Source of the DNA: Labyrinthula sp. Ha
Taxonomy: Eukaryota > Sar > Bigyra > Labyrinthulida > Labyrinthulaceae
Length of the DNA: 64,000 bases
Direction: 5' to 3'
NCBI GenBank assembly: GCA_015227615.1
Contig: JAALGZ010000049.1
Coordinates: 124,001 to 188,000, forward strand
Every line of letters starts with the position of its first letter. Position 1 is the stretch's first letter. Under the pieces are notes generated by a model that saw nothing but the letters and a program-made list of their open reading frames with translations, was not told the DNA's origin and did not search any database. A program made the position numbers and the translations under genes. Positions 1 to 64,000 of the stretch are shown piece by piece.

Positions 1-1247
1 CTGTGGCGTTTTTTTCAAGTTTTTTCTGTTTGGTACCTTTGGTTCGTTATAGCTGAATTATGCTGGTATAGAAAGAATGGAAGTTGTAAGCTATCCTCAC
101 TCAACGCAGAGGAATAATGAAATTAGATCCTACTACAGAGAGCTCTCATCGAAATTGGTTAATAGATATCTTCACAAAGTGCCCATTTCTTCATCGGGTT
201 GCAATTCTTAAGTGGTTGTTCAACTTAGTTTGAACAATTACTGCCTCTTTCTCTCCTAGGTCTTTGCTTTTAATCGTGAAACTCCGAAGACATTGCGTTT
301 CCCCTCTTACCTAGTGGCATCCATCTCCTGGAACATGTCGCTACTTTAGTTCCTCCTTTCTGACAATATTCGAGGTAAACTGCGGACAAAGGGACAGCTT
401 GAAGCGAAGGTTTAGATGAGTTCATAGGAAGCAAAATCTCATATGTGGGGAGAATAATTTTCAATAATCCATTATTAAAATTTACATTAATTAAGTTAGA
501 ATAAAGGTTATCATGGAACGAGCAACTCGAGTTGCTACACTGTTTTGGTGAGCTTCATTGAAGTTAATACACCCAAGTCTTCACTCAAGGCTGTTTTGTT
601 GAGTCAATCTCGGTTTCTTGTTATTAGTGGATAAGTAGTTGGTGAGGTGACTTTCCTTTATCGCTTACAAATAGCCATGTTTTTTCTATTGTTATATCTG
701 CAACGAAACATTGTTATTTTTGCTCTACTTACCGCATTAGGGTTTCTTATCGTAACGGAACACACGATAGTTAACGTTTATCACGATAAGAAACTATATG
801 CTCCAGTTTCGCATGTTTGACTATTAATGGGTTTCTCCTTTGTATTAGCTGAAATGTAACGGTGAAACAGTTCTGAATTCAAGTACTTCCCTGGTATTGT
901 TATACACATGTATCTTAGGTTGATAGAATTCCCTGGTAATCCTTAATATTGGGGAAACAATACTTGATGAATTATCTTTACCAATCTTTTCAGCGTCATC
1001 ATAAGAAAAGTTTTCAAACGACAAGGACAATATTCTAAAAAATGTGTTTTCTCGGTAACAAATACGCGGATTCTTTATTTATCCTTAAAACCACGGACCA
1101 AAGGTTCATTTGGTTGTAGAGAAATATTAAGACAAAACGTCTTGAGTCTTCTTAAAGTCGAATATATTATTCTTACCTTTGTCAACTGAGTAGTGAGTAC
1201 AAACCATAGAAACAGATGTCCCTTTAGAAAAAAATAAGAGAATTATT
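1..1247. other. Intergenic, no gene seen
   Basis: No open frame here resembles a known family or shows coding character. The one structured item is an inverted repeat at 742-794, listed separately. The last hundred bases lead into the carrier gene and may hold its promoter, but I see no recognisable motif. Confidence 0.6.
742..794. repeat. Inverted repeat, 12-bp perfect arms
   Basis: GTTTCTTATCGT at 742-753 is mirrored exactly by ACGATAAGAAAC at 783-794, with a 29-nt spacer. A related hairpin lies near 48.7 kb in the other orientation and shares the 15-mer TAGGGTTTCTTATCG, so this looks like a small dispersed family rather than chance. Confidence 0.6.
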
Positions 1248-2829
1248 ATGTCACAAGTAGAAAAAGAAATAAGAGGGTTAGAAACTGAAAAGGTTGATGC
1301 AACTGTTGCACTGCGTTTGACAAACACAATAGAGAATGAAAAGAATGAAACACCACACTTATCTATTAGGAAGCAAATATTAGCAACTGCTATTATTATT
1401 ACTTCAGCTGCTTTAGGAATTGGAACCGGGGTCATTCTTTCAAATATTGAAGCCCATCCGGATGTAGTTTCCTGGGTTGGACTCCCTGGAAATCTCTTTA
1501 TTCGTTCGCTTACTTGCACTGTTCTCCCAATGATTTTTGTAAACATCATTCTCGCTGTAGTTCAGATGATGGAGGCTGGTAAAGCAGGTGTAGTAGGAAA
1601 GTACACAATTCTTCTCTACCTTTTAACCACAGTGATTGCTTCACTTGTTGGGTTAACTTTTGTTGCTTTGTTTAAAGATCAGTTTGCAAGAAGAGTGAGT
1701 GAACAAACCGAAACCTTTATTATCCTTGAGTGTCCTGAGAACCTTGGTTTTGTTTCAGTTACTTTAGATGGATCACTTTCTTGTTCAGATGAAGTAACAA
1801 ATTCAAGTCAAATTCAAATTGTGGATCCTAATGAGTACTTGGTAAAAGCGGAAACTGGGGTGATTGACACTTACACTTTCAGTGCAACTCTACAAGATGG
1901 AATTTTTAGAAAGTTAGTGCCAAGTAATATTGTTGAAGAATTTGCTAATGGAGCTTTTCTTGGGGTTGTAATGTTTGGTGTTGTTTTTGGAATTGCTTCA
2001 CAGAGTTTAAGCAAGAAACCTAAATTACTCATTGAGTTCTTAGATGACGTGAATGATATTTTAACAAAAATTATCACCTGGATTATATTCTTGACACCAA
2101 TTGCTGTTTTTTCTTTAATTTCAAGTACACTTGGAGGTCAAGAAGACTTAGAAACTACTTTAAATGACGTTAGAGTACTACTTCTAGCCTCTCTCTCAGC
2201 ATTTGCAACTTACTGGACAATTGTCTATCCTGGAATATTTTTTCTCGTAACTAGATCCAATCCTTACTCATATTTACGCTATGTAATTCCAGCTCAGATT
2301 TTTGCCTTCAGTTCTTCTTCATCTGCAGCTACTCTTCCTGTTACTCTTAGATGCGTTACAGAAACAGGTCTTGTACCCAACTCAATTAGAGATTTTGTGC
2401 TACCAATTGGTGCAACAATTAATATGGATGGCACTGGATTGTATTTTCCTCCTACTTTGGTCTACTTGGCAATTGCTGGAGGGCTAGAAGAACAACTTGA
2501 CTTTGCTACGTACTTTTTAATTATTGTAGTAGGAACCTTGGGAACTGCAGGATCGGCACCTGTTCCAAGTGCAAGTCTTGTAACTGCAATCACAGCATTT
2601 AACACTGTTTTTAATACAACTGGAACCCCACAGAATTTTGGTATAATTATTGGAATTGACTTTTTAATGGCAAGGTATTTTGTTTTATTTATTTATGTTT
2701 AGAATCCAAACTTTGACTAATATCACGGGTGATACTTTAGTTGCTAGAATGGTTACAGTGCTCACAAGATCTGATGTTGCAAATGAAAACATCTCTGAAG
2801 TAGAAGCTAGTAAAGTATCAACTACATAG
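1248..2829 (+). CDS. SLC1-family dicarboxylate/amino-acid:cation symporter
   Basis: Secondary active carrier of the glutamate/neutral amino acid/C4-dicarboxylate family, expected in a membrane. Two exons, 1248-2674 and 2703-2829, give 517 residues, a normal eukaryotic length. The serine-rich HP1 motif SSSSAATLPVT lies near residue 354, NMDGTGLY of TM7 near 391, and the HP2 stretch GTAGSAPVPS near 431. The TM8 signature reads DFLMARIQTLTNITGD and is completed only across a 28-nt intron, which supports the splice. In that signature the positions equal to D394 and R397 of GltPh, which bind the substrate amino and side-chain groups, appear to be Ala and Gln. The substrate is therefore probably not an acidic amino acid. 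The stop lies 50 bp from the stop of the convergent J-protein gene. Confidence 0.9.
2675..2702 (+). other. Spliceosomal intron, 28 nt
   Basis: Starts GTATTTTG and ends ATGTTTAG, almost all T and A. Without splicing the carrier ends inside TM8. With splicing the conserved NxxGD part of TM8 and a natural C-terminus follow. It splits an Arg codon (AG|A). Confidence 0.9.
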
Positions 2830-2879
2830 GGTAGTAGACTTTAATTTGAGTAATATATAAATATTTTAGGGATTTCTGG

Positions 2880-4163
2880 TCATCTCCAACTAGCCCTATA
2901 ACTGGCATCTACACCAGCTTTTCCTTTGTGTTTACTTAAGAATTCTTCTCGCTCTTTCGAAGGTTCACTCTGAACCTTCGTCTTTTTAGGTTTGGTATTA
3001 TACTTCTTATCAAACTCTGCCCAATCGTTCAACCTTCGTTCCTGCTCTTTACGAAACTTAACTTCCTGATTCTTTATACCTTGCCAATATTCATAATCCT
3101 CTTTCCTTTGCTCCCTTTCCCTTTGTTCATACTTTCTTTTCATTCCTTCCGACTTCAATCGATTCATCTCTCTTTCAGCGAAAACTTTTCGAATTTCCAC
3201 CTCAGCGTCCTTTAACAACTCCTTCTTCATTTCTTCTTCATTCTTAGCCTTTCCAGTATAATAACCCTTCTCTAATAACCTCTCATGTGTAGATCGTACT
3301 CTTTCAATACAGCCGGTGATTGTCCTCACAACTAAATCTTTCATACTCTTATTCCGAAGCTCTACATTTGCTTTTCTGAGTTCATCAAACGCTAACTGGG
3401 CTCTTTCTAGATTTTTACTACTCTTATCACGTTGTTTATCTGGATGTATAAGTTGACTTAGTTTCTTGTATCTGCGTTTTAAATCATCTTCAGTAGCAGT
3501 ATGTGGAAGTTGAAATACTTCAAACGGATTCAAATTAAACCATTTGAAATTATCTTGCAGTAAGCGGTCAATTTGATTCGCTGAGGTCCATTTTTCTGTC
3601 TGTTTTGTGTGATTTATAGAAAAGCTCTTTTTCGGAAAAGTCAAAACAATTTTTTCCTTTGGAGTTTGCTCAACTTCCTCTAAAAATGCATCAAGGTCGG
3701 CATCTTCATTCATTTGAGGACCTTCAGATTTATTGGGAGTATCTTCGTCATACTCATCATTTTCTTCTCTTCTTACTTCTTCCTTTTTCCTTTCGCATTC
3801 TCGAAAACCTTCACGCAACGAATTGTTTGTCTTATCAACCATCAAACCTTCTTCATATACATCCATTGCTTCCTGATATTTACCAAGATCATATAGAGCT
3901 CTTCCCTTTCTACCGAAAGCCTTTCCAAACTTTGGGTTTAACTTTAGGCTCTCTTCAGCGTCGAGAAGAGCAAGTTGGGCTTTTCCATACTTGAGATATG
4001 CTGCTGCCCGATTACTAAATAACTTAAATAACTCAATTCCTTTTTCATTTAATCTCTTAGATTTTTGTATGAGGGCGATGGCTTTTGAATATGACTGTAT
4101 AGCAGAACCATAAGCACGCAGAGCAAAAAATTCATTCCCTTTTTCTTTCCATTGTTGAGCCAT
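2880..4163 (-). CDS. TPR + J-domain protein, DNAJC8/SPF31-like
   Basis: Intronless, 427 residues. Residues about 1-120 form TPR repeats of the STIP1/SGT type, with the Lys, Asn, Asn, Lys, Arg pattern of a carboxylate clamp that grips the C-terminal EEVD of Hsp70/Hsp90. After an acidic linker, a block with FNLNPFEVFQLP leads into a J domain with HPD near residue 240, which would stimulate Hsp70. The region before the J domain and the charged tail (RLNDWAEFDKKYNTKPKK) resemble human DNAJC8, a spliceosome-associated J-protein. DNAJC8 itself has no TPR, so this looks like a fusion or an unusual orthologue. A role in splicing-complex chaperoning is inference from homology. Confidence 0.85.
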   Translation of the reverse strand: MAQQWKEKGNEFFALRAYGSAIQSYSKAIALIQKSKRLNEKGIELFKLFSNRAAAYLKYGKAQLALLDAEESLKLNPKFGKAFGRKGRALYDLGKYQEAMDVYEEGLMVDKTNNSLREGFRECERKKEEVRREENDEYDEDTPNKSEGPQMNEDADLDAFLEEVEQTPKEKIVLTFPKKSFSINHTKQTEKWTSANQIDRLLQDNFKWFNLNPFEVFQLPHTATEDDLKRRYKKLSQLIHPDKQRDKSSKNLERAQLAFDELRKANVELRNKSMKDLVVRTITGCIERVRSTHERLLEKGYYTGKAKNEEEMKKELLKDAEVEIRKVFAEREMNRLKSEGMKRKYEQREREQRKEDYEYWQGIKNQEVKFRKEQERRLNDWAEFDKKYNTKPKKTKVQSEPSKEREEFLSKHKGKAGVDASYRASWR

Positions 4164-7100
4164 TGATCGTTAGGTAATGCTCTATTGAGTTTTTCTGTTC
4201 CAATTATAAAGTTCCTTCGTCACAGACTCCGTATTCATTGGGTGCCGGTTAAGCTAAGGCTAAAACGCGTGTTCAATCTGGGAACCAATTTCCTTAAAAT
4301 TTAATTTTCTTATATTCTATTTATTACTTTAAGCAGATTTATTTCTTATTCGTTATTTTTTTAACTAATAACCTTTATTAAAGGAACCATGATTATTACT
4401 TGACTTTAATAGAGAAAATGCGATACATGTCGTGTCGTCAAGTTGACAAAAATATGAAAAAGACTTTTTTATGCACATTATTGCTCCAAATATCTCTTTC
4501 GTAGTCGAATTTAAAGTAGAAAACAAATAATTATTAATTACTGTTGTGAAGCGACACCGCTGTACATAGTTGAGGGGTTAAATTATGAAGTTCAAATAAG
4601 TTAACAACTTCTGGATTAGTGAGAATGATTTTATTGTGATTAAGAGAAAATGTAATGGTTTAAATAGATATGAGATTACAAGATAGAACAGGAAGCTAGA
4701 TATTACGCCAGAATTACCTTGGCATATTAAAGCTAATCTAAGTCAAGCTGTCTTTCAAAGTATTTTCCTAAGCAATTTGCAATCTCTTACCAGATTGTTC
4801 CAATGAATTGTCGGTTTCTGATTCTTTTTCGTGATCTTTCTAGTCTGAATATATTATTTTGCTTCCATTTTCCGTCAACGTCCCTCTTTTCCTTTGGCTC
4901 ACGAAGTTAGCTCCTTTATGAGTACCTTTGATACTCACATGAAGCTTAATAAAAAGAAAAATGTATTTTGTTATATTAATAAATGTTATTTACCTTATAT
5001 TGAAAGATTAAAAATTAAGTTTATAATAGTTAATTATATTTCTAATACTACAAGAAGAGAAAGGCACATAATAAGTTTCAATCAGTCCCTGACCATGTCA
5101 AAGCTTGATCAGGAATAAAAAAGATCACAACAAGAAAGCCTATCACAACCGAAATTGATAAAAAACTATAGAAGTCCGCCTATATACAACTTTAATCAGA
5201 TATTTTATCTAAGTACCCAAATATAAGGAAATGCTTCCAAGTTAGAATCTAAGTTTGCTCGTTGTATTACTAAACTGCCAAGTAGCCTACGATGCTTAAA
5301 TCTCAGTGTTTCAAGGTTTAATTAGCTCCGTTTTAACATTTGTAATTATTACGAGGCGAAAAAATACTCGAAAAGCGCTTCTATGTTTTTCTCTAAGCAA
5401 CTCAAACTTTGGCAACTCTAAACCAGCTGGAAAGCATCCATACCTTTCTATTGCTCATATACTATGTTTCTGCATATTTGACGTATTTGTGGCCGTATTA
5501 TTTACCCTTTCCATCATTTGTTGCGTTTTTATATACTTAGGAATGCATGCAAGTGCAATCATTTCAGAACAAAATAGATATAGTCAATTCATGCCATCCA
5601 CCGCTACAGCTGAACATGTCACCTCTGGCCCGTTGAGAATATCTGTGATCTTCTTATTGTAGTTAACATCTGTCGTTAAATCGTTCTTAGATAGTAAATT
5701 GTGTTTTTAATATCATTTCCCAATAAAAGTTGAAACAACATTAGTATTAACTGTTCTATTCACACAGTAACCGTGCTCTCACTTCGTGCTCAAAGGTTGA
5801 GTCAATAACCATGGCTGTATGTGCAAGTATATTTCCAGTGCCACAATATTTGACCTCGCTATTGAATCAAGCTGCATCCTCAAGAAAATTTGAATTATTT
5901 GTATCTTTTGAGGATTGGTAATCAGAGTTCCCGAAGTGTCCATTTTTTATGAAATTATTTTTCTTTGAGTTATTTCAATTAATATTACGAAACTCTGAAG
6001 TATTAATCTTAATATTTTGGTGTTTGATTGGTACTAACACAATATTTTTGTTCTTCTAGATGATTCATACTACGTTTTATCTATCTAACTATCTTCATTC
6101 TTGAGTGTCGCTTCAAGAGTATAACTACAAGGAACTCTTATATAATTTGTATTTTATTTGATCTGAGGCCAGTGATTATCTGATCCTATTTCTACTTTTC
6201 TAGAGTATTCCATTTGATAAACACATATCTCGTTAACTAAGTATTATTTGAAAATCTTGGAGTGGGGTTGCCTCTTTTGAGCCTACACAAATATAGCTGA
6301 AATTACATTTCTGTCGTGTGGTTGAATTCTTATAATGTACATTATTAAGACCCAGAAAAAACTAAATAGTCGTGGAACCCTCGAAATAATATATGCAAAA
6401 GATATTTTGAAATTACATTGGAGCAAGTGTGCTAATGATTATCATGTATATCCTACGTGTTATGGCAACACGAATATAAATATAATTGACTTGAATCCCT
6501 CTCACTATATGTCAGGACGGAAGTACCCTTGTTTATTTGTAATATTTGTAAGTTTCAATAGATTATGTATCGCCGGTAGTATAGCTACTGGCACAAGCAT
6601 TCAGCCATAAATAGGAGAACTTAGTATATTGTACGAGCTAGATAAGTATTATTTCAAACTTTACACTTAAATTTAGTTTCAAGGCTCTATTTGTAGGACT
6701 CATCATCAAGTAAAGGAGAAAAATGGATGAGTTAGTTGAGAGTAAAGTCGAATGAAGGATCTACTGCATCAGCCCAGCTTGACAATAGGGTATCATATTA
6801 CCAATGACGAATATACTAAAATTCATTATGGCACTATATCCTCTATAATACCGTTGCAATTATAATATTTAAGCTTGAGCCACAGCACAAATATATTGGA
6901 ACTTTGAATTTCCACTCTATCACCGCTATTACTCTTTCAAAGTGATATGGCTATCATCTGCTCTTCTGGAAGGCTTTTTCGGGAGAAAGAGGGGGTTAAA
7001 TGGCTTGTTCCATGACACAAAATACGCTATAATCTGGAAAGGGGTAAGATAAGACTCCCAGGATTAGCTCCAAACAGACTAAATTTATTTTATTGTAATA

Positions 7101-8448
7101 GAAATTTAATAAGAGCAAAGAGGGACGAGGCTTGCAATGAACACTTATTTAAGTTTTTCATAACTGAAAACCCCATTAAGAGCTCTGGAAGAATATATTG
7201 ATCAAATAAAAACTATATGCTTAAACTAATGGAATAGTTCTTCCATGAAGATCAAGTTTGAGCATGACCCTTTTCAAGAAATCTTTATACCCTCCATTAT
7301 ACCAAATCCACAATATGGATAGCGAAACATGTGTTTATTAAGTCTTGCTATATTGCTTCAAATTAATACCTGATTTATGAATTATTTCATCTCTTTTTTT
7401 CAACATTGGTCTTCGAGAGACAAACAATCATAAATTTTATTTGTAGTGAGGAGTAGGAAATATTCAGAATGGATATTGGGCTCGACATGAACAATATTTT
7501 GTTCCTTTAAAAAAGTTTAAACTAATGGGTTGCTACTAGTTTTGTATCAGCATGTTTCACTTATACACCTAGGTGCTCAAAAACCTTGAATTATTAGCGA
7601 AGCAAGTACAACTCAAGTATTCAAAAACGGATGGATGAAGAACTTTGACTTAAGTTTTACATGAGAGTATTGGATGATAATGAAGCTTAGCTGATCCCTG
7701 TAAATACTGGATTTTGCAACTCTATTTGTTTAGGAAGAGCCCGTCTAGATGAGGGAATCCTCAGCTTTTATATTGGTATAATCATCTATCAACCCTGAGT
7801 ATGCTCAAGTACTAAATTTTTACTGACAACAAATATATAATAATAATTTTGTAAACTCATAATTATTTCTAACAGCTCTATATTTTTTTTGAGGATGAAA
7901 ACTCAAGAGCCTTATATAGTGTAAACGTATATTCCAAAAGAACATTGCCAAGGTTAAACGTGTGATTTGGTGCGATTGAACTGGAAGATTATGTACTGTC
8001 ACTATACCAAGACCTGTGTTGAACAATTAATTTTCTACTGTTGGGCAAATCTACTAGGAGAATAGGTCTGAGTGAACAATATGTTCATTAGAAATAACAT
8101 GAGCACATGAATTTTTGACTACCTAATTTCCGCAATTACACAAATTATTCATCTTACATAATATCTTCATAGTTGTCACTATAAACAGGCTTAAGGCTAC
8201 CACAGGCTCCTATTGAGGAATGAACATCATAATAATATTCTATAGACTAGTTCCATATTACAATAAATACAGGACCAGCATTATCCGCTATTTACAAAGG
8301 CTAAACCTGTTCTTGTACAAGATAAATTCAAAGTTTAATTTATATATAGCTAAACGAAGAAAATAATTTAGCTAGTGGGCATGGTTCTCTTCATACCACT
8401 TATAAAATTACCCATTCAACTTCCAGCTCCACACATGCAAACTGAAAC
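4164..8448. other. Gene-poor stretch
   Basis: About 4.3 kb with stops in all frames and no domain I recognise. The longest frame, 118 codons at 5306-5662, has some hydrophobic runs but no family resemblance and no coding bias like its neighbours. No tRNA or structured RNA was seen. Confidence 0.55.
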
Positions 8449-9944
<1,496 letters not shown>

Positions 9945-9971
9945 GAGACTTTTTTCTTTTTAGTTTTGGAG

Positions 9972-9984
9972 TTTTTGGGCAATT
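9972..9984 (-). promoter_or_regulatory. AATTGCCCAAAAA element upstream of kinase
   Basis: Read on the minus strand, AATTGCCCAAAAA lies about 30 nt before the kinase ATG. The same core occurs upstream of the dehydrogenase and both macrodomain genes. Function is inferred from recurrence only. Confidence 0.4.
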
Positions 9985-12900
9985 AAAATGCGGATGATGA
10001 TTATGGGGGAATATAATATTAAACTGTATAGAGTTCGCGTATTAATAGATCGGAATAGTAAATGCGAACTGCTTGTACAAGAGTTCACAAGAGAATTAAA
10101 ATATTAAATTTTACAAAAGTTAATACAATTCTTAATATACTAGTGTACTATTTTCTAAGATAGGGCGTTGGTTCAATTGAGGATCGATTTTCTACATGAA
10201 CTCAACTAAAGCCTTATTGCGCTTTGCGAGTAGAATTAACAGTTTCTCTCTGTTTGGCCACTGAATGGTGGAGTTATATAAAATAACTCATGTAATATTG
10301 TGTTTTTATTAAGGATTGATAATGTTTGTTTATTTTATTTTTCACATAACAACAAGGCAAAAACTTTTCTCAAAATGAAGCTGAGCTTTTCACAGCGAAA
10401 TAGTTAATTTGATTCACGAGTATGCATTCCATATAGCAATGCATCCAACTAAAATAAAAGTTCCAATATTTCATAGCTTTTCGTTCAAAAATAATAATAA
10501 CCAAGTACATGGTAGAATGTGCAACCGAATTATCTAACGCCTAAGAATACCACGACTGGAAGATGTGTGATATGTGAACTACAGCCTAAAAATATATAAA
10601 GCTTAATTGTGTTTATATTGTTAAAAACTCTAAAATCGCTGTAAAAAAACGATGAGCAAAAAATCAAGCGCCATATAAATAAGTAGCATTAAGATTTCAT
10701 ATAGAATTTAGAATTGTCTTAGACTCTCTAAGTGCTGAACTGAATATGGTTTATATTCTAATTTCTAAGGCGCGAAAGTATCATTATGCTGCGAAGAATG
10801 GCTATGAACTACTACATTGTACACTAATATTGTTCGTTTTATTAAATCAACACAAATTAAACCTACAGTAGAGAAGGGTTTAAGAAAATGTTATTCTAAA
10901 TACCATTAATAACTTGATCACTGCAAAGGACTGCATAGTAGCTTTCTAGCTTTAACTTCAGATGATAATACCGTTACGTAGATTATTTTATAAAACATTA
11001 ACGGGGTTTTCTAGGTCGAATATAAATAGCTTAAGTTTGAGCTTTTCTTTAACCTGTAATTACTAAAATCAGATGCTAGACTCTGTGCCATATATAATAT
11101 TCCCTTCAAAACTCGCATGTAGGGAGGTGGAGGCTATAGTAGACATATTTCGGATCAGCTCTATCAGTATTCTTGGCCATAATATCAACCCAAAATTTAT
11201 TTTCAGTTTTCAAATTTCATGTGAGAAGATGAAGCACCTTGAATTTGGTGAAATGTAAGTTTAGGTTGTTTAGTCCTCCAAAATGTGACATTTGACTATT
11301 ACCTAATAGGTAATGTGTAGTTAAACGTTTCTGGCCATTTTAGCACAATTCATAATTAGATTTTATCTTTAATAAATAATTGAAGCAGTCAAGAAGTAGA
11401 AGAGTATGAAATTGTTTTCTAACTCTGTTGTCTCACTAGTGGACTAAACCTCTTTGAGCGTCCCAAATATATATTTATTAGCTAGGATTAAGACACTTTG
11501 TGCAAACAGAAATGTAATAGTCAACTAGAACAGAACAGTAGTCTTGCTATGACATTGCAGCTGTTACTGTTTTAGTCACCAAGATTACTAGTGCTAAGCT
11601 AATGATAATTTCATAATCATAGCTGGTAAAACTTGTTGTGACGGGCAGGGTGATCCAGACCAGTTGAGCTCAAAATCTGATTAATACAGGTATTATGGAG
11701 TGAAAACAGTATACTAACCTATGGAAAACATTACTTTTTGAAAAACTCTAAAAGAGGGATAATGCTTGTTACTAAAGCTATTTTAATTACTTTGAGTACA
11801 GCTATTCAGCTCTGTTGCTTTCTTGTAACCTAAACAATAAATGATTCAGGAAACCAATATTCTCAAGCTAATAAATCAGTCTTTCAAGTGAAATTAAACT
11901 CAAGTACGCATTCAAAAGTACACAACCGATAATAATTGATATAAACGTCCAGTATCCACGCTATATTAACGTAAAACATATAATAAAGTCTCAAAGAATT
12001 CATTGTAATGTATTGAAGAGAAAGAAATTTTAGATGGTGTATTACAGAGTTTAGGGTTATAAGTCATATGTATTTATACAACCTACATAGGCTTGTCAGA
12101 TTTCAAACTAATTCCATTAAGAATGTCGGATAAATAGACATTGTCAAGTGGCATTGCTTCTAATGATAGCTAAATAAGTGCTAAAAGTTACTAAACTATG
12201 CCCTAATACTGATCTAACTAAGACTAGAAACTTTGCTTCTCTCTGGTTTTGAACAAATTTCTGGACCCTCATTTTGTAATTTATATATATAAAAACTAAG
12301 AGATCCCAAACTGTCAGCAACATTTTAAATTATTGAACCAGAGGTTCCACACAGCGGCAATGCAAGTTAAGGTGTTGATGTACGAATAGCCCCTCGATTT
12401 TATAATGTTCCAAGAGATAGAATGTAGAACAGTGAATTATTAAAACAAAAAACATACAAATCTATCTGCAAAGCAGGTTATTGGGTTTTGTAATCTTCAT
12501 CGGAGCAACTGGCCTGGCAGCAAGTGAGTTTTTTACACGTCAATTTTTATTATACATATTCAGTCATGTATGACTGGAAATTACGAAACTCATCAGCGCC
12601 AATTAATTGGCGCATGTGAATATTTAAACACACTCTTACACCCTTATACTATTTCTTCTTTAAACAAAATTAATTAAGTAACCAATCTAGTAATAAAGAT
12701 CACAACGCCAAAATAAAGAGGAATGAAACAGTATACAACATGATAGTGTTTTTAATACTGTAAGTCCTTGCAGCGTGTCATCGCTTCTAATTTCCATAGA
12801 AGCACAGCCTACGATCGTAAGGAACATCTAACGAGATTTGAAATATTGGATTTCGTTATTGCTTCAAAATATGGTACTAACAGCCTCGTTGGAATATATT

Positions 12901-15900
12901 ATTATACCTTTTGAATAATACGAGACTGAAGAATAGAGCGATGTACACAATATTTGTAAAAGTATAATCTATTAATATCAGTTTATCAAAAGGTTTACTG
13001 TTGAGATCATTTATCAAATAGATCAATTGTAGACAATGCAAAATTTGACATTAACCCCTGATAAGCGTCTTAGCTCTTTCAAGGAAATGAATGATGTTAA
13101 ATTAAAACTACAGACTCACAGGCATACATTGAACTCTATAATTTTAAATATAAGGGGTGAAACATATTCCGAAATAATAAGCTAGAACCTGTAACCTAAT
13201 TTGAGACGACATCAGGAATCAATATTATAAAGCCCACGACTAAGAGCATATTCTTTTCCTTGAACTTGTAAAAGTAACACTTCTTCTTTTACTGTTTCTA
13301 ATTTCAGGGATTTCCAGAGTTATTTAGAGGCCCAGTTTTCTAGTCCAGATCCAGATACTTCACATGATCTGATTGGCAGGTTCGATTTTCAGCATATGAA
13401 GTTCCATACTTTGGCTAAACTTAGGATGTGCGCTACTCCGGTTTCTCACTTTTATACAATATTCACAGGGAGTTGAGAGCAAATTCTTAGATAGTTTAGA
13501 AATAAGACCACGGACTACAAATAAACAAGAAAACAACGGATCGGTGTCTAACAGCACCTTTTAAAAATTCAGAAATTTATTCAACTAGCCACGCAAGGAA
13601 ATTGAGGCACAGATTGCTATTATACCTCAAGAGAAACGTGATATGTGATATGGAGGGCTGCCGATAATAAATTAAAGTTGCAAATTCATGCTCCCCACTA
13701 TTTTGACGGAGCGGTTAGCTGTGAGAGAGCACTCAGTTTTTCAAATGATTAGAAAAATACAGTATAAATTATAACTTTGATTAGAATTGCATGCTTAAAG
13801 TTAATGCGAAGAAAATTTGTTACATATCTAAGTAAGCTTTCTCTGGAATTAACAAAAATTATTGCAATCATGGGGTTTAAAAAGAGGAAATTATACAAAA
13901 ATGTATTTTGTTGCCAAGAAAAAAAAAAGATCTGAATCTGGCTAAACATCCTGGAGCTGATGATACTGGGGTTTTAGGAGCGGTTGCTGCTATGTATTGT
14001 TATTTTTCTGGAATATTTTTGACAAAGAACCGGTGAAAAGATCCATGAAAATTGCTTAAGAAGATGTTCATAGTAGGGCATGTACCAACATTTATACATT
14101 AATCAGCTGTGACAAAATATACCTAGTGGTTGGAGAGAGATTTGATCTAGCACGGAATTATCCAAGAGAAAGTAAGACGATTCCAAATATACTAAGGTTT
14201 TATGAAGACGTATGAAGTAATTAAATAAATATTTGCGATCACAGCATTCAAGGGGGTAAGATACGTAGATCAAGTAGCTATTCCTAGCCATGTTCTCTTG
14301 GTTAAATGATTGTTGCAAATAGTTCATCAATATTGACTGTGAGGTGATGGAAAGTGAAGCATATGTTTTTGTAGTTAGAAGGTTAAGAATGTTGAGGTTG
14401 AATAAGTAGGAGCTAATGGTGATGAGTATAGACAAGTTCTTATTGAAAACAATGGAGAAAACCGGTGCGACACATGTTCTATACAGAATATTGTCGTTTT
14501 ACGTTAAGCATAGCTAACTCTGTTCTAAAATTTAATCATAATATTTTCTCTGAGTTGCTGGAAGCAATAACTAAAAACTATGCAGAAAACAAGAATTTTC
14601 ATCAAATTATTGAAAGCATATTGATTCAGTTTAAGGCTAAGCCTCAACAACTCACCATAAAGAAAAAAAGGAATTTCTTGAACATTATCAAAGAAGTGCC
14701 ATATGTTTTCACATAGATCCACTCAAAGGACTGAATTAATTTACTGGGGGGTCAAAGGGGATGAAATCTTGAAATTCACGTTAAAAATCTTAGACTCTCA
14801 AGAAAGTTGAGACTTATCACTTTAATACTGTGAATAGCTGCCTGGAGAAAACCATCAACAAGTTGAAAAATTTGATTAGGGAAAGAAACGCTTTTTTCAA
14901 AAGAGGTTAATGAGATGCTTACTAAGGCATGGAAACTATTGAATATGTTACTGGATCATGAAGGAGTTGGGGAAGTCAAAGTTCCTGACAAGCGACTCAG
15001 CCTTTAAAACAGAAAAAATGGCTTTTAATTGTTCAGTTAAATCATGGGGCATCATTTCTCATCATAACTAATAGATGTGGAGAAAACTTTCTGTTGCATT
15101 CATTTATTGTACTAGCTATTATGATCACAGAAGTGTTGATTTGCTGGACTTTTATCCTGTTTGATTTCATTGGAAGTGAAAATGTATCTTTGCTTAAGTT
15201 GGCGTTGAAGAAGATGGTGTGCGACACGTCAGATTCCACAGAGGGTTTTTGAATGCATGTTTATAGTTCCCCTAGTTCATGCTGATCACATCCTAAAAAA
15301 ACGTGGATGCAAAACACGGGAAGACCTTTGCTGCGTGCAAACCGCCTTTTGACCAGACAGTGCGAAGCAGAAATAAACAAAAAAAGCCTACACTGTTACT
15401 TGAAAACTAATATATACATTCAAGAACAGCGCAGGTGTGAACTTCACCAAAACAAATGAAGTATCGGAGGACAGTGAGACAAAGATTGAGTCACCGAGAA
15501 ATTGGATTAGGAGAAAAAAGGGAGGGTGCACAAATAGATTTCCATCGGAGCCATTGCAAACAACCTTCCTTTTCGAACCCCAAGTGCTAATAATGATTGA
15601 ATTTTCCTTTATCAAAATGTTAATCGCACGAATTTAGGTTTCTCTTAATAAATGGTGAGCCTGAAACTTCATCTCCATTTTTTTTGCAAACCTTGAACCT
15701 GAACTCATTTCCTTTCTCTTAGAAAACGTTGAACTACATCTGGAGGTATTTAAACTAAAGAGTTTGTGGAGTTTTGATTGATGACAACCCATCAACCACA
15801 TTTTGAAGACCAATGCAATGAATCCTATTACAAGAAAATAAGCGTAAGAGTACAAATCCAACACAGAACTTCCCTTCATCACCTTGACAATGGGGAACAA

Positions 15901-16222
15901 CTCTTTGAAAAGCAATTTAACCTAAAAATAAACTAAACTATACCTTTTAATTTCTTCTCCCATTTCTACTACAAAATTATCAGATATGGATCTTCTTGGA
16001 TAAAGTAGCTTGGTGAACATGGTCAACGTTGACATCATCTGCAAAATAAGGTTTTTCACGTTTTCCCCAGCCCATATATCCAATTAGTTATGCACTTTTC
16101 ATCACTTGGACGGCTCTCTTAAATATTTGCTTGAATTTATATCATCTGGTCCAACATGGGTTGATTTTAACATGAAATAATCCTTTTCATGTACTTTATC
16201 ATTTGCTGATAGGGTTCAGATT

Positions 16223-16436
16223 TGATTTATTGATACTTTATCAATAATAATTTTACCCTTATTTTTCTTATTGATTGATTCTGATAGTTATCCAATCATT
16301 TTGGTTGATTATTGATATTCAATTGACAATCAGAATAAAATCAGAACCATATGATAATAATCAAAACCCTGAATCTTTTATTTAAAATAAGAATCAAAAT
16401 GATGAGCAAATAATTATGGATAATTTTTATCAAATC
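16223..16436 (-). repeat. AT-rich MITE-like repeat, copy A
   Basis: About 214 bp, inverted relative to the copy at 57.9 kb, with which it aligns along its whole length. The ends form an imperfect terminal inverted repeat built on TGATTTATTG...TTTATCA. No open frame. Likely a non-autonomous DNA element; no target duplication could be fixed. Confidence 0.7.
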
Positions 16437-16696
16437 CGAGGTCTGATTGCCAATATGACGAATATCGAATGGTTTGGCAAAGAGATCTTCTTCTATCTTC
16501 AGTGTTGTTGATCCAGTGGATACTGGTTTATCTTCATCTTTTATATCGATATTTCATTTTTTACTGGTTTATTTTTTTATAGAATTATGTTGGAGATTTG
16601 GAAATAGAGCCAATGAAATTTTTTCGTATCTGATTCTGGAGTTAATTTATCATATTTAGTTTCTCCCTATTTTTCAGAAAAAGCATATGTAATAAG

Positions 16697-16710
16697 TTTT
16701 TGGGCAATTG
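16697..16710 (-). promoter_or_regulatory. CAATTGCCCAAAAA element upstream of dehydrogenase
   Basis: TTTTTGGGCAATTG on the plus strand, 64 bp before the dehydrogenase ATG. Opposite orientation to the copies before the macrodomain genes. A shared promoter or insulator motif is inference. Confidence 0.4.
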
Positions 16711-16773
16711 AAGAGATTGAAAAAAATTATAGAAAAAATCCAAACCCAAATATCTTTGAAGTCTGAATAAAGA

Positions 16774-17847
16774 ATGAAAGAGCTTTACTCCAATTTTTTA
16801 GAAACTATACCATCTCTAGAGAAGAAAACTATAGCTATAACAGGAACCACATCAGGAACAGGTTATTGGACTGCTGTTTGTGCTATTCGGAAAAATGCGT
16901 CAACCCTAGTTCTCCTCAATAGAGAGTCAGAGCGTTCAACCTCATCTTTGGCCAAACTCCAAGAAGAAAAGGATGCTTCAAAATCAAAAACTAATATTTT
17001 TTCTATCCCCTGTGATCTAATGTCGTTTTCCTCCGTAAAATCAGCAGCCGAAGAAGTTCTGACCTTAACCACGGCAAAATCTGGGTTAGATGTTTTAGTT
17101 AACAATGCAGGAATCATGGCAGTTCCTGACAAGAGAACTGAAGATGGTTTTGATAGACAAATGCAGGTTAATCATTTGAGCCACTTTCTACTTACCCATC
17201 TTTTGTTTCCTGCTCTTGCTAAAGCTGCAAAACAGAAAGGAGATGTAAGGATTGTGCAACACTCGTCTGGAGCTAGAAATCATGGGTCGAAGATGGCAGA
17301 AAAATACTATTATAAATCGAAAGAAGGAGGGCTTGGTGGACACGGGTTCCTTGGTTGCTTTGAAAGATATCATCAAACAAAACTAGCAAATTCTACATTT
17401 GCAATGGCCTTGAATAAGAAAATAGAAGGTGGCGAGTTTAAAGGTTTAATCAAGAGTTGCGTTGCAGAGCCAGGCGCTAGTGATACAAATCTTCCTGAAA
17501 ACTTGAAGTCAGCACATGAAAAGGAGGGCACCTTTGGTTGGGGTATGTATTTTTGGCTTAAGCTCTTGCAAGTGGTTAATTGGACTGGGTTCATGAAGTT
17601 TCAAACCCCTGCTGATGGAGCTATGCCACTGATTATGTGTGCGTTTGGGAACAAGGAGGAAGTAGATGGAGGTGATTTCTATGTACCTGAAAATACATGG
17701 AGAGGGCTACCATTTAAAGTTATTTCAAAGGGAGAAAAGGTTTTAAGAGGAAAAGAGAGTATGACTATGAATACGGAGTTTCAGAAGATTGTTTGGAATA
17801 GTTCTGAAAAAGCTTTAGGTATTGACTTTTTTTCCTTGTTGAAATAA
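16774..17847 (+). CDS. Short-chain dehydrogenase/reductase (RDH/WWOX-like)
   Basis: Intronless, 357 residues. NAD(P)-dependent oxidoreductase of the classical/extended SDR type, closest in pattern to retinol dehydrogenases and the SDR part of WWOX. The cofactor loop TGTTSGTG lies at residues 23-30, NNAG at about 110, a Ser in HSSG near 165, and the catalytic YHQTK with Tyr about 199 and Lys about 203. The insertion before the catalytic Tyr (KYYYKSKEGGLGG) is usual for this subgroup. The substrate cannot be told from sequence. The stop lies 94 bp from that of the convergent cyclin gene, so the 3' ends may overlap as transcripts. Confidence 0.9.
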   Translation: MKELYSNFLETIPSLEKKTIAITGTTSGTGYWTAVCAIRKNASTLVLLNRESERSTSSLAKLQEEKDASKSKTNIFSIPCDLMSFSSVKSAAEEVLTLTTAKSGLDVLVNNAGIMAVPDKRTEDGFDRQMQVNHLSHFLLTHLLFPALAKAAKQKGDVRIVQHSSGARNHGSKMAEKYYYKSKEGGLGGHGFLGCFERYHQTKLANSTFAMALNKKIEGGEFKGLIKSCVAEPGASDTNLPENLKSAHEKEGTFGWGMYFWLKLLQVVNWTGFMKFQTPADGAMPLIMCAFGNKEEVDGGDFYVPENTWRGLPFKVISKGEKVLRGKESMTMNTEFQKIVWNSSEKALGIDFFSLLK

Positions 17848-17941
17848 ATAAAAATACTTTTCAAGGTTATATGGGAGAAAATCGCAGGGTTGCTTGCAAT
17901 GTACATACTTGTTATGAGCTAAAGGACAAAGTAATAAACTT

Positions 17942-19357
17942 TCAGCTAACTAGCTTCTTCAATCCAAAATCACGATAGATTTGGTCAATGTCTTCCTCTG
18001 TGGCTAATAGATCCCATTTTATTGCTCTGCAGAACTCCAACTCAACTTCATTCAAATCTTCTAAATATAAACCTGAAACATCCGCCCAGTCTTCATTTTC
18101 AATTGGTTCGTCTTCAGTAATCTTCGCAGCCAAAAGTATACATATGGCAAATATTCTATGCTGGTTAAACACACTAAGAAAAAAATTATCTTCCATTTCC
18201 TTTACTCTATTGATATATATCACCGCCATTACAAGACAGCGTATGCCAACACCGTTCCCATGATATTGAGAATATGGAGTTTCTTCATGAAACTGGTCTA
18301 AAACATCAACCAGTCCAAACAAGTATTCATTTATTGATATATTTGGCACACTAATTCCTTCATACATATCCAAATACGCACTATTCTTGAGAAGCCTCAT
18401 GTCTTCTTCTTGAAGTGTAACTTTGGCTAGTCCATTTACTATTGCATCAACAACATCTTGACGAATTTTATTAAGCTCCAGGCTTGTATCGTAATTCTTC
18501 CAACTAATCCTCTCACTCAAGAACTTTATCCTCTGCTCATAAGGTGTCGCGACAGTAAATCTACCAAACGCACCACCTTTCCCACTTGTTGCCTTGGCTG
18601 GAATTCTCTTGCTTGTAGTTTTAGTGGAAAAACTTAAAGAAGTAATATGTGACAAAACTTGGCTAATTTCACTCCTTTTGTCAACAACCATTTTTCTATT
18701 AAGTTTTTTCTGTTTCTTAAGTAAGTCACGCTTTGATTGGGTTTGAACTAGTTTTGATCTTGGACGCATGACACTTGAGGAAGGACTGCTAGCTGGTGGA
18801 GAGTTTCTTTTCTCGCCTTTAGTATCAACAACTGCAACATTTGGAATAGGAATAACAGTATACCCATTTCCAACTGGAGATGAAGCCAACTGTTTAACTT
18901 CTTGCTCTTTGGACTTTGACTGTTTCCCCTTACCTGTCGAGAAACAAGGTGCACATACTCTTCTTCTTTTCTTAATCACAAAGAGTAATGAACCAAGTGC
19001 CAATACTCCAGCACCAGCAGCCACGGCAAGCGTCTGCGTGTCATCATCATCGTCGTCGTCAGAGTCTGAATCCTCATCATCGTCATCATCAGAGTCCCCA
19101 CCACCCCGTTGAAGTGATCTAGGAACATGAACAAGTTTATGACTTTGTTCTTGTTCAAGGAGATACAGGCAGTCTTTCATAGCTCGTACATCTTCAGCAG
19201 AAGTCGCAGAAGCTGTTGTTGTTACGTCGTTATTTTCGTACAGCTTCATAAGTTCTTCACAAAACGTTTCTTCACTCAGTCCTTTTCTTAAACTAAAGCC
19301 TTTCACCTCACAAAGATAACTTAAACCAAGTAGAGCACCTACAATTTCCTTCTTCAT
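17942..19357 (-). CDS. Membrane-anchored PHO80-type cyclin, paralogue 1
   Basis: Intronless, 471 residues. A signal peptide (about 1-20, MKKEIVGALLGLSYLCEVKG) precedes a short luminal part with Cys33 and Cys63, then an almost pure Asp/Glu/Ser run (about 88-106), a transmembrane helix (about 109-128), a basic stop-transfer KKRRR and a CxxC that could be palmitoylated. The rest is cytosolic. Residues about 280-460 match the PHO80/P-type cyclin fold, with IYINR, FNQHRIFAICILLAAK and a Trp-containing last helix. Such cyclins bind CDKs of the PHO85/CDK5 type. Anchoring one by a cleaved signal plus a single helix is not an arrangement I know. Cyclin assignment is firm, topology is inferred. Confidence 0.85.
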   Translation of the reverse strand: MKKEIVGALLGLSYLCEVKGFSLRKGLSEETFCEELMKLYENNDVTTTASATSAEDVRAMKDCLYLLEQEQSHKLVHVPRSLQRGGGDSDDDDDEDSDSDDDDDDDTQTLAVAAGAGVLALGSLLFVIKKRRRVCAPCFSTGKGKQSKSKEQEVKQLASSPVGNGYTVIPIPNVAVVDTKGEKRNSPPASSPSSSVMRPRSKLVQTQSKRDLLKKQKKLNRKMVVDKRSEISQVLSHITSLSFSTKTTSKRIPAKATSGKGGAFGRFTVATPYEQRIKFLSERISWKNYDTSLELNKIRQDVVDAIVNGLAKVTLQEEDMRLLKNSAYLDMYEGISVPNISINEYLFGLVDVLDQFHEETPYSQYHGNGVGIRCLVMAVIYINRVKEMEDNFFLSVFNQHRIFAICILLAAKITEDEPIENEDWADVSGLYLEDLNEVELEFCRAIKWDLLATEEDIDQIYRDFGLKKLVS

Positions 19358-19383
19358 TATTCTCTTCCTTTCCTTCGAAAACA

Positions 19384-19600
19384 GAATTGAATATTGGTTC
19401 TTTTTGAACGGATATATACGAAATTTCGTGCTAGATACGATATATTCGACTAAAAAAGAATAGTAATCTTAGCTTGAGTCGCAAAAAATCATTCCTAATC
19501 CCAAACTTGTTTTAAACTCGTTCCGTTCATTTAATGGTCAATATATATTTCAGTCTACAAGGTGCTACAAATAGTCTACCTTATCGTGATAACATTAGTC
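19384..19600 (-). promoter_or_regulatory. Conserved upstream block of cyclin paralogue 1
   Basis: The 5' flank matches that of paralogue 2 over about 200 bp in pieces. On the plus strand GAATTGAATATTGGTTCTTT leads to AACGGATA about 50 bp before the ATG, followed by ACGATATAT and TCGTTC-like words. Retention amid divergence suggests promoter or 5'UTR function. Confidence 0.5.
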
Positions 19601-22600
19601 TTTTATAACAAGAATAAATTTTTTTATATGAATTTATAATATAATACGGTTCATTTATATAATATAACGGTATTATTAATTTGATAGAGATACATAACCA
19701 GTTTGGTAAGAGATCAGACTTTTGAAGAAACCTTGTATTCAGTTATTTCTAGGATGCTGTATAAGTATAATATAGATATATTCTTATGGTTCTATCCGTA
19801 AGAACGCGTACCTATAAATTCATAAGAACTATTTATTAATCGAGTAGTACAAGATAGAATAAAATCATACTTGCTTCTTCTTTCGCCACCTCCATCGTGT
19901 TTCTTAGGTTCACTTGAATCAAAGTTGTTTTCTAAAAAAATACTAAAACATGTACTTGACCTCAAGATATTAAACCTCAACGTTGTCTGGCTAACCTTTT
20001 TATTTCAAGGAAGAAAGAATATTCATTACCTAGAAGTTGTATATACCCAAATAAGAGCTTTAAGTATTACAAGATTGAGCAGAACCTCGTCTAAAAAGAC
20101 AAGAATTATAGGTTTAGTTCGAAAAGTACGTGCAAATGGTGGTTAGCATAAATTTGAGCTCATTAACGCGAGGATTAACGTTATAAGCAGCTTCTTCAAA
20201 GCTCTAAATTAACTGGTTCAATTATTGTGGTACGGATTTGATGGAGTCTACCAGAAGGTCACCAATATTTCTTGGTATTACCAGATGAGTAAATTTACCA
20301 CGACAGCGAGGAATAGAAGAATAAAACACAGGAAATTGTCTCTTAAGACTAAAAAAAAATTAGACCATTGCTAAATGTCAGTGTCTCGAGTACATGACTT
20401 TCCTGTCTTTGTTTTACTGTTTTCTCCAACACCCGAACTAAACCTCAAATGTTAAACTCCACTCTGAGGGCTCTCATTCGCAACTAGTCAATTCGTATTT
20501 CAACAGAGTTTTATTTGAAAGAAGAAAAAGTTTCTCTATAAAAGATTTTTCTTAAGTTTTGCAAACAAGTGTGAATGAGATACGGATATGATTGTACACC
20601 TCAGTAATCCAATATAGCCTTTTAATTTAGTTTAATTCAATACATTTCAGAAGAGTTTAATCTTTATTAACTCTTGTCTTCGCTGTCTCTCTCTTTTTGT
20701 GAGAAAATTTATATGCCTTGATATCCGAAGTGGAACTTTATATCGTATTCCTATAAGAAAAGGCTTAACGTCGAATAACTCCTTTATGAACACTCCTAAG
20801 AAACTTCTTCCGGAGTCAGTCAAGGCTGGAACTATCTTATTTTTGCCGAGTTTGTTTCAACCAACCCCTTTTATTGCATGATTTAAAAGTTTCATGTCTT
20901 ACTCGAAATTTTAATTTAGAATATGGGCTGGAAAACTGTGTAATGTCATAGAATTAAGGTTTACAGCTTTTCTACGGACTGGAATACGGATTCTCTTTAA
21001 TTACTAAAAAGAAGAGCCCTATTAGAAAAGTTCAGCTAACTTTTGCTTTGTTATTACGGAAAATTCATGGGTTTTTGTATAGGAATAGGACCATCGGTAA
21101 GTTTCAATTCGAATACCAAGCTAGTATTGATACTTTCCCTAAAGACTTTGATGAAGTGTATTAATATATCCTAAAACCTTGAAACATTGGCTAAATAATC
21201 CAGAGAATTTTAGGGTGGATGTTCTTTTCCCAAGCGACAGCCCCAGGTAGGAGATCGATGGGTTAGGTCCATGAAATTTGTTCTCATTGCATATCCAAGA
21301 GGCTAATCCAACTTGGGATCTCAAGAATTAATAACTTCTTCTCAAGGGGTGTGAAATGCACCATGTATGCTGTGGTACAACAAGACACAACACTAACGAA
21401 ACGCACCTTCACAAAACTATAAGTAGTAACAATATCTTGATTTGAAAGAAGTAAATAAGGTATCAGCATGTCTTCCGATACTTCAGCTTGTGTTTATTGA
21501 GATTTTTCACATCGATGGCAATAGCAGTTGACAGACAGATAAATTTAAAATGTGTGTATTAGAATAAGAGTGTAGAGAGATCTTCAAGATAGGGAAATTT
21601 TTAAATGGGATATGGGGAAGAACCAATGATCCCTTGACTATGACGATGGCCTTGCAGATAGAAATTTATTCGAATTGATTTCGATTCTACAAAATTTTCT
21701 TTAAAAATCATAAGAAAAAGCTACGAATGTGTATGAAATAGCAGAGACTTGGCTTGCAACTAAATTTGGCAATACCAGAGCATCAATAACTGGAAAAATT
21801 GAATGGTGCTGTTCCGCCAATATTGTTAATTAGCTCGAGCCCTATCCTTTAACAAAGTATTCTACTATGGCAATGCAGCACAAAATTATATTGGAGATAT
21901 CTCTGAATTTATGTTGCTTCCTACCGGAGTATGAGCCAGAAGGGAATGTGCTAGACTGTAACCGATGACATAACTTCGAAAACTTTAATAGCGATGAGGC
22001 TGGAAACTTAAGCAGATACCACATGTCCGTACAAATCTCTTCAGGTTCTATAACTCACATTTCTTGTACAAGGAAGAAGCCTATCGTTGAGAGAATGAAA
22101 TTTTCAATAATGATTCAATAGTACAAGGTAATCGCTTAGTATGATTAGCACTCGTGACTTCACTACAAAGGAATTTTCTTTGGAAAAAGAGATGAATGAA
22201 TCGGTTATATTGACAAGTTTTTACAGCTCAATTGGTAGATAATGCTACTTTTATAGGACCTTTGGCAAGCATTTTCTTGGTAATCTGTTATTGAGCATTA
22301 CCTTCAAAGTTGAAAAAAATATTCTTCGGGTGTATAGAACCTAAGGTATATAATGAGAATACTTGGGCCAGGAAGATGATGGGGACTGCATATCCACTTT
22401 GACACAGCAAGCAGGAGGTGAGATACCAATAATAAGCAGTATGTGTTTGGCGGCAGAGAGAAATGGTAGCAGAAGCTCTCGGAGACATTTTGGTTCTATT
22501 TTAACCCCAACGTCCATAACTATGTGGATAATGTTAGGTTATTGAAATATGTCTTGTTAAAGAATAAAGCGCTATTACACAGCTAGTTTAATGAATTAAT

Positions 22601-24213
22601 TATATATTTACTTTCACCGGAAGTGAAAGTTGAGCAAAATGCAAACTTTGATAAAGATTCTGAGATATTAGTTAGAGAACAACAGACTTGCGTCGTTAAA
22701 AAGTTGCAACTAAATCTTCGCAGAGGTGGATTTTACTTGAGCAAACAATATGGGTAATGTTGCTTATTAATATGGACATTTTTACTAATAAAACCAAGCT
22801 TCGGGGTGTATTTCATACTAAAGAGCATGTCCCCGAGACAATACTGATACAATGAATACTATTAACGAGCTAAAACTACGTGAAAACTTTAGTTGATATG
22901 GATGAAGATACTATGGCTTTCCTTTTGGAACTAGGACCTAACATAGGAATAGATGCAAGCATTATTATTTCTGTTCTAGCTACTAAAGAGAAAATGGGAC
23001 TACTGTGGCAAAACATGTCGGGAATTGCATATTTAATAATGTATAACTAAATTGGGCAAAAGACTTCAGTAGAAGCTTGGAATTTTCAATGCTTTCACTT
23101 ACCTTGAAACAGTCGAAGGAATATTAAATTGAAATTAGTGTAAAAAGACCTGCTAAAGTTTATGTCTAAGTTGAATGTACCTATTGATTTTCTTCTAGAG
23201 TCTACAACAGTTCTTAGCAAATTATTAAGACTAGAAAATAGAGAAAGGGCCATTCAAATTTTCTAAAAGGCTAATATCTATAGGAGTATCCTTGAAAACC
23301 ACGTGAAAGTTGTTATATACATACTCAAGCCTCACACTGAAGCAGTTAGAGTAGTATTAGGTCCATTGTGCAAAACCTCCCTATAGAATCAGGTTAAGTA
23401 ACTAGGTAATAGCAATACACTAAAGAAACCAGTAGATCAGGCTCTGTGACGAATCCTGGAATAGAGCAAAGATCATATGAAAGCAAAAACTGACTAACGA
23501 AGAGCTGCATAGATGTTTTGTTGAATAAAGTCTCAATCTGTAGCTCGCTCAAACGAAATATAAAAAAAATAGCAGAAATTAAGGAATTTTTAGCATGAAA
23601 ATCATTTGCCAAATAGAAATTACTTGTAGATGAGGTTTTTCCATAGTATGTTGCATGTGTAAAGAGTCTATTAGCTTTATAAAAAAATATATATATATAT
23701 ATAACAGGCTTCGGACCTCTCATTCTGTCAGCACCTTTGTTGCCTATCTTTTTAACGAGGGTAACTATCTGGTTAATCGATTTTCAAACAAGTTATCTAT
23801 GAACTATAAGTTTCGGTAATTTTTCCAGTTGTGCTTTAGCTAGAAAAAAATGTTTCCAAGATGATAGCTTCTCTCTGACTTGTTTTTGCATATTAGAAGC
23901 AGCATATTGTCATGAATATGATTTCTAGTAGAGGAAGATACTAAAATTCAGCTGATACAATCCATTGAGCTACAACAATTTTGGCTAGAGTTTTCTAAGT
24001 GGAATGATTGATTATAAATTTAAAAGTTGGTTTTCATATGCAGTGCAATTTGTGGAAGCCCATGTCTTGCATGCATAAGTTTATCTAAGTATTTCTTTGA
24101 GGTCTCCATTCAATTTTGTAGGTCTTGAATAGGAATAGATGGAGCAGAAACAGATTCTAAGTCTCATTGCATAGCTAGTTTTCTGCTGAAGTTACGGATC
24201 ATTGGGTCGTAAA
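19601..24213. other. Gene-poor stretch, eroded coding scraps
   Basis: No intact gene. Around 22.36-22.55 kb and 22.9-23.3 kb, plus-strand frames with protein-like composition (for example DEDTMAFLLELGPNIGIDAS) break off after a few dozen codons and resume in other frames, as in an old pseudogene of unknown family. An (AT)n run lies at about 23687-23702. Confidence 0.5.
24206..24213 (+). repeat. Target-site duplication of hAT element, left
   Basis: GTCGTAAA directly before CAGTG. The right flank has GTCGTGAA, a match at seven of eight positions. Eight bases is the duplication size of the hAT superfamily. Confidence 0.8.
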
Positions 24214-26462
24214 CAGTGATGCTCAAATCTGGCCGCCCACTAATATCCGATCTAATACCATACGTCCCCACACGAAATTATTAGTGGCAGGTTGCGTGGA
24301 GAAATTGCTGCCAGGAGCCCACAATTTTTTTTAAAAATCTGCTCTGTGTCCAATCCGGCCATAGCAAAACCGTTAAAATAAGAGTTAAAAACCACAATTT
24401 CGGATAAAAATGAGCATTGATTTGACAAAGTCTGCCGCAGAAATGATTCATGAAGACGATTCGGGACGAAATCCAGTCCTTTTCGTAGTAATTAAACAGA
24501 ATTTTGACGTTGAAAAAGCCGAATTAACAAAAAAAGCACATGTATTCAAGCTTCCTTGCAAACATTGCCCAAGAAAGATGATTTGGTGGAGTAAAAAAGG
24601 TTATACTGGTCTCATGGAACACCTGAAAACGCACGTAGACGAAGAAACTATTGAGAAACTAAAAGAAGAACATGCAAGAAAGCGTAGAAGAAAAAGCAAA
24701 GACATTTTGGAGTTTATGAACTTTGAAAAATCTGATGTTTACAATGAATCTATCGCTAACTTTTTGCTAACGAAGAATATGCCCTTGAGCTTTTTGGGAT
24801 CTGAAGAGTTTAAGAATATAAGGAATGCGGATGACCTCGTTAGTGAGAACACGATGAGAATTTATTTGAAGCGCATGGAACACCTTTTTATAGAAAAGAT
24901 CAAACAAGAAGTGGATTTAGAACTATTTTGTTTAGTCATCGATGGTTGGGCTCACCAAGGTTACAGTTTTAATGGTGTTTATTTATGCTTTGACAAGATG
25001 AAGAATATGACGTTTCGCCTTCTTGGAGTGCTTCCTTTAGAAAAATAAACCCAAAGAGCTAGTGACATTGTTCCTTTCCTGAAGAATTTGATGAACAAGT
25101 TTGGTCTTGATGAATCACTGCTGGTTGCAATTGTTGCTGATAATACAAACACGAACAAAAAAGTTTGCAGAGATCTTGAAACGCAGTTTGTGGGCTGTCT
25201 TAACCATCGTTTGGCTCTAGGTGTTAAGGCATTTATCAAATCTGAAAAACTGTTAGACGAAGCTTTAGACAAAGTGCAGTTGCTTTTTCGCAAGATCAAG
25301 AAGTCAAAGAAATTAACAGCAGCTCTTAGAAAACATAGGGATAAAGATGTTATTCTTCCAAATGTGACGCGTTGGAGTGGAAAATTTCTCATGATGAAAA
25401 GGTATCTTGACATTTGGATGTTCTGTGCGCAGCTAGAAGATGATGAAGTTCAAGATCTTATTTTGGGAGAGCGTTTAACAAGAACTCTGAGAAAACATGT
25501 CGACTTTCTTGCTACCTGCGACCGCTACACAGTTGCTCTTCAAAATTCAAAGTTTAACCTTGGTCAAGGAAAGAAAGTTGTTGAAAATCTCTTAAGAGAT
25601 GTCAATAATAATGATTGTTTGTTGAAGTATTTAGAAGATGATGCAGATATTTTGGCTGAGTTTGGTGCTTTTGAAACTGGGGTGTTTAAAGTTTGTTGGG
25701 AGGAAGAAGATAAACTTGATGCAGCAGAAGCAGAAGATTTGTCCAGGTTAGAACCAGATCCTTCTGAAGAAGAAGCAAAGACTCCACCTGGTGAACCTGT
25801 GATTGCAGAACTCGTTGCTCAGACTAGAGAAAGTACAAGTAAGAGTAGTTACGCAGATGTGAGCTTCATCCCAGCGACTTCGTGCAGTGTAGAAAGATTG
25901 TTTTTAGCCAGTGCAAGCAGATTTTTAATGATAAGAGAAGTAGGATGATCCCTGCAACTTTAAACAGACTTGCTTTTTTGAAGATGAATCAAGATGAGTT
26001 GATGGATCGCAACATTAATTTTGCTATTAAAAAGCGAATTCCAAGTTTCGATAATAAGGAAGAAGACAAACAGATGGAGGAACAGAATGAAGAAGAAGAA
26101 AAAGAAGATTTGACACTTGAGGGAGTTTGTTCTTGCGACAAGAATGTGCATAGCGATGACGAAGCTTAAGATTTAAGGGTTATTAATAAGTTTTATCTTT
26201 TCTTCATATAAATACATATTACTGTGTAAAAGTTAAGCCCAAACTTAACCTTCTGACCTATATAACTTTTGAGAATAAGGTGCAGTTTGTGCAGAAAAAA
26301 GTAACGATATTTTGGGCAATTTGCGAGTGGTCTCGGGGACGTTCGGGGTTTCCCACTCTTGCCGAGCTCCCACCATTTTTTTCTCAAATTTTAGCGTCCC
26401 CACAAAAATCCACAGAAAAGTGGAAACCCACAAAACCCACACAAAAAATTTGGGCTTCACTG
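24214..26462 (+). mobile_element. hAT DNA transposon
   Basis: 2249 bp. The left end CAGTGATGCTCAAAT and the inverted right end CAGTGAAGCCCAAAT match at 13 of 15 positions. Both begin CAGTG as hAT ends do, and an 8-bp duplication flanks the element. Inside is one transposase gene, interrupted by a nonsense codon and a frameshift. The mismatched terminal repeats and duplication suggest moderate age. Confidence 0.88.
24410..26169 (+). pseudogene. hAT transposase with BED finger, two lesions
   Basis: Cut-and-paste transposase of about 585 codons. A BED-type zinc finger (CKHC...HLKTH, about residues 46-71) is followed by RNase H-like fold pieces with the acidic VIDGW near residue 185 and ADNTNTN near 242, then the C-terminal dimerisation block (PATSCSVERLF, then SQCKQIF, PATLNRLAFLKMN). 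A TAA codon at 25046-25048 interrupts the frame, which continues unchanged after it. A second lesion lies in a T run near 25905, where the frame shifts inside the dimerisation block between ERLF and SQCKQIF. A glutamate-rich tail ends the protein. The gene is thus recently inactivated. The intact terminal repeats could still be used by a transposase supplied in trans. Confidence 0.88.
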
Positions 26463-26470
26463 GTCGTGAA
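26463..26470 (+). repeat. Target-site duplication of hAT element, right
   Basis: GTCGTGAA directly after the terminal CACTG, differing from the left copy at one position. Confidence 0.8.
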
Positions 26471-26475
26471 TATGG

Positions 26476-26941
26476 GTGGAATTTTATAAAAAATGTCAAT
26501 AATTTTTTTATAAATATTTTGATTCTGATTATCAATAAAAAAATAGGATTTTAATTCTCATCAAATTATTCTAATTATATTTTGATTATCAATTAATTAT
26601 CAATAATAAGGTGGGTCAAATGGCCCGGGACAAAACAGCTTAAGAACAAATATTTTATTTATGCATCCTATGAAAATTTGGATAACAAGGTCAGCTGACT
26701 CGTGAATAATCCGGTAATAGAGTTCAGTAGGGCAATATGTTCTGTATTTTAAAGAATCTCATACAATGACAAAATGAAAAACAGATTTTTGACCTGTTAC
26801 CCAAGGCCTAGTGGCCCAGTTTACTATTGATTATTATTTGGCTATAAATATTCAATCAAAATGATTTGGGAAATATCAGAATCTATCAATGCAAAAAATA
26901 TAAGGAAATTTCTTATTGATAAATTATTAATAAATTAAATC
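26476..26941 (+). repeat. AT-rich MITE-like repeat, copy B, interrupted
   Basis: The left part (to about 26608) and the right part (from about 26823) match the two halves of the copy at 57.9 kb in the same orientation. They are separated by about 215 bp of unrelated sequence containing TGGCCC words at both edges. Either an insertion or two truncated copies side by side. The hAT element lies immediately to the left. Confidence 0.55.
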
Positions 26942-27703
26942 CCATATATAGTTGTAAAGCAAAGGATATGGTTCCTATATCCCTCGAGTAGGGTACACGA
27001 ACAGCCGGTTCGCTCTTGCAGAACAAAGGAATTTTTTAGTGCCTGGGACCCAAATTACCAGACCCTGAAATAGATTATTTTTTTCTGTAGTGAGAACTCT
27101 GAGAAGTTAGATAACAAAATAGACTTTGATTACAAGTTAGTGTAAACACTAGCTATACCAAGAGATGGCGACAAGGCTTTGGCTCCTATCAGGGGCAAAT
27201 ATTTTCATGTCAATATAAAAATTTGATTTAATAAAGAACAGAGTTGAAGGATAATAAGTGTCATAAGATGCTTCTTGGATAAGACAGAAATGAATGTGCT
27301 AAAAGAGAAATTAACAAGTATTTTTATTACGGATGATGATATGTACATGGAAGCCAAAACTTGTATTATTGAAAAAAACAAGAGTGAGAAGTTAAATATT
27401 ATGATCTTAACAGCAGCAGTTAAACTACTAATTATCCCTAACAATTCAAGAGGAATGTCAGTCTTTTCTCCCACTTTTTTTAATCCAATGTTTTGAAATA
27501 AAGCGGCAGTTTCAATTGTGCTCTATTATTTAGTGTACCTTTAAGATGAGCTCCATACATTTCTCTGAAACTGCACAAAGCTTTCATGAAGACCTATACT
27601 GAGAAATGGAAATAAACCAATTAACTAGAATAATCCAAAACTTGTGACAACTGCACTGCCTCTTTACTTTCAACCTGGTTTTTGCCCTTATTCCTGTGCA
27701 TCA
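26942..27703. other. Flank of the LTR element, no intact gene
   Basis: About 760 bp. A short plus-strand frame at 27275-27496 has protein-like composition (KEKLTSIFITDDDMYMEAK) but no family I recognise and no clear gene structure. Confidence 0.45.
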
Positions 27704-27843
27704 TGATGGTTTAGCCGTTATTGTTATGGGGTTTATAAGTAATGCATAGTTATATTTAGTCGTTAACACCTAACTCGACACATTTGCAAACGGCACTTCT
27801 CAATTGACAAAGTATTTATAGAAGCATTCGTGGGATCTGATCA
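27704..27843 (+). repeat. Left LTR
   Basis: 140 bp, begins TGATGG and ends TGATCA, so it carries the usual TG...CA ends. Preceded by ATCA. Confidence 0.93.
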
Positions 27844-27849
27844 TTGTTC

Positions 27850-29300
27850 GAACAAGAGAAAGACTCTACATTGACATTTCACAAGATACCAAAGTTTAAG
27901 ATATCGAAGAGTGGAAAGCATTTAGTGGATCAAGCTACTGAAGAAACCTTATTATATTTTCGTCCGTGTAAAGTTTCTAAAACTTTAGGCGAGCCTTCTT
28001 ACTCAAAGGACACTAAATCTTATCTTAGTTTTCGAGAAGAGCTTTTAGCTGTTACTCCCAAAGCAGCTAAATCAAATCTTGAAACTACACATTCAAACTC
28101 GCCTAGGTCTTCAAAGGGCTTTACAGATACACCTCTCAGAGCAAGCAACAGAGAATATAATATTAATTGGTCTTTGAGCAGGGAGAAACCGAGGAGAAAA
28201 AATAGTCTTATCAAAAAAACTTACATTTTCATCAGAACACGTCATTAAGAAATCGAAGATTCTAAATACAGAAATGCAAGAATACGAAGAAGAAAACGAG
28301 TCCATAGGAACAAACTTAGAAAACAGAGAAAGCAAAACGAATATTCCAACACCAACAAATAACCCACCAAACAATACCTTCTTTATTCAAAGCGCACCAA
28401 ATCCTCCCTTTTTGAAAACTCTTTCGGCCGAGGACGTCATAAGTTTCACCCACTCTTACGCGCACCAATCCGGCAACATCTCCATCCAACACTATATAGG
28501 CGGTAAAGTGATAAGGGAACTTAGCGACGTTTACGACGCAAAGACAGACAAGGCAATAAAGGAAGTCTTGGAGCAGATAGTTGCTGAATACGACGATGAG
28601 AAGCGCGAAATGAATATAAGAATCTTTAGATCTCAACTAAAATGGCCTGAAGATAAGCCATATAGGCTTCAGGTTAAACACTTTATCAACAGTATCAAGA
28701 GGTTAGCCACGTTGAAGGAAATGAAAGACAAAATAGTTGCAAAACAGGTTCTCAAGATCGCTATTTCTAAGCTGCCGTCGAGGTTCGAAATCGATACTGA
28801 TGAATACAATCAACTTCACAAGCTAGTTCGATCAGCTCAGAAGAAACTTTTAGACAAAGATCAGTATGAACACTTACAAAAAATGGAAGAAAATAAGAAG
28901 CCTGGACTTGAGTTGTTGGAACAGCTGTTAAAATTGAAGCAGTGGGCGATGAACGGGCAGGAAGATGATGTCAAAATTGAGGAAGTGATGAAAGTACAGC
29001 AACCGGCAACCCAGCACACGGCTTATCCATCGCTGCCAGCTACTTACGCGCAACCGTCAAACACCTATCAACCACCTCAACAACATTTTACGCCTCCACC
29101 AGCTATTCAGTATAGTCAAACACCTCAGACCTACCATCCACATATTTCAAATAACAACATGAATATAAATGCTAATCAACAATATCTCCTTCAAGTACAA
29201 ACACACCAGAACTTTCAGCAAACAACTCCGGGGTTTCATAAAATCCACAATATGTTTTAGCGGCGCCAACTTACGATAGAAGCTGCAGGATCTGTTCGAA
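27850..29300 (+). other. Gag region of the LTR element
   Basis: Charged, helix-rich coding sequence followed by a proline/glutamine-rich stretch, as in Ty3 Gag capsid regions and their tails. A Cys-containing segment near 29.3 kb (RICSKPE...DCPINE) could be the remnant of a zinc knuckle. Part of the fossil element. Confidence 0.65.
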
Positions 29301-29599
29301 ACCTGACCATTATCAGCGCGATTGCCCCATCAACGAAATGAGGAAAGCAAATGGACTACCTCCTATATTCTTGAGAGCTGCAAATAATAGGAACCAGCTA
29401 CCATCCAGTACTCCCCCTAGAAACACAAAAAATGTTCCGGTGAATAACAATTCTCTTCCCAACTTTAACTATCACCTCCAACAGTCATCGCAAGGAGCCA
29501 TGCAAAGATACCAATCTCCACAACGCAATCCAAACAGAGCTCAAAATGTAATTGCCCGCAGGTTCGAAGGAATAAATGGACAAGTTCTCAACCAGGAAA

Positions 29600-29880
29600 A
29601 GGCACAAATATTCATAGTTGTGCCTATGGGGTCTTGGCAGTCTGTTAAAGGTTGTCTTGACAGTGGTGCTACTGCCACAGTTGGAGGTTTCCAACAAAAT
29701 TCTCAGCTTTGTCATACTGTTTATCCGATGAGAAAGGAAAGATACGTTGTATTGCCAAACAACCAGAAGCTTAGGGTCACGCACACGGGTCTCATTCGCC
29801 TCAAGGTTAAATACAGCAACGGAAAAGAGAATGAATGGCCGAGGATGAAAATTGCATTGGTCGACTCACCTCAATAGCAA
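29600..29880 (+). other. Aspartic protease region of the LTR element
   Basis: GCLDSGATATVGG carries the retropepsin D-S-G active-site signature, with a downstream hydrophobic strand pattern. Position between gag and reverse transcriptase is as expected for Ty3. Confidence 0.75.
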
Positions 29881-30599
29881 TGGATTCTTATCGGTTTTGA
29901 AGATTTGTACAACCTTAGAGCAACTCCTGGCCAAGTACTTTATGCCTCCGCTACTCATCCTAGTAACCCTTTCAATAACGACAACCAGAATATGCACATA
30001 AATCAAGTTTACCAGTCATTAACACCCCAACAAGACAGTCAGAACGCACATCCTAACTCCCCTAATGAACCAAATATCCTCCAACACTTGAACAACCAAC
30101 AACAAAACTGAAAACTTTGCGCTTCAAATCCTATTTGTGATGAAAATGTCGACTCAAACAGTTCTCAATTCATCTTGGATTTACTTGTCTTTAAGGTAGA
30201 ATACAGCGAAAAGGATTTGCAGCGGGGTAACTATGCGTACGAGAAGCCTGTCGTTTTCAAGACAGATGAGGAGCCGGACGAATACGAGGCAGAGAAAGTT
30301 GGATACGGTGAGAACTGCGAGCGCAATGACGCTGACGAAGAGCAGCGCATCAAGGAGAAAATAAGGAGGAAGATGGATGGGTTATCAGAGGACTTTGAAG
30401 CTAAAGACATCACCGCACTCGTTGACCTTATTCTGGACAAATACAAAGTTTTTCGTGACAAGGAATCCCCTGCTAGAATGTCAAAGTTGAGACTCATATT
30501 CTGCCACGTAATACCAGACGCAGCCTTTCCTGTTGATTCATCTCGAAATTATGGCCCTTCAAATGCTTGGATTTTTAAGAAGCAAGCTGGAGAGTATGG

Positions 30600-31150
30600 A
30601 AAAACGAAACTTAATTCGTAAAAGTTGCAACCCCAAACATGGATGCCAGACGTTTTTGGTGCCAAAGAGGGGGTCAGAAAAATATAGAATGGTTACTAAC
30701 ATGAAGCCATTGAACAAAGTTACAATAAAAACCCCACTTACGATGCCGAACTTGGAGCAACAGGTTTTCGTGCCAATGGGCTCGTCTTATTTCAGAGCTT
30801 TCGGTATTTTAAGTGGATTTGATTACATGCCAGTTCACGAAGAGTCTATGCATTATTTTACGATTATCACTCCGACTGGAGCATATGAAATGGTTGGTAG
30901 CCCCATGGGGTGGATAAACACCCCGATGCTTTTTCAAGAACATATGCAGACAGAAGTGTTAGGTCCTAAGTTTGTGAAGGCAAGAGAAGGAGCGATATGT
31001 TGGATAGATGAAATTGTCATTTACTCTTCGAGTTTTGAAAACTATTTGCAGAATTTGGCTGAATTTCTTGAACGATTTATAATGTTGAACCTGAGATAAA
31101 ATATAGACAAGTGCTTCCCGTTTCAGAAAAAGGTTGAATGGTGCGGAAGA
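30600..31150 (+). other. Reverse transcriptase region of the LTR element
   Basis: Recognisable from FLVPKRGSEKYRMVTNMKPL, the SGFDYMPVHEES strand and GSPMGWINTPMLFQ, all at the usual spacing in Ty3-type reverse transcriptase. Part of the fossil element. Confidence 0.85.
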
Positions 31151-31449
31151 GAGATTAGTCAAGAGGGCTGGAATTTTAGTTCAAAATATTTCAATAAGAT
31201 TTTGGATGTCAAGAAACCATATTATCGGCATCAACTTGCCCAGGTTTTACATTTAGCAAATTGGTTGTCGCCTGCAGTAGCAAACCTCACTAAATACAGA
31301 GATTATTTCGCGAACTTGGTGGATTTGAGAAAGCCGAAAGCTCAACTGAAAAAGGAGAATGAGCCGGTCGAATGGACCGAGGAGTCTATAATCAACTGGA
31401 ACAAATTTTTAAATATGTTGAATGAGGCTTCAAGAAGACGATTAAATAG

Positions 31450-31900
31450 TTACGACCCTTCCAAATCTTTGTGTTTATTCGCCGATGCCTCAGATCTATA
31501 TTGGGGTCTAATAGTCACACACTGCGAGAACTGCAACCCTGGACTTATTGGAGACAACACGTTGATCAAAAACCAGATTCATTTCCCTATATTCTTTTTC
31601 AGTGGCAAATTTCAAAAAGGGCAATTGAATTGGCACATATCGTCGAAGAAGCTATATCCTATTTGGTTCTCATTTAAAAGGATCCCCTGGCTTCTCTTTG
31701 GTCAAGAATCAACAATCACCGTCTTCACAGATCACAAAAACCTCCAGTATGTGTTGTCGCCAGAAGAAAGTCCAAAGCAAAGTCAAGTTGGAAGGATGTC
31801 AAGATGGAGCTACCAGTTTCAGAAGATCGACATGGTTTTGAGGCACATCCCCGGAGAGGAAAACGTGGCGGCTGATATTTTGTCGCATTGGGGAAACAGA
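31450..31900 (+). other. RNase H region of the LTR element
   Basis: LCLFADASDLYWG, then IFFFSGKF, the LNWHISSKKLYPI helix, and TVFTDHKNLQYV followed by HIPGEENVAADILSH: the standard Ty3 RNase H order. Confidence 0.88.
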
Positions 31901-32299
31901 TATGCTGAGGAAGTGGTAAAAATGGACGATTCTCAAACTGATGTGCTTATGTTTCTTAGGGATGTTTATGTTTTGAATGTTGAAGTTGATTTGGAAGATC
32001 TTAACGAAGCGACAAAAAATATTTTATGAAAATAGAATATCTTTTCTCTCTACATGGTATAAAAATAAGTTCAAGAAGCCTTCAGATCAAGAGCTGCTGG
32101 ATTTACAACGAAACCATTCAAAGAAAGAAGTTGAAGAGATAATATTTCAAGATTCAAAAGTATGGGTCCCGTGGGATATGAATTTCATCTGCAGGCTGAT
32201 TATATCTAACCATATCTCCCAGAACCACGTTTCGACAAAACAAGAAGAATAATTATTGAAGAAATCTTTCAGCTTTGAGATTCTCAAGGGTCATAGTTT

Positions 32300-33170
32300 G
32301 AAAACCCTTATTCAGAACTTTAGAAAGAAATGTCTCCATTGCTCTAGCAACCAGCATCAACTGATTCGCAGACCATTACATTTAACCCTGATCTCTAATA
32401 CCCCACGGGAAATTATTCATGCCGAATTTCTGTCAATAAACAGTGACTGCAAGATAGTTGTAATGGTTGATAATGCCACCCGGAAGGCCTTTATAAAAGT
32501 TGTTGAAAAAGAAGATGCCTCTAACATAACTTTAGCCCTTATCGAATTTCTTGGAAACTTTCAACTCAAGAACAATTTTACGCTAGTTACAGATAACGCC
32601 TCTTATTTTGCCGGGAAATTTTTACAAACACTGTCCGAATTATATCATTTTAAAAGGTACTTCAGTATCAAGTTTAACCCCTGGACAAATGGTGTAGTCG
32701 AAGTGACCAACGCAAAAATCGTTAGGATTATTAGAACCCTTTGCTCGCAGTTTCGCATCAACACCTCGGAGGTTCATAAACTAGTTGGAACTATAATGGA
32801 TTCTTTAAATAACCACCCTTCAAGGACCAAAGCGGGATACACTCCAAACCAACTATTTATGAACGCACCAGTTACCGAATCTTTAACATTGTTAGAAAAT
32901 ATATCTGGTTTAGCTGCTACATTTTCAATCAATCTTACGACTAGGGAGAAGAAATCTATTGAGTCAAACTTTAAGGAAGGAAGAAGACTTATGAATAAAA
33001 GATTAAAGCTGGCCTACGATACAACGTTGGAGCTCAGGTTGAGAAAAAACAAACGATACAATGATAAATTAAAGGGCCCCGTTATTCAGTATAACGTTGG
33101 CGACTGGATTGTACTATCTAAATCAGGAACAAAAGCAGCACAAATAAAACACTTACCCTTATTCGTCGGA
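32300..33170 (+). other. Integrase region of the LTR element
   Basis: A zinc-binding remnant (CLHC) precedes the catalytic core with HAEFLSI, TDNASYFAGKF and NPWTNGVVEVTNAK, the D,D-35-E type pattern. A C-terminal beta-barrel-like part with YNVGDWIVLSKSG follows. Confidence 0.85.
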
Positions 33171-33224
33171 CCTTACTAAATAATCAAAACCATCAGCTCT
33201 AATGTTTCTCAAATTGAGGATTTA

Positions 33225-34949
33225 TTGGGGAAAAGACAAATTGTGCACACATCTAGGCTGTGGCCTTATGAAGATAGCACTTTTGAGCCAACTCAAGAAA
33301 TTATTAATCTCTTTCTTTCTAATCAAACCCCTCTTGAAGTTGAATACTTTTCGAAGCTTGATGTTACTAAAGAAAATGAAGCAATTGTTCAAACGAAATG
33401 GCTTGGGTATGAGAACCTAACATGGGAGCCTTGGCTGACCATGTGTGAGGATTTACCAAGTTTAACAAAGGATTTCTTAGCTAACTATCAAGTCACTCAG
33501 AGAAAAATGGCAAAAAGGTCATGGAACAATACCAACTCTGAGGCTGTTGACAAAGTTAATCATATCGGTGTGTCTGGACAAGCGGTGCCTACAACTGCAC
33601 CGGGATGGTTGCCTAAAGAAAAGGAAATATTACGACGTGCGGTCATGAAATATGGTTTTGGAAACCATAAGATAATTAGACAGCTAAATTTGTTGCCTGG
33701 CAAGAACCCTCAACAGATGCATAACCAACTTCAGAAGTTAGTATTTAGACAAGCGGTTACTGAATATCATGGACTTTATTTAGATGTTTTCAAAGTTGGA
33801 AGAAGGAATAGAGATACTTTTAAAGCCTTTTACATTCGTGAGCATAATATCCGACCTCGAGAATTAACACTACGTCGCTACTTAAATCAATGGAGATTTG
33901 GATTAGCACCGATGGAACGTCATAAGATTATAATAACATTTTTTAGGAGACTGGATAATATTGAAAATTACCTGGACTACTTCGCATTTAATGATTACTG
34001 CAATCCTGGAGATATTATACCAGTGCTGAATTCGCCTCAAGTGGAAAGGAAAATTTTGGAGAATGGATTGGTCTCATTGATTAATGAAAGAAAAATAAAA
34101 TCGAAGTTTTTTAAGTTTACGCAGAAGTATGAATACGAAGTTGTTGAAGCTCTTAAAGACTTTTATTCAAACAACCTTTTATTATGGTCTATGTCCGCTG
34201 ATTATGTTATCCTGGAATTGGATGGTCAACAATTTAGACTTTCAGGATGTGGTTCAAATCATTTTATTTTATCTACAGACTCTGATTTATTTGAACCTAT
34301 CAACTCAATTGACCTTACTATACCTCCTCCTCAAAGCATTCAAATTAAACTTGACTTATCTGAACCATCTGCAATAAATTTACTCTTGAATTCTTTTGGA
34401 ACTTTTGATCTCTTACATATCGATCCTCCTTGGACTTACTTATCTGATGCCCCTACTCGCGGAGCAAGTATTTCTTATCCAACTCTGTCTGATGAAGATA
34501 TATTGTCAATACACATTGGGAAATTGGTTAAACATGGAGTAGTTCTCCTATGGACTGTGAACAACAAACTTGATTTATCGAAGAAATGGCTACAGCAACA
34601 GGGATTTAAGTATCGAAATCTCGTCACTTGGGTCAAGACAACGAAGCATGATAGACTTGCAGTTGGAAACGGCCATATACTAAGACATGCTACAGAAAAA
34701 TGTATTTTAGCGACTAAGGGAAATCATCCTGACTTACTGCTTGGAAGAGCCAATGATGTTATTTTATCGAGACGTTTAACACAGAGCCAGAAGCCGGTAG
34801 AAATCTATGAATTAGCTGAGACCTTATTGCCTGGGAAACAATATTTGGATCTCTTCTCACGAACATGTAATCTACGCTACCACTGGTTCTCAGTTGGCCT
34901 TGACCTTATTACTAACTACAGGAAGTTTATCTTTGAAAAAGAGGAATGA
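33225..34949 (+). CDS. Chromodomain-SANT-MT-A70 methyltransferase frame of the LTR element
   Basis: 574 codons, open throughout. Residues about 38-88 form a chromodomain (KWLGYENLTWEPW), the histone-tail reader used by chromoviruses for targeting. Residues about 127-175 (GWLPKEKEILRRAVMKYG) resemble a SANT/Myb DNA-binding helix set. Residues about 390-560 are an MT-A70 domain: DPPW at 400-403, LLWTVNN, a WVKT strand and GHILRHATEKCILATKGN, laid out as in METTL3 and ciliate MTA1 rather than in METTL14, whose motif is not DPPW. The family transfers a methyl group from S-adenosylmethionine to adenine N6 in RNA or DNA. The last codons overlap the purine tract and the stop uses the first LTR bases, so the frame belongs to the element. 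Whether it is translated with the integrase or alone cannot be seen. Confidence 0.88.
   Translation: MGKRQIVHTSRLWPYEDSTFEPTQEIINLFLSNQTPLEVEYFSKLDVTKENEAIVQTKWLGYENLTWEPWLTMCEDLPSLTKDFLANYQVTQRKMAKRSWNNTNSEAVDKVNHIGVSGQAVPTTAPGWLPKEKEILRRAVMKYGFGNHKIIRQLNLLPGKNPQQMHNQLQKLVFRQAVTEYHGLYLDVFKVGRRNRDTFKAFYIREHNIRPRELTLRRYLNQWRFGLAPMERHKIIITFFRRLDNIENYLDYFAFNDYCNPGDIIPVLNSPQVERKILENGLVSLINERKIKSKFFKFTQKYEYEVVEALKDFYSNNLLLWSMSADYVILELDGQQFRLSGCGSNHFILSTDSDLFEPINSIDLTIPPPQSIQIKLDLSEPSAINLLLNSFGTFDLLHIDPPWTYLSDAPTRGASISYPTLSDEDILSIHIGKLVKHGVVLLWTVNNKLDLSKKWLQQQGFKYRNLVTWVKTTKHDRLAVGNGHILRHATEKCILATKGNHPDLLLGRANDVILSRRLTQSQKPVEIYELAETLLPGKQYLDLFSRTCNLRYHWFSVGLDLITNYRKFIFEKEE
34935..34946 (+). other. 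Polypurine tract of the LTR element
   Basis: GAAAAAGAGGAA directly abuts the right LTR, the expected place for the plus-strand primer. It also encodes the last residues of the methyltransferase frame. Confidence 0.8.
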
Positions 34950-35086
34950 TGGTTTAGCCGTTATTGTTATGGGGTTTATAAGTAATGCATAGTTATATTT
35001 AGTCGTTAACACCTAACTCGACACATTTGCAAACGACACTTCTCAATTGACAAAGTATTTATAGAAGCATTCGTGGGATCTGATCA
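34947..35086 (+). repeat. Right LTR
   Basis: 140 bp, nearly identical to the left LTR, begins TGATGG and ends TGATCA. Followed by ATCA, the second copy of the target duplication. Confidence 0.93.
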
Positions 35087-36275
35087 ATCAGCATAAATTC
35101 TTACATATAGTCTTTCGTGAATTCAATATCAATTGCACTCTTCTCACTCAAAACAGTAATTAACCTGAATAGATGCCTAGTTAAGAAAGATTCCCTTTTG
35201 CAATGTATTTATATATTTAAATAATCATCTTCATTGTTTTTTAGTACTATTAAAAGTATGCCAGTAATATAGCAGAGTAGTGAAAGTACTATTAAACCCA
35301 TAGAGGAAATTCAATCTATATTTAATGTTTTGTTCAACAAAGCATTAAGAAGGGAACAAGCAAAGAATAAAAAACAAAAGTTTCAAACTTCAAGTGGTAA
35401 AGGAATAAGAGGCATACCTTCTAGAAAAGGTTTTTAATACTAGAAAAGTTCAAGGAGAATTATATTCATTTAAACCATAAACATTGCAAATCTGTCACCA
35501 ACACTGTAACTGTTAGATAGTGTTCTTTATTCTAATACTTATTAATCCAACCCAAAGATGTTAATTTTACTATAGGAGTGCAGTATGAAACTGCTAGCAG
35601 TGCTAAAAAGCTAAACAAAAATATAATCAGATGAACCAATTGTACTAAACTGTAGGTTACTTAGAACTACAAAGAGCCAAGGAACGCCATAAGATACACA
35701 CAAACAAGGGATCAAATCTTGAATATATTTGCTGCACTAATAAAAGATCATCCAGAAGAGGAATGTTTAGTCGAAGAGTGAGTAGAAACACGAACTAGCT
35801 TACTTAGATTCTCTCAACTTCTTGTCAGCTGGTGAATATACCAAGAACTAAGACTGCGCTCAAGAGAAAAAACATTTAATCCACTTACTTTATGTAGAGA
35901 AGCCACCATTCTGTGTTTTCATTATTAATAATATAAATAGACTTCGACAAGTAGGTGGCACAATGCTAAGGCAAAGTCAATGCATTTTGTTTGAGTAATC
36001 ACTTAGTAGTTTATGAATTGAGTATATAACCCTTAAATTTAGGACAAAAAAAAGAAACCCTCTTTTACTAATAGTACTTAGTGGAACAGTTTTTCCCCTC
36101 AAAATATGTAACTTTCTCATGAATAAGTCTTGAAGCAACACTTTACTCTAATTTAGAAAGGTCTCCATACACTCAAGAGAAAACAATAAAATCTAATAAT
36201 CAAATACCAATGAGCCTACAAGGAAAGTAATGCTAGTCGTAACCAATTGATGTAACTAATCTAAGCTATTTTCAT
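35087..36275. other. Right flank of the LTR element, no intact gene
   Basis: From about 35.28 to 35.45 kb a plus-strand frame (KPIEEIQSIFNVLFNKALRR) looks protein-like, then stops. It may be the remnant of a gene that cannot be named. Nothing else supported. Confidence 0.4.
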
Positions 36276-37715
36276 TCAGCTTAACAAATCGTTCAGTCCA
36301 AACTCACGGTAAACCTGATCAATTTCATCCTCGGTTGCTAAGAGGTCCCATCTTATTGCTTTAGAAAAAGTCATCTCAACTTCACTCAATTCCTCTACAT
36401 ACAAACCAGAAACCTCTGCCCAGTCTCCAACATCAATACGTTTGTCTTCAGTAATCTTAACTGCTAAGAACATGCATATTGCAAATATTCTATGTTGGTT
36501 AAACACACTAAGAAAAAAATTTTCCTCTATCACCTTTATTCTGTTGATGTATATTACGGACATTACAAGACAACGTATTCCAACACCCCTTCCTCCATAC
36601 TTAGAGTTTGATTTTTTCTCTTCAAGGTTATCCAAAACATGAACCAAACAAAACAAATACTCATTTAATGGTATTTTTGGAATACTGATCCCTTCATAGA
36701 TATCCAAATATGCACTATTTTGAAGAATTCCCAAATCCTCTTCCTGAATTGTCACTTTGGCCAGAATGTCTACAATTGTATTTACAACATCATCACGAAC
36801 TTTACTGAGTTCAATACTATCTTCATAAGTTTTCCACATAGTTCGCTTAAGAAAGAAATCTACTCTTTCTTCATTCACTGTTGGAACAGTGAATCTTCCA
36901 AATGCGGCACCTTTGCCGTTGCTTATTTTCTTTTGAATAATTTTGCGTGGAGGCTTATTCACAAACCTAAGTGAGGTAATAAGCGACAAAACCTGACTCA
37001 TTTCACTCCTATCATCAACCACAACTTTCCGGCTTAGTGATCCTTGATATTGGAGTAGTTTTCGCTTTGACTGGGACCTAAAGAGTCTGGACTGTGGGTG
37101 CGTGTGACCTGAAGAACTACTGCTGTACTCATTTGAATTTCTCTTATCCACTTTGGGATGGAAACCTGGGACATATGGGATTGGAATTACGCTATATTCA
37201 ATTGATCTGGCAGCTGAAGGCAACTCCTTGGCTTCTATGGTCTCAGATTTTGGTTCTTTCGTCTTGTTACCTGTGTAACAAGTTGCACACACTATCTTTC
37301 TTTTTCTAGTTAAGAGTACCAAGGATCCGACTGTTAAAACTCCAGCACCTGCGGCAATAGCTATTGTGGTAGTACCATCCTCCTCGTCTTCAGAATCTGA
37401 GTCTTCATCATCATCATCATCATCGTCGTCCTCGTCATCATCATCAGATCTTCTGCCGCCCCGCTGGAGAATGCGTTCAATAGGAATTATACCCTGTCTC
37501 TCTTCCTCTTCCAACAGATATAAACAATCCTTTATCACCTGAAGCTCTATCCCATGCTTTGCGGAGAACCCAACCTCAGTCCCCTCGTATTGGTCAAACG
37601 CCTTGACCACCTCCTCACAAAACCTAGCCTCCGTCAGCCCTTTTCTTAAACTAAAGCCCTTCACTTCACACAGATAACTTAATCCAAGCAGTGCACTTAT
37701 CATTGCCTTTTTCAT
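36276..37715 (-). CDS. Membrane-anchored PHO80-type cyclin, paralogue 2
   Basis: Intronless, 479 residues, same plan as the gene at 17.9 kb: signal peptide (SALLGLSYLCEVKG), conserved luminal Cys33 and Cys63, an Asp/Glu run at about 89-113, transmembrane helix at about 115-136 and RKRK followed by CATC. The cyclin domain (about 290-470) has IYINR and FNQHRIFAICMFLAVK. The luminal and linker parts differ strongly from the other copies while the TM-proximal and cyclin parts are conserved. A 137-bp tract in the cyclin box is almost identical to paralogue 3, best explained by gene conversion. The opposite ends of the protein therefore have different histories. Partner CDK unknown. Confidence 0.85.
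   Translation of the reverse strand: MKKAMISALLGLSYLCEVKGFSLRKGLTEARFCEEVVKAFDQYEGTEVGFSAKHGIELQVIKDCLYLLEEEERQGIIPIERILQRGGRRSDDDDEDDDDDDDDEDSDSEDEEDGTTTIAIAAGAGVLTVGSLVLLTRKRKIVCATCYTGNKTKEPKSETIEAKELPSAARSIEYSVIPIPYVPGFHPKVDKRNSNEYSSSSSGHTHPQSRLFRSQSKRKLLQYQGSLSRKVVVDDRSEMSQVLSLITSLRFVNKPPRKIIQKKISNGKGAAFGRFTVPTVNEERVDFFLKRTMWKTYEDSIELSKVRDDVVNTIVDILAKVTIQEEDLGILQNSAYLDIYEGISIPKIPLNEYLFCLVHVLDNLEEKKSNSKYGGRGVGIRCLVMSVIYINRIKVIEENFFLSVFNQHRIFAICMFLAVKITEDKRIDVGDWAEVSGLYVEELSEVEMTFSKAIRWDLLATEDEIDQVYREFGLNDLLS
36451..36587 (-). repeat. Gene-conversion tract shared with paralogue 3
   Basis: 137 bp that differ from 39788-39924 at only two positions, silent sites included, whereas sequence on both sides is clearly diverged. 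It encodes the central cyclin-box helices. Confidence 0.8.
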
Positions 37716-37741
37716 TTTTCACTTATTTTGCTTTGATAATT

Positions 37742-37930
37742 GAATTGAATATTGGTTCTTTTTTTAACGGATAGGTTCGAAATCTTTGGTAGTGTACGAT
37801 ATATTTAACTGAATCAACATGGTAATAACAACCGAGATTTCAAAACTGTTCCCGATCCCAAAACAAAAGTTTGGGATTGTTTCGTTCGATAAATGATCAA
37901 TATTCTAAATTCTTTAAAGTACCAAAAATA
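37742..37930 (-). promoter_or_regulatory. Conserved upstream block of cyclin paralogue 2
   Basis: GAATTGAATATTGGTTCTTT and AACGGATA recur at nearly the same distance from the ATG as in paralogue 1, with further matching words to about 200 bp. Probable promoter or 5'UTR. Confidence 0.5.
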
Positions 37931-39615
37931 GTGTGATCGATTCCTACCTTAAAAGCTGGTCTTGGAATGCGTTTTTGAGCTTGTAGAGAGTTTTTAGGCT
38001 ACTATTTAAATATACGAAGAAAGTGGTTTACTCGTGAAAACATCTAAAGAGTTTCTCGTTGGTTAAGGGTCAAACGAATTATTGTCTGTGAAGGAAGCAG
38101 AGTATTCATTGAAGCTTTCACGGTATTCTAGAGTTTATACTTAACCTTAGCAAGAAGTAATATTCCTTTCTGTACAATAACACCCTATTGAATATTGATT
38201 AGTATGAGAGCCCTATTTCTTGCACGCAGTTTAAAAGTATAAACTAAAAAAAATTGACGCAGAAACATTCTTATAACCAGTAGCTTATTTTTAACAAAGA
38301 AAAACATGAACCGTGAGTAGTTTCTAAATGTAAATTGCGTTGCGAAACATTCTATACCTAGATTTTATAGCAAGCGCCAAGTAGGAATACCTTTGGTGAT
38401 AACCCCAGTATTTACTAGCTAGTACAGAAAAAGTTTGTTCCCCAAATTTTTGGAAATATTTCTAACGAGGAGTAGCCTTTGGGAGATTAAGTAAACTAGA
38501 CTACCAGGAATATCACGGAGATAAAACTGAAGCAAAACCTTGTTGAAATGATTTTCAGCTCGAGCTGTATACAAGCAAGTCTATCTAGACAGAATATGAT
38601 ATTTTTCCAAGATCTACTTCGAATTTTTTTTCTTAGGAACAGGTATGTAGACAAAAAAAGCGAAGTTGTCATGATTAATACCTTTGATCCTAGACAGCTC
38701 AGTTGGGAAGATTGGTGTCAAGAAACAAGAACAGAATCCTAGAAAACCATTTCTTAGCAAAGAGAAAAAAGGCTGTAAAGACAAAATACAGTGTGAGGGC
38801 GTTTATAAGGAACATATTAGGAGAGCTCTGTATAGGCTTAATAAGCGCGAAGAAACACAATATCACTGAAAATGTGTTTAATTGCTATGAACTCAATCCA
38901 ATAAAGTGAAACTTTCAACGTTCTTCTACAAAGACAAAACTTAATTAGGGTTTTAGCAAACAGCTTCAATACGTAAAACTTGATAGATCCAGCTCAGATG
39001 GTAAAAGAGCCTTTAAATAGAAAACTATTGGTATTTTTCCGGCATCAACAACAGATGTGGAATACTGTTGTGAATGAGGGCAATATAACTTCGGTATGAG
39101 CTCTTGTTAATGCATCTAGGTTTTGCCAACACATTTTTCTAAACCCAGGTCCATTTGATTTAAATCTTTAGCTGATCTTGTTGCATTGATCAATTTAACT
39201 GTGCTGCCGGCTCTAGAAATGGAACTATTCAGAGTTGAGTGAGAAACGACTCTGATCATGATAGTTTCTTTACGTATGAAAGTTCTCAGTGACTAGTTAT
39301 TTTGAAATACTCGTATAGTGGGTTGAGGTTAACAGAGTGTATGAACATGTACAATACCTATACTTGCTTTGAGCGTTTTCTCAATTATTTCCTCTTAGAA
39401 CTAGGATTAAAATATTCCCAAGAAGAAAGGAAGTACCAATATGAGATAAAAAGACGAACACCGTCCCCACGTGCTCTTAATTTTTTACCATACAGAACTT
39501 CTTTTATTCTAAATTCAATTACAACAGTATTCAAAATTTGTCTGCCCACGTTGAAAGCAGGATATATATATATATATTAGTACTCCAAAATTTAGAAAAT
39601 GGTCGTAACTTTTAG
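37931..39615. other. Intergenic between cyclin paralogues 2 and 3
   Basis: About 1.7 kb. A plus-strand patch at 38.68-38.91 kb reads as basic protein in overlapping frames (RILENHFLAKRKKAVKTK) but no family is recognisable. A TA run lies at 39562-39578. No gene supported. Confidence 0.45.
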
Positions 39616-41073
39616 TTACACTAACTCTTTCAAGCCGAATTCTCTATATACCAGATCAATATCATCCTCTGTAGCCAAGAGATCCCACCTGATTGCCTTA
39701 CAAAAATCTAACTCAACTTCATTCAAATCGTCCACATAGACACCAGATGTCTCGGCCCAGTTTTTGTTTTCAATTGCTTTGTCTTCGGTAATCTTAACTG
39801 CTAAGAACATGCATATTGCAAATATTCTATGATGGTTAAACACACTCAGAAAAAAATTTTCCTCTATCACCTTTATTCTGTTGATGTATATTACGGACAT
39901 TACAAGACAACGTATTCCAACACCATTTCCATCATTCTTTGAAAATGGTGCTTCTTGATGAAATTTATCCAAGACATCAACCAATCCGACCAAATACTCT
40001 TTCAAGGGTATATCTGGAATACTAATTCCTTCATAAATGTCCAAATATGCACTGTTCTTCAATATTTCGATATCTTCTTCTTGAATTGTAACTCTATCCA
40101 GACGACCCACAATTGCATCCACAACTTCTTTACGAACTCTAGTAAGCTCAATGCTTGTTCGATAATTTTGCCAGTGAATTCTCTCATTCAAAAATTTAAC
40201 TCTTTCTTCATGGGCTGTTTGAACTGTAAATCTCCCAAATACACCACCTTTTCCATTTGTGGGTTTAATAGGAATTGGTTTAATTGGATTTGTTGGAGAA
40301 AGAGCTAACGAGGAAATATCTGCCAAAACTTGACTCATGTCACTTCTATTTTCAACTATTATCTTTCTGTTGATCGTCTGTTGATATTCAAGCAAATCTC
40401 TCTTCGATTGAGACTGCAGTAATTTAGACATTGCACGTGAACGACCAGATGAACGACTGCTGTTTGCTTTTGAGTTTCTTTTTTTGCCTTTTATACGTAA
40501 ACTAGGTACATGAGGGATTGGTATGATGCTATATTCGTTCGAACCAGGAGAAGTAGAAAGTTCACGAACTTCCTTGTCTTGAGCGTTTGCAAATTGTATC
40601 TTTGTATTTGACAAACAAGTTGCACATTCTGCCTTTCGTTTTCTAAATACAAATAATACTGAAGCCAATGCAAATATTCCAAAGACAGATGCGACACCTA
40701 CAACTGCATTCCCATCAGCATTCGAAACTGATATCTCTTCATCTCCAGCATCTTCTTCCTCTTCAGGATCTTGCTCGTCATCGTCACCGTTATCGTCACC
40801 AAAGCCTCCTCCACCCCATTGAAGAGCTCGTGGAAAAGAAAGTTTTTCCAATTCTTTTTGCTTTTCCAGTAGGTTGAAACAGTGTTTAATCGACTTGATT
40901 TCCTTTTGAGATGAAACAGTGAGAAAATCAGCTATAGAGAGTTTAGAACTTTCGTGCCCTTGAAATAATTCTCTACAATACTGTTCTTCTTTTATTTCTT
41001 TTCTTAAGAGAAAGCTTTGAACTTGAAGTAATAAAGATAACCAAAGTAGGGAACTTAAAACTGTTGTCTTCAT
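39616..41073 (-). CDS. Membrane-anchored PHO80-type cyclin, paralogue 3
   Basis: Intronless, 485 residues. Signal peptide (VLSSLLWLSLLLQVQS), luminal Cys33 and Cys65, a Gly-then-acidic segment (GGGGFGDDNGDDDEQDPEEEE), transmembrane helix at about 125-148, then RKRK and CATC, and a C-terminal cyclin domain with FNHHRIFAICMFLAVK. The luminal half is the most diverged of the three, yet the spacing of Cys, acidic run, helix and CxxC is kept. It lies 1.9 kb upstream of paralogue 2 on the same strand, so the two are a tandem pair. The acidic tract could bind calcium or a basic ligand; that is speculation. Confidence 0.85.
   Translation of the reverse strand: MKTTVLSSLLWLSLLLQVQSFLLRKEIKEEQYCRELFQGHESSKLSIADFLTVSSQKEIKSIKHCFNLLEKQKELEKLSFPRALQWGGGGFGDDNGDDDEQDPEEEEDAGDEEISVSNADGNAVVGVASVFGIFALASVLFVFRKRKAECATCLSNTKIQFANAQDKEVRELSTSPGSNEYSIIPIPHVPSLRIKGKKRNSKANSSRSSGRSRAMSKLLQSQSKRDLLEYQQTINRKIIVENRSDMSQVLADISSLALSPTNPIKPIPIKPTNGKGGVFGRFTVQTAHEERVKFLNERIHWQNYRTSIELTRVRKEVVDAIVGRLDRVTIQEEDIEILKNSAYLDIYEGISIPDIPLKEYLVGLVDVLDKFHQEAPFSKNDGNGVGIRCLVMSVIYINRIKVIEENFFLSVFNHHRIFAICMFLAVKITEDKAIENKNWAETSGVYVDDLNEVELDFCKAIRWDLLATEDDIDLVYREFGLKELV
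39788..39924 (-). repeat. Gene-conversion tract shared with paralogue 2
   Basis: Counterpart of 36451-36587, two mismatches in 137 bp, with abrupt loss of similarity at both edges. Confidence 0.8.
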
Positions 41074-41104
41074 ATTTTTGACTCTTTTCTTTCGGAAAAC
41101 TAAA

Positions 41105-41133
41105 AGTAATACTGGTTCTTAGATAACCGGATC
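41105..41133 (-). promoter_or_regulatory. Upstream element of cyclin paralogue 3
   Basis: AATACTGGTTCTTAG then AACCGGAT, about 50 bp before the ATG. A weaker version of the element before paralogues 1 and 2. Confidence 0.4.
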
Positions 41134-42157
41134 GTTCATAGATATTTTCCCAGGTGTTGTAAACAAGAATAAAGCGACGCAATCAACTTGACACAGTTTA
41201 GTAAAGCATTCCTGTTCCCATGCGTCATGGTAGGTTGTGCTTGTGTTAAGTCTAGATATCGGAGATACGCAAGTTGTGGTATTGGAAATAGATTAACGTT
41301 ACCTACACGGAATTGTCTCCATGGTAATGCCATGTTTAAGTCTTATAGTTTGAATAGTCTATATCTGTAGAAGAAAACTATAAAATACAATGCTGTATTA
41401 CATCAAAAGTATTACAAATTATAGGATATATATATTACCTAGATATAAATGAAATGCTATGAATTAGATAAGCACCCAAAACACGTTTCCTCTACAGTAA
41501 ATCTCCATAATGACAAGTAAATTTAGGTATAAAATTCAAATCGTTTTACTTTTCCCTTATAACCATAGAGATTGTTACAAGAGGTCTGGGGTTTTACTTA
41601 GCAGCTTCATACACTTAAAAAAATAAAAACTTGCAAAACCAATGGGTGATGATTAACCCTGTTGTTTATTGGTTCAAATCATGATCATCCAAGTATTCCC
41701 ACACTAGTGATGAAAATAAAAACAAGAAACCAAAAGTTGTCTGCTGATTAGTTTAGAAAAAAATAGTTGTATTAGCTATCATATTAATAGATTTAGTGAA
41801 GAAACAGTACCAGTTAAAGTGCCTAGCGAACCTTTTTGAACTCAAATCTCGATGACTGTATGATAAACGTTCTTCTTCTACAGTTAAATCTTAACCCCTC
41901 CCATTATAACATTTCATACTGGAAAAAACCTACTGAACATTTTCTACTTAGTTATTTTCTAGATCATCTTTTATTTTATTTATGTTTCATTAGGTAAATT
42001 TTTTCCGAGGTGATGTCCTAAACTAACTATATAGTTGTTCATAATAAACCGAATAGAAAACAATCTTTCCCTGAAAACAACAAGTTTTTACAGTAGCTAA
42101 GGCCAAAAAATATATTAGTAATTAGGAGTGAGTATAATATGTCTTTTGTTAAAGTGT

Positions 42158-42184
42158 GGATTTAAAATTTCAAATTTTAAATCC
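42158..42184. repeat. Perfect palindrome, 13-bp arms, 1-nt centre
   Basis: GGATTTAAAATTT and AAATTTTAAATCC flank a single C. It would extrude as a hairpin or, if transcribed, form a stem with almost no loop. Confidence 0.75.
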
Positions 42185-43390
42185 AAACTACAAACTCTGA
42201 AAACCATAGTCTGAATAACCCCAACAAAGTTCGAATCCAGAATTTCGAATCCTGATTTTTAGAATTTTTCAGGATCAGATTGCTATTTCTAGTCATAAAT
42301 CACATACCATAATTTGCTATTCTTGTTGTTAGGCCATTAATATTGTATGAAGCACCTATTATCAGATGTCCATTAAAGATAGCATATATAGATCCTCTAA
42401 CGTTAAGTCAATGTTAAAGGGATAACGTTATCTAGTCATGGACAATAACTCTACAAACTTGCTTTTTATTCTATAGCGACAAAATCGATTTTCTTACTAT
42501 TTCGTCCCCAAGATGTAAAAGACTGGGATGAAAACATTAATTATGAACAAACCACAAAAACTCTCCTAAACTTTTTGGCAGTGGTGATTTTGGAAATAAA
42601 GAAATCCTTGCGTTAATAAAACGCAGTTAGAGTACTGATTGACACTTCTCGACAACTACAGACACAAGACTACTGCTCCAGAAGAAAAAAGCTGCATTGA
42701 ATCTTAAGCGCCTTCTAACCTGAATGCTCATACTGATTAAGAGTTATGCACTTTGTTGCTTTCGGGCGTTCTACGAGTAGAAGATATTGGAATTGAATGG
42801 GGAGAAGGTTTCAGCAGAAAAGTTAGTTAGAGAGAACAAGATTCAGTAAATTACAACAAGTGTACAACCGAAAAAAAAGCAACGTTAATGAACATGTTGG
42901 TGAGTTAAGAACATGCCATCGGCCAAAGACAAACTTTCCTCCAGAGTCACACCTCAGGCTTATGCACAAGAATCTCTGGTAACGAAAGCGCCTGCATAAC
43001 TATTCAAAGAAAACAGGTGCTAAATCAAAGACACAGACATGAACATATCAATCAAACTTGTCCGTCATACACTTAATTTCTTCACACCTTTAATAGTTAC
43101 CACATCCAAACCTCTTTAAGGAAATCGCGACAACTTTGCCGAGTCATGAAATTATCTGGACTAATGCTAGCACTCCTTGTGCTAACAATTCTAGCATCTG
43201 TAAAAGCGTCAACACATGAAAGCATAGGTTATCTATTAAATACCTCCATCAACTACGAACTGGTTTGAGTTCTACAGCGAACGCACACAATAAATGTTCC
43301 TAACGCTCTAAAGAAAAACATTTAAAGTAGTAGAGCTACAGTCTAAGATACGTAACAAGGTCAAAACAGCTTCTTATTACTTAGTGGGCA

Positions 43391-43552
43391 TTTAATTTGA
43401 TATAAATTATCAAAAAATATTTGATAACTCTCTTGATTCTAATTATCTACAAGAGAATTAGGGTTTTGATTAGAAGCAAAGTCCAAATTTTCTTATGGAT
43501 AATCAGAATCAAAATAATTACACAATAATTATTGATAATTCTCCCCAAATCA
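43391..43552 (+). repeat. AT-rich MITE-like repeat, copy C
   Basis: The first half aligns with the start of the 57.9-kb copy. The second half is nearly the reverse complement of the first, so this copy folds into a long imperfect hairpin. The middle of the family consensus is missing. Confidence 0.55.
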
Positions 43553-44897
43553 TATGCCTACTTATAGCAGCAAGATAATGTGAAAACAACGCATTCTATT
43601 TCCGTGTCACTCTTGGACCATGATGTTTTTTTAACATATGCCCGTGCAACACACAAGTCCAGGGAATGTGCTCCAGAGGTTGGGAAGTAATATGATCCAG
43701 TTCATAAGGCTCCTGGAGTGCTACTACGCTGCTTATAACAGTAGCAGGCGTTTTCTTAAGCTTTGGCTGAAGCAGTGACTTTTAGCTGTTTTTCCCCGCT
43801 TCTAAGTTTCAGTAGGTCAGATTGTAGGCTGCAGAGGTAAATTTCATTCTTTTAATGAAGTTTATATTGAGGCCTAAGGTGTTTTCATTTTACTGGTTTC
43901 ATGTTCCAGATGTCCCTGAGTTTTCCTCAGTTTGAAAACAATTTTTTGTTTTTTCGGAGTCCATGGAGATAGGGGATAGCATTTCAGCGTTTTTTCTTTT
44001 GGTGAAGGGCCTACAGAGTGGGTTGCCTGTTTCTCCGGCGTTATTAGTTGTAAAAACCCAGCTTACATCACTATTTACCTGTATTTCTTTGGGATAAATC
44101 AAACAGGTTTTAGATTAACAGCTGACGCAAGTTCAACGCGTGCGTGTAGATGTTCTAAAACTTTGTTGTGTTCCAAGGCTTACTCCGGTGGTAGTTTTTC
44201 TGTCCGGTAATTTAGTACTCCTATAAGAATGATTTATTATGCTGCATTTGGCAGGACTTCAACTAACTCTCACTCCCTGGAGTATTGAAATATAGACTGA
44301 ACGGGTTTGCATGCATTAGCAGCGTCCTTAATAAAAATGAGGTTCAGGTTTTCCAGGTTATCTAATTTCTTGTTGATACTTCTAAAGAGTACACCGAGTC
44401 ATTTCCTAATGTGGCAGTTTAGCTTCCAGTCTTGGTATTTGTATAGTTCTGTAATTGGTGCAAGTATTTTTCTAAACATTTTCTTTTGCCTTTTCATTCA
44501 TCAGAACTGATTCAAGAGAATAGTGGAGCTGACTGAGGTTACTCCTCAACTGGTTACTCTGACTAAAATACCTCTTCTTCCAGTAAAAAAGTATTAAGGA
44601 CCACAAACAGATATCTCGTTTTGGTAAATCTCTATTTCTTAGGCTGTTGACCATAATATTTGGATATTTTCTTCCCAGCAAGTTGGTCATTAAATTCTCT
44701 GCGTGTGAAACTGCAAGGGTTCTGTTCATGGATGTTTTCTTTGTCCATCTCAGTATATAGACACCCAGTGTTAGTTACATGATCATTGAGTTTAGAAAAG
44801 TTATCACACCTTGCACAATGAAACTTCTACATAAATTTATTTATCAGAATATCAAGTATTTTCTTTTGAAATTTTGCTAGTTTCTCCTTTCATATTT

Positions 44898-44910
44898 AAT
44901 TGCCCAAAAT
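44898..44910 (+). promoter_or_regulatory. AATTGCCCAAAAT element upstream of macrodomain gene 1
   Basis: 126 bp before the ATG. The same 13-mer lies 119 bp before the ATG of the second macrodomain gene, in the same orientation. Confidence 0.5.
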
Positions 44911-45035
44911 TCTAGAGTGTCTAAATATGCCATTCCAAAAATTCTTCAATTTGCTGCAACTGCGAAACTTGACATAAGTGAAGAGAATCTCATCAGTTAG
45001 ATACCAAGGGTAATAAATCTTATCTTACGAGAAGG

Positions 45036-45836
45036 ATGGATGAAAATAGCTTAGATAAAGGGGTGAAGGTTTTCAGACTTATTAAGTTAAAAGCGTATGA
45101 CCTTTTTTTGAGTACTGGGTCTGTATTGGACTTTGAGGGCGACGCCATCGTCAATGCTGCGAATGAAGGAGGTTTAGATGGAGGAGGAATTGATGGTGCC
45201 ATAAATAGTTTTGGTGGTAAAGAGCTATATGAAGCGCGTAAGAATATGGTTGCAGCTGTATCTAAAGGACCGGGTATTCCAACAGGGCAAGCGAAGATAA
45301 CAATACCCGATGCTACAAACAAAGAAGCCAGGTTTGGGAGGCTGAAGGCTCGAGTATATACACGTATTTATTTTTATCCTTAGTCTGTTATTCATGCTGT
45401 TGGTCCTATGTTTTTCTCCAAGTATGCTGAAGATCCAGACACGTTGTTAAAAAACGCGTATAAGAGTTGTTTGGAAATAGTTGAAAACAATGAAGAAGCT
45501 GAAATAAACTCACTAGGTTTTTGTTTGCTAAGTGCTGGGATATTCAAAGGCAGGAAGCCATTAACTGAAGTGTTGGCTTTGGGATTGAGTGCAATACAGG
45601 AGTTTGATGATGTACAGGAGAACAGAGAGGAGAGGAAGGAGCTCTTTGTAATTGCATTTACTCCTTCGGAAGGCAAAGCATTGAAAGAAGCAGGTGAACT
45701 TGTTTTTCAAAGGGAAAAGATAGAGAAAGTAGAAAAGAATAAAGTGGCAGAAGAACTGAGTTTGGAGGAGAAGAGTGAAATCAAGAGTGAAGATAAACCC
45801 AAGGAAGAAGAAGAAACGGATGATCCTAAACTATAG
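45036..45836 (+). CDS. Macrodomain protein 1
   Basis: Two exons, 45036-45353 and 45384-45836, 256 residues. A stand-alone macrodomain, a fold that binds or removes ADP-ribose and related metabolites. The nucleotide-binding loop reads IVNAANEGGLDGGGIDGAIN, followed by IPTGQAKI, then across the splice IHAVGP, and LLSAGIFKG in place of the usual glycine-rich diphosphate loop. MacroD-type hydrolases usually have His after GGVDGAI; here it is Asn, so enzymatic activity is uncertain. A charged Glu/Lys tail of about 50 residues is absent from paralogue 2 and could be a protein contact or nuclear signal. First ATG chosen; no intron is seen upstream. Confidence 0.87.
45354..45383 (+). other. Spliceosomal intron, 30 nt
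   Basis: GTATATAC...ATCCTTAG, phase 0, just before the codons for SVIHAVGP. Same position and phase as in macrodomain gene 2. Confidence 0.92.
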
Positions 45837-48693
45837 ACACTTTTAGGGCTATGCTTTCAAAACTAGATACTATTCTCTTTTTTTATTGATAAATTTCTTT
45901 GTTACAATTTTATCATCTTGTCTCATGATTTGTACACAAGAACTAGAAAAAGCTGGTAAATGTTTATATTTAAACCAATAGAATATTTATCCTTGGCTAC
46001 TTCTGTTGAAAATATTTTGTGCCTGCACATCAAAACATAAGCCAAAATTTATATTTTTTTAATGAATGATAAAGATATCCAGCTCAATTAAAAAAACTGT
46101 GAGAGTTGCTTTTGTGCTGCTCTAGGCAAGCAACTTATATTGATGTAAAGTTCCTTTATTTCACTGTGTTAATATCTCTAAAAAAACAATAACTTACATG
46201 AGTTGTAACTTTATCCATATAACTCAAACTTGTCTAGATTATTATAGAAATTTGAAGACAAAAACTAGGGAAAACCATTTCATGTTTCAAAGTAAAAATT
46301 TTAGAATAGGTTTATCTCAGTATTTCTTATATCCAGATACTCATTCAAATATGTTAACTCTTTATAGACGGGAAAATCTATACCAAAGAATAAATTTTAC
46401 TCAAAAAAGAACCTGGAAACTTTTGACTTTATGAGTAGATAAGTCCAGTTTATGAAATCTTATCATATATTTAAAACTAATTGACCATTCGAGAAAGTAA
46501 ATTATCCAAGAAAGTAATTTTGACAAAACTTTGGAAGTAACACTCGATAAAACATAGTGCGTATTCGTAAAGAAACTGTAGTTCCTGCATAAAGACTAAC
46601 AGGATGAACAGAAATATGAGTATTTACTTTGAGCTACTTGAGATGCTATCACTACTGCAGAGTTTAAGAACACAATGTACCTAAACAGTGGTAGAAAGTT
46701 ATGGCTTATGCTTAAGTTGAACATATTTTCCTCTAATATAGCTATAATATTGAAGATACTTTTCAAGGGTTTTGACATCTTATGATATTTGTGGAATATT
46801 GTAAGCAGTAATATTATCCTTTCTGGAGCTTTTAGTTGTATAGGTAGAAGAAAGTTAGGATTAACTATGAAAGCAGAGTATGTTTCATACTGAAAATAAC
46901 GTATCCAAGAGAATCCACCCTCGAAAAAACACTCGCCAATCATGAAGATAATGCTTTGTATCCAAAATATGTATAGTAAATTAGTTGGTTTCTTTCGTTC
47001 TACAACTTATCGGTTCACGCATTTATTTTACAAGGCTTCTGATTCTGTTCTCCTTGGTTAACCACTCAAAAATGAAGAACCAGAAGAATTGACATTAAGA
47101 TTCAATTTCTGCTTAGATCAACTTATTCCCAACTGCATATATTCATTATATCCCACTAGCAATAGTTTTCGTCAAACTGAAAAGATACAACTATTATAAC
47201 CACGGCAATTTGATGCTTCCATCTTCCAAGAATTTATGAATTATAAGAAGTTTGGTATATGTGGCACAGTGGTAGAGAATTCATTATCATAGTAGAATAG
47301 TGAAGCGGGAATCTATTAAAAGGAGTTAAATCAGCTGTATTCTTGGTGATATAGACTATCAAGAGATAAAATGGATGTTATGGGTTGTACCAATAAAACA
47401 AACTATTTAATTTGTTCACTTCATAGCATCCTATACAAAACTGGTATGCTTAGACATTATTAACTAGGTTATAATTCCAATAACTGGACTTTTTTCGTAC
47501 TTTCTGTACAAATTTTTAGGTATAAGTTCCTTTAGGAGTAATGCTTTTACTTATAAACATCATTGAACTTTATTTACATAGAGAGATCCTACGCAGAAGT
47601 TCTTTTAAATCTATGAGGAACTTTATGTATTACTAGCGAAATGTAATAATTGTTCTTGTTTTTTTCGTATTCTCTTATTGCTTAATATTATTCTCTAATG
47701 TTGGCCAACCTAACAGTATCTATACCATCTATACGCCAAATTATCATACTTCAAAAATTTTCTAGAAAGAGAAAGCCTCTTTGAGACAACTTTGTTTACC
47801 CCTGTCTTATCCCTTAGCTTTTAGCCTTCCTCTCATGGTATTAAAGTTGCCCCAATTTGAGTACTCAAACAACTATAACTGTCGTATACAGGACTTGTTG
47901 TCAGAACAACATTAACGGTAGTACAGTACTATAATCGCAAAGAACTCTTACCAGTAATAAGCGATAAGAGATTAAACAGAACGGTAAGCTCCAATATTCC
48001 GAAAAATTTTTGCGTAACGTTATATTCATTCCATTAGGGAATTAACCAAAGTTTATCTGTTTTCCTATTATATTCAATACCAAATAAAATTATGGGGGAA
48101 AGTAAGATAATGCTCCTTGAGTGAAAGAAAGTAGCACACCAACAGAAAAGAGAGAGATATTTTAGCAAGAAAAGAGTCACTACTACGTGTAGCAACTTCA
48201 TACCTGACGCTTTGCTACTACCTGAAGCTAATTTAGGTTGACTTCTGCAACAACTTTGTTCTTTTGGTAAGTGCATGGGAAAATCTTAAGTTACATGTAT
48301 TAGTGAACATAGATTTATCTTAGTACGAAATTAAAGCGAATTTTCTTGGTCGCAAATACAGTATTTTAGTTGCAAGTCTTTAACAAAGAGAACAATTCAT
48401 ATCTATTCGCATAGAAAAGAAGCTGAAGGTATCTAGAACTAGATTTCAATAGCTAAGGAAGGGACAAAAGCTGCCCTAATAACCTAAAGAAAGAACTTTC
48501 TAACTCTGCGTTTCATGTTTGCTTGATCTTTATTTGGGTTACTATTCCTACATATTTGTATTGTTTCAAGATTTTTTTGGAGTATACTGTTTTGAGAAGA
48601 TAATTGCTACAGTTTCTCAACATGAAAAATTATAGAAATGTTATAATTAACGGTTATATCCCTGATAATTAGCGACAAGGATTTTAAGTGATA

Positions 48694-48730
48694 TTTCTTA
48701 TCTTTTGCTACTGTTCTTACCGATAAGAAA
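48694..48730 (-). repeat. Inverted repeat related to 742-794
   Basis: TTTCTTATC and GATAAGAAA face each other across 19 nt. On the minus strand it starts TAGGGTTTCTTATCG, identical to the left edge of the first-kilobase hairpin. Spacers differ in sequence and length. Confidence 0.5.
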
Positions 48731-51700
48731 CCCTAGGCATAACCACAAATCTCGCCGCTTTGTATATACCGATTAAGTTTCTTAAGTACCAATACCCTTT
48801 TATGTTACAATATCTTAAAATTTCAAGTTCGAACTGAATAGAATCTACGTTAAACTGTTAACTATGGTCAGCCGTTGTTTGGCAAAAAACATTTGAGGTA
48901 TCATGTATTCTCAGCTAGCTCTCTAAACAAATCTAATTTTCAAAAAGTAATATTTGCTGTTTCAAACTATAATAATTTGCACCAAAGAAAGATATACAAC
49001 TCCCGTAAAAAGTATTGGACGAGATAATCCCACTACCTTGTTTTGTACTAACTATTTCTTAAAACTTGTGCTACAGAAAAAATTATGTAATTGTAGATGC
49101 CGTGAATTACTACGTTTGTAAGAAACAAATTTGCTAATTCTAATCTTCAACAACAATAATAATGATTAATTTTAATCGTTTATTGACATATGAGGAACAT
49201 ATAAGCATGACGAGATCACACTGAAGCAAATATAAGACTGACTTTCATACACTCAATGTAAAGTTTTTGCTTGAGTTAAAGTGACTGAGATAGGTATTAG
49301 ATACACGTTCCTAGAGAATAGATTACTGAAAACATAGGCACATCATATTCCAAGGTTAAACATAGAACTGTTTTGATTCACATTATCATGTGTACAATTA
49401 TTGTAATACCATCAAAATATACATAGTTTCTTTCAGAGCAACTGAAAGCCTCTCGTAAAATACAATATACTTTTGATTCTTGAAAGCAAGAAAACCTAAA
49501 TAAGTTTCTTTGAGCCTTGTGCATTATAAGCTCAACGGTTAGGTGATATTGCAATTTTACCATCTTCCTTGGCTCTCGTAATACTGTTTTTATATCAACT
49601 CCTGCATTTACTTGTTATTTTAGCTAAAACATTTTCAGATCAATGAAAGATATTTATCGGTGCTCGAATAAGAGTACAATTTAGTTCTAAAAAATGATAC
49701 TAGCTCAACTTCCTATGCACTGCTCAAATTTGTTAAGGTGAACTAATGAAAAAAAAGCTGTGTCTTCTTTACCAGAAAATAGTTATTTAATAAGACATGC
49801 TCCGGATCATAGGTTCTATGTTGGAAAAATATTCTGACTTAGTCTTAAATTTATTTAGAAAGACTGATTAGCTTGATTATGCAGTGCAAGACATACACGT
49901 TATACCACAATTAACCAGTTCTTTAACATTTTTCTGCAGTTAGCTAAGTACGTCATAGCTAAATGACCCCTCGCTACAGTGTTGTGATTCTACATTTGAA
50001 TAGCTACGTAGTTAAATAAATTTTGCTTCAAACCTTGAATACCCTTTACAACATAGAGCAGTTTTACCACTGGATTTATCAGTATGGTTGCATGTATTAC
50101 TGGATAATATTTTATACGCCTTCAGAGCTCATAGCTAGATGCGGCTTAGCTTAACTTTGTCACTCATTTCCTTCTTTGTAGATACTAAATAAGTATTTTT
50201 CTAACATATAGCCAGGAGAAATAGTTTACTGAATATTAATGTTGTATCTTGCAACCGATTAATTAAACTATTTCTAAGTTTGACTAAGGCGTTTTCCATC
50301 AAACGGTGGAGAACATGTGTTTCATATTGAGTCCAAATTTAGAGAAATTCATTATTACCATCAATAATTTTTCTCTAAATAATCGTAGGAAATTAGAGCT
50401 ATCAAAGATCAAGGCGTTACTATAATAAGGTTTTATGAACACCACCTTCATGAAATAAAATGCCTACCCACATCAAATCTTCGCTAGCTTACACCAGTCA
50501 TAGTTTCCTTAAAAAGTCTAGTCAGGAAATCCAACGATATTTTTTTCTTTGCAAGAATAATTTATGGGCATCGTATCATCTATAAATTAAAGGCTAGTAC
50601 TTAGTAGTATACTATTCAATCAATAAACCATAAGCTTAATGAATGCGTCAAATACTTTCTAAGGTCTGCAAATTATTGTTGCTATAGAGATTAAAGACTA
50701 TTTTTTTATTCTAAGCTGATTTATTTAATTTGAATAATTCTTGAATAAAGATAATGTTCCTGAGGGAAATATTTTGACTATCAAAATAGCTACACCATAA
50801 GACCTTGTAGCCAAAACCTTTTCTTAAATTTTAAAGCATGGAAGATGGGGAACTAGAGCGTGGTTACATGTCTCTGTCGGTTAAATAAAGTACTAAGTCC
50901 TACTTAAGTCAATAAGTTCTATTCAAAGTATTGGCAAGGGAATCAAAGCTTAAAATCTATCCAAGTCAAGTTCAATAAAGTTTCACTACCTGGATAATAT
51001 GCTGAACTATATTTTGTAACCCACTAAAAGACATATGCCAAAGTAAGCAAAGAAGCTAAGAAAGTTTGTGTAAAGTATTTAGACGGCTTAAGAAATTGTG
51101 AGGCCTTAAACAGATTATAGAGTTTAATCTAATACTGTGCGAAGGGTTAATGGAGGTAATTTTCTAATTCTTCCGTATAGAATTTACTAAATAAGTAATA
51201 TAGACTTTACCAACTACTCAACAGCTGACAAGAGTTCTACAACTACCTTGATTTAAGTCTTTTGATACCCACAGCCCTGAATGACTGATTGATCATAGCC
51301 TTAGCCGATTGTATGATTTAATATTTTAATTTTGAGTCCATATCCAATAGTAATTAGGCCATTGCAATTTGGGATGCTTGGTCTTCAAGTTTTTCTTGGA
51401 ATAATAGTCTCTGCAGAATCTTACTTGGGAGCTTCTTCTCTCAGAAACTTATTCTATCTACGCAATATAAAAACAAATAGTAACAACTCCGGCCTTTAAA
51501 TTAATTTTTTCATTAGGAAGTATATAGATGCAGAAAATAATGCTTTAATATTTCGCGGCGTTTGGCTTAGCTACCGAAGTCAGGAGGAATTCTTGGAGAC
51601 ATGAGTGACCAGGAATTTAAGCCTACTTACTGATATTTTCTCAACGAAAATCTTTACTCAATTTTTCCGAATTGTTTTATCAACAACACTTTTCTCTAAA

Positions 51701-51970
51701 CTTTCGGTCATCTGTAGTTAACTCTACTTCCTACATATGCTACAAATATCTTCAGTGTTATGCATCTAGGAATCCAAAGCAACTAACATCGAATAAACAT
51801 TTATATTTTATTCAGAGCTTATTTGTAGTACATCTGCAACAAAACTTCATTCCTTTTTCTTTAGTTTTTCTATATAGAACGATACATGTATACTACAAAT
51901 TAATATGTCTTAAATTTGCACCCCCAACAGCGTAATCCTAACACTGGTTTCTTTTTTATCATGAATTTAC

Positions 51971-51983
51971 AATTGCCCAAAAT
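51971..51983 (+). promoter_or_regulatory. AATTGCCCAAAAT element upstream of macrodomain gene 2
   Basis: 119 bp before the ATG, identical to the element before macrodomain gene 1. Confidence 0.5.
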
Positions 51984-52101
51984 GAATTAACCGAAATTAC
52001 CCAAAAATTACTAGAATAAAAACCATCGTCTAGTCGGAACATAGCAGTGAAGATCTAAATAAAAAGAAACTATCACTACTGCTCGGAAAACATCCCAATC
52101 A

Positions 52102-52772
52102 ATGAAGGAAATACCTATTAATCAAGAGCACCTTGGAGTAATCCCATTACAAAAAATTTCTTTGAATAATATGGATGTTTATGTGACTTATGGCTCAATC
52201 GTTGACTTCGAGGGTGACTGTGTTGTTAACGCCACCAATGAGCAAGGATTAGGCGGAGGAGGTGTGGATGAAGCTGTAAACATAGTTGGAGGCCAAGTTA
52301 TTGTTGAAGCAAGAGAAAAACTCCCAGTTGTCAATCAAGAGTACGTTGTACGTATACCCACAGGGAAAGCTGAAATAACTGTAAGTGGAGATTTGCCTTC
52401 TAGAGTAGATTTAAACTTCTTTATTATTTTCAGTATTGTATTCATGCTGTTGGACCGGCGTTTTGGGCTAAATATTTATCGAATAAAGAACAATTATTGA
52501 AGGAAGCATATAAGAATAGTTTGAACATTGTTTATGGAGACAAAGAGAAAAATATTATTTCCGTGGCATTTAGTTTATTGAGCTCAGGTGTCTTTCGAGG
52601 AGAGAAAACACTGCACGAAGTCTTGTGTTTGGGTTTAGAAGCTATTAGAGAATATGATACATCACGATGTGGTCTAATTGGCGAGCGGAGACAAGTTTAT
52701 GTCGTTGCATACACACCAGAAGAAAAGGCTGCTTTGGAAGCCGCTGCATCACAAGTTTTTCCACGAGCATAG
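52102..52772 (+). CDS. Macrodomain protein 2
   Basis: Two exons, 52102-52404 and 52434-52772, 213 residues. Paralogue of the protein at 45 kb, with VVNATNEQGLGGGGVDEAVN, IPTGKAEI, IHAVGP and LLSSGVFRGEKTLHEVL. The loop residue after GGGGVD is Glu rather than the usual Gly, and the next helix lacks the usual His. Binding of ADP-ribose is plausible, hydrolysis is doubtful. It has no charged tail, ending QVFPRA shortly after the fold. The gene is convergent with the CapA-like gene, with 150 bp between stops. Confidence 0.87.
52405..52433 (+). other. Spliceosomal intron, 29 nt
   Basis: GTAGATTT...ATTTTCAG, phase 0, before the codons for YCIHAVGP. The only intron of the set ending CAG. Confidence 0.9.
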
Positions 52773-52922
52773 ATAAACACGAACCAAAAAAGCTATGGTG
52801 TCGCTCTAGGGAAACTAGAAAAAGGAAATTGATGCCTGACTATAACTGTAGCAAGTTTGTGACCGTAGATTAAACAACAGAATGTTATTCCATTCATTTG
52901 TAATTCTGCTGGTACAAAGCTC

Positions 52923-54155
52923 TTATGATTCATCTCGACTGCCTTCCCACATTAGACGATGTATAACTTCCTCCTCTGCTCTGCACTTGGGGCCTGCTTT
53001 TTTCGTAGATACGAGCTTTCGCAACTTGTTTTCCGTCCACACCTCACAAACTGGTTCGTATTTAATTTTGACCTCTATTTCTCCTGAGGAATTACTAAAT
53101 GTCATAAAAAGTACGGCGGATGCGCGTTCTTTTACTTTTGTAATACTCCAGCTGCCCAGTCCTGAAGTGAAACTGCCTAGGCTATAGCTTACAATTACAG
53201 TTCTGCCATCTATAGATCGTATTTTTTCAAGACGTTGGGGGATATGTGGATGATTGCCAAGAATGACATCCACACCAGCATTAACAAACTCTTTGGTTAA
53301 GGCCTTAACTTCTTTTGTTATTCCATCTTTAAACTGTGAACCCCAATGTGGAGCAACGACTAGCACATCAACTAAATGCTTAATTCGGTTGTCCTTGAGC
53401 ATCCTTGTGGCATCTCTACAGTATAAGATCTGTCTTCGTACAAGATCTGTAGGGGCAAAGAGTTTTTTTCTGCATGTTGAGCATAGAATGTTAGTACAAC
53501 TTACAACACCAATCCTCCAACCCCCTTGTTCCTCTACGTGGAGAAAATCTGTTATGTTTAATCCTTTGGATCCCGCAAAGAGTGTTCCAATAGTTCCGAA
53601 ACCTGCGCTTTCCAAGAGAGTTTTGGTTTGACTAATTCCTTCAAAACCCCGATCAAAAGCATGGTTGTTAGCCAACGTGAACATACTAATTCCCGACTTA
53701 CTAAGATCTCTAATTAACTTTGGATGGTAGTTAAATCCCCCACTCGCAACACCGTTCGTGAATAAATCTTTCTGCTTATAAGAACAACTTCCATTTCTGA
53801 GTTTACCTGTGACATCTACCTTTCCCACCGTTCCTTCAAAATTCGATATAACAATCTTAAACCCCTTTACATCGTCCCAGAGGTGTTGTATTTCTTCCCA
53901 CATATGGGAGAAATCATGCCTGTAACCTTCCAGTGCCAGGGACCTAGTAAAGAGTAAGTCGCCCAACCCAATGATTGTAAACTCATTTCCTGCTTCCTTT
54001 GTCTCCAAGTCTCGGCCAACTAACCTACTTTTTTCTATGGGCAAGCAATTATGTTTGACAAAGCAAAACTTTTGCAAGAACCCTTCATTCAGTGATAATT
54101 GAGTGCAAATAAAAAGCACAGAGAGAATAACTAACATTTGACGCCAAAATCTCAT
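52923..54155 (-). CDS. CapA/PGA_cap-type metallophosphatase-like protein, secreted
   Basis: Intronless, 410 residues. A signal peptide (residues about 1-24, LVILSVLFICTQLSLNEG) is followed by the CapA fold of the calcineurin-like phosphoesterase superfamily: GLGDLLF near 65, ISNFEG near 105, ANNHAFDRG near 160, APHWGSQF near 267 and GNHPHIPQ near 298. These supply the metal-binding Asp, Asn and His residues. In bacteria CapA/PgsA helps make poly-gamma-glutamate capsules. In eukaryotes the role is unknown; a secreted or wall-associated hydrolase is likely. The scattered eukaryotic distribution makes bacterial origin plausible, but codon use here matches its neighbours. TATCCGTT lies 23 bp before the ATG, as upstream of the cyclin genes. 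Confidence 0.88.
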   Translation of the reverse strand: MRFWRQMLVILSVLFICTQLSLNEGFLQKFCFVKHNCLPIEKSRLVGRDLETKEAGNEFTIIGLGDLLFTRSLALEGYRHDFSHMWEEIQHLWDDVKGFKIVISNFEGTVGKVDVTGKLRNGSCSYKQKDLFTNGVASGGFNYHPKLIRDLSKSGISMFTLANNHAFDRGFEGISQTKTLLESAGFGTIGTLFAGSKGLNITDFLHVEEQGGWRIGVVSCTNILCSTCRKKLFAPTDLVRRQILYCRDATRMLKDNRIKHLVDVLVVAPHWGSQFKDGITKEVKALTKEFVNAGVDVILGNHPHIPQRLEKIRSIDGRTVIVSYSLGSFTSGLGSWSITKVKERASAVLFMTFSNSSGEIEVKIKYEPVCEVWTENKLRKLVSTKKAGPKCRAEEEVIHRLMWEGSRDES

Positions 54156-54177
54156 CTTCGCTGACTCAAATTTTTCA

Positions 54178-54185
54178 ACGGATAT
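54178..54185 (-). promoter_or_regulatory. TATCCGTT element upstream of CapA-like gene
   Basis: AACGGATA on the plus strand, preceded by TTTTTC. Matches the core before cyclin paralogues 1 and 2 but sits closer to the ATG. Confidence 0.35.
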
Positions 54186-54221
54186 TATTACAAATACTAT
54201 ATTTGTTAAACGATTAAATAT

Positions 54222-55241
54222 TTACACTGCGACCTCTGAATCTATAACACTTCCATCAATAACATCAACTTCATCAATTTCCTCCTGCGTCAAAATATTA
54301 TCGTCAAGTTGATTAGCTGAAAGGGTTTTTTTATTAGTCCAAACATAGTTCTCTAAATATAAGTAGCTTATAAGTTTTCGGAAGCAAAATGCACACCCAA
54401 AAACAACACAACAGAGATATAACTTAGAAGAAAAGAGAAAGTCGACCCAGCTTGATGTATCATTTTCTATTATTATATATTTTGGTACTCCTTTTACATA
54501 ATATTTTTCAGTATATTCATATTCTTCTTCAGCTGTTGCATACTCATTAATTAGCTCTGCTTTTTGATGACTAAAGTTTTGTTTAGTTTCTTCATCAAGT
54601 AAATCATATTTTTGCTTTATTTCCAACCTTACAATTTTATTCAAATTACCTTCTTCTGCAATATTTTCAACTTGAAATTTTTCATTAAAATCTTTCACAA
54701 ACTTCTTGTTTTTAACCGTGAAACTTTGTTCTGGTGAGGAATCAAACCAATCTAAGAAATCTTTTTTCTTCTTTTTTGTAAAGGTCAACACTGTAACAGT
54801 TGCTCCTCTATTCATAGAAGTTGTTTTAAATCCTTTAAGTGTCATTTCTAAAGTAGGTTCTTGTCCTGTCAAGGTTTCCAACTTATCCTGAACTTCATCT
54901 ACATCCAAGTACTTTGTTTGAGAGTTGATTAAAGGGTGAGCATCAAAAGAGGTGATACAATATGGCATAAGTATAGAAACAAGAGCTACAAAAGGTAAAA
55001 CAAATGCTAAATTCCCTGGGATAAAAATATTTATAACCACAATAGCCGCAACAAATAAAAAGTATAAAGTGTTATAACACAATTGTGCTGTTTCTGGTGA
55101 ACCCACATCTCCTTTTGTGTTGGCTTGTATGAAAATGGAGTCCTGTCTTTGTAATTGACGAGCTGATGCTATTTCATCGGAAGAGGTTGATCTTGTGTCA
55201 TTGTTGTTGATATATGATCCAACTGGTAAGGGGTTGCTCAT
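54222..55241 (-). CDS. Unknown multi-span membrane protein, faintly TMEM151-like
   Basis: Intronless, 339 residues. A polar Ser/Asn-rich N-terminus precedes two adjacent hydrophobic helices (about 55-72 and 78-96), then a soluble middle domain with TFTKKKKKDFLDWFDSSP and a Lys/Glu-rich part, a third helix near 268-288 (LYLCCVVFGCAFCF), and an acidic tail. The layout of a helix pair, a domain with a conserved W-x-D-x-S block and a later helix recalls the TMEM151 family, but I cannot confirm this by eye. The stop lies 66 bp upstream of the CapA ATG on the same strand, closer than most spacing here. Function unknown. Confidence 0.7.
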   Translation of the reverse strand: MSNPLPVGSYINNNDTRSTSSDEIASARQLQRQDSIFIQANTKGDVGSPETAQLCYNTLYFLFVAAIVVINIFIPGNLAFVLPFVALVSILMPYCITSFDAHPLINSQTKYLDVDEVQDKLETLTGQEPTLEMTLKGFKTTSMNRGATVTVLTFTKKKKKDFLDWFDSSPEQSFTVKNKKFVKDFNEKFQVENIAEEGNLNKIVRLEIKQKYDLLDEETKQNFSHQKAELINEYATAEEEYEYTEKYYVKGVPKYIIIENDTSSWVDFLFSSKLYLCCVVFGCAFCFRKLISYLYLENYVWTNKKTLSANQLDDNILTQEEIDEVDVIDGSVIDSEVAV

Positions 55242-57915
55242 TTAAAGTTCTTGTATTGTGTTGTTCACCTCGTGTTCCTTATAGAAAGCTCTCTAATGGT
55301 AAGAAATTCTGGTATAGTAAGATCCTAACTATCCTGTTATCAGATTATTGAAATGTAATAGCATTGTGATAGATAATTATTTCTGTTTCGTTTCTTTTGT
55401 TATGCCGTAAAATAACTTTTCTCAATACGGTATCTATACCGTGTTCTTGGTCATAAGACCAATTATGGAAAAGATATTAAAAATTCTAGTGGAAATACTT
55501 GACAACTGCTTATGTATACTTGTATCAAATATACAAGACGCATATGTAAAAAGAGCTTCCTAAAGAAACTATTAAAAAAATCTTCTATGGCTTCAGAGAT
55601 ATGTTTCATTTTCTTGTGAAAAAGCAAGTACCTTGACATAAATGTTCTGAGGCAAGAAAGTTCAACAAGTGAAGTCGTTCGTAGTTGTAAGATCGTGATA
55701 AATCAAAGTTTTGGAACCATAATATAGGAATTCTGCATCAGTTGATATTGACGCAGCTGTGCCACCCTGTCAAATTCGTAGGGAGTTTAAGCAATACTAG
55801 AACGATCCATACACCTTCCTTGCAACACCTTCACTCCAACACGCTTCTACTAGTGGAAACGATCATGAAAGATACTTGAACCTTAAAGGCGGAGCTTTCA
55901 AAATCAGTATATACACTTTCATCAAAAAATAGGTGAATATATAGATGCTTTTGTGACTACCTTGAAACAAATATACTTGTCTTCACATCAAGCAGCAACC
56001 ATATTCAACAATGAATTTTAAAACAAAATGAGTCATCAACTCAATAATTGATAAGGTTTATTTTTATATATAGAAAATTTAACGTTAGAATACTATAGAA
56101 TTTTATATGCTTCAGCAAAAATTATTTGAGCAAGATAAAATGGACACTTAAGTTACTCACATGTTGATTAGCGCATATTTCTTGGCAAAGGAAATATATC
56201 ACACAATTAATTGTCATGATCCCTGGAGCAATAATCAAAATGATATTTTAAACAAATTTACATAGAATAAATTAATTTATGACTAAGAACTGTAGATTTA
56301 ATACAAGATATCAATAAAATTGAATTTTTCTTTCCTTTACCCTGAACTATCACAAGTATTACCTCTGAGTTGGACTCACCTCCCACCAACAAACATCAGT
56401 AATAACTTCGCTCCACATATAGTTAAACTAACCAACCACCCTTAGATAAAAAAGGCTTTAAAATCCCGGGGCACCGGGTAAGAGAGAAGAAGGTCCAAGA
56501 CATAAATATAAAAAATGAAGTAAGAGGATTTGTTGAATGGTTGAATGGCAACAGCAAACATATAACTGTCTATAAAAAATGATACAGGGAGCGACTAATA
56601 GTTGATACAAAAATAAAAAGGATATTGTGTTTAACCCCGTGCAATATTTTGAAGAAAAATCAAGAATATTACATTTCTTTTAACTTTAAGTTAAACCGAA
56701 TATTAAGTTAAGATCAATCTTTAGCTTGTTGTTGATTAGAGTTACCGTGCATAATTGACTAGCCTTTGTATTTCTTACTAGAAGTAGGAAATAGAGAATC
56801 TAAATATTCTATTTCGAAAAAAATTTAAGATCAACTATTATGTTATTTATTACAGAATATATATTTGGATAACTCCGTTGTAGGTTTCATTTTAGATGCT
56901 TGATCATAAAGCTGAATAAACTCGGTATAATGCCTGAAGGGTGATTATGATCTAACAAAAGGTTTTCCCATTATACATGGCCCAATACATCATAATCATT
57001 TTCTTCGCAATGCTTCTTATTATCACTCCACTAGAGGTTTAACTTCAGATTTCTGCTCAAAATAATGTCAATAACAAGAACAAAATATTTTGTTGAATCT
57101 AATAAACCAACTGGCGTATGATTTTCAAGGTACATAAATTAAAATATTGAAGTAGGCTTGGCGAATTTATATTAAGGCTTTAGGTTCTTTTGGGCAGTTT
57201 CTTAGTAGTCTTGCCAGGAGAATCCAATGCTGTGGGGATTAACATTTCTAAGGAACAATAGATATCTAAGATACGAAAACAGGCACACAGAAAAAGCTCC
57301 TAAAGCTTTTAAGCCGCATTATACTTCGTTCAAGACAGTTAAATATTTGATTCATACAACTAAGTTTACTTAGATATAGTTTAGAAAAACTTCTATGTGC
57401 TAAAAGTACTTGGTTATAATGGGGAAAACAGACACAGAAATATAAAACCTATAGAAGCTAAGGTGCGACATGTCAACAATTTTTCAACAATTCAAAGAGC
57501 AAATCCATTATAACTGTTTAGAATTTCAAAGGTTGAAGCATTATTATCGTCATAACAAACCAAAACATATGTGCTACAAAATATTATATAGCTCTATGAC
57601 TAAGGGTAGCTAAAACTTATGCAAAAGACCTAAGAGTTAGGATTCAGTTGAAGTTAATTACTACCTTCTACACTTTATATCTCTAGTGCCTTAGAACTTT
57701 AATTAACGTGAAAAAGTATACATTATTATATCTCAGAACCCCTAGTTAGACAACAGTTAAGACGGGAGTGCGATATTATATTTGCAAATGTGGCCGTATA
57801 TTTTCTCAAGAATTGTGATAAAATCAACGCTCAAGAGGGAGATTTCCCATCACGTGACTATGTAATGGGTAAACTAAGATAGATAGAAAAGTCCGGGACA
57901 TTATTTGTAGGAGTG

Positions 57916-58131
57916 TGATTTGATTAAAATTATCAGTGATCATTTGATGCTCATTTTGATTCTGATCATCAACATGAGCATTGGGATTTTGATTCGCATC
58001 GAATGATTCTAATTGATATTTTGATTATTAGTTGATTCTCAATAATCAATCAAAATTATTTGAGAATTATCAGAATCAATCAATAAGAAAAATATAAGGA
58101 AATTTCTCATTGATAAATTGTCAATAAATCA
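57916..58131 (+). repeat. AT-rich MITE-like repeat, copy D
   Basis: 216 bp. The left end TGATTTGATTAAAATTATCA and the inverted right end TGATTTATTGACAATTTATC pair imperfectly. Interior is rich in GATT, AATC and TCAATAATC words. Full-length relative of 16223-16436. No coding capacity. Confidence 0.7.
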
Positions 58132-60959
58132 AATTCTAACATTAATTACTATTACCATCGTAATATTTTTCCTGGGGTACACGTTTACCATTGTTCATAA
58201 CCCAATATCGTGGATTCTCAAAATTTGTCATGTTTTGACTCTACGTTGAAGATCTCTGCTAGAAAACATGGAAAGGAATTAATTATTCTAGAGCACTATA
58301 TTTATAGCTCAAAATATGAAATAATAGACTTTAAGGCCCATAATGTTACAGATAATTTTCCATTTCCCTAACTGTGGAAGGCTCATAAAAAAGAAATTCT
58401 TCCATGCATGTTGAAGCTTTTGTAAGATCCAAGACTATTAAACTATCGATTTATATAGAATCATCTAGCCACTTCCTTTAATTTCTTCTAATGATTTTTT
58501 GATGTTCATGCCGGCGGGTATTGGGGATGTTAGCAGCCTTTGTAAGTGCAGCTGATTTAGTGGGCGAAGTTGGAGAAGAGCGATTTTAATATTTGGGGAG
58601 ACTTGTTTGACTACGTTTTATGTGCTTCTCTTCGAGGTTTAACAGCTCATCCCATAGTTAGCTATGGAAACTGGTAATACTCTCACAATATTAGTCTTAC
58701 GTCTCAAGGTCAAGGTGTTGTTTCGTAGAACCACTTTAAGTCATTTGGGGAAACCTTCGGTAGCTCTAACAAAGGACACAAGCCATTCAGGGCTGGTCAA
58801 ATTTATGTTATGCCAGTTGTGAGATATTTTAAGATTTGACTTCTTCAATTTCTCTGGACTAGTTTCAAGGCATTCAATGATAGGGGTATAATTTTATAAT
58901 TGATCGTGTTTACTCGCAGATTCTGTTGTAGATTCACTTTAATTTGTACAGGTATCTTTCCGAGCTGAAGTAGCCATGTTCTATATCCTAAGAAGATTTA
59001 CTTCGATGAAGAGTTTGATAAACAGGATGTACATTCCTGGATAATGAACACTTGGGCAACTATATGTCAAAAAAGTCTGATTCAAGTTTTTCTTCTTAAA
59101 CTACCCAAAGATTACTCTTCGCCTTTGGTTTAAGACCTAATAGACAAAGGTCTTCATTGCCGGATTATATGAATGGGTACGAGACGTTTTCGTCCCATTT
59201 CACGGTACAGATATTTTCTATAGATTCAATTATAGTTCTTAAACAATATCGATATTCTGAATAGTTCAAGTTTATCCTCCGATTGTCCAAGGTTTCATAT
59301 TGTATAGCGAAGCATTAAATAACATTTAGCTAGGCTAGCCACTTTGTAACTACCCTTTACTTGTTTCTACTAACTCAATAAGATATTTGCTACTCTTAAC
59401 TTGAATTATATCATAGTTGTGTTTATATAGCATTACATTGATGAAATCACCACGGACAGTTGTTTTCCTTAAACTTAGTTCAAGGAGCTACAGATCTTCT
59501 TAGGGCCTGCAAAAACGCAAATTATTTTTCGGTTTCGTGCTGCATGAGTTTGTACCGTTCTAAGATAAACTGGAGTTTATAGCTTCTATCTAGTTTCTTT
59601 ACTAACTCATATCTACAATAACCTTTTTATCTAATATATGTTTCCCTTTTCTGTACTAGTATAGCACTGAAATTCTAAGCTGTGCTAAATAATGGTATAT
59701 ACCTGCAGTTGAATAAGAGCTCAAATTCTTCTTGCTTGTATAAAAAACTCGTATTTTTCGTTGACACTGAGTTGATATATAATTTCGTAGTCCATTTTGA
59801 TCTTCAAAATATTACTCTCCAAGTTGTTTTTGATGTCCTAGTCTCAGTTCAATCCGTGCTAAAATTTTGATTGTGGTCTGGCAAGACTCAAAATTGGCAA
59901 GTTCATTTCTCTTTTGAATGCCACTTGAGGTGATGAAGAAAATTAAAGCTGTATATTAGTTTATTGCAGTTTATTCCCGAGGATTCATTTTATAATTTGT
60001 AAAGGATTTTGTGATACATTTTTAGACATGATCTTTGATTTCATCGAGTAGTTCCATTTGATTTTATCGACTATGGAATTTTCAACTTCCATGGTGATGG
60101 CATGTTATTACTTGTGCATTTTTCCTACTATTCTCTCTGTTCATTTAGAGACTTAGCTGTCGTGGTTTATTGCCAGAGATATATTTTCCACCTAGTATTA
60201 ACATCCATTTAAAGTTTGTAGTCCTGCCAGGTACTCACCATTGTAGACTTCTTTGTTAATTTAAGTTCATATATGGACAGGACTTTTCATAAACTTCACT
60301 TTATATCGAAGAGAGCTAATATTATTGTAGGAATACTTTGCGAAAGTGTTCTTTTGAAAAAATAGTAACTATTTCTCTATTACATTATTGGTATAGTTAT
60401 TGGATTGCTTGAATCCATGACTTGGTTGGTTCGTGATATTGTTTTCATTCTCAAGTTTGTAGAGTAGTTCTTTGAAGCTTATTACAGATTATTGCTTAGC
60501 TCTCTTCAATTTAATGACACTTAAAATTTTATCTATGGTTCCTGTATAATTTTTAGTTTTCCTGAAGTATTTGAGCAATCTTTGTAGAGCTTAGCCTTCC
60601 GCTGGTTGTTGATCATATTCGGCTCTCTTATGGCTGTTCTCTCCGAAGTAAGCTTTCATCCATAATGTTTGCAAAATTTGAGCTGTGCACAGATTCTATG
60701 GAGAAATTATGTTTTGAATCTCACTGGTTGGTTTTATATCTTGGTAAATATGTCGCATAGTTGTTCGATTTATATGCTCCTTTGGAAATACGCAAGTTAA
60801 AGGTACATAATTAAAACTTGTTCAAGAGGTGCCGAAGGAACTTCCCGTGAACGCTCTTTCTTGTTAAGTAATTAAGCAGATCATTACTTTTCACTTTATT
60901 ATACTGTATCTTTAAGTTTTAGTTTTCACGTGTTGTCATGAAGTCCACCTTTCTCTTCA

Positions 60960-61500
60960 AGCGTAATGCCTCTTGTGGTCTCAACAAGAGGTAATCGAAT
61001 TCTTTCATTCTCTGGCCTCCTAGGGGAGCGCAAATATTAACAATATAATAGTTTTAGAGCTAACTTTAGTTTTTGCTTAGAAAATTCTGTTTAATCTGAG
61101 AGTGTTTTGCTTCTTTAATCATGTTCATGTCAAAATAAGTTACTTTTCTTTTTCTATGCGTTTGGAGATAAATGTATGACAAAAATTAGAATTAAAAAGC
61201 TTGATCTTTCGCGATAATAAGTTCCCTTGCAATTATTCTCCGGGAAGGCATAATAAATTTTATTTGTAGCTACAGCATATTACACGATATACCGGAGCTT
61301 GTAGGAGGTGAGACGGTCAACATTCGTAGAAAAAATGAAGGTTTCCCTGTCATGTTACAACTCGGTGACTGCAGCTATTCTCAGGCTACTTATTATTCGT
61401 CGATAATCAATATGGTTTCTCTGTTTCCTAAGTTTTCTAAATATTTGTTATTGAAATCGCCTACTATATAGTTATGGTTCTTGAGTTTTTGACTGTATTT
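60960..61500 (-). other. Possible LINE endonuclease remnants
   Basis: On the minus strand NHNYIVGDFNNKYLENL (about 61.45 kb) resembles the GDFN motif of APE-type endonucleases, and NYYIVNICAPLGGQRMKEF (about 61.04 kb) resembles their NxYAP motif. In a single enzyme these would come in the opposite order, so they would have to be pieces of two copies. No reverse transcriptase motif was found nearby. Confidence 0.3.
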
Positions 61501-61618
61501 ATCCTATGATTTTCCTAAGTGAACCGAATGCAACAAGTTAAGAATCAAGCACATTCTAGAACAACCCAAATACAAACCGAAACCAAATTCATTAAGAGAC
61601 GCAGAGAAAGAAAACAGA

Positions 61619-62506
61619 ATGTTTCGTGGTGTCTTACTTGGTGCAGCAGGGGCTTTAGGAGTAGCTTCACAAACCGATTCACTAGATTCTTTACCTAACA
61701 CGCTATTAAGATCATCTTTGAATGCTTACGATGCGTTGAAGTCAAACAAGTCACAAAGCTCGTCCCAAAACAAAGAAGACTTGGATAAATTAGCCCTACA
61801 GATAGCTGAACTAAAAGCTTTACAGGCAGCAAGTAACTCAAAGCAAGTTGTTGTATATTCTAGCTCCTCAGGAACGTATTACAAGCTTGCTATCCTTACC
61901 TCATCTGGAGTGCTGGTTCTGTACTACTTTGGTTATAGCTTCTCGGACATTATGTATGTAACAAAGGCAGCACTATCCAAGGCTGTGTCTTCTTTAGAAA
62001 CCAAGATCAACTTTGTAGGCACAAAGATAGAGCAGACCAAAGCTCAGTTGCTTTCGAAGGTATCTGATGTCGAAAATACTGTTGAACTAACTTCACAAAG
62101 CTTAGAGAAAAAGGTCGAACTTTCTGCTGATGAGATCCGGTTTGATTTAAGTCAGTTAGATGCTAAATTTATAACATTAGAAGAAGGCCAGAAGAAGATG
62201 GTTCTAACTGCTGAAAGCCTTGATGAGCATATTTTGAAACTTGAAGAAAAGTTTAATGCTAATGCGAAACAGTTGAATAAAGCTAATGAAGGAATCGAGC
62301 TGTTAGTTCGAGGTGTGGAAAGCTTGCCGCAGATGAGAGGAGATATAGTGACAGATTTAAGGAAATATTTGTCAAAGGGATCGAGCTCTGTTCGGAACTT
62401 GTTCTTTGGAGAAGTAGCAAAGAAACAGGAAAATCAATTATCAGGTGAAAGGGATTTGCCCAGAACAGAAGGTAAGGGGCTTATTCACACCATTGTTACC
62501 CAATAA
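61619..62506 (+). CDS. DUF1664 family protein
   Basis: Intronless, 295 residues. After a Ser-rich leader comes a short helix that may form a coiled coil (NKEDLDKLALQIAELKALQA), one transmembrane helix at about 88-105, and the family signature GYSFSDIMYVTKAALSKAVS at about 105-124. A long coiled coil follows to about residue 235. DUF1664 is known mainly from plants, where function is unsettled. The N-terminus could be a plastid or mitochondrial targeting sequence, but this is not clear. The protein is probably a membrane-anchored scaffold with the coiled coil on one face. Next gene, 505 bp downstream on the same strand, is Rab1. Confidence 0.8.
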   Translation: MFRGVLLGAAGALGVASQTDSLDSLPNTLLRSSLNAYDALKSNKSQSSSQNKEDLDKLALQIAELKALQAASNSKQVVVYSSSSGTYYKLAILTSSGVLVLYYFGYSFSDIMYVTKAALSKAVSSLETKINFVGTKIEQTKAQLLSKVSDVENTVELTSQSLEKKVELSADEIRFDLSQLDAKFITLEEGQKKMVLTAESLDEHILKLEEKFNANAKQLNKANEGIELLVRGVESLPQMRGDIVTDLRKYLSKGSSSVRNLFFGEVAKKQENQLSGERDLPRTEGKGLIHTIVTQ

Positions 62507-62840
62507 TGTTGTGATTCAGTGCTGACCTCTCAATGTATGAATCAAAGGGAGTTAAACTTAACTTTTAGTGTTATTATCCACCTAACATATTCAAAAAAAA
62601 AACCTGTAATATTGTGCTACCAGTATTACCTCTTATTTCCTTTTCTTAATTGCAAAGGAACAAGTTCTCATGACAGCTTGTATAAGACACTGATTTTCGA
62701 CAATCCACGATTGTTTTTTGAAAAAGTAACTGGAATTTAAGGTTAGAGTAGGAATACACTTTCTTTTTCGACCTTTTGCAAATGGGCAGCATCATCCAAA
62801 ATAAATATATTACAAAGATAGTTTACAGAGAGAAGAAAGT

Positions 62841-62870
62841 TCCGGTATGTTCCGGTATGTTCTGGTATGT
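62841..62870 (+). repeat. Three tandem 10-bp units
   Basis: TCCGGTATGT, TCCGGTATGT, TCTGGTATGT in a row, followed by ACCGGAATAT, which is close to an inverted unit. They lie 140-170 bp before the Rab1 ATG and could be transcription-factor sites. Confidence 0.6.
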
Positions 62871-63010
62871 ACCGGAATATTGTTGCAACAAAATTTCTCG
62901 GAGCCAATCATATCACAAGAAAGAGCGAATCATATTCCCTCTGACGCGAAAGAAAAATCACCTAATTTCCCAAATCTAAAATTTAAAAAGATAAGATAAA
63001 AAGACGCCAG

Positions 63011-63619
63011 ATGTCATCACCAGACTACGATTACTTATTCAAATTACTTTTGATCGGGGATTCCGGAGTTGGAAAGTCATGCCTGCTGCTCCGATTTGCA
63101 GATGACACCTACACAGACAGCTATATCTCCACTATCGGCGTGGACTTTAAGATTCGTACGATTGACTTGGACTCAAAGACGATTAAGTTACAGATATGGG
63201 ACACTGCTGGACAAGAAAGATTTAGGACTATCACTTCATCGTACTATCGGGGTGCGCAAGGAATCATTGTAGTGTATGATTGTACCGAAGAAGAAAGTTT
63301 TAAGAACGTGAAACAATGGCTAACGGAAATTGAGAAGTACGCAAGCAACGATGTGAATATCCTCCTAGTTGGAAACAAATCGGACTTGGCAGATAAAAAG
63401 GTGATATCTACTGAGACAGCTAAAGCGTTCGCAGAGGAGCATAAGCTGACATTGCTTGAAACATCTGCTAAGAACGCCACTAATGTAGAACAAGCGTTTC
63501 TGGAAATGGCAACTCAGATCAAGAAGCGAATGGCAGCTCAACCTTTGAAAAATGACGGTAAAACAACAGGACCTTTAACTGATCTTCCAGGACAAAGTGT
63601 TGACCAAGGATGTTGCTAA
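63011..63619 (+). CDS. Rab1/Ypt1-type small GTPase
   Basis: Intronless, 202 residues, full length. All GTPase motifs are present: P-loop GDSGVGKS at 16-23, the Rab1 effector-loop [32 protein letters not shown] at 63-82, NKSD near 123, and SAKNATNVE near 152. The C-terminal CC would carry two geranylgeranyl groups. The pattern is that of Rab1/RabD, which controls transport from endoplasmic reticulum to Golgi. Similarity to yeast, plant and animal Rab1 is too even to place the organism. Confidence 0.96.
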
Positions 63620-63721
63620 GAAAAGTCTTGGCGAGAGTTAACTTCTAAAGGTTAAGATAACTCTATGTAAGTCACTGTGAGTCTCTCTTGCAATTTTAAC
63701 ATCATATTTACCATATATATT

Positions 63722-63733
63722 TGGGCAAAATTG
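63722..63733 (+). promoter_or_regulatory. TGGGCAAAATTG element upstream of TFIIS-like gene
   Basis: Shares the TTGGGCAA core with the element seen before other genes but has AAAATTG where they have TTG or TT. Forty bases before the ATG. Weak support. Confidence 0.3.
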
Positions 63734-63761
63734 TTGAAGTATTTAAAAAAAGGAAAACAAA

Positions 63762-64000
63762 ATGGAAGAAGTGAAGTTCTTGAGAAAGGAACTAAAAAAG
63801 AATCAAGAAAATGAAGAAATACTTTTAGAAAGCCTTGAAAAACTATCGAGAATGGATGTTAACAGAAAAATTTTGAAGGTACAGCCCATTTCAAGATAAA
63901 TCTGTAGGAAAGTGGCGTTGGGAAAAGTGTTGCAAGTTTGGCATCGAAAGCCAATTTCGATACAGTGAAGATCGAAGCAAAAAAGCTTTTAAAAAAATGG
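63762..64000 (+). CDS. TFIIS N-terminal domain protein, partial
   Basis: Exons 63762-63878 and 63908-64000, continuing beyond the window. The protein reads ILLESLEKLSRMDVNRKILK, then across the intron ESGVGKSVASLASK and a final KKLLKKW. This is the four-helix LW domain of TFIIS, Elongin A and related factors, including the helix-capping GVGK and the terminal Leu-x-x-x-Trp. TFIIS rescues backtracked RNA polymerase II; the zinc ribbon that would prove TFIIS lies outside the window, so an IWS1 or Elongin relative remains possible. It lies 142 bp downstream of Rab1 on the same strand. Confidence 0.82.
63879..63907 (+). other. Spliceosomal intron, 29 nt
   Basis: GTACAGCC...TCTGTAG, phase 0. Removal joins two halves of the LW-domain helix bundle. 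Confidence 0.9.

What the first reader, a model, noticed from the sequence alone, without database searches (positions are those of the whole stretch)
27704..35086. LTR retrotransposon carrying an MT-A70 adenine methyltransferase domain
Seen: an element with LTRs, target duplication and Ty3-type pol ends in a frame with DPPW, WVKT and HxxxxCxxxxKG spaced as in MT-A70 enzymes. Known: cytosine methyltransferases have been found in some Ty3 elements of algae and dinoflagellates, and Dam-like domains in DIRS elements. I know of no METTL3/MTA1-like domain inside a chromovirus. Inferred: the element may mark its own RNA or its DNA with N6-methyladenine to alter silencing or RNA fate.
Basis: partly seen in the sequence, partly recalled or inferred. 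Interest (0 to 1): 0.93.

Follow-up and report, generated by a model that had tools for sequence, protein, structure and literature searches.

The report
Retrotransposons carrying a DNA-adenine methylation module
Many families of an LTR retrotransposon in this eukaryotic genome end in a fused copy of domains from two subunits of a DNA-adenine methylation machine, which suggests that these genomic parasites write an 'active DNA' mark themselves or use it to choose where they land.

Summary
The window element (27704-35086; 140-bp LTRs, TSD ATCA) ends in a frame with an MT-A70 domain (Pfam 4.5e-29). Its best solved relative is the DNA 6mA writer MTA1/AMT1 of Tetrahymena (131 bits; METTL3 81). The genome has at least 150 MT-A70 places; 101 of the 150 scored have a p1 domain 0.2-2 kb upstream on the same strand (shift controls 0-2). 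Of 25 element loci read, all picked by MT-A70, 24 show p1 and 24 RT. Several are single frames of about 2,100-2,660 codons; LTR pairs are up to 100% identical. RT and MT-A70 distances agree over 16 family representatives (r 0.92), so the module descends with the elements. One environmental contig encodes the same architecture. Candidate host AMT1 and p1 genes exist. Most likely the element marks its own DNA with 6mA; tethering to 6mA-rich chromatin is the main rival. Activity is untested; single versus repeated capture is unresolved.

The parts
27704..35086 (+). Whole LTR retrotransposon (Ty3-type pol order, MT-A70 at the 3' end)
   Evidence: LTR pair with 1 mismatch; TSD ATCA
27704..27843 (+). 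5' LTR
34947..35086 (+). 3' LTR; its first three bases are the stop codon of the MT-A70 frame
27700..27703 (.). Target-site duplication ATCA, left copy (right copy 35087-35090)
28274..29260 (+). Probable gag frame (by position; no Pfam family over cut-off)
29338..29877 (+). Probable aspartic protease (DSGA-type motif by eye; only a sub-threshold Pol_BBD match, E 0.04)
30533..31099 (+). Reverse transcriptase
   Evidence: RVT_1 2.2e-11
31202..32029 (+). RNase H
   Evidence: RT_RNaseH 1.2e-17
32256..33179 (+). Integrase core
   Evidence: rve 2.6e-5, below the curated cut-off
33225..33524 (+). Chromodomain-like region (no Pfam hit here; matches the same region of L025-L027 and L030-L033)
   Evidence: Chromo over cut-off in L023 and L028
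33591..33812 (+). p1-type Myb/homeobox-like DNA-binding domain
   Evidence: best PDB match p1 of the Tetrahymena MTA1 complex, E 3.8e-9; next Myb protein 0.23
34404..34901 (+). MT-A70 methyltransferase domain, AMT1/MTA1-like by score, DPPW kept
   Evidence: Pfam 4.5e-29; MTA1 131 bits, METTL3 81, METTL14 39

Best explanation
A diverse lineage of chromodomain Ty3 retrotransposons took up parts of the eukaryotic DNA 6mA machinery: the DNA-binding domain of p1 and a catalytic domain of the AMT1/MTA1 type, behind integrase and chromodomain. It has kept this module through long element evolution. Shown: architecture, copy number, linkage, recent activity (near-identical LTRs), low dN/dS in three of four measurable close pairs, a DPPW or DPPY motif in 25 of 37 element rows, co-descent with RT. 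Inferred: the polyprotein is cleaved to a chromodomain/p1/AMT1 protein that travels with the integration complex or returns to the nucleus. It puts 6mA, probably at ApT, on element DNA before or after insertion, so that new copies carry a mark of transcriptionally permissive chromatin and resist silencing. A host MTA9/AMT6-7-like partner may complete it.
For: MT-A70 best match MTA1; 36 of 36 domains scored (35 element rows, some the same family from two sources, and L031_second) did best against an AMT1, and with the host candidate left out 31 AMT1, 5 METTL3. p1 domain in 24 of 25 loci, by a profile built from six element domains including the window's; independently, Tetrahymena p1 finds element frames from E 7e-17. 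101 of 150 MT-A70 hits have p1 0.2-2 kb upstream; shift controls 0-2, opposite strand 0. MT-A70 frame ends 7-156 bp before the 3' LTR in 20 of 20 loci measured and at it in the window. Single frames, LTR identity up to 100%. MT-A70 dN/dS 0.07, 0.12, 0.20 in three close pairs. RT/MT-A70 tree distances r 0.94 and 0.92, p 1e-4. Published: AMT1-type 6mA marks active, H3K4me3-linked chromatin and p1/p2 co-occur with AMT1 (PMC12695648, start of abstract, passages, part of Results); p1 seems to aid DNA binding (PMC9852454, passages).
Against: No methylation, expression or protein data; structure prediction never ran. The best match to MTA1 is weak proof alone: a bacterial-type protein, P0010, also scores MTA1 over METTL3 (65 and 52 bits). 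Deep tree placement is unresolved; holding elements plus AMT1 as one clade gave p-AU 0.029 (0.061 without one stray row), lower than elements plus METTL3/14 without AMT1, 0.059 (0.162). Of 37 element rows 20 have DPPW, 9 DPAW, 5 DPPY, 1 DPPG, 1 DFPY, 1 NPDW, so activity may be lost in some. MT-A70 dN/dS is above that of RT in the same pairs (0.05, 0.03, 0.09); L024/L028 gives 0.98 at dS 0.02; 9 of 13 pairs are saturated. A family 67% identical in RT-IN lacks MT-A70 in its gene model (P0025). I did not search the elements for MTA9 or p2 equivalents; the known enzyme requires p1 and p2. No 6mA enrichment on TEs was found in the species of PMC12695648.
Confidence: 0.55

Rival explanations
1. Tether/targeting: chromodomain, p1 domain and MT-A70 fold, placed behind integrase, steer integration to 6mA-rich, H3K4me3 chromatin by binding DNA or the host MTA1 complex; catalysis is secondary.
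For: Position downstream of integrase in the families read; non-consensus catalytic motifs in otherwise kept frames (L009-L018 family DPAW); P1 is reported enriched at 6mA-rich chromatin in Rhizopus (review PMC13297926, passages).
Against: DPPW or DPPY in 25 of 37 rows and the KP motif in 33 of 37 (P0032 by eye); several catalytic-domain columns invariant in the 11 sequences. A pure tether would not need these.
Confidence: 0.27
2. RNA writer: the domain puts m6A on the element's RNA to affect packaging, translation or decay.
For: MT-A70 fold shared with METTL3; METTL3 slightly outscores Tetrahymena AMT1 for 5 of 36 domains (L019, L021, L022, L023, P0001); the tree does not exclude elements grouping with METTL3/14.
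Against: The host AMT1 candidate still scores best for those five; 24 of 25 loci carry the p1-type DNA-binding domain, known from the DNA enzyme.
Confidence: 0.08
3. Dominant interference: the element protein competes with or mis-assembles the host MTA1 complex, or methylates host genes, to disturb host control.
For: Candidate host AMT1 and two p1 genes are present; some families have catalytic-motif changes.
Against: Does not explain catalytic-motif conservation in most rows.
Confidence: 0.06
4. Host gene trapped between LTRs, or one private capture.
Against: At least 150 MT-A70 places, 101 with p1 upstream, stop codon at or near the 3' LTR, single frames with RT and MT-A70, an environmental relative P0032.
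Confidence: 0.01

Closest known systems
MTA1/AMT1-MTA9-p1-p2 DNA 6mA complex
   Same: MT-A70 domain scoring best against MTA1/AMT1, and a p1-type DNA-binding domain
   Different: Domains of two subunits in one polyprotein of a mobile element, behind integrase and chromodomain; MTA9 and p2 not sought in the element
KnitGypsy-Dnmt3, SymbioDIRS-Dnmt3 and a Symbiodinium LINE-type element with DNMTs (PMC5890265, passages)
   Same: Retrotransposons carrying a DNA methyltransferase; KnitGypsy-Dnmt3 has it in pol with Ka/Ks < 0.2 reported
   Different: Cytosine DNMTs, which that paper calls structurally unrelated to adenine enzymes; here N6-adenine MT-A70 plus a second subunit's domain
DIRS elements with Dam-like N6-adenine methylase (mentioned in PMC5890265)
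   Same: Adenine methyltransferase in a retroelement
   Different: Bacterial Dam type in DIRS elements; here eukaryotic MT-A70 in an LTR element with integrase
Chromoviruses (chromodomain Ty3/Gypsy)
   Same: LTRs, RT-RH-IN-chromodomain order
   Different: Extra p1 domain and MT-A70 at the C-terminus; in one branch a protease-like domain between them
DNA transposons encoding TET/JBP dioxygenases in fungi (PMC12730594, search listing only)
   Same: Mobile elements carrying a DNA-modification enzyme
   Different: Dioxygenase, DNA transposons

Membership tests
LTR retrotransposon, Ty3/Gypsy type | Two LTRs, RT-RNase H-integrase order | tested here: met
   direct-repeat pair around the module in 23 of 25 loci (L025 at a contig end, L026 a tandem array; in L029 and L030 the repeat reaches the end of the stretch fetched); RT in 24 of 25
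Chromovirus | Chromodomain C-terminal to integrase | tested here: met
   Over cut-off in L023 and L028, below it in L012; no Pfam hit in the window copy; PF00385 listed for P0001, P0021, P0032 and others
Chromovirus | RT groups with named chromovirus clades | not tested
   No named reference RTs were placed; only relatives
AMT1/MTA1 MT-A70 family | Closer to AMT1 than to METTL3, METTL14 or bacterial MT-A70 | tested here: inconclusive
   Scores favour AMT1, but bacterial P0010 does the same and trees do not resolve it: elements+AMT1 one clade p-AU 0.029 (0.061 without L031_second), elements+METTL3/14 0.059 (0.162)
AMT1/MTA1 MT-A70 family | DPPW catalytic motif | tested here: met
   Window DPPW; 20 of 37 element rows DPPW, the others DPAW 9, DPPY 5, DPPG 1, DFPY 1, NPDW 1
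AMT1/MTA1 MT-A70 family | 6mA activity on DNA; assembly with MTA9, p1, p2 | not testable with these tools
   Needs protein work
p1 of the MTA1 complex | N-terminal Myb/homeobox-like domain nearest to p1 | tested here: met
   3.8e-9 (window; next Myb protein 0.23) and 4.9e-16 (L023; next is p2 of the same complex, 0.022); reverse search
p1 of the MTA1 complex | C-terminal helix-turn-helix that binds the MTA1 N-terminal helix | not tested
   Residues 152-183 of Tetrahymena p1 per PMC9852454; not compared

The most novel reading that the evidence does not exclude
A whole lineage of LTR retrotransposons carries a self-contained 6mA reader-writer (chromodomain, p1 domain and AMT1-type domain in one protein beside integrase) and pre-marks its cDNA or fresh insertions as active chromatin: an anti-silencing device and, as far as the searches here show, the first mobile form of the eukaryotic DNA 6mA pathway.
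Probability: 0.4. Interest if true: 0.94.

Novelty: new variant of a known kind. Interest (0 to 1): 0.86.

Why it matters
Retrotransposons with cytosine methyltransferases and DIRS elements with Dam-like enzymes are known (PMC5890265). An MT-A70 enzyme joined to a p1-type DNA-binding domain in LTR elements did not show in the listings of any of 10 full-text searches here. If active, it inverts the usual story: the element would write a mark tied to active genes instead of only being silenced. It would also be a natural single-chain version of a complex described with four subunits, and offers a genome in which the role of 6mA in TE control can be tested directly.

Tried and rejected
Rejected: host gene between LTRs and private capture; METTL3-type RNA enzyme as first choice. 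Led nowhere: viral-contig scans with P0032 and P0021 and one genome-contig scan with P0032 gave no relative; an alignment-based scan could not be made. Naming the organism by its SSU rRNA failed: the machine did not answer. Structure prediction of the window frame with 14 library proteins never started. A protein search with the MT-A70 end of L023 found one relative, a EukProt polyprotein, among 402 candidates; a profile search with A1 found 19 proteins, the window's own, three EukProt ones and 15 metagenome proteins at 24-35% identity that I read as bacterial-type. So no other named eukaryote was found to carry the module.

Tests of a single origin: elements as one MT-A70 clade p-AU 0.0395, without P0032 0.0495. 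That set left out L031_second, a stray MT-A70 frame that groups with L033; with that row removed the same test gives 0.132, so a single clade is not rejected. RTs of the MT-A70 elements as one clade: p 0.125; with P0031 added they are one side of a branch with support 56/82. A search for target duplications in 20 loci, sliding the ends by up to 4 bases, found a 4-6 base match in 17, too loose to count except in the window.

The loci were chosen, not sampled: of the 150 scored hits I listed 60, favouring high scores and long frames, and obtained 25 stretches (24 elements and the host AMT1 candidate). Presence of MT-A70 in them is by choice; only the company it keeps is a result. The 150-hit lists are caps (354, 549 and 318 candidates), so counts are lower bounds and the share of Ty3 elements without the module is unknown; 40 of 150 integrase hits had p1 or MT-A70 downstream in these capped lists.
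Full report
Observation. The element at 27704-35086 is real. Its LTRs are 140 bp with one mismatch and TG...CA ends, and the flanks repeat ATCA. Upstream pieces match RVT_1 (2.2e-11), RT_RNaseH (1.2e-17) and, below the cut-off, rve (2.6e-5). The last frame, 33225-34949, carries MT-A70 over nearly the whole Pfam model (4.5e-29). Its stop codon is the first three bases of the 3' LTR, and its last codons form a purine tract before the LTR. It is therefore not a host gene that happens to sit between LTRs. This copy is broken: its domains lie in three frames.

What the domain is. Against solved structures the best relatives are Tetrahymena MTA1/AMT1 chains (131 bits, 4.4e-37), ahead of METTL3 (81) and METTL14 (39). 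A caution: the bacterial-type protein P0010 also prefers MTA1 to METTL3 (65 and 52 bits), so this preference alone proves little. The stronger sign is that the same frame matches p1 of that same complex (3.3e-8; 3.8e-9 for the domain alone, next Myb protein 0.23). In the intact L023 family the p1 match is 4.9e-16, and the next match is p2 of the complex (0.022, not significant). So the frame joins a p1-type DNA-binding domain and an MTA1-like catalytic domain.

How common. In this 50.8-Mb genome the MT-A70 profile gives 150 scored hits, a cap out of 354 candidates. The Tetrahymena p1 domain also gives 150 (cap; 318 candidates); its two best, on C100 and C1, are short frames that I read as host p1 genes, and elements follow from 7e-17. 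Of 150 MT-A70 hits 101 have a p1 hit 0.2-2 kb upstream on the same strand; six shifts of the p1 positions by 20-50 kb give 0-2, and the opposite strand within 2 kb gives 0. The best host AMT1 candidate is on C91 (L015): 327 codons, 3.7e-73 to Tetrahymena MTA1, no RT within the 10 kb read.

Architecture of the copies. I read the window and 24 further element loci, all picked by their MT-A70 hit and mostly for score or long frames. Of these 25, the p1 domain is seen in 24 (L017 misses) and RT in 24 (L025 starts at a contig end inside RNase H). Direct-repeat pairs flank the module in 23 of 25, up to 100% identical (L023, 443 bp; L033, 295 bp). In 20 of 20 loci measured the MT-A70 frame ends 7-156 bp before the 3' LTR (L025, L026, L027 and L030 were not measured). 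Several copies are one open frame, stop to stop: 2,278 codons (L012), 2,333 (L019, L021), 2,358 (L022), 2,363 (L023), 2,305 (L028), 2,660 (L029), 2,107 (L030), 2,108 (L031), 2,180 (L032). In three of these Pfam finds RVT_1, RNase H and MT-A70 over the cut-off in one protein; rve is below its cut-off in all three and Chromo over it in two. In the capped integrase list, hits over the rve cut-off lie in several of the same long frames, for example on C62, C111 and C113.

Beyond this genome. A protein search with the RT-IN part of L030 gave 62 relatives at 1e-10 among 5,107 candidates. The ten nearest are EukProt gene models (P0021-P0030), nine with PF05063; their names look like one assembly, and P0021 is 100% identical to the query over the region searched. 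P0032, from a 6.4-kb environmental contig, 36% identical over 52% of the region, has RVT_1, rve, Chromo and MT-A70 over their cut-offs and Myb just below (24.2 against 24.4), so the module exists in another source. P0033, also environmental, has a p1-type domain and a weak MT-A70 with NPDW. P0025, 67% identical, is cut off inside the p1 domain and has no MT-A70. The other 50 of 62 show neither domain at E 1e-3; I did not check how many of them end with their contig. Two other protein searches found no further polyprotein of this kind.

Descent and selection. RT and MT-A70 trees give the same families (window with L026 or L027; P0021-P0030 with L030-L032; L029 with L009-L028). Tree distances correlate at r 0.94 over 26 copies and 0.92 over 16 family representatives, p 1e-4 by 9,999 permutations. 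So the module has mostly descended with the RT. Deep branches are unresolved. Holding the element MT-A70 domains as one clade gives p-AU 0.0395, elements plus AMT1 0.029, elements plus METTL3/14 without AMT1 0.059. These runs left a stray MT-A70 frame, L031_second, outside the group although it sits with L033; without that row the three values are 0.132, 0.061 and 0.162. One capture or several, and AMT1 or another MT-A70 branch as the source, are open by tree. In four measurable close pairs MT-A70 dN/dS is 0.07, 0.12, 0.20 and 0.98 (the last at dS 0.02); RT in the same pairs has 0.05, 0.03, 0.09 and 0.43, so MT-A70 is constrained but less than RT. Nine of 13 pairs are saturated at synonymous sites. 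The catalytic motif over 37 element rows (some rows are the same family from two sources) is DPPW 20, DPAW 9, DPPY 5, DPPG 1, DFPY 1, NPDW 1 (P0032 and P0033 read by eye, where the script had misread or missed them).

Mechanism. PMC12695648 (start of abstract, found passages, part 1 of 3 of Results) reports that AMT1-type 6mA at ApT is tied to transcription and H3K4me3 and that p1/p2 co-occur with AMT1; it found no 6mA enrichment on TEs in its species. PMC9852454 (passages) says that p1 and p2 are required for activity and that p1 and MTA9 may facilitate DNA binding. PMC13297926, a review (passages), says that P1 is enriched at 6mA-rich chromatin in Rhizopus. A chromodomain/p1/AMT1-type protein next to integrase would fit self-marking of element DNA as active (my first choice, 0.55) or steering of integration to active chromatin (0.27). 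Both could hold. DPPW or DPPY in 25 of 37 rows favours catalysis; the altered motifs of some families favour a non-catalytic role there.

Known kinds. PMC5890265 (passages) describes cytosine DNMTs in dinoflagellate and charophyte retrotransposons and mentions Dam-like adenine enzymes in DIRS elements. The present case is the same kind of event with a different enzyme family, a second captured subunit's domain and an LTR chromovirus backbone. No report of it showed in 10 searches of open papers. I saw titles and starts of abstracts of what was listed, not all papers that held the terms (for example 15 of 2,934, 10 of 41). Most subscription papers and bioRxiv preprints are outside that library.

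One search was added; the single-clade rejection is withdrawn.

Noticed in passing
L023:7123-7560; same place in L009-L014, L016-L022, L024, L028: A protease-like domain (LDSGA; gag-asp_proteas E 0.0014, sub-threshold, tested in L023) lies between the p1 domain and MT-A70 in this branch, instead of before RT as in the window and P0021 types.
   Followed up: partly
L031:8820-9899 (-): A second MT-A70 frame of 360 codons near an element, nearest MTA1 (3.5e-25), without RT in the little sequence read beyond it; host gene or element remnant unknown.
   Followed up: partly
L034 (C100) and L035 (C1): Two candidate host p1 genes, 226 and 372 codons, E 4e-22 and 1e-21 to Tetrahymena p1.
   Followed up: partly
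L026 (C132:833572-843472): Tandem array of the window's family: 1.25 kb repeated at 7,242-bp spacing.
   Followed up: no
27845-27856: Palindrome TTGTTCGAACAA just inside the 5' LTR; it does not start with TGG as a usual tRNA primer site would (the rule is recalled).
   Followed up: no
24410-25948: Two frames that look like a broken hAT-type transposase by eye (recalled likeness); no Pfam family found.
   Followed up: no
36276-37715 (-): Cyclin gene next to the element (Cyclin 2e-10).
   Followed up: no
P0033: Environmental chromovirus whose MT-A70 has NPDW in place of DPPW: perhaps a catalytically dead copy kept in an element.
   Followed up: partly
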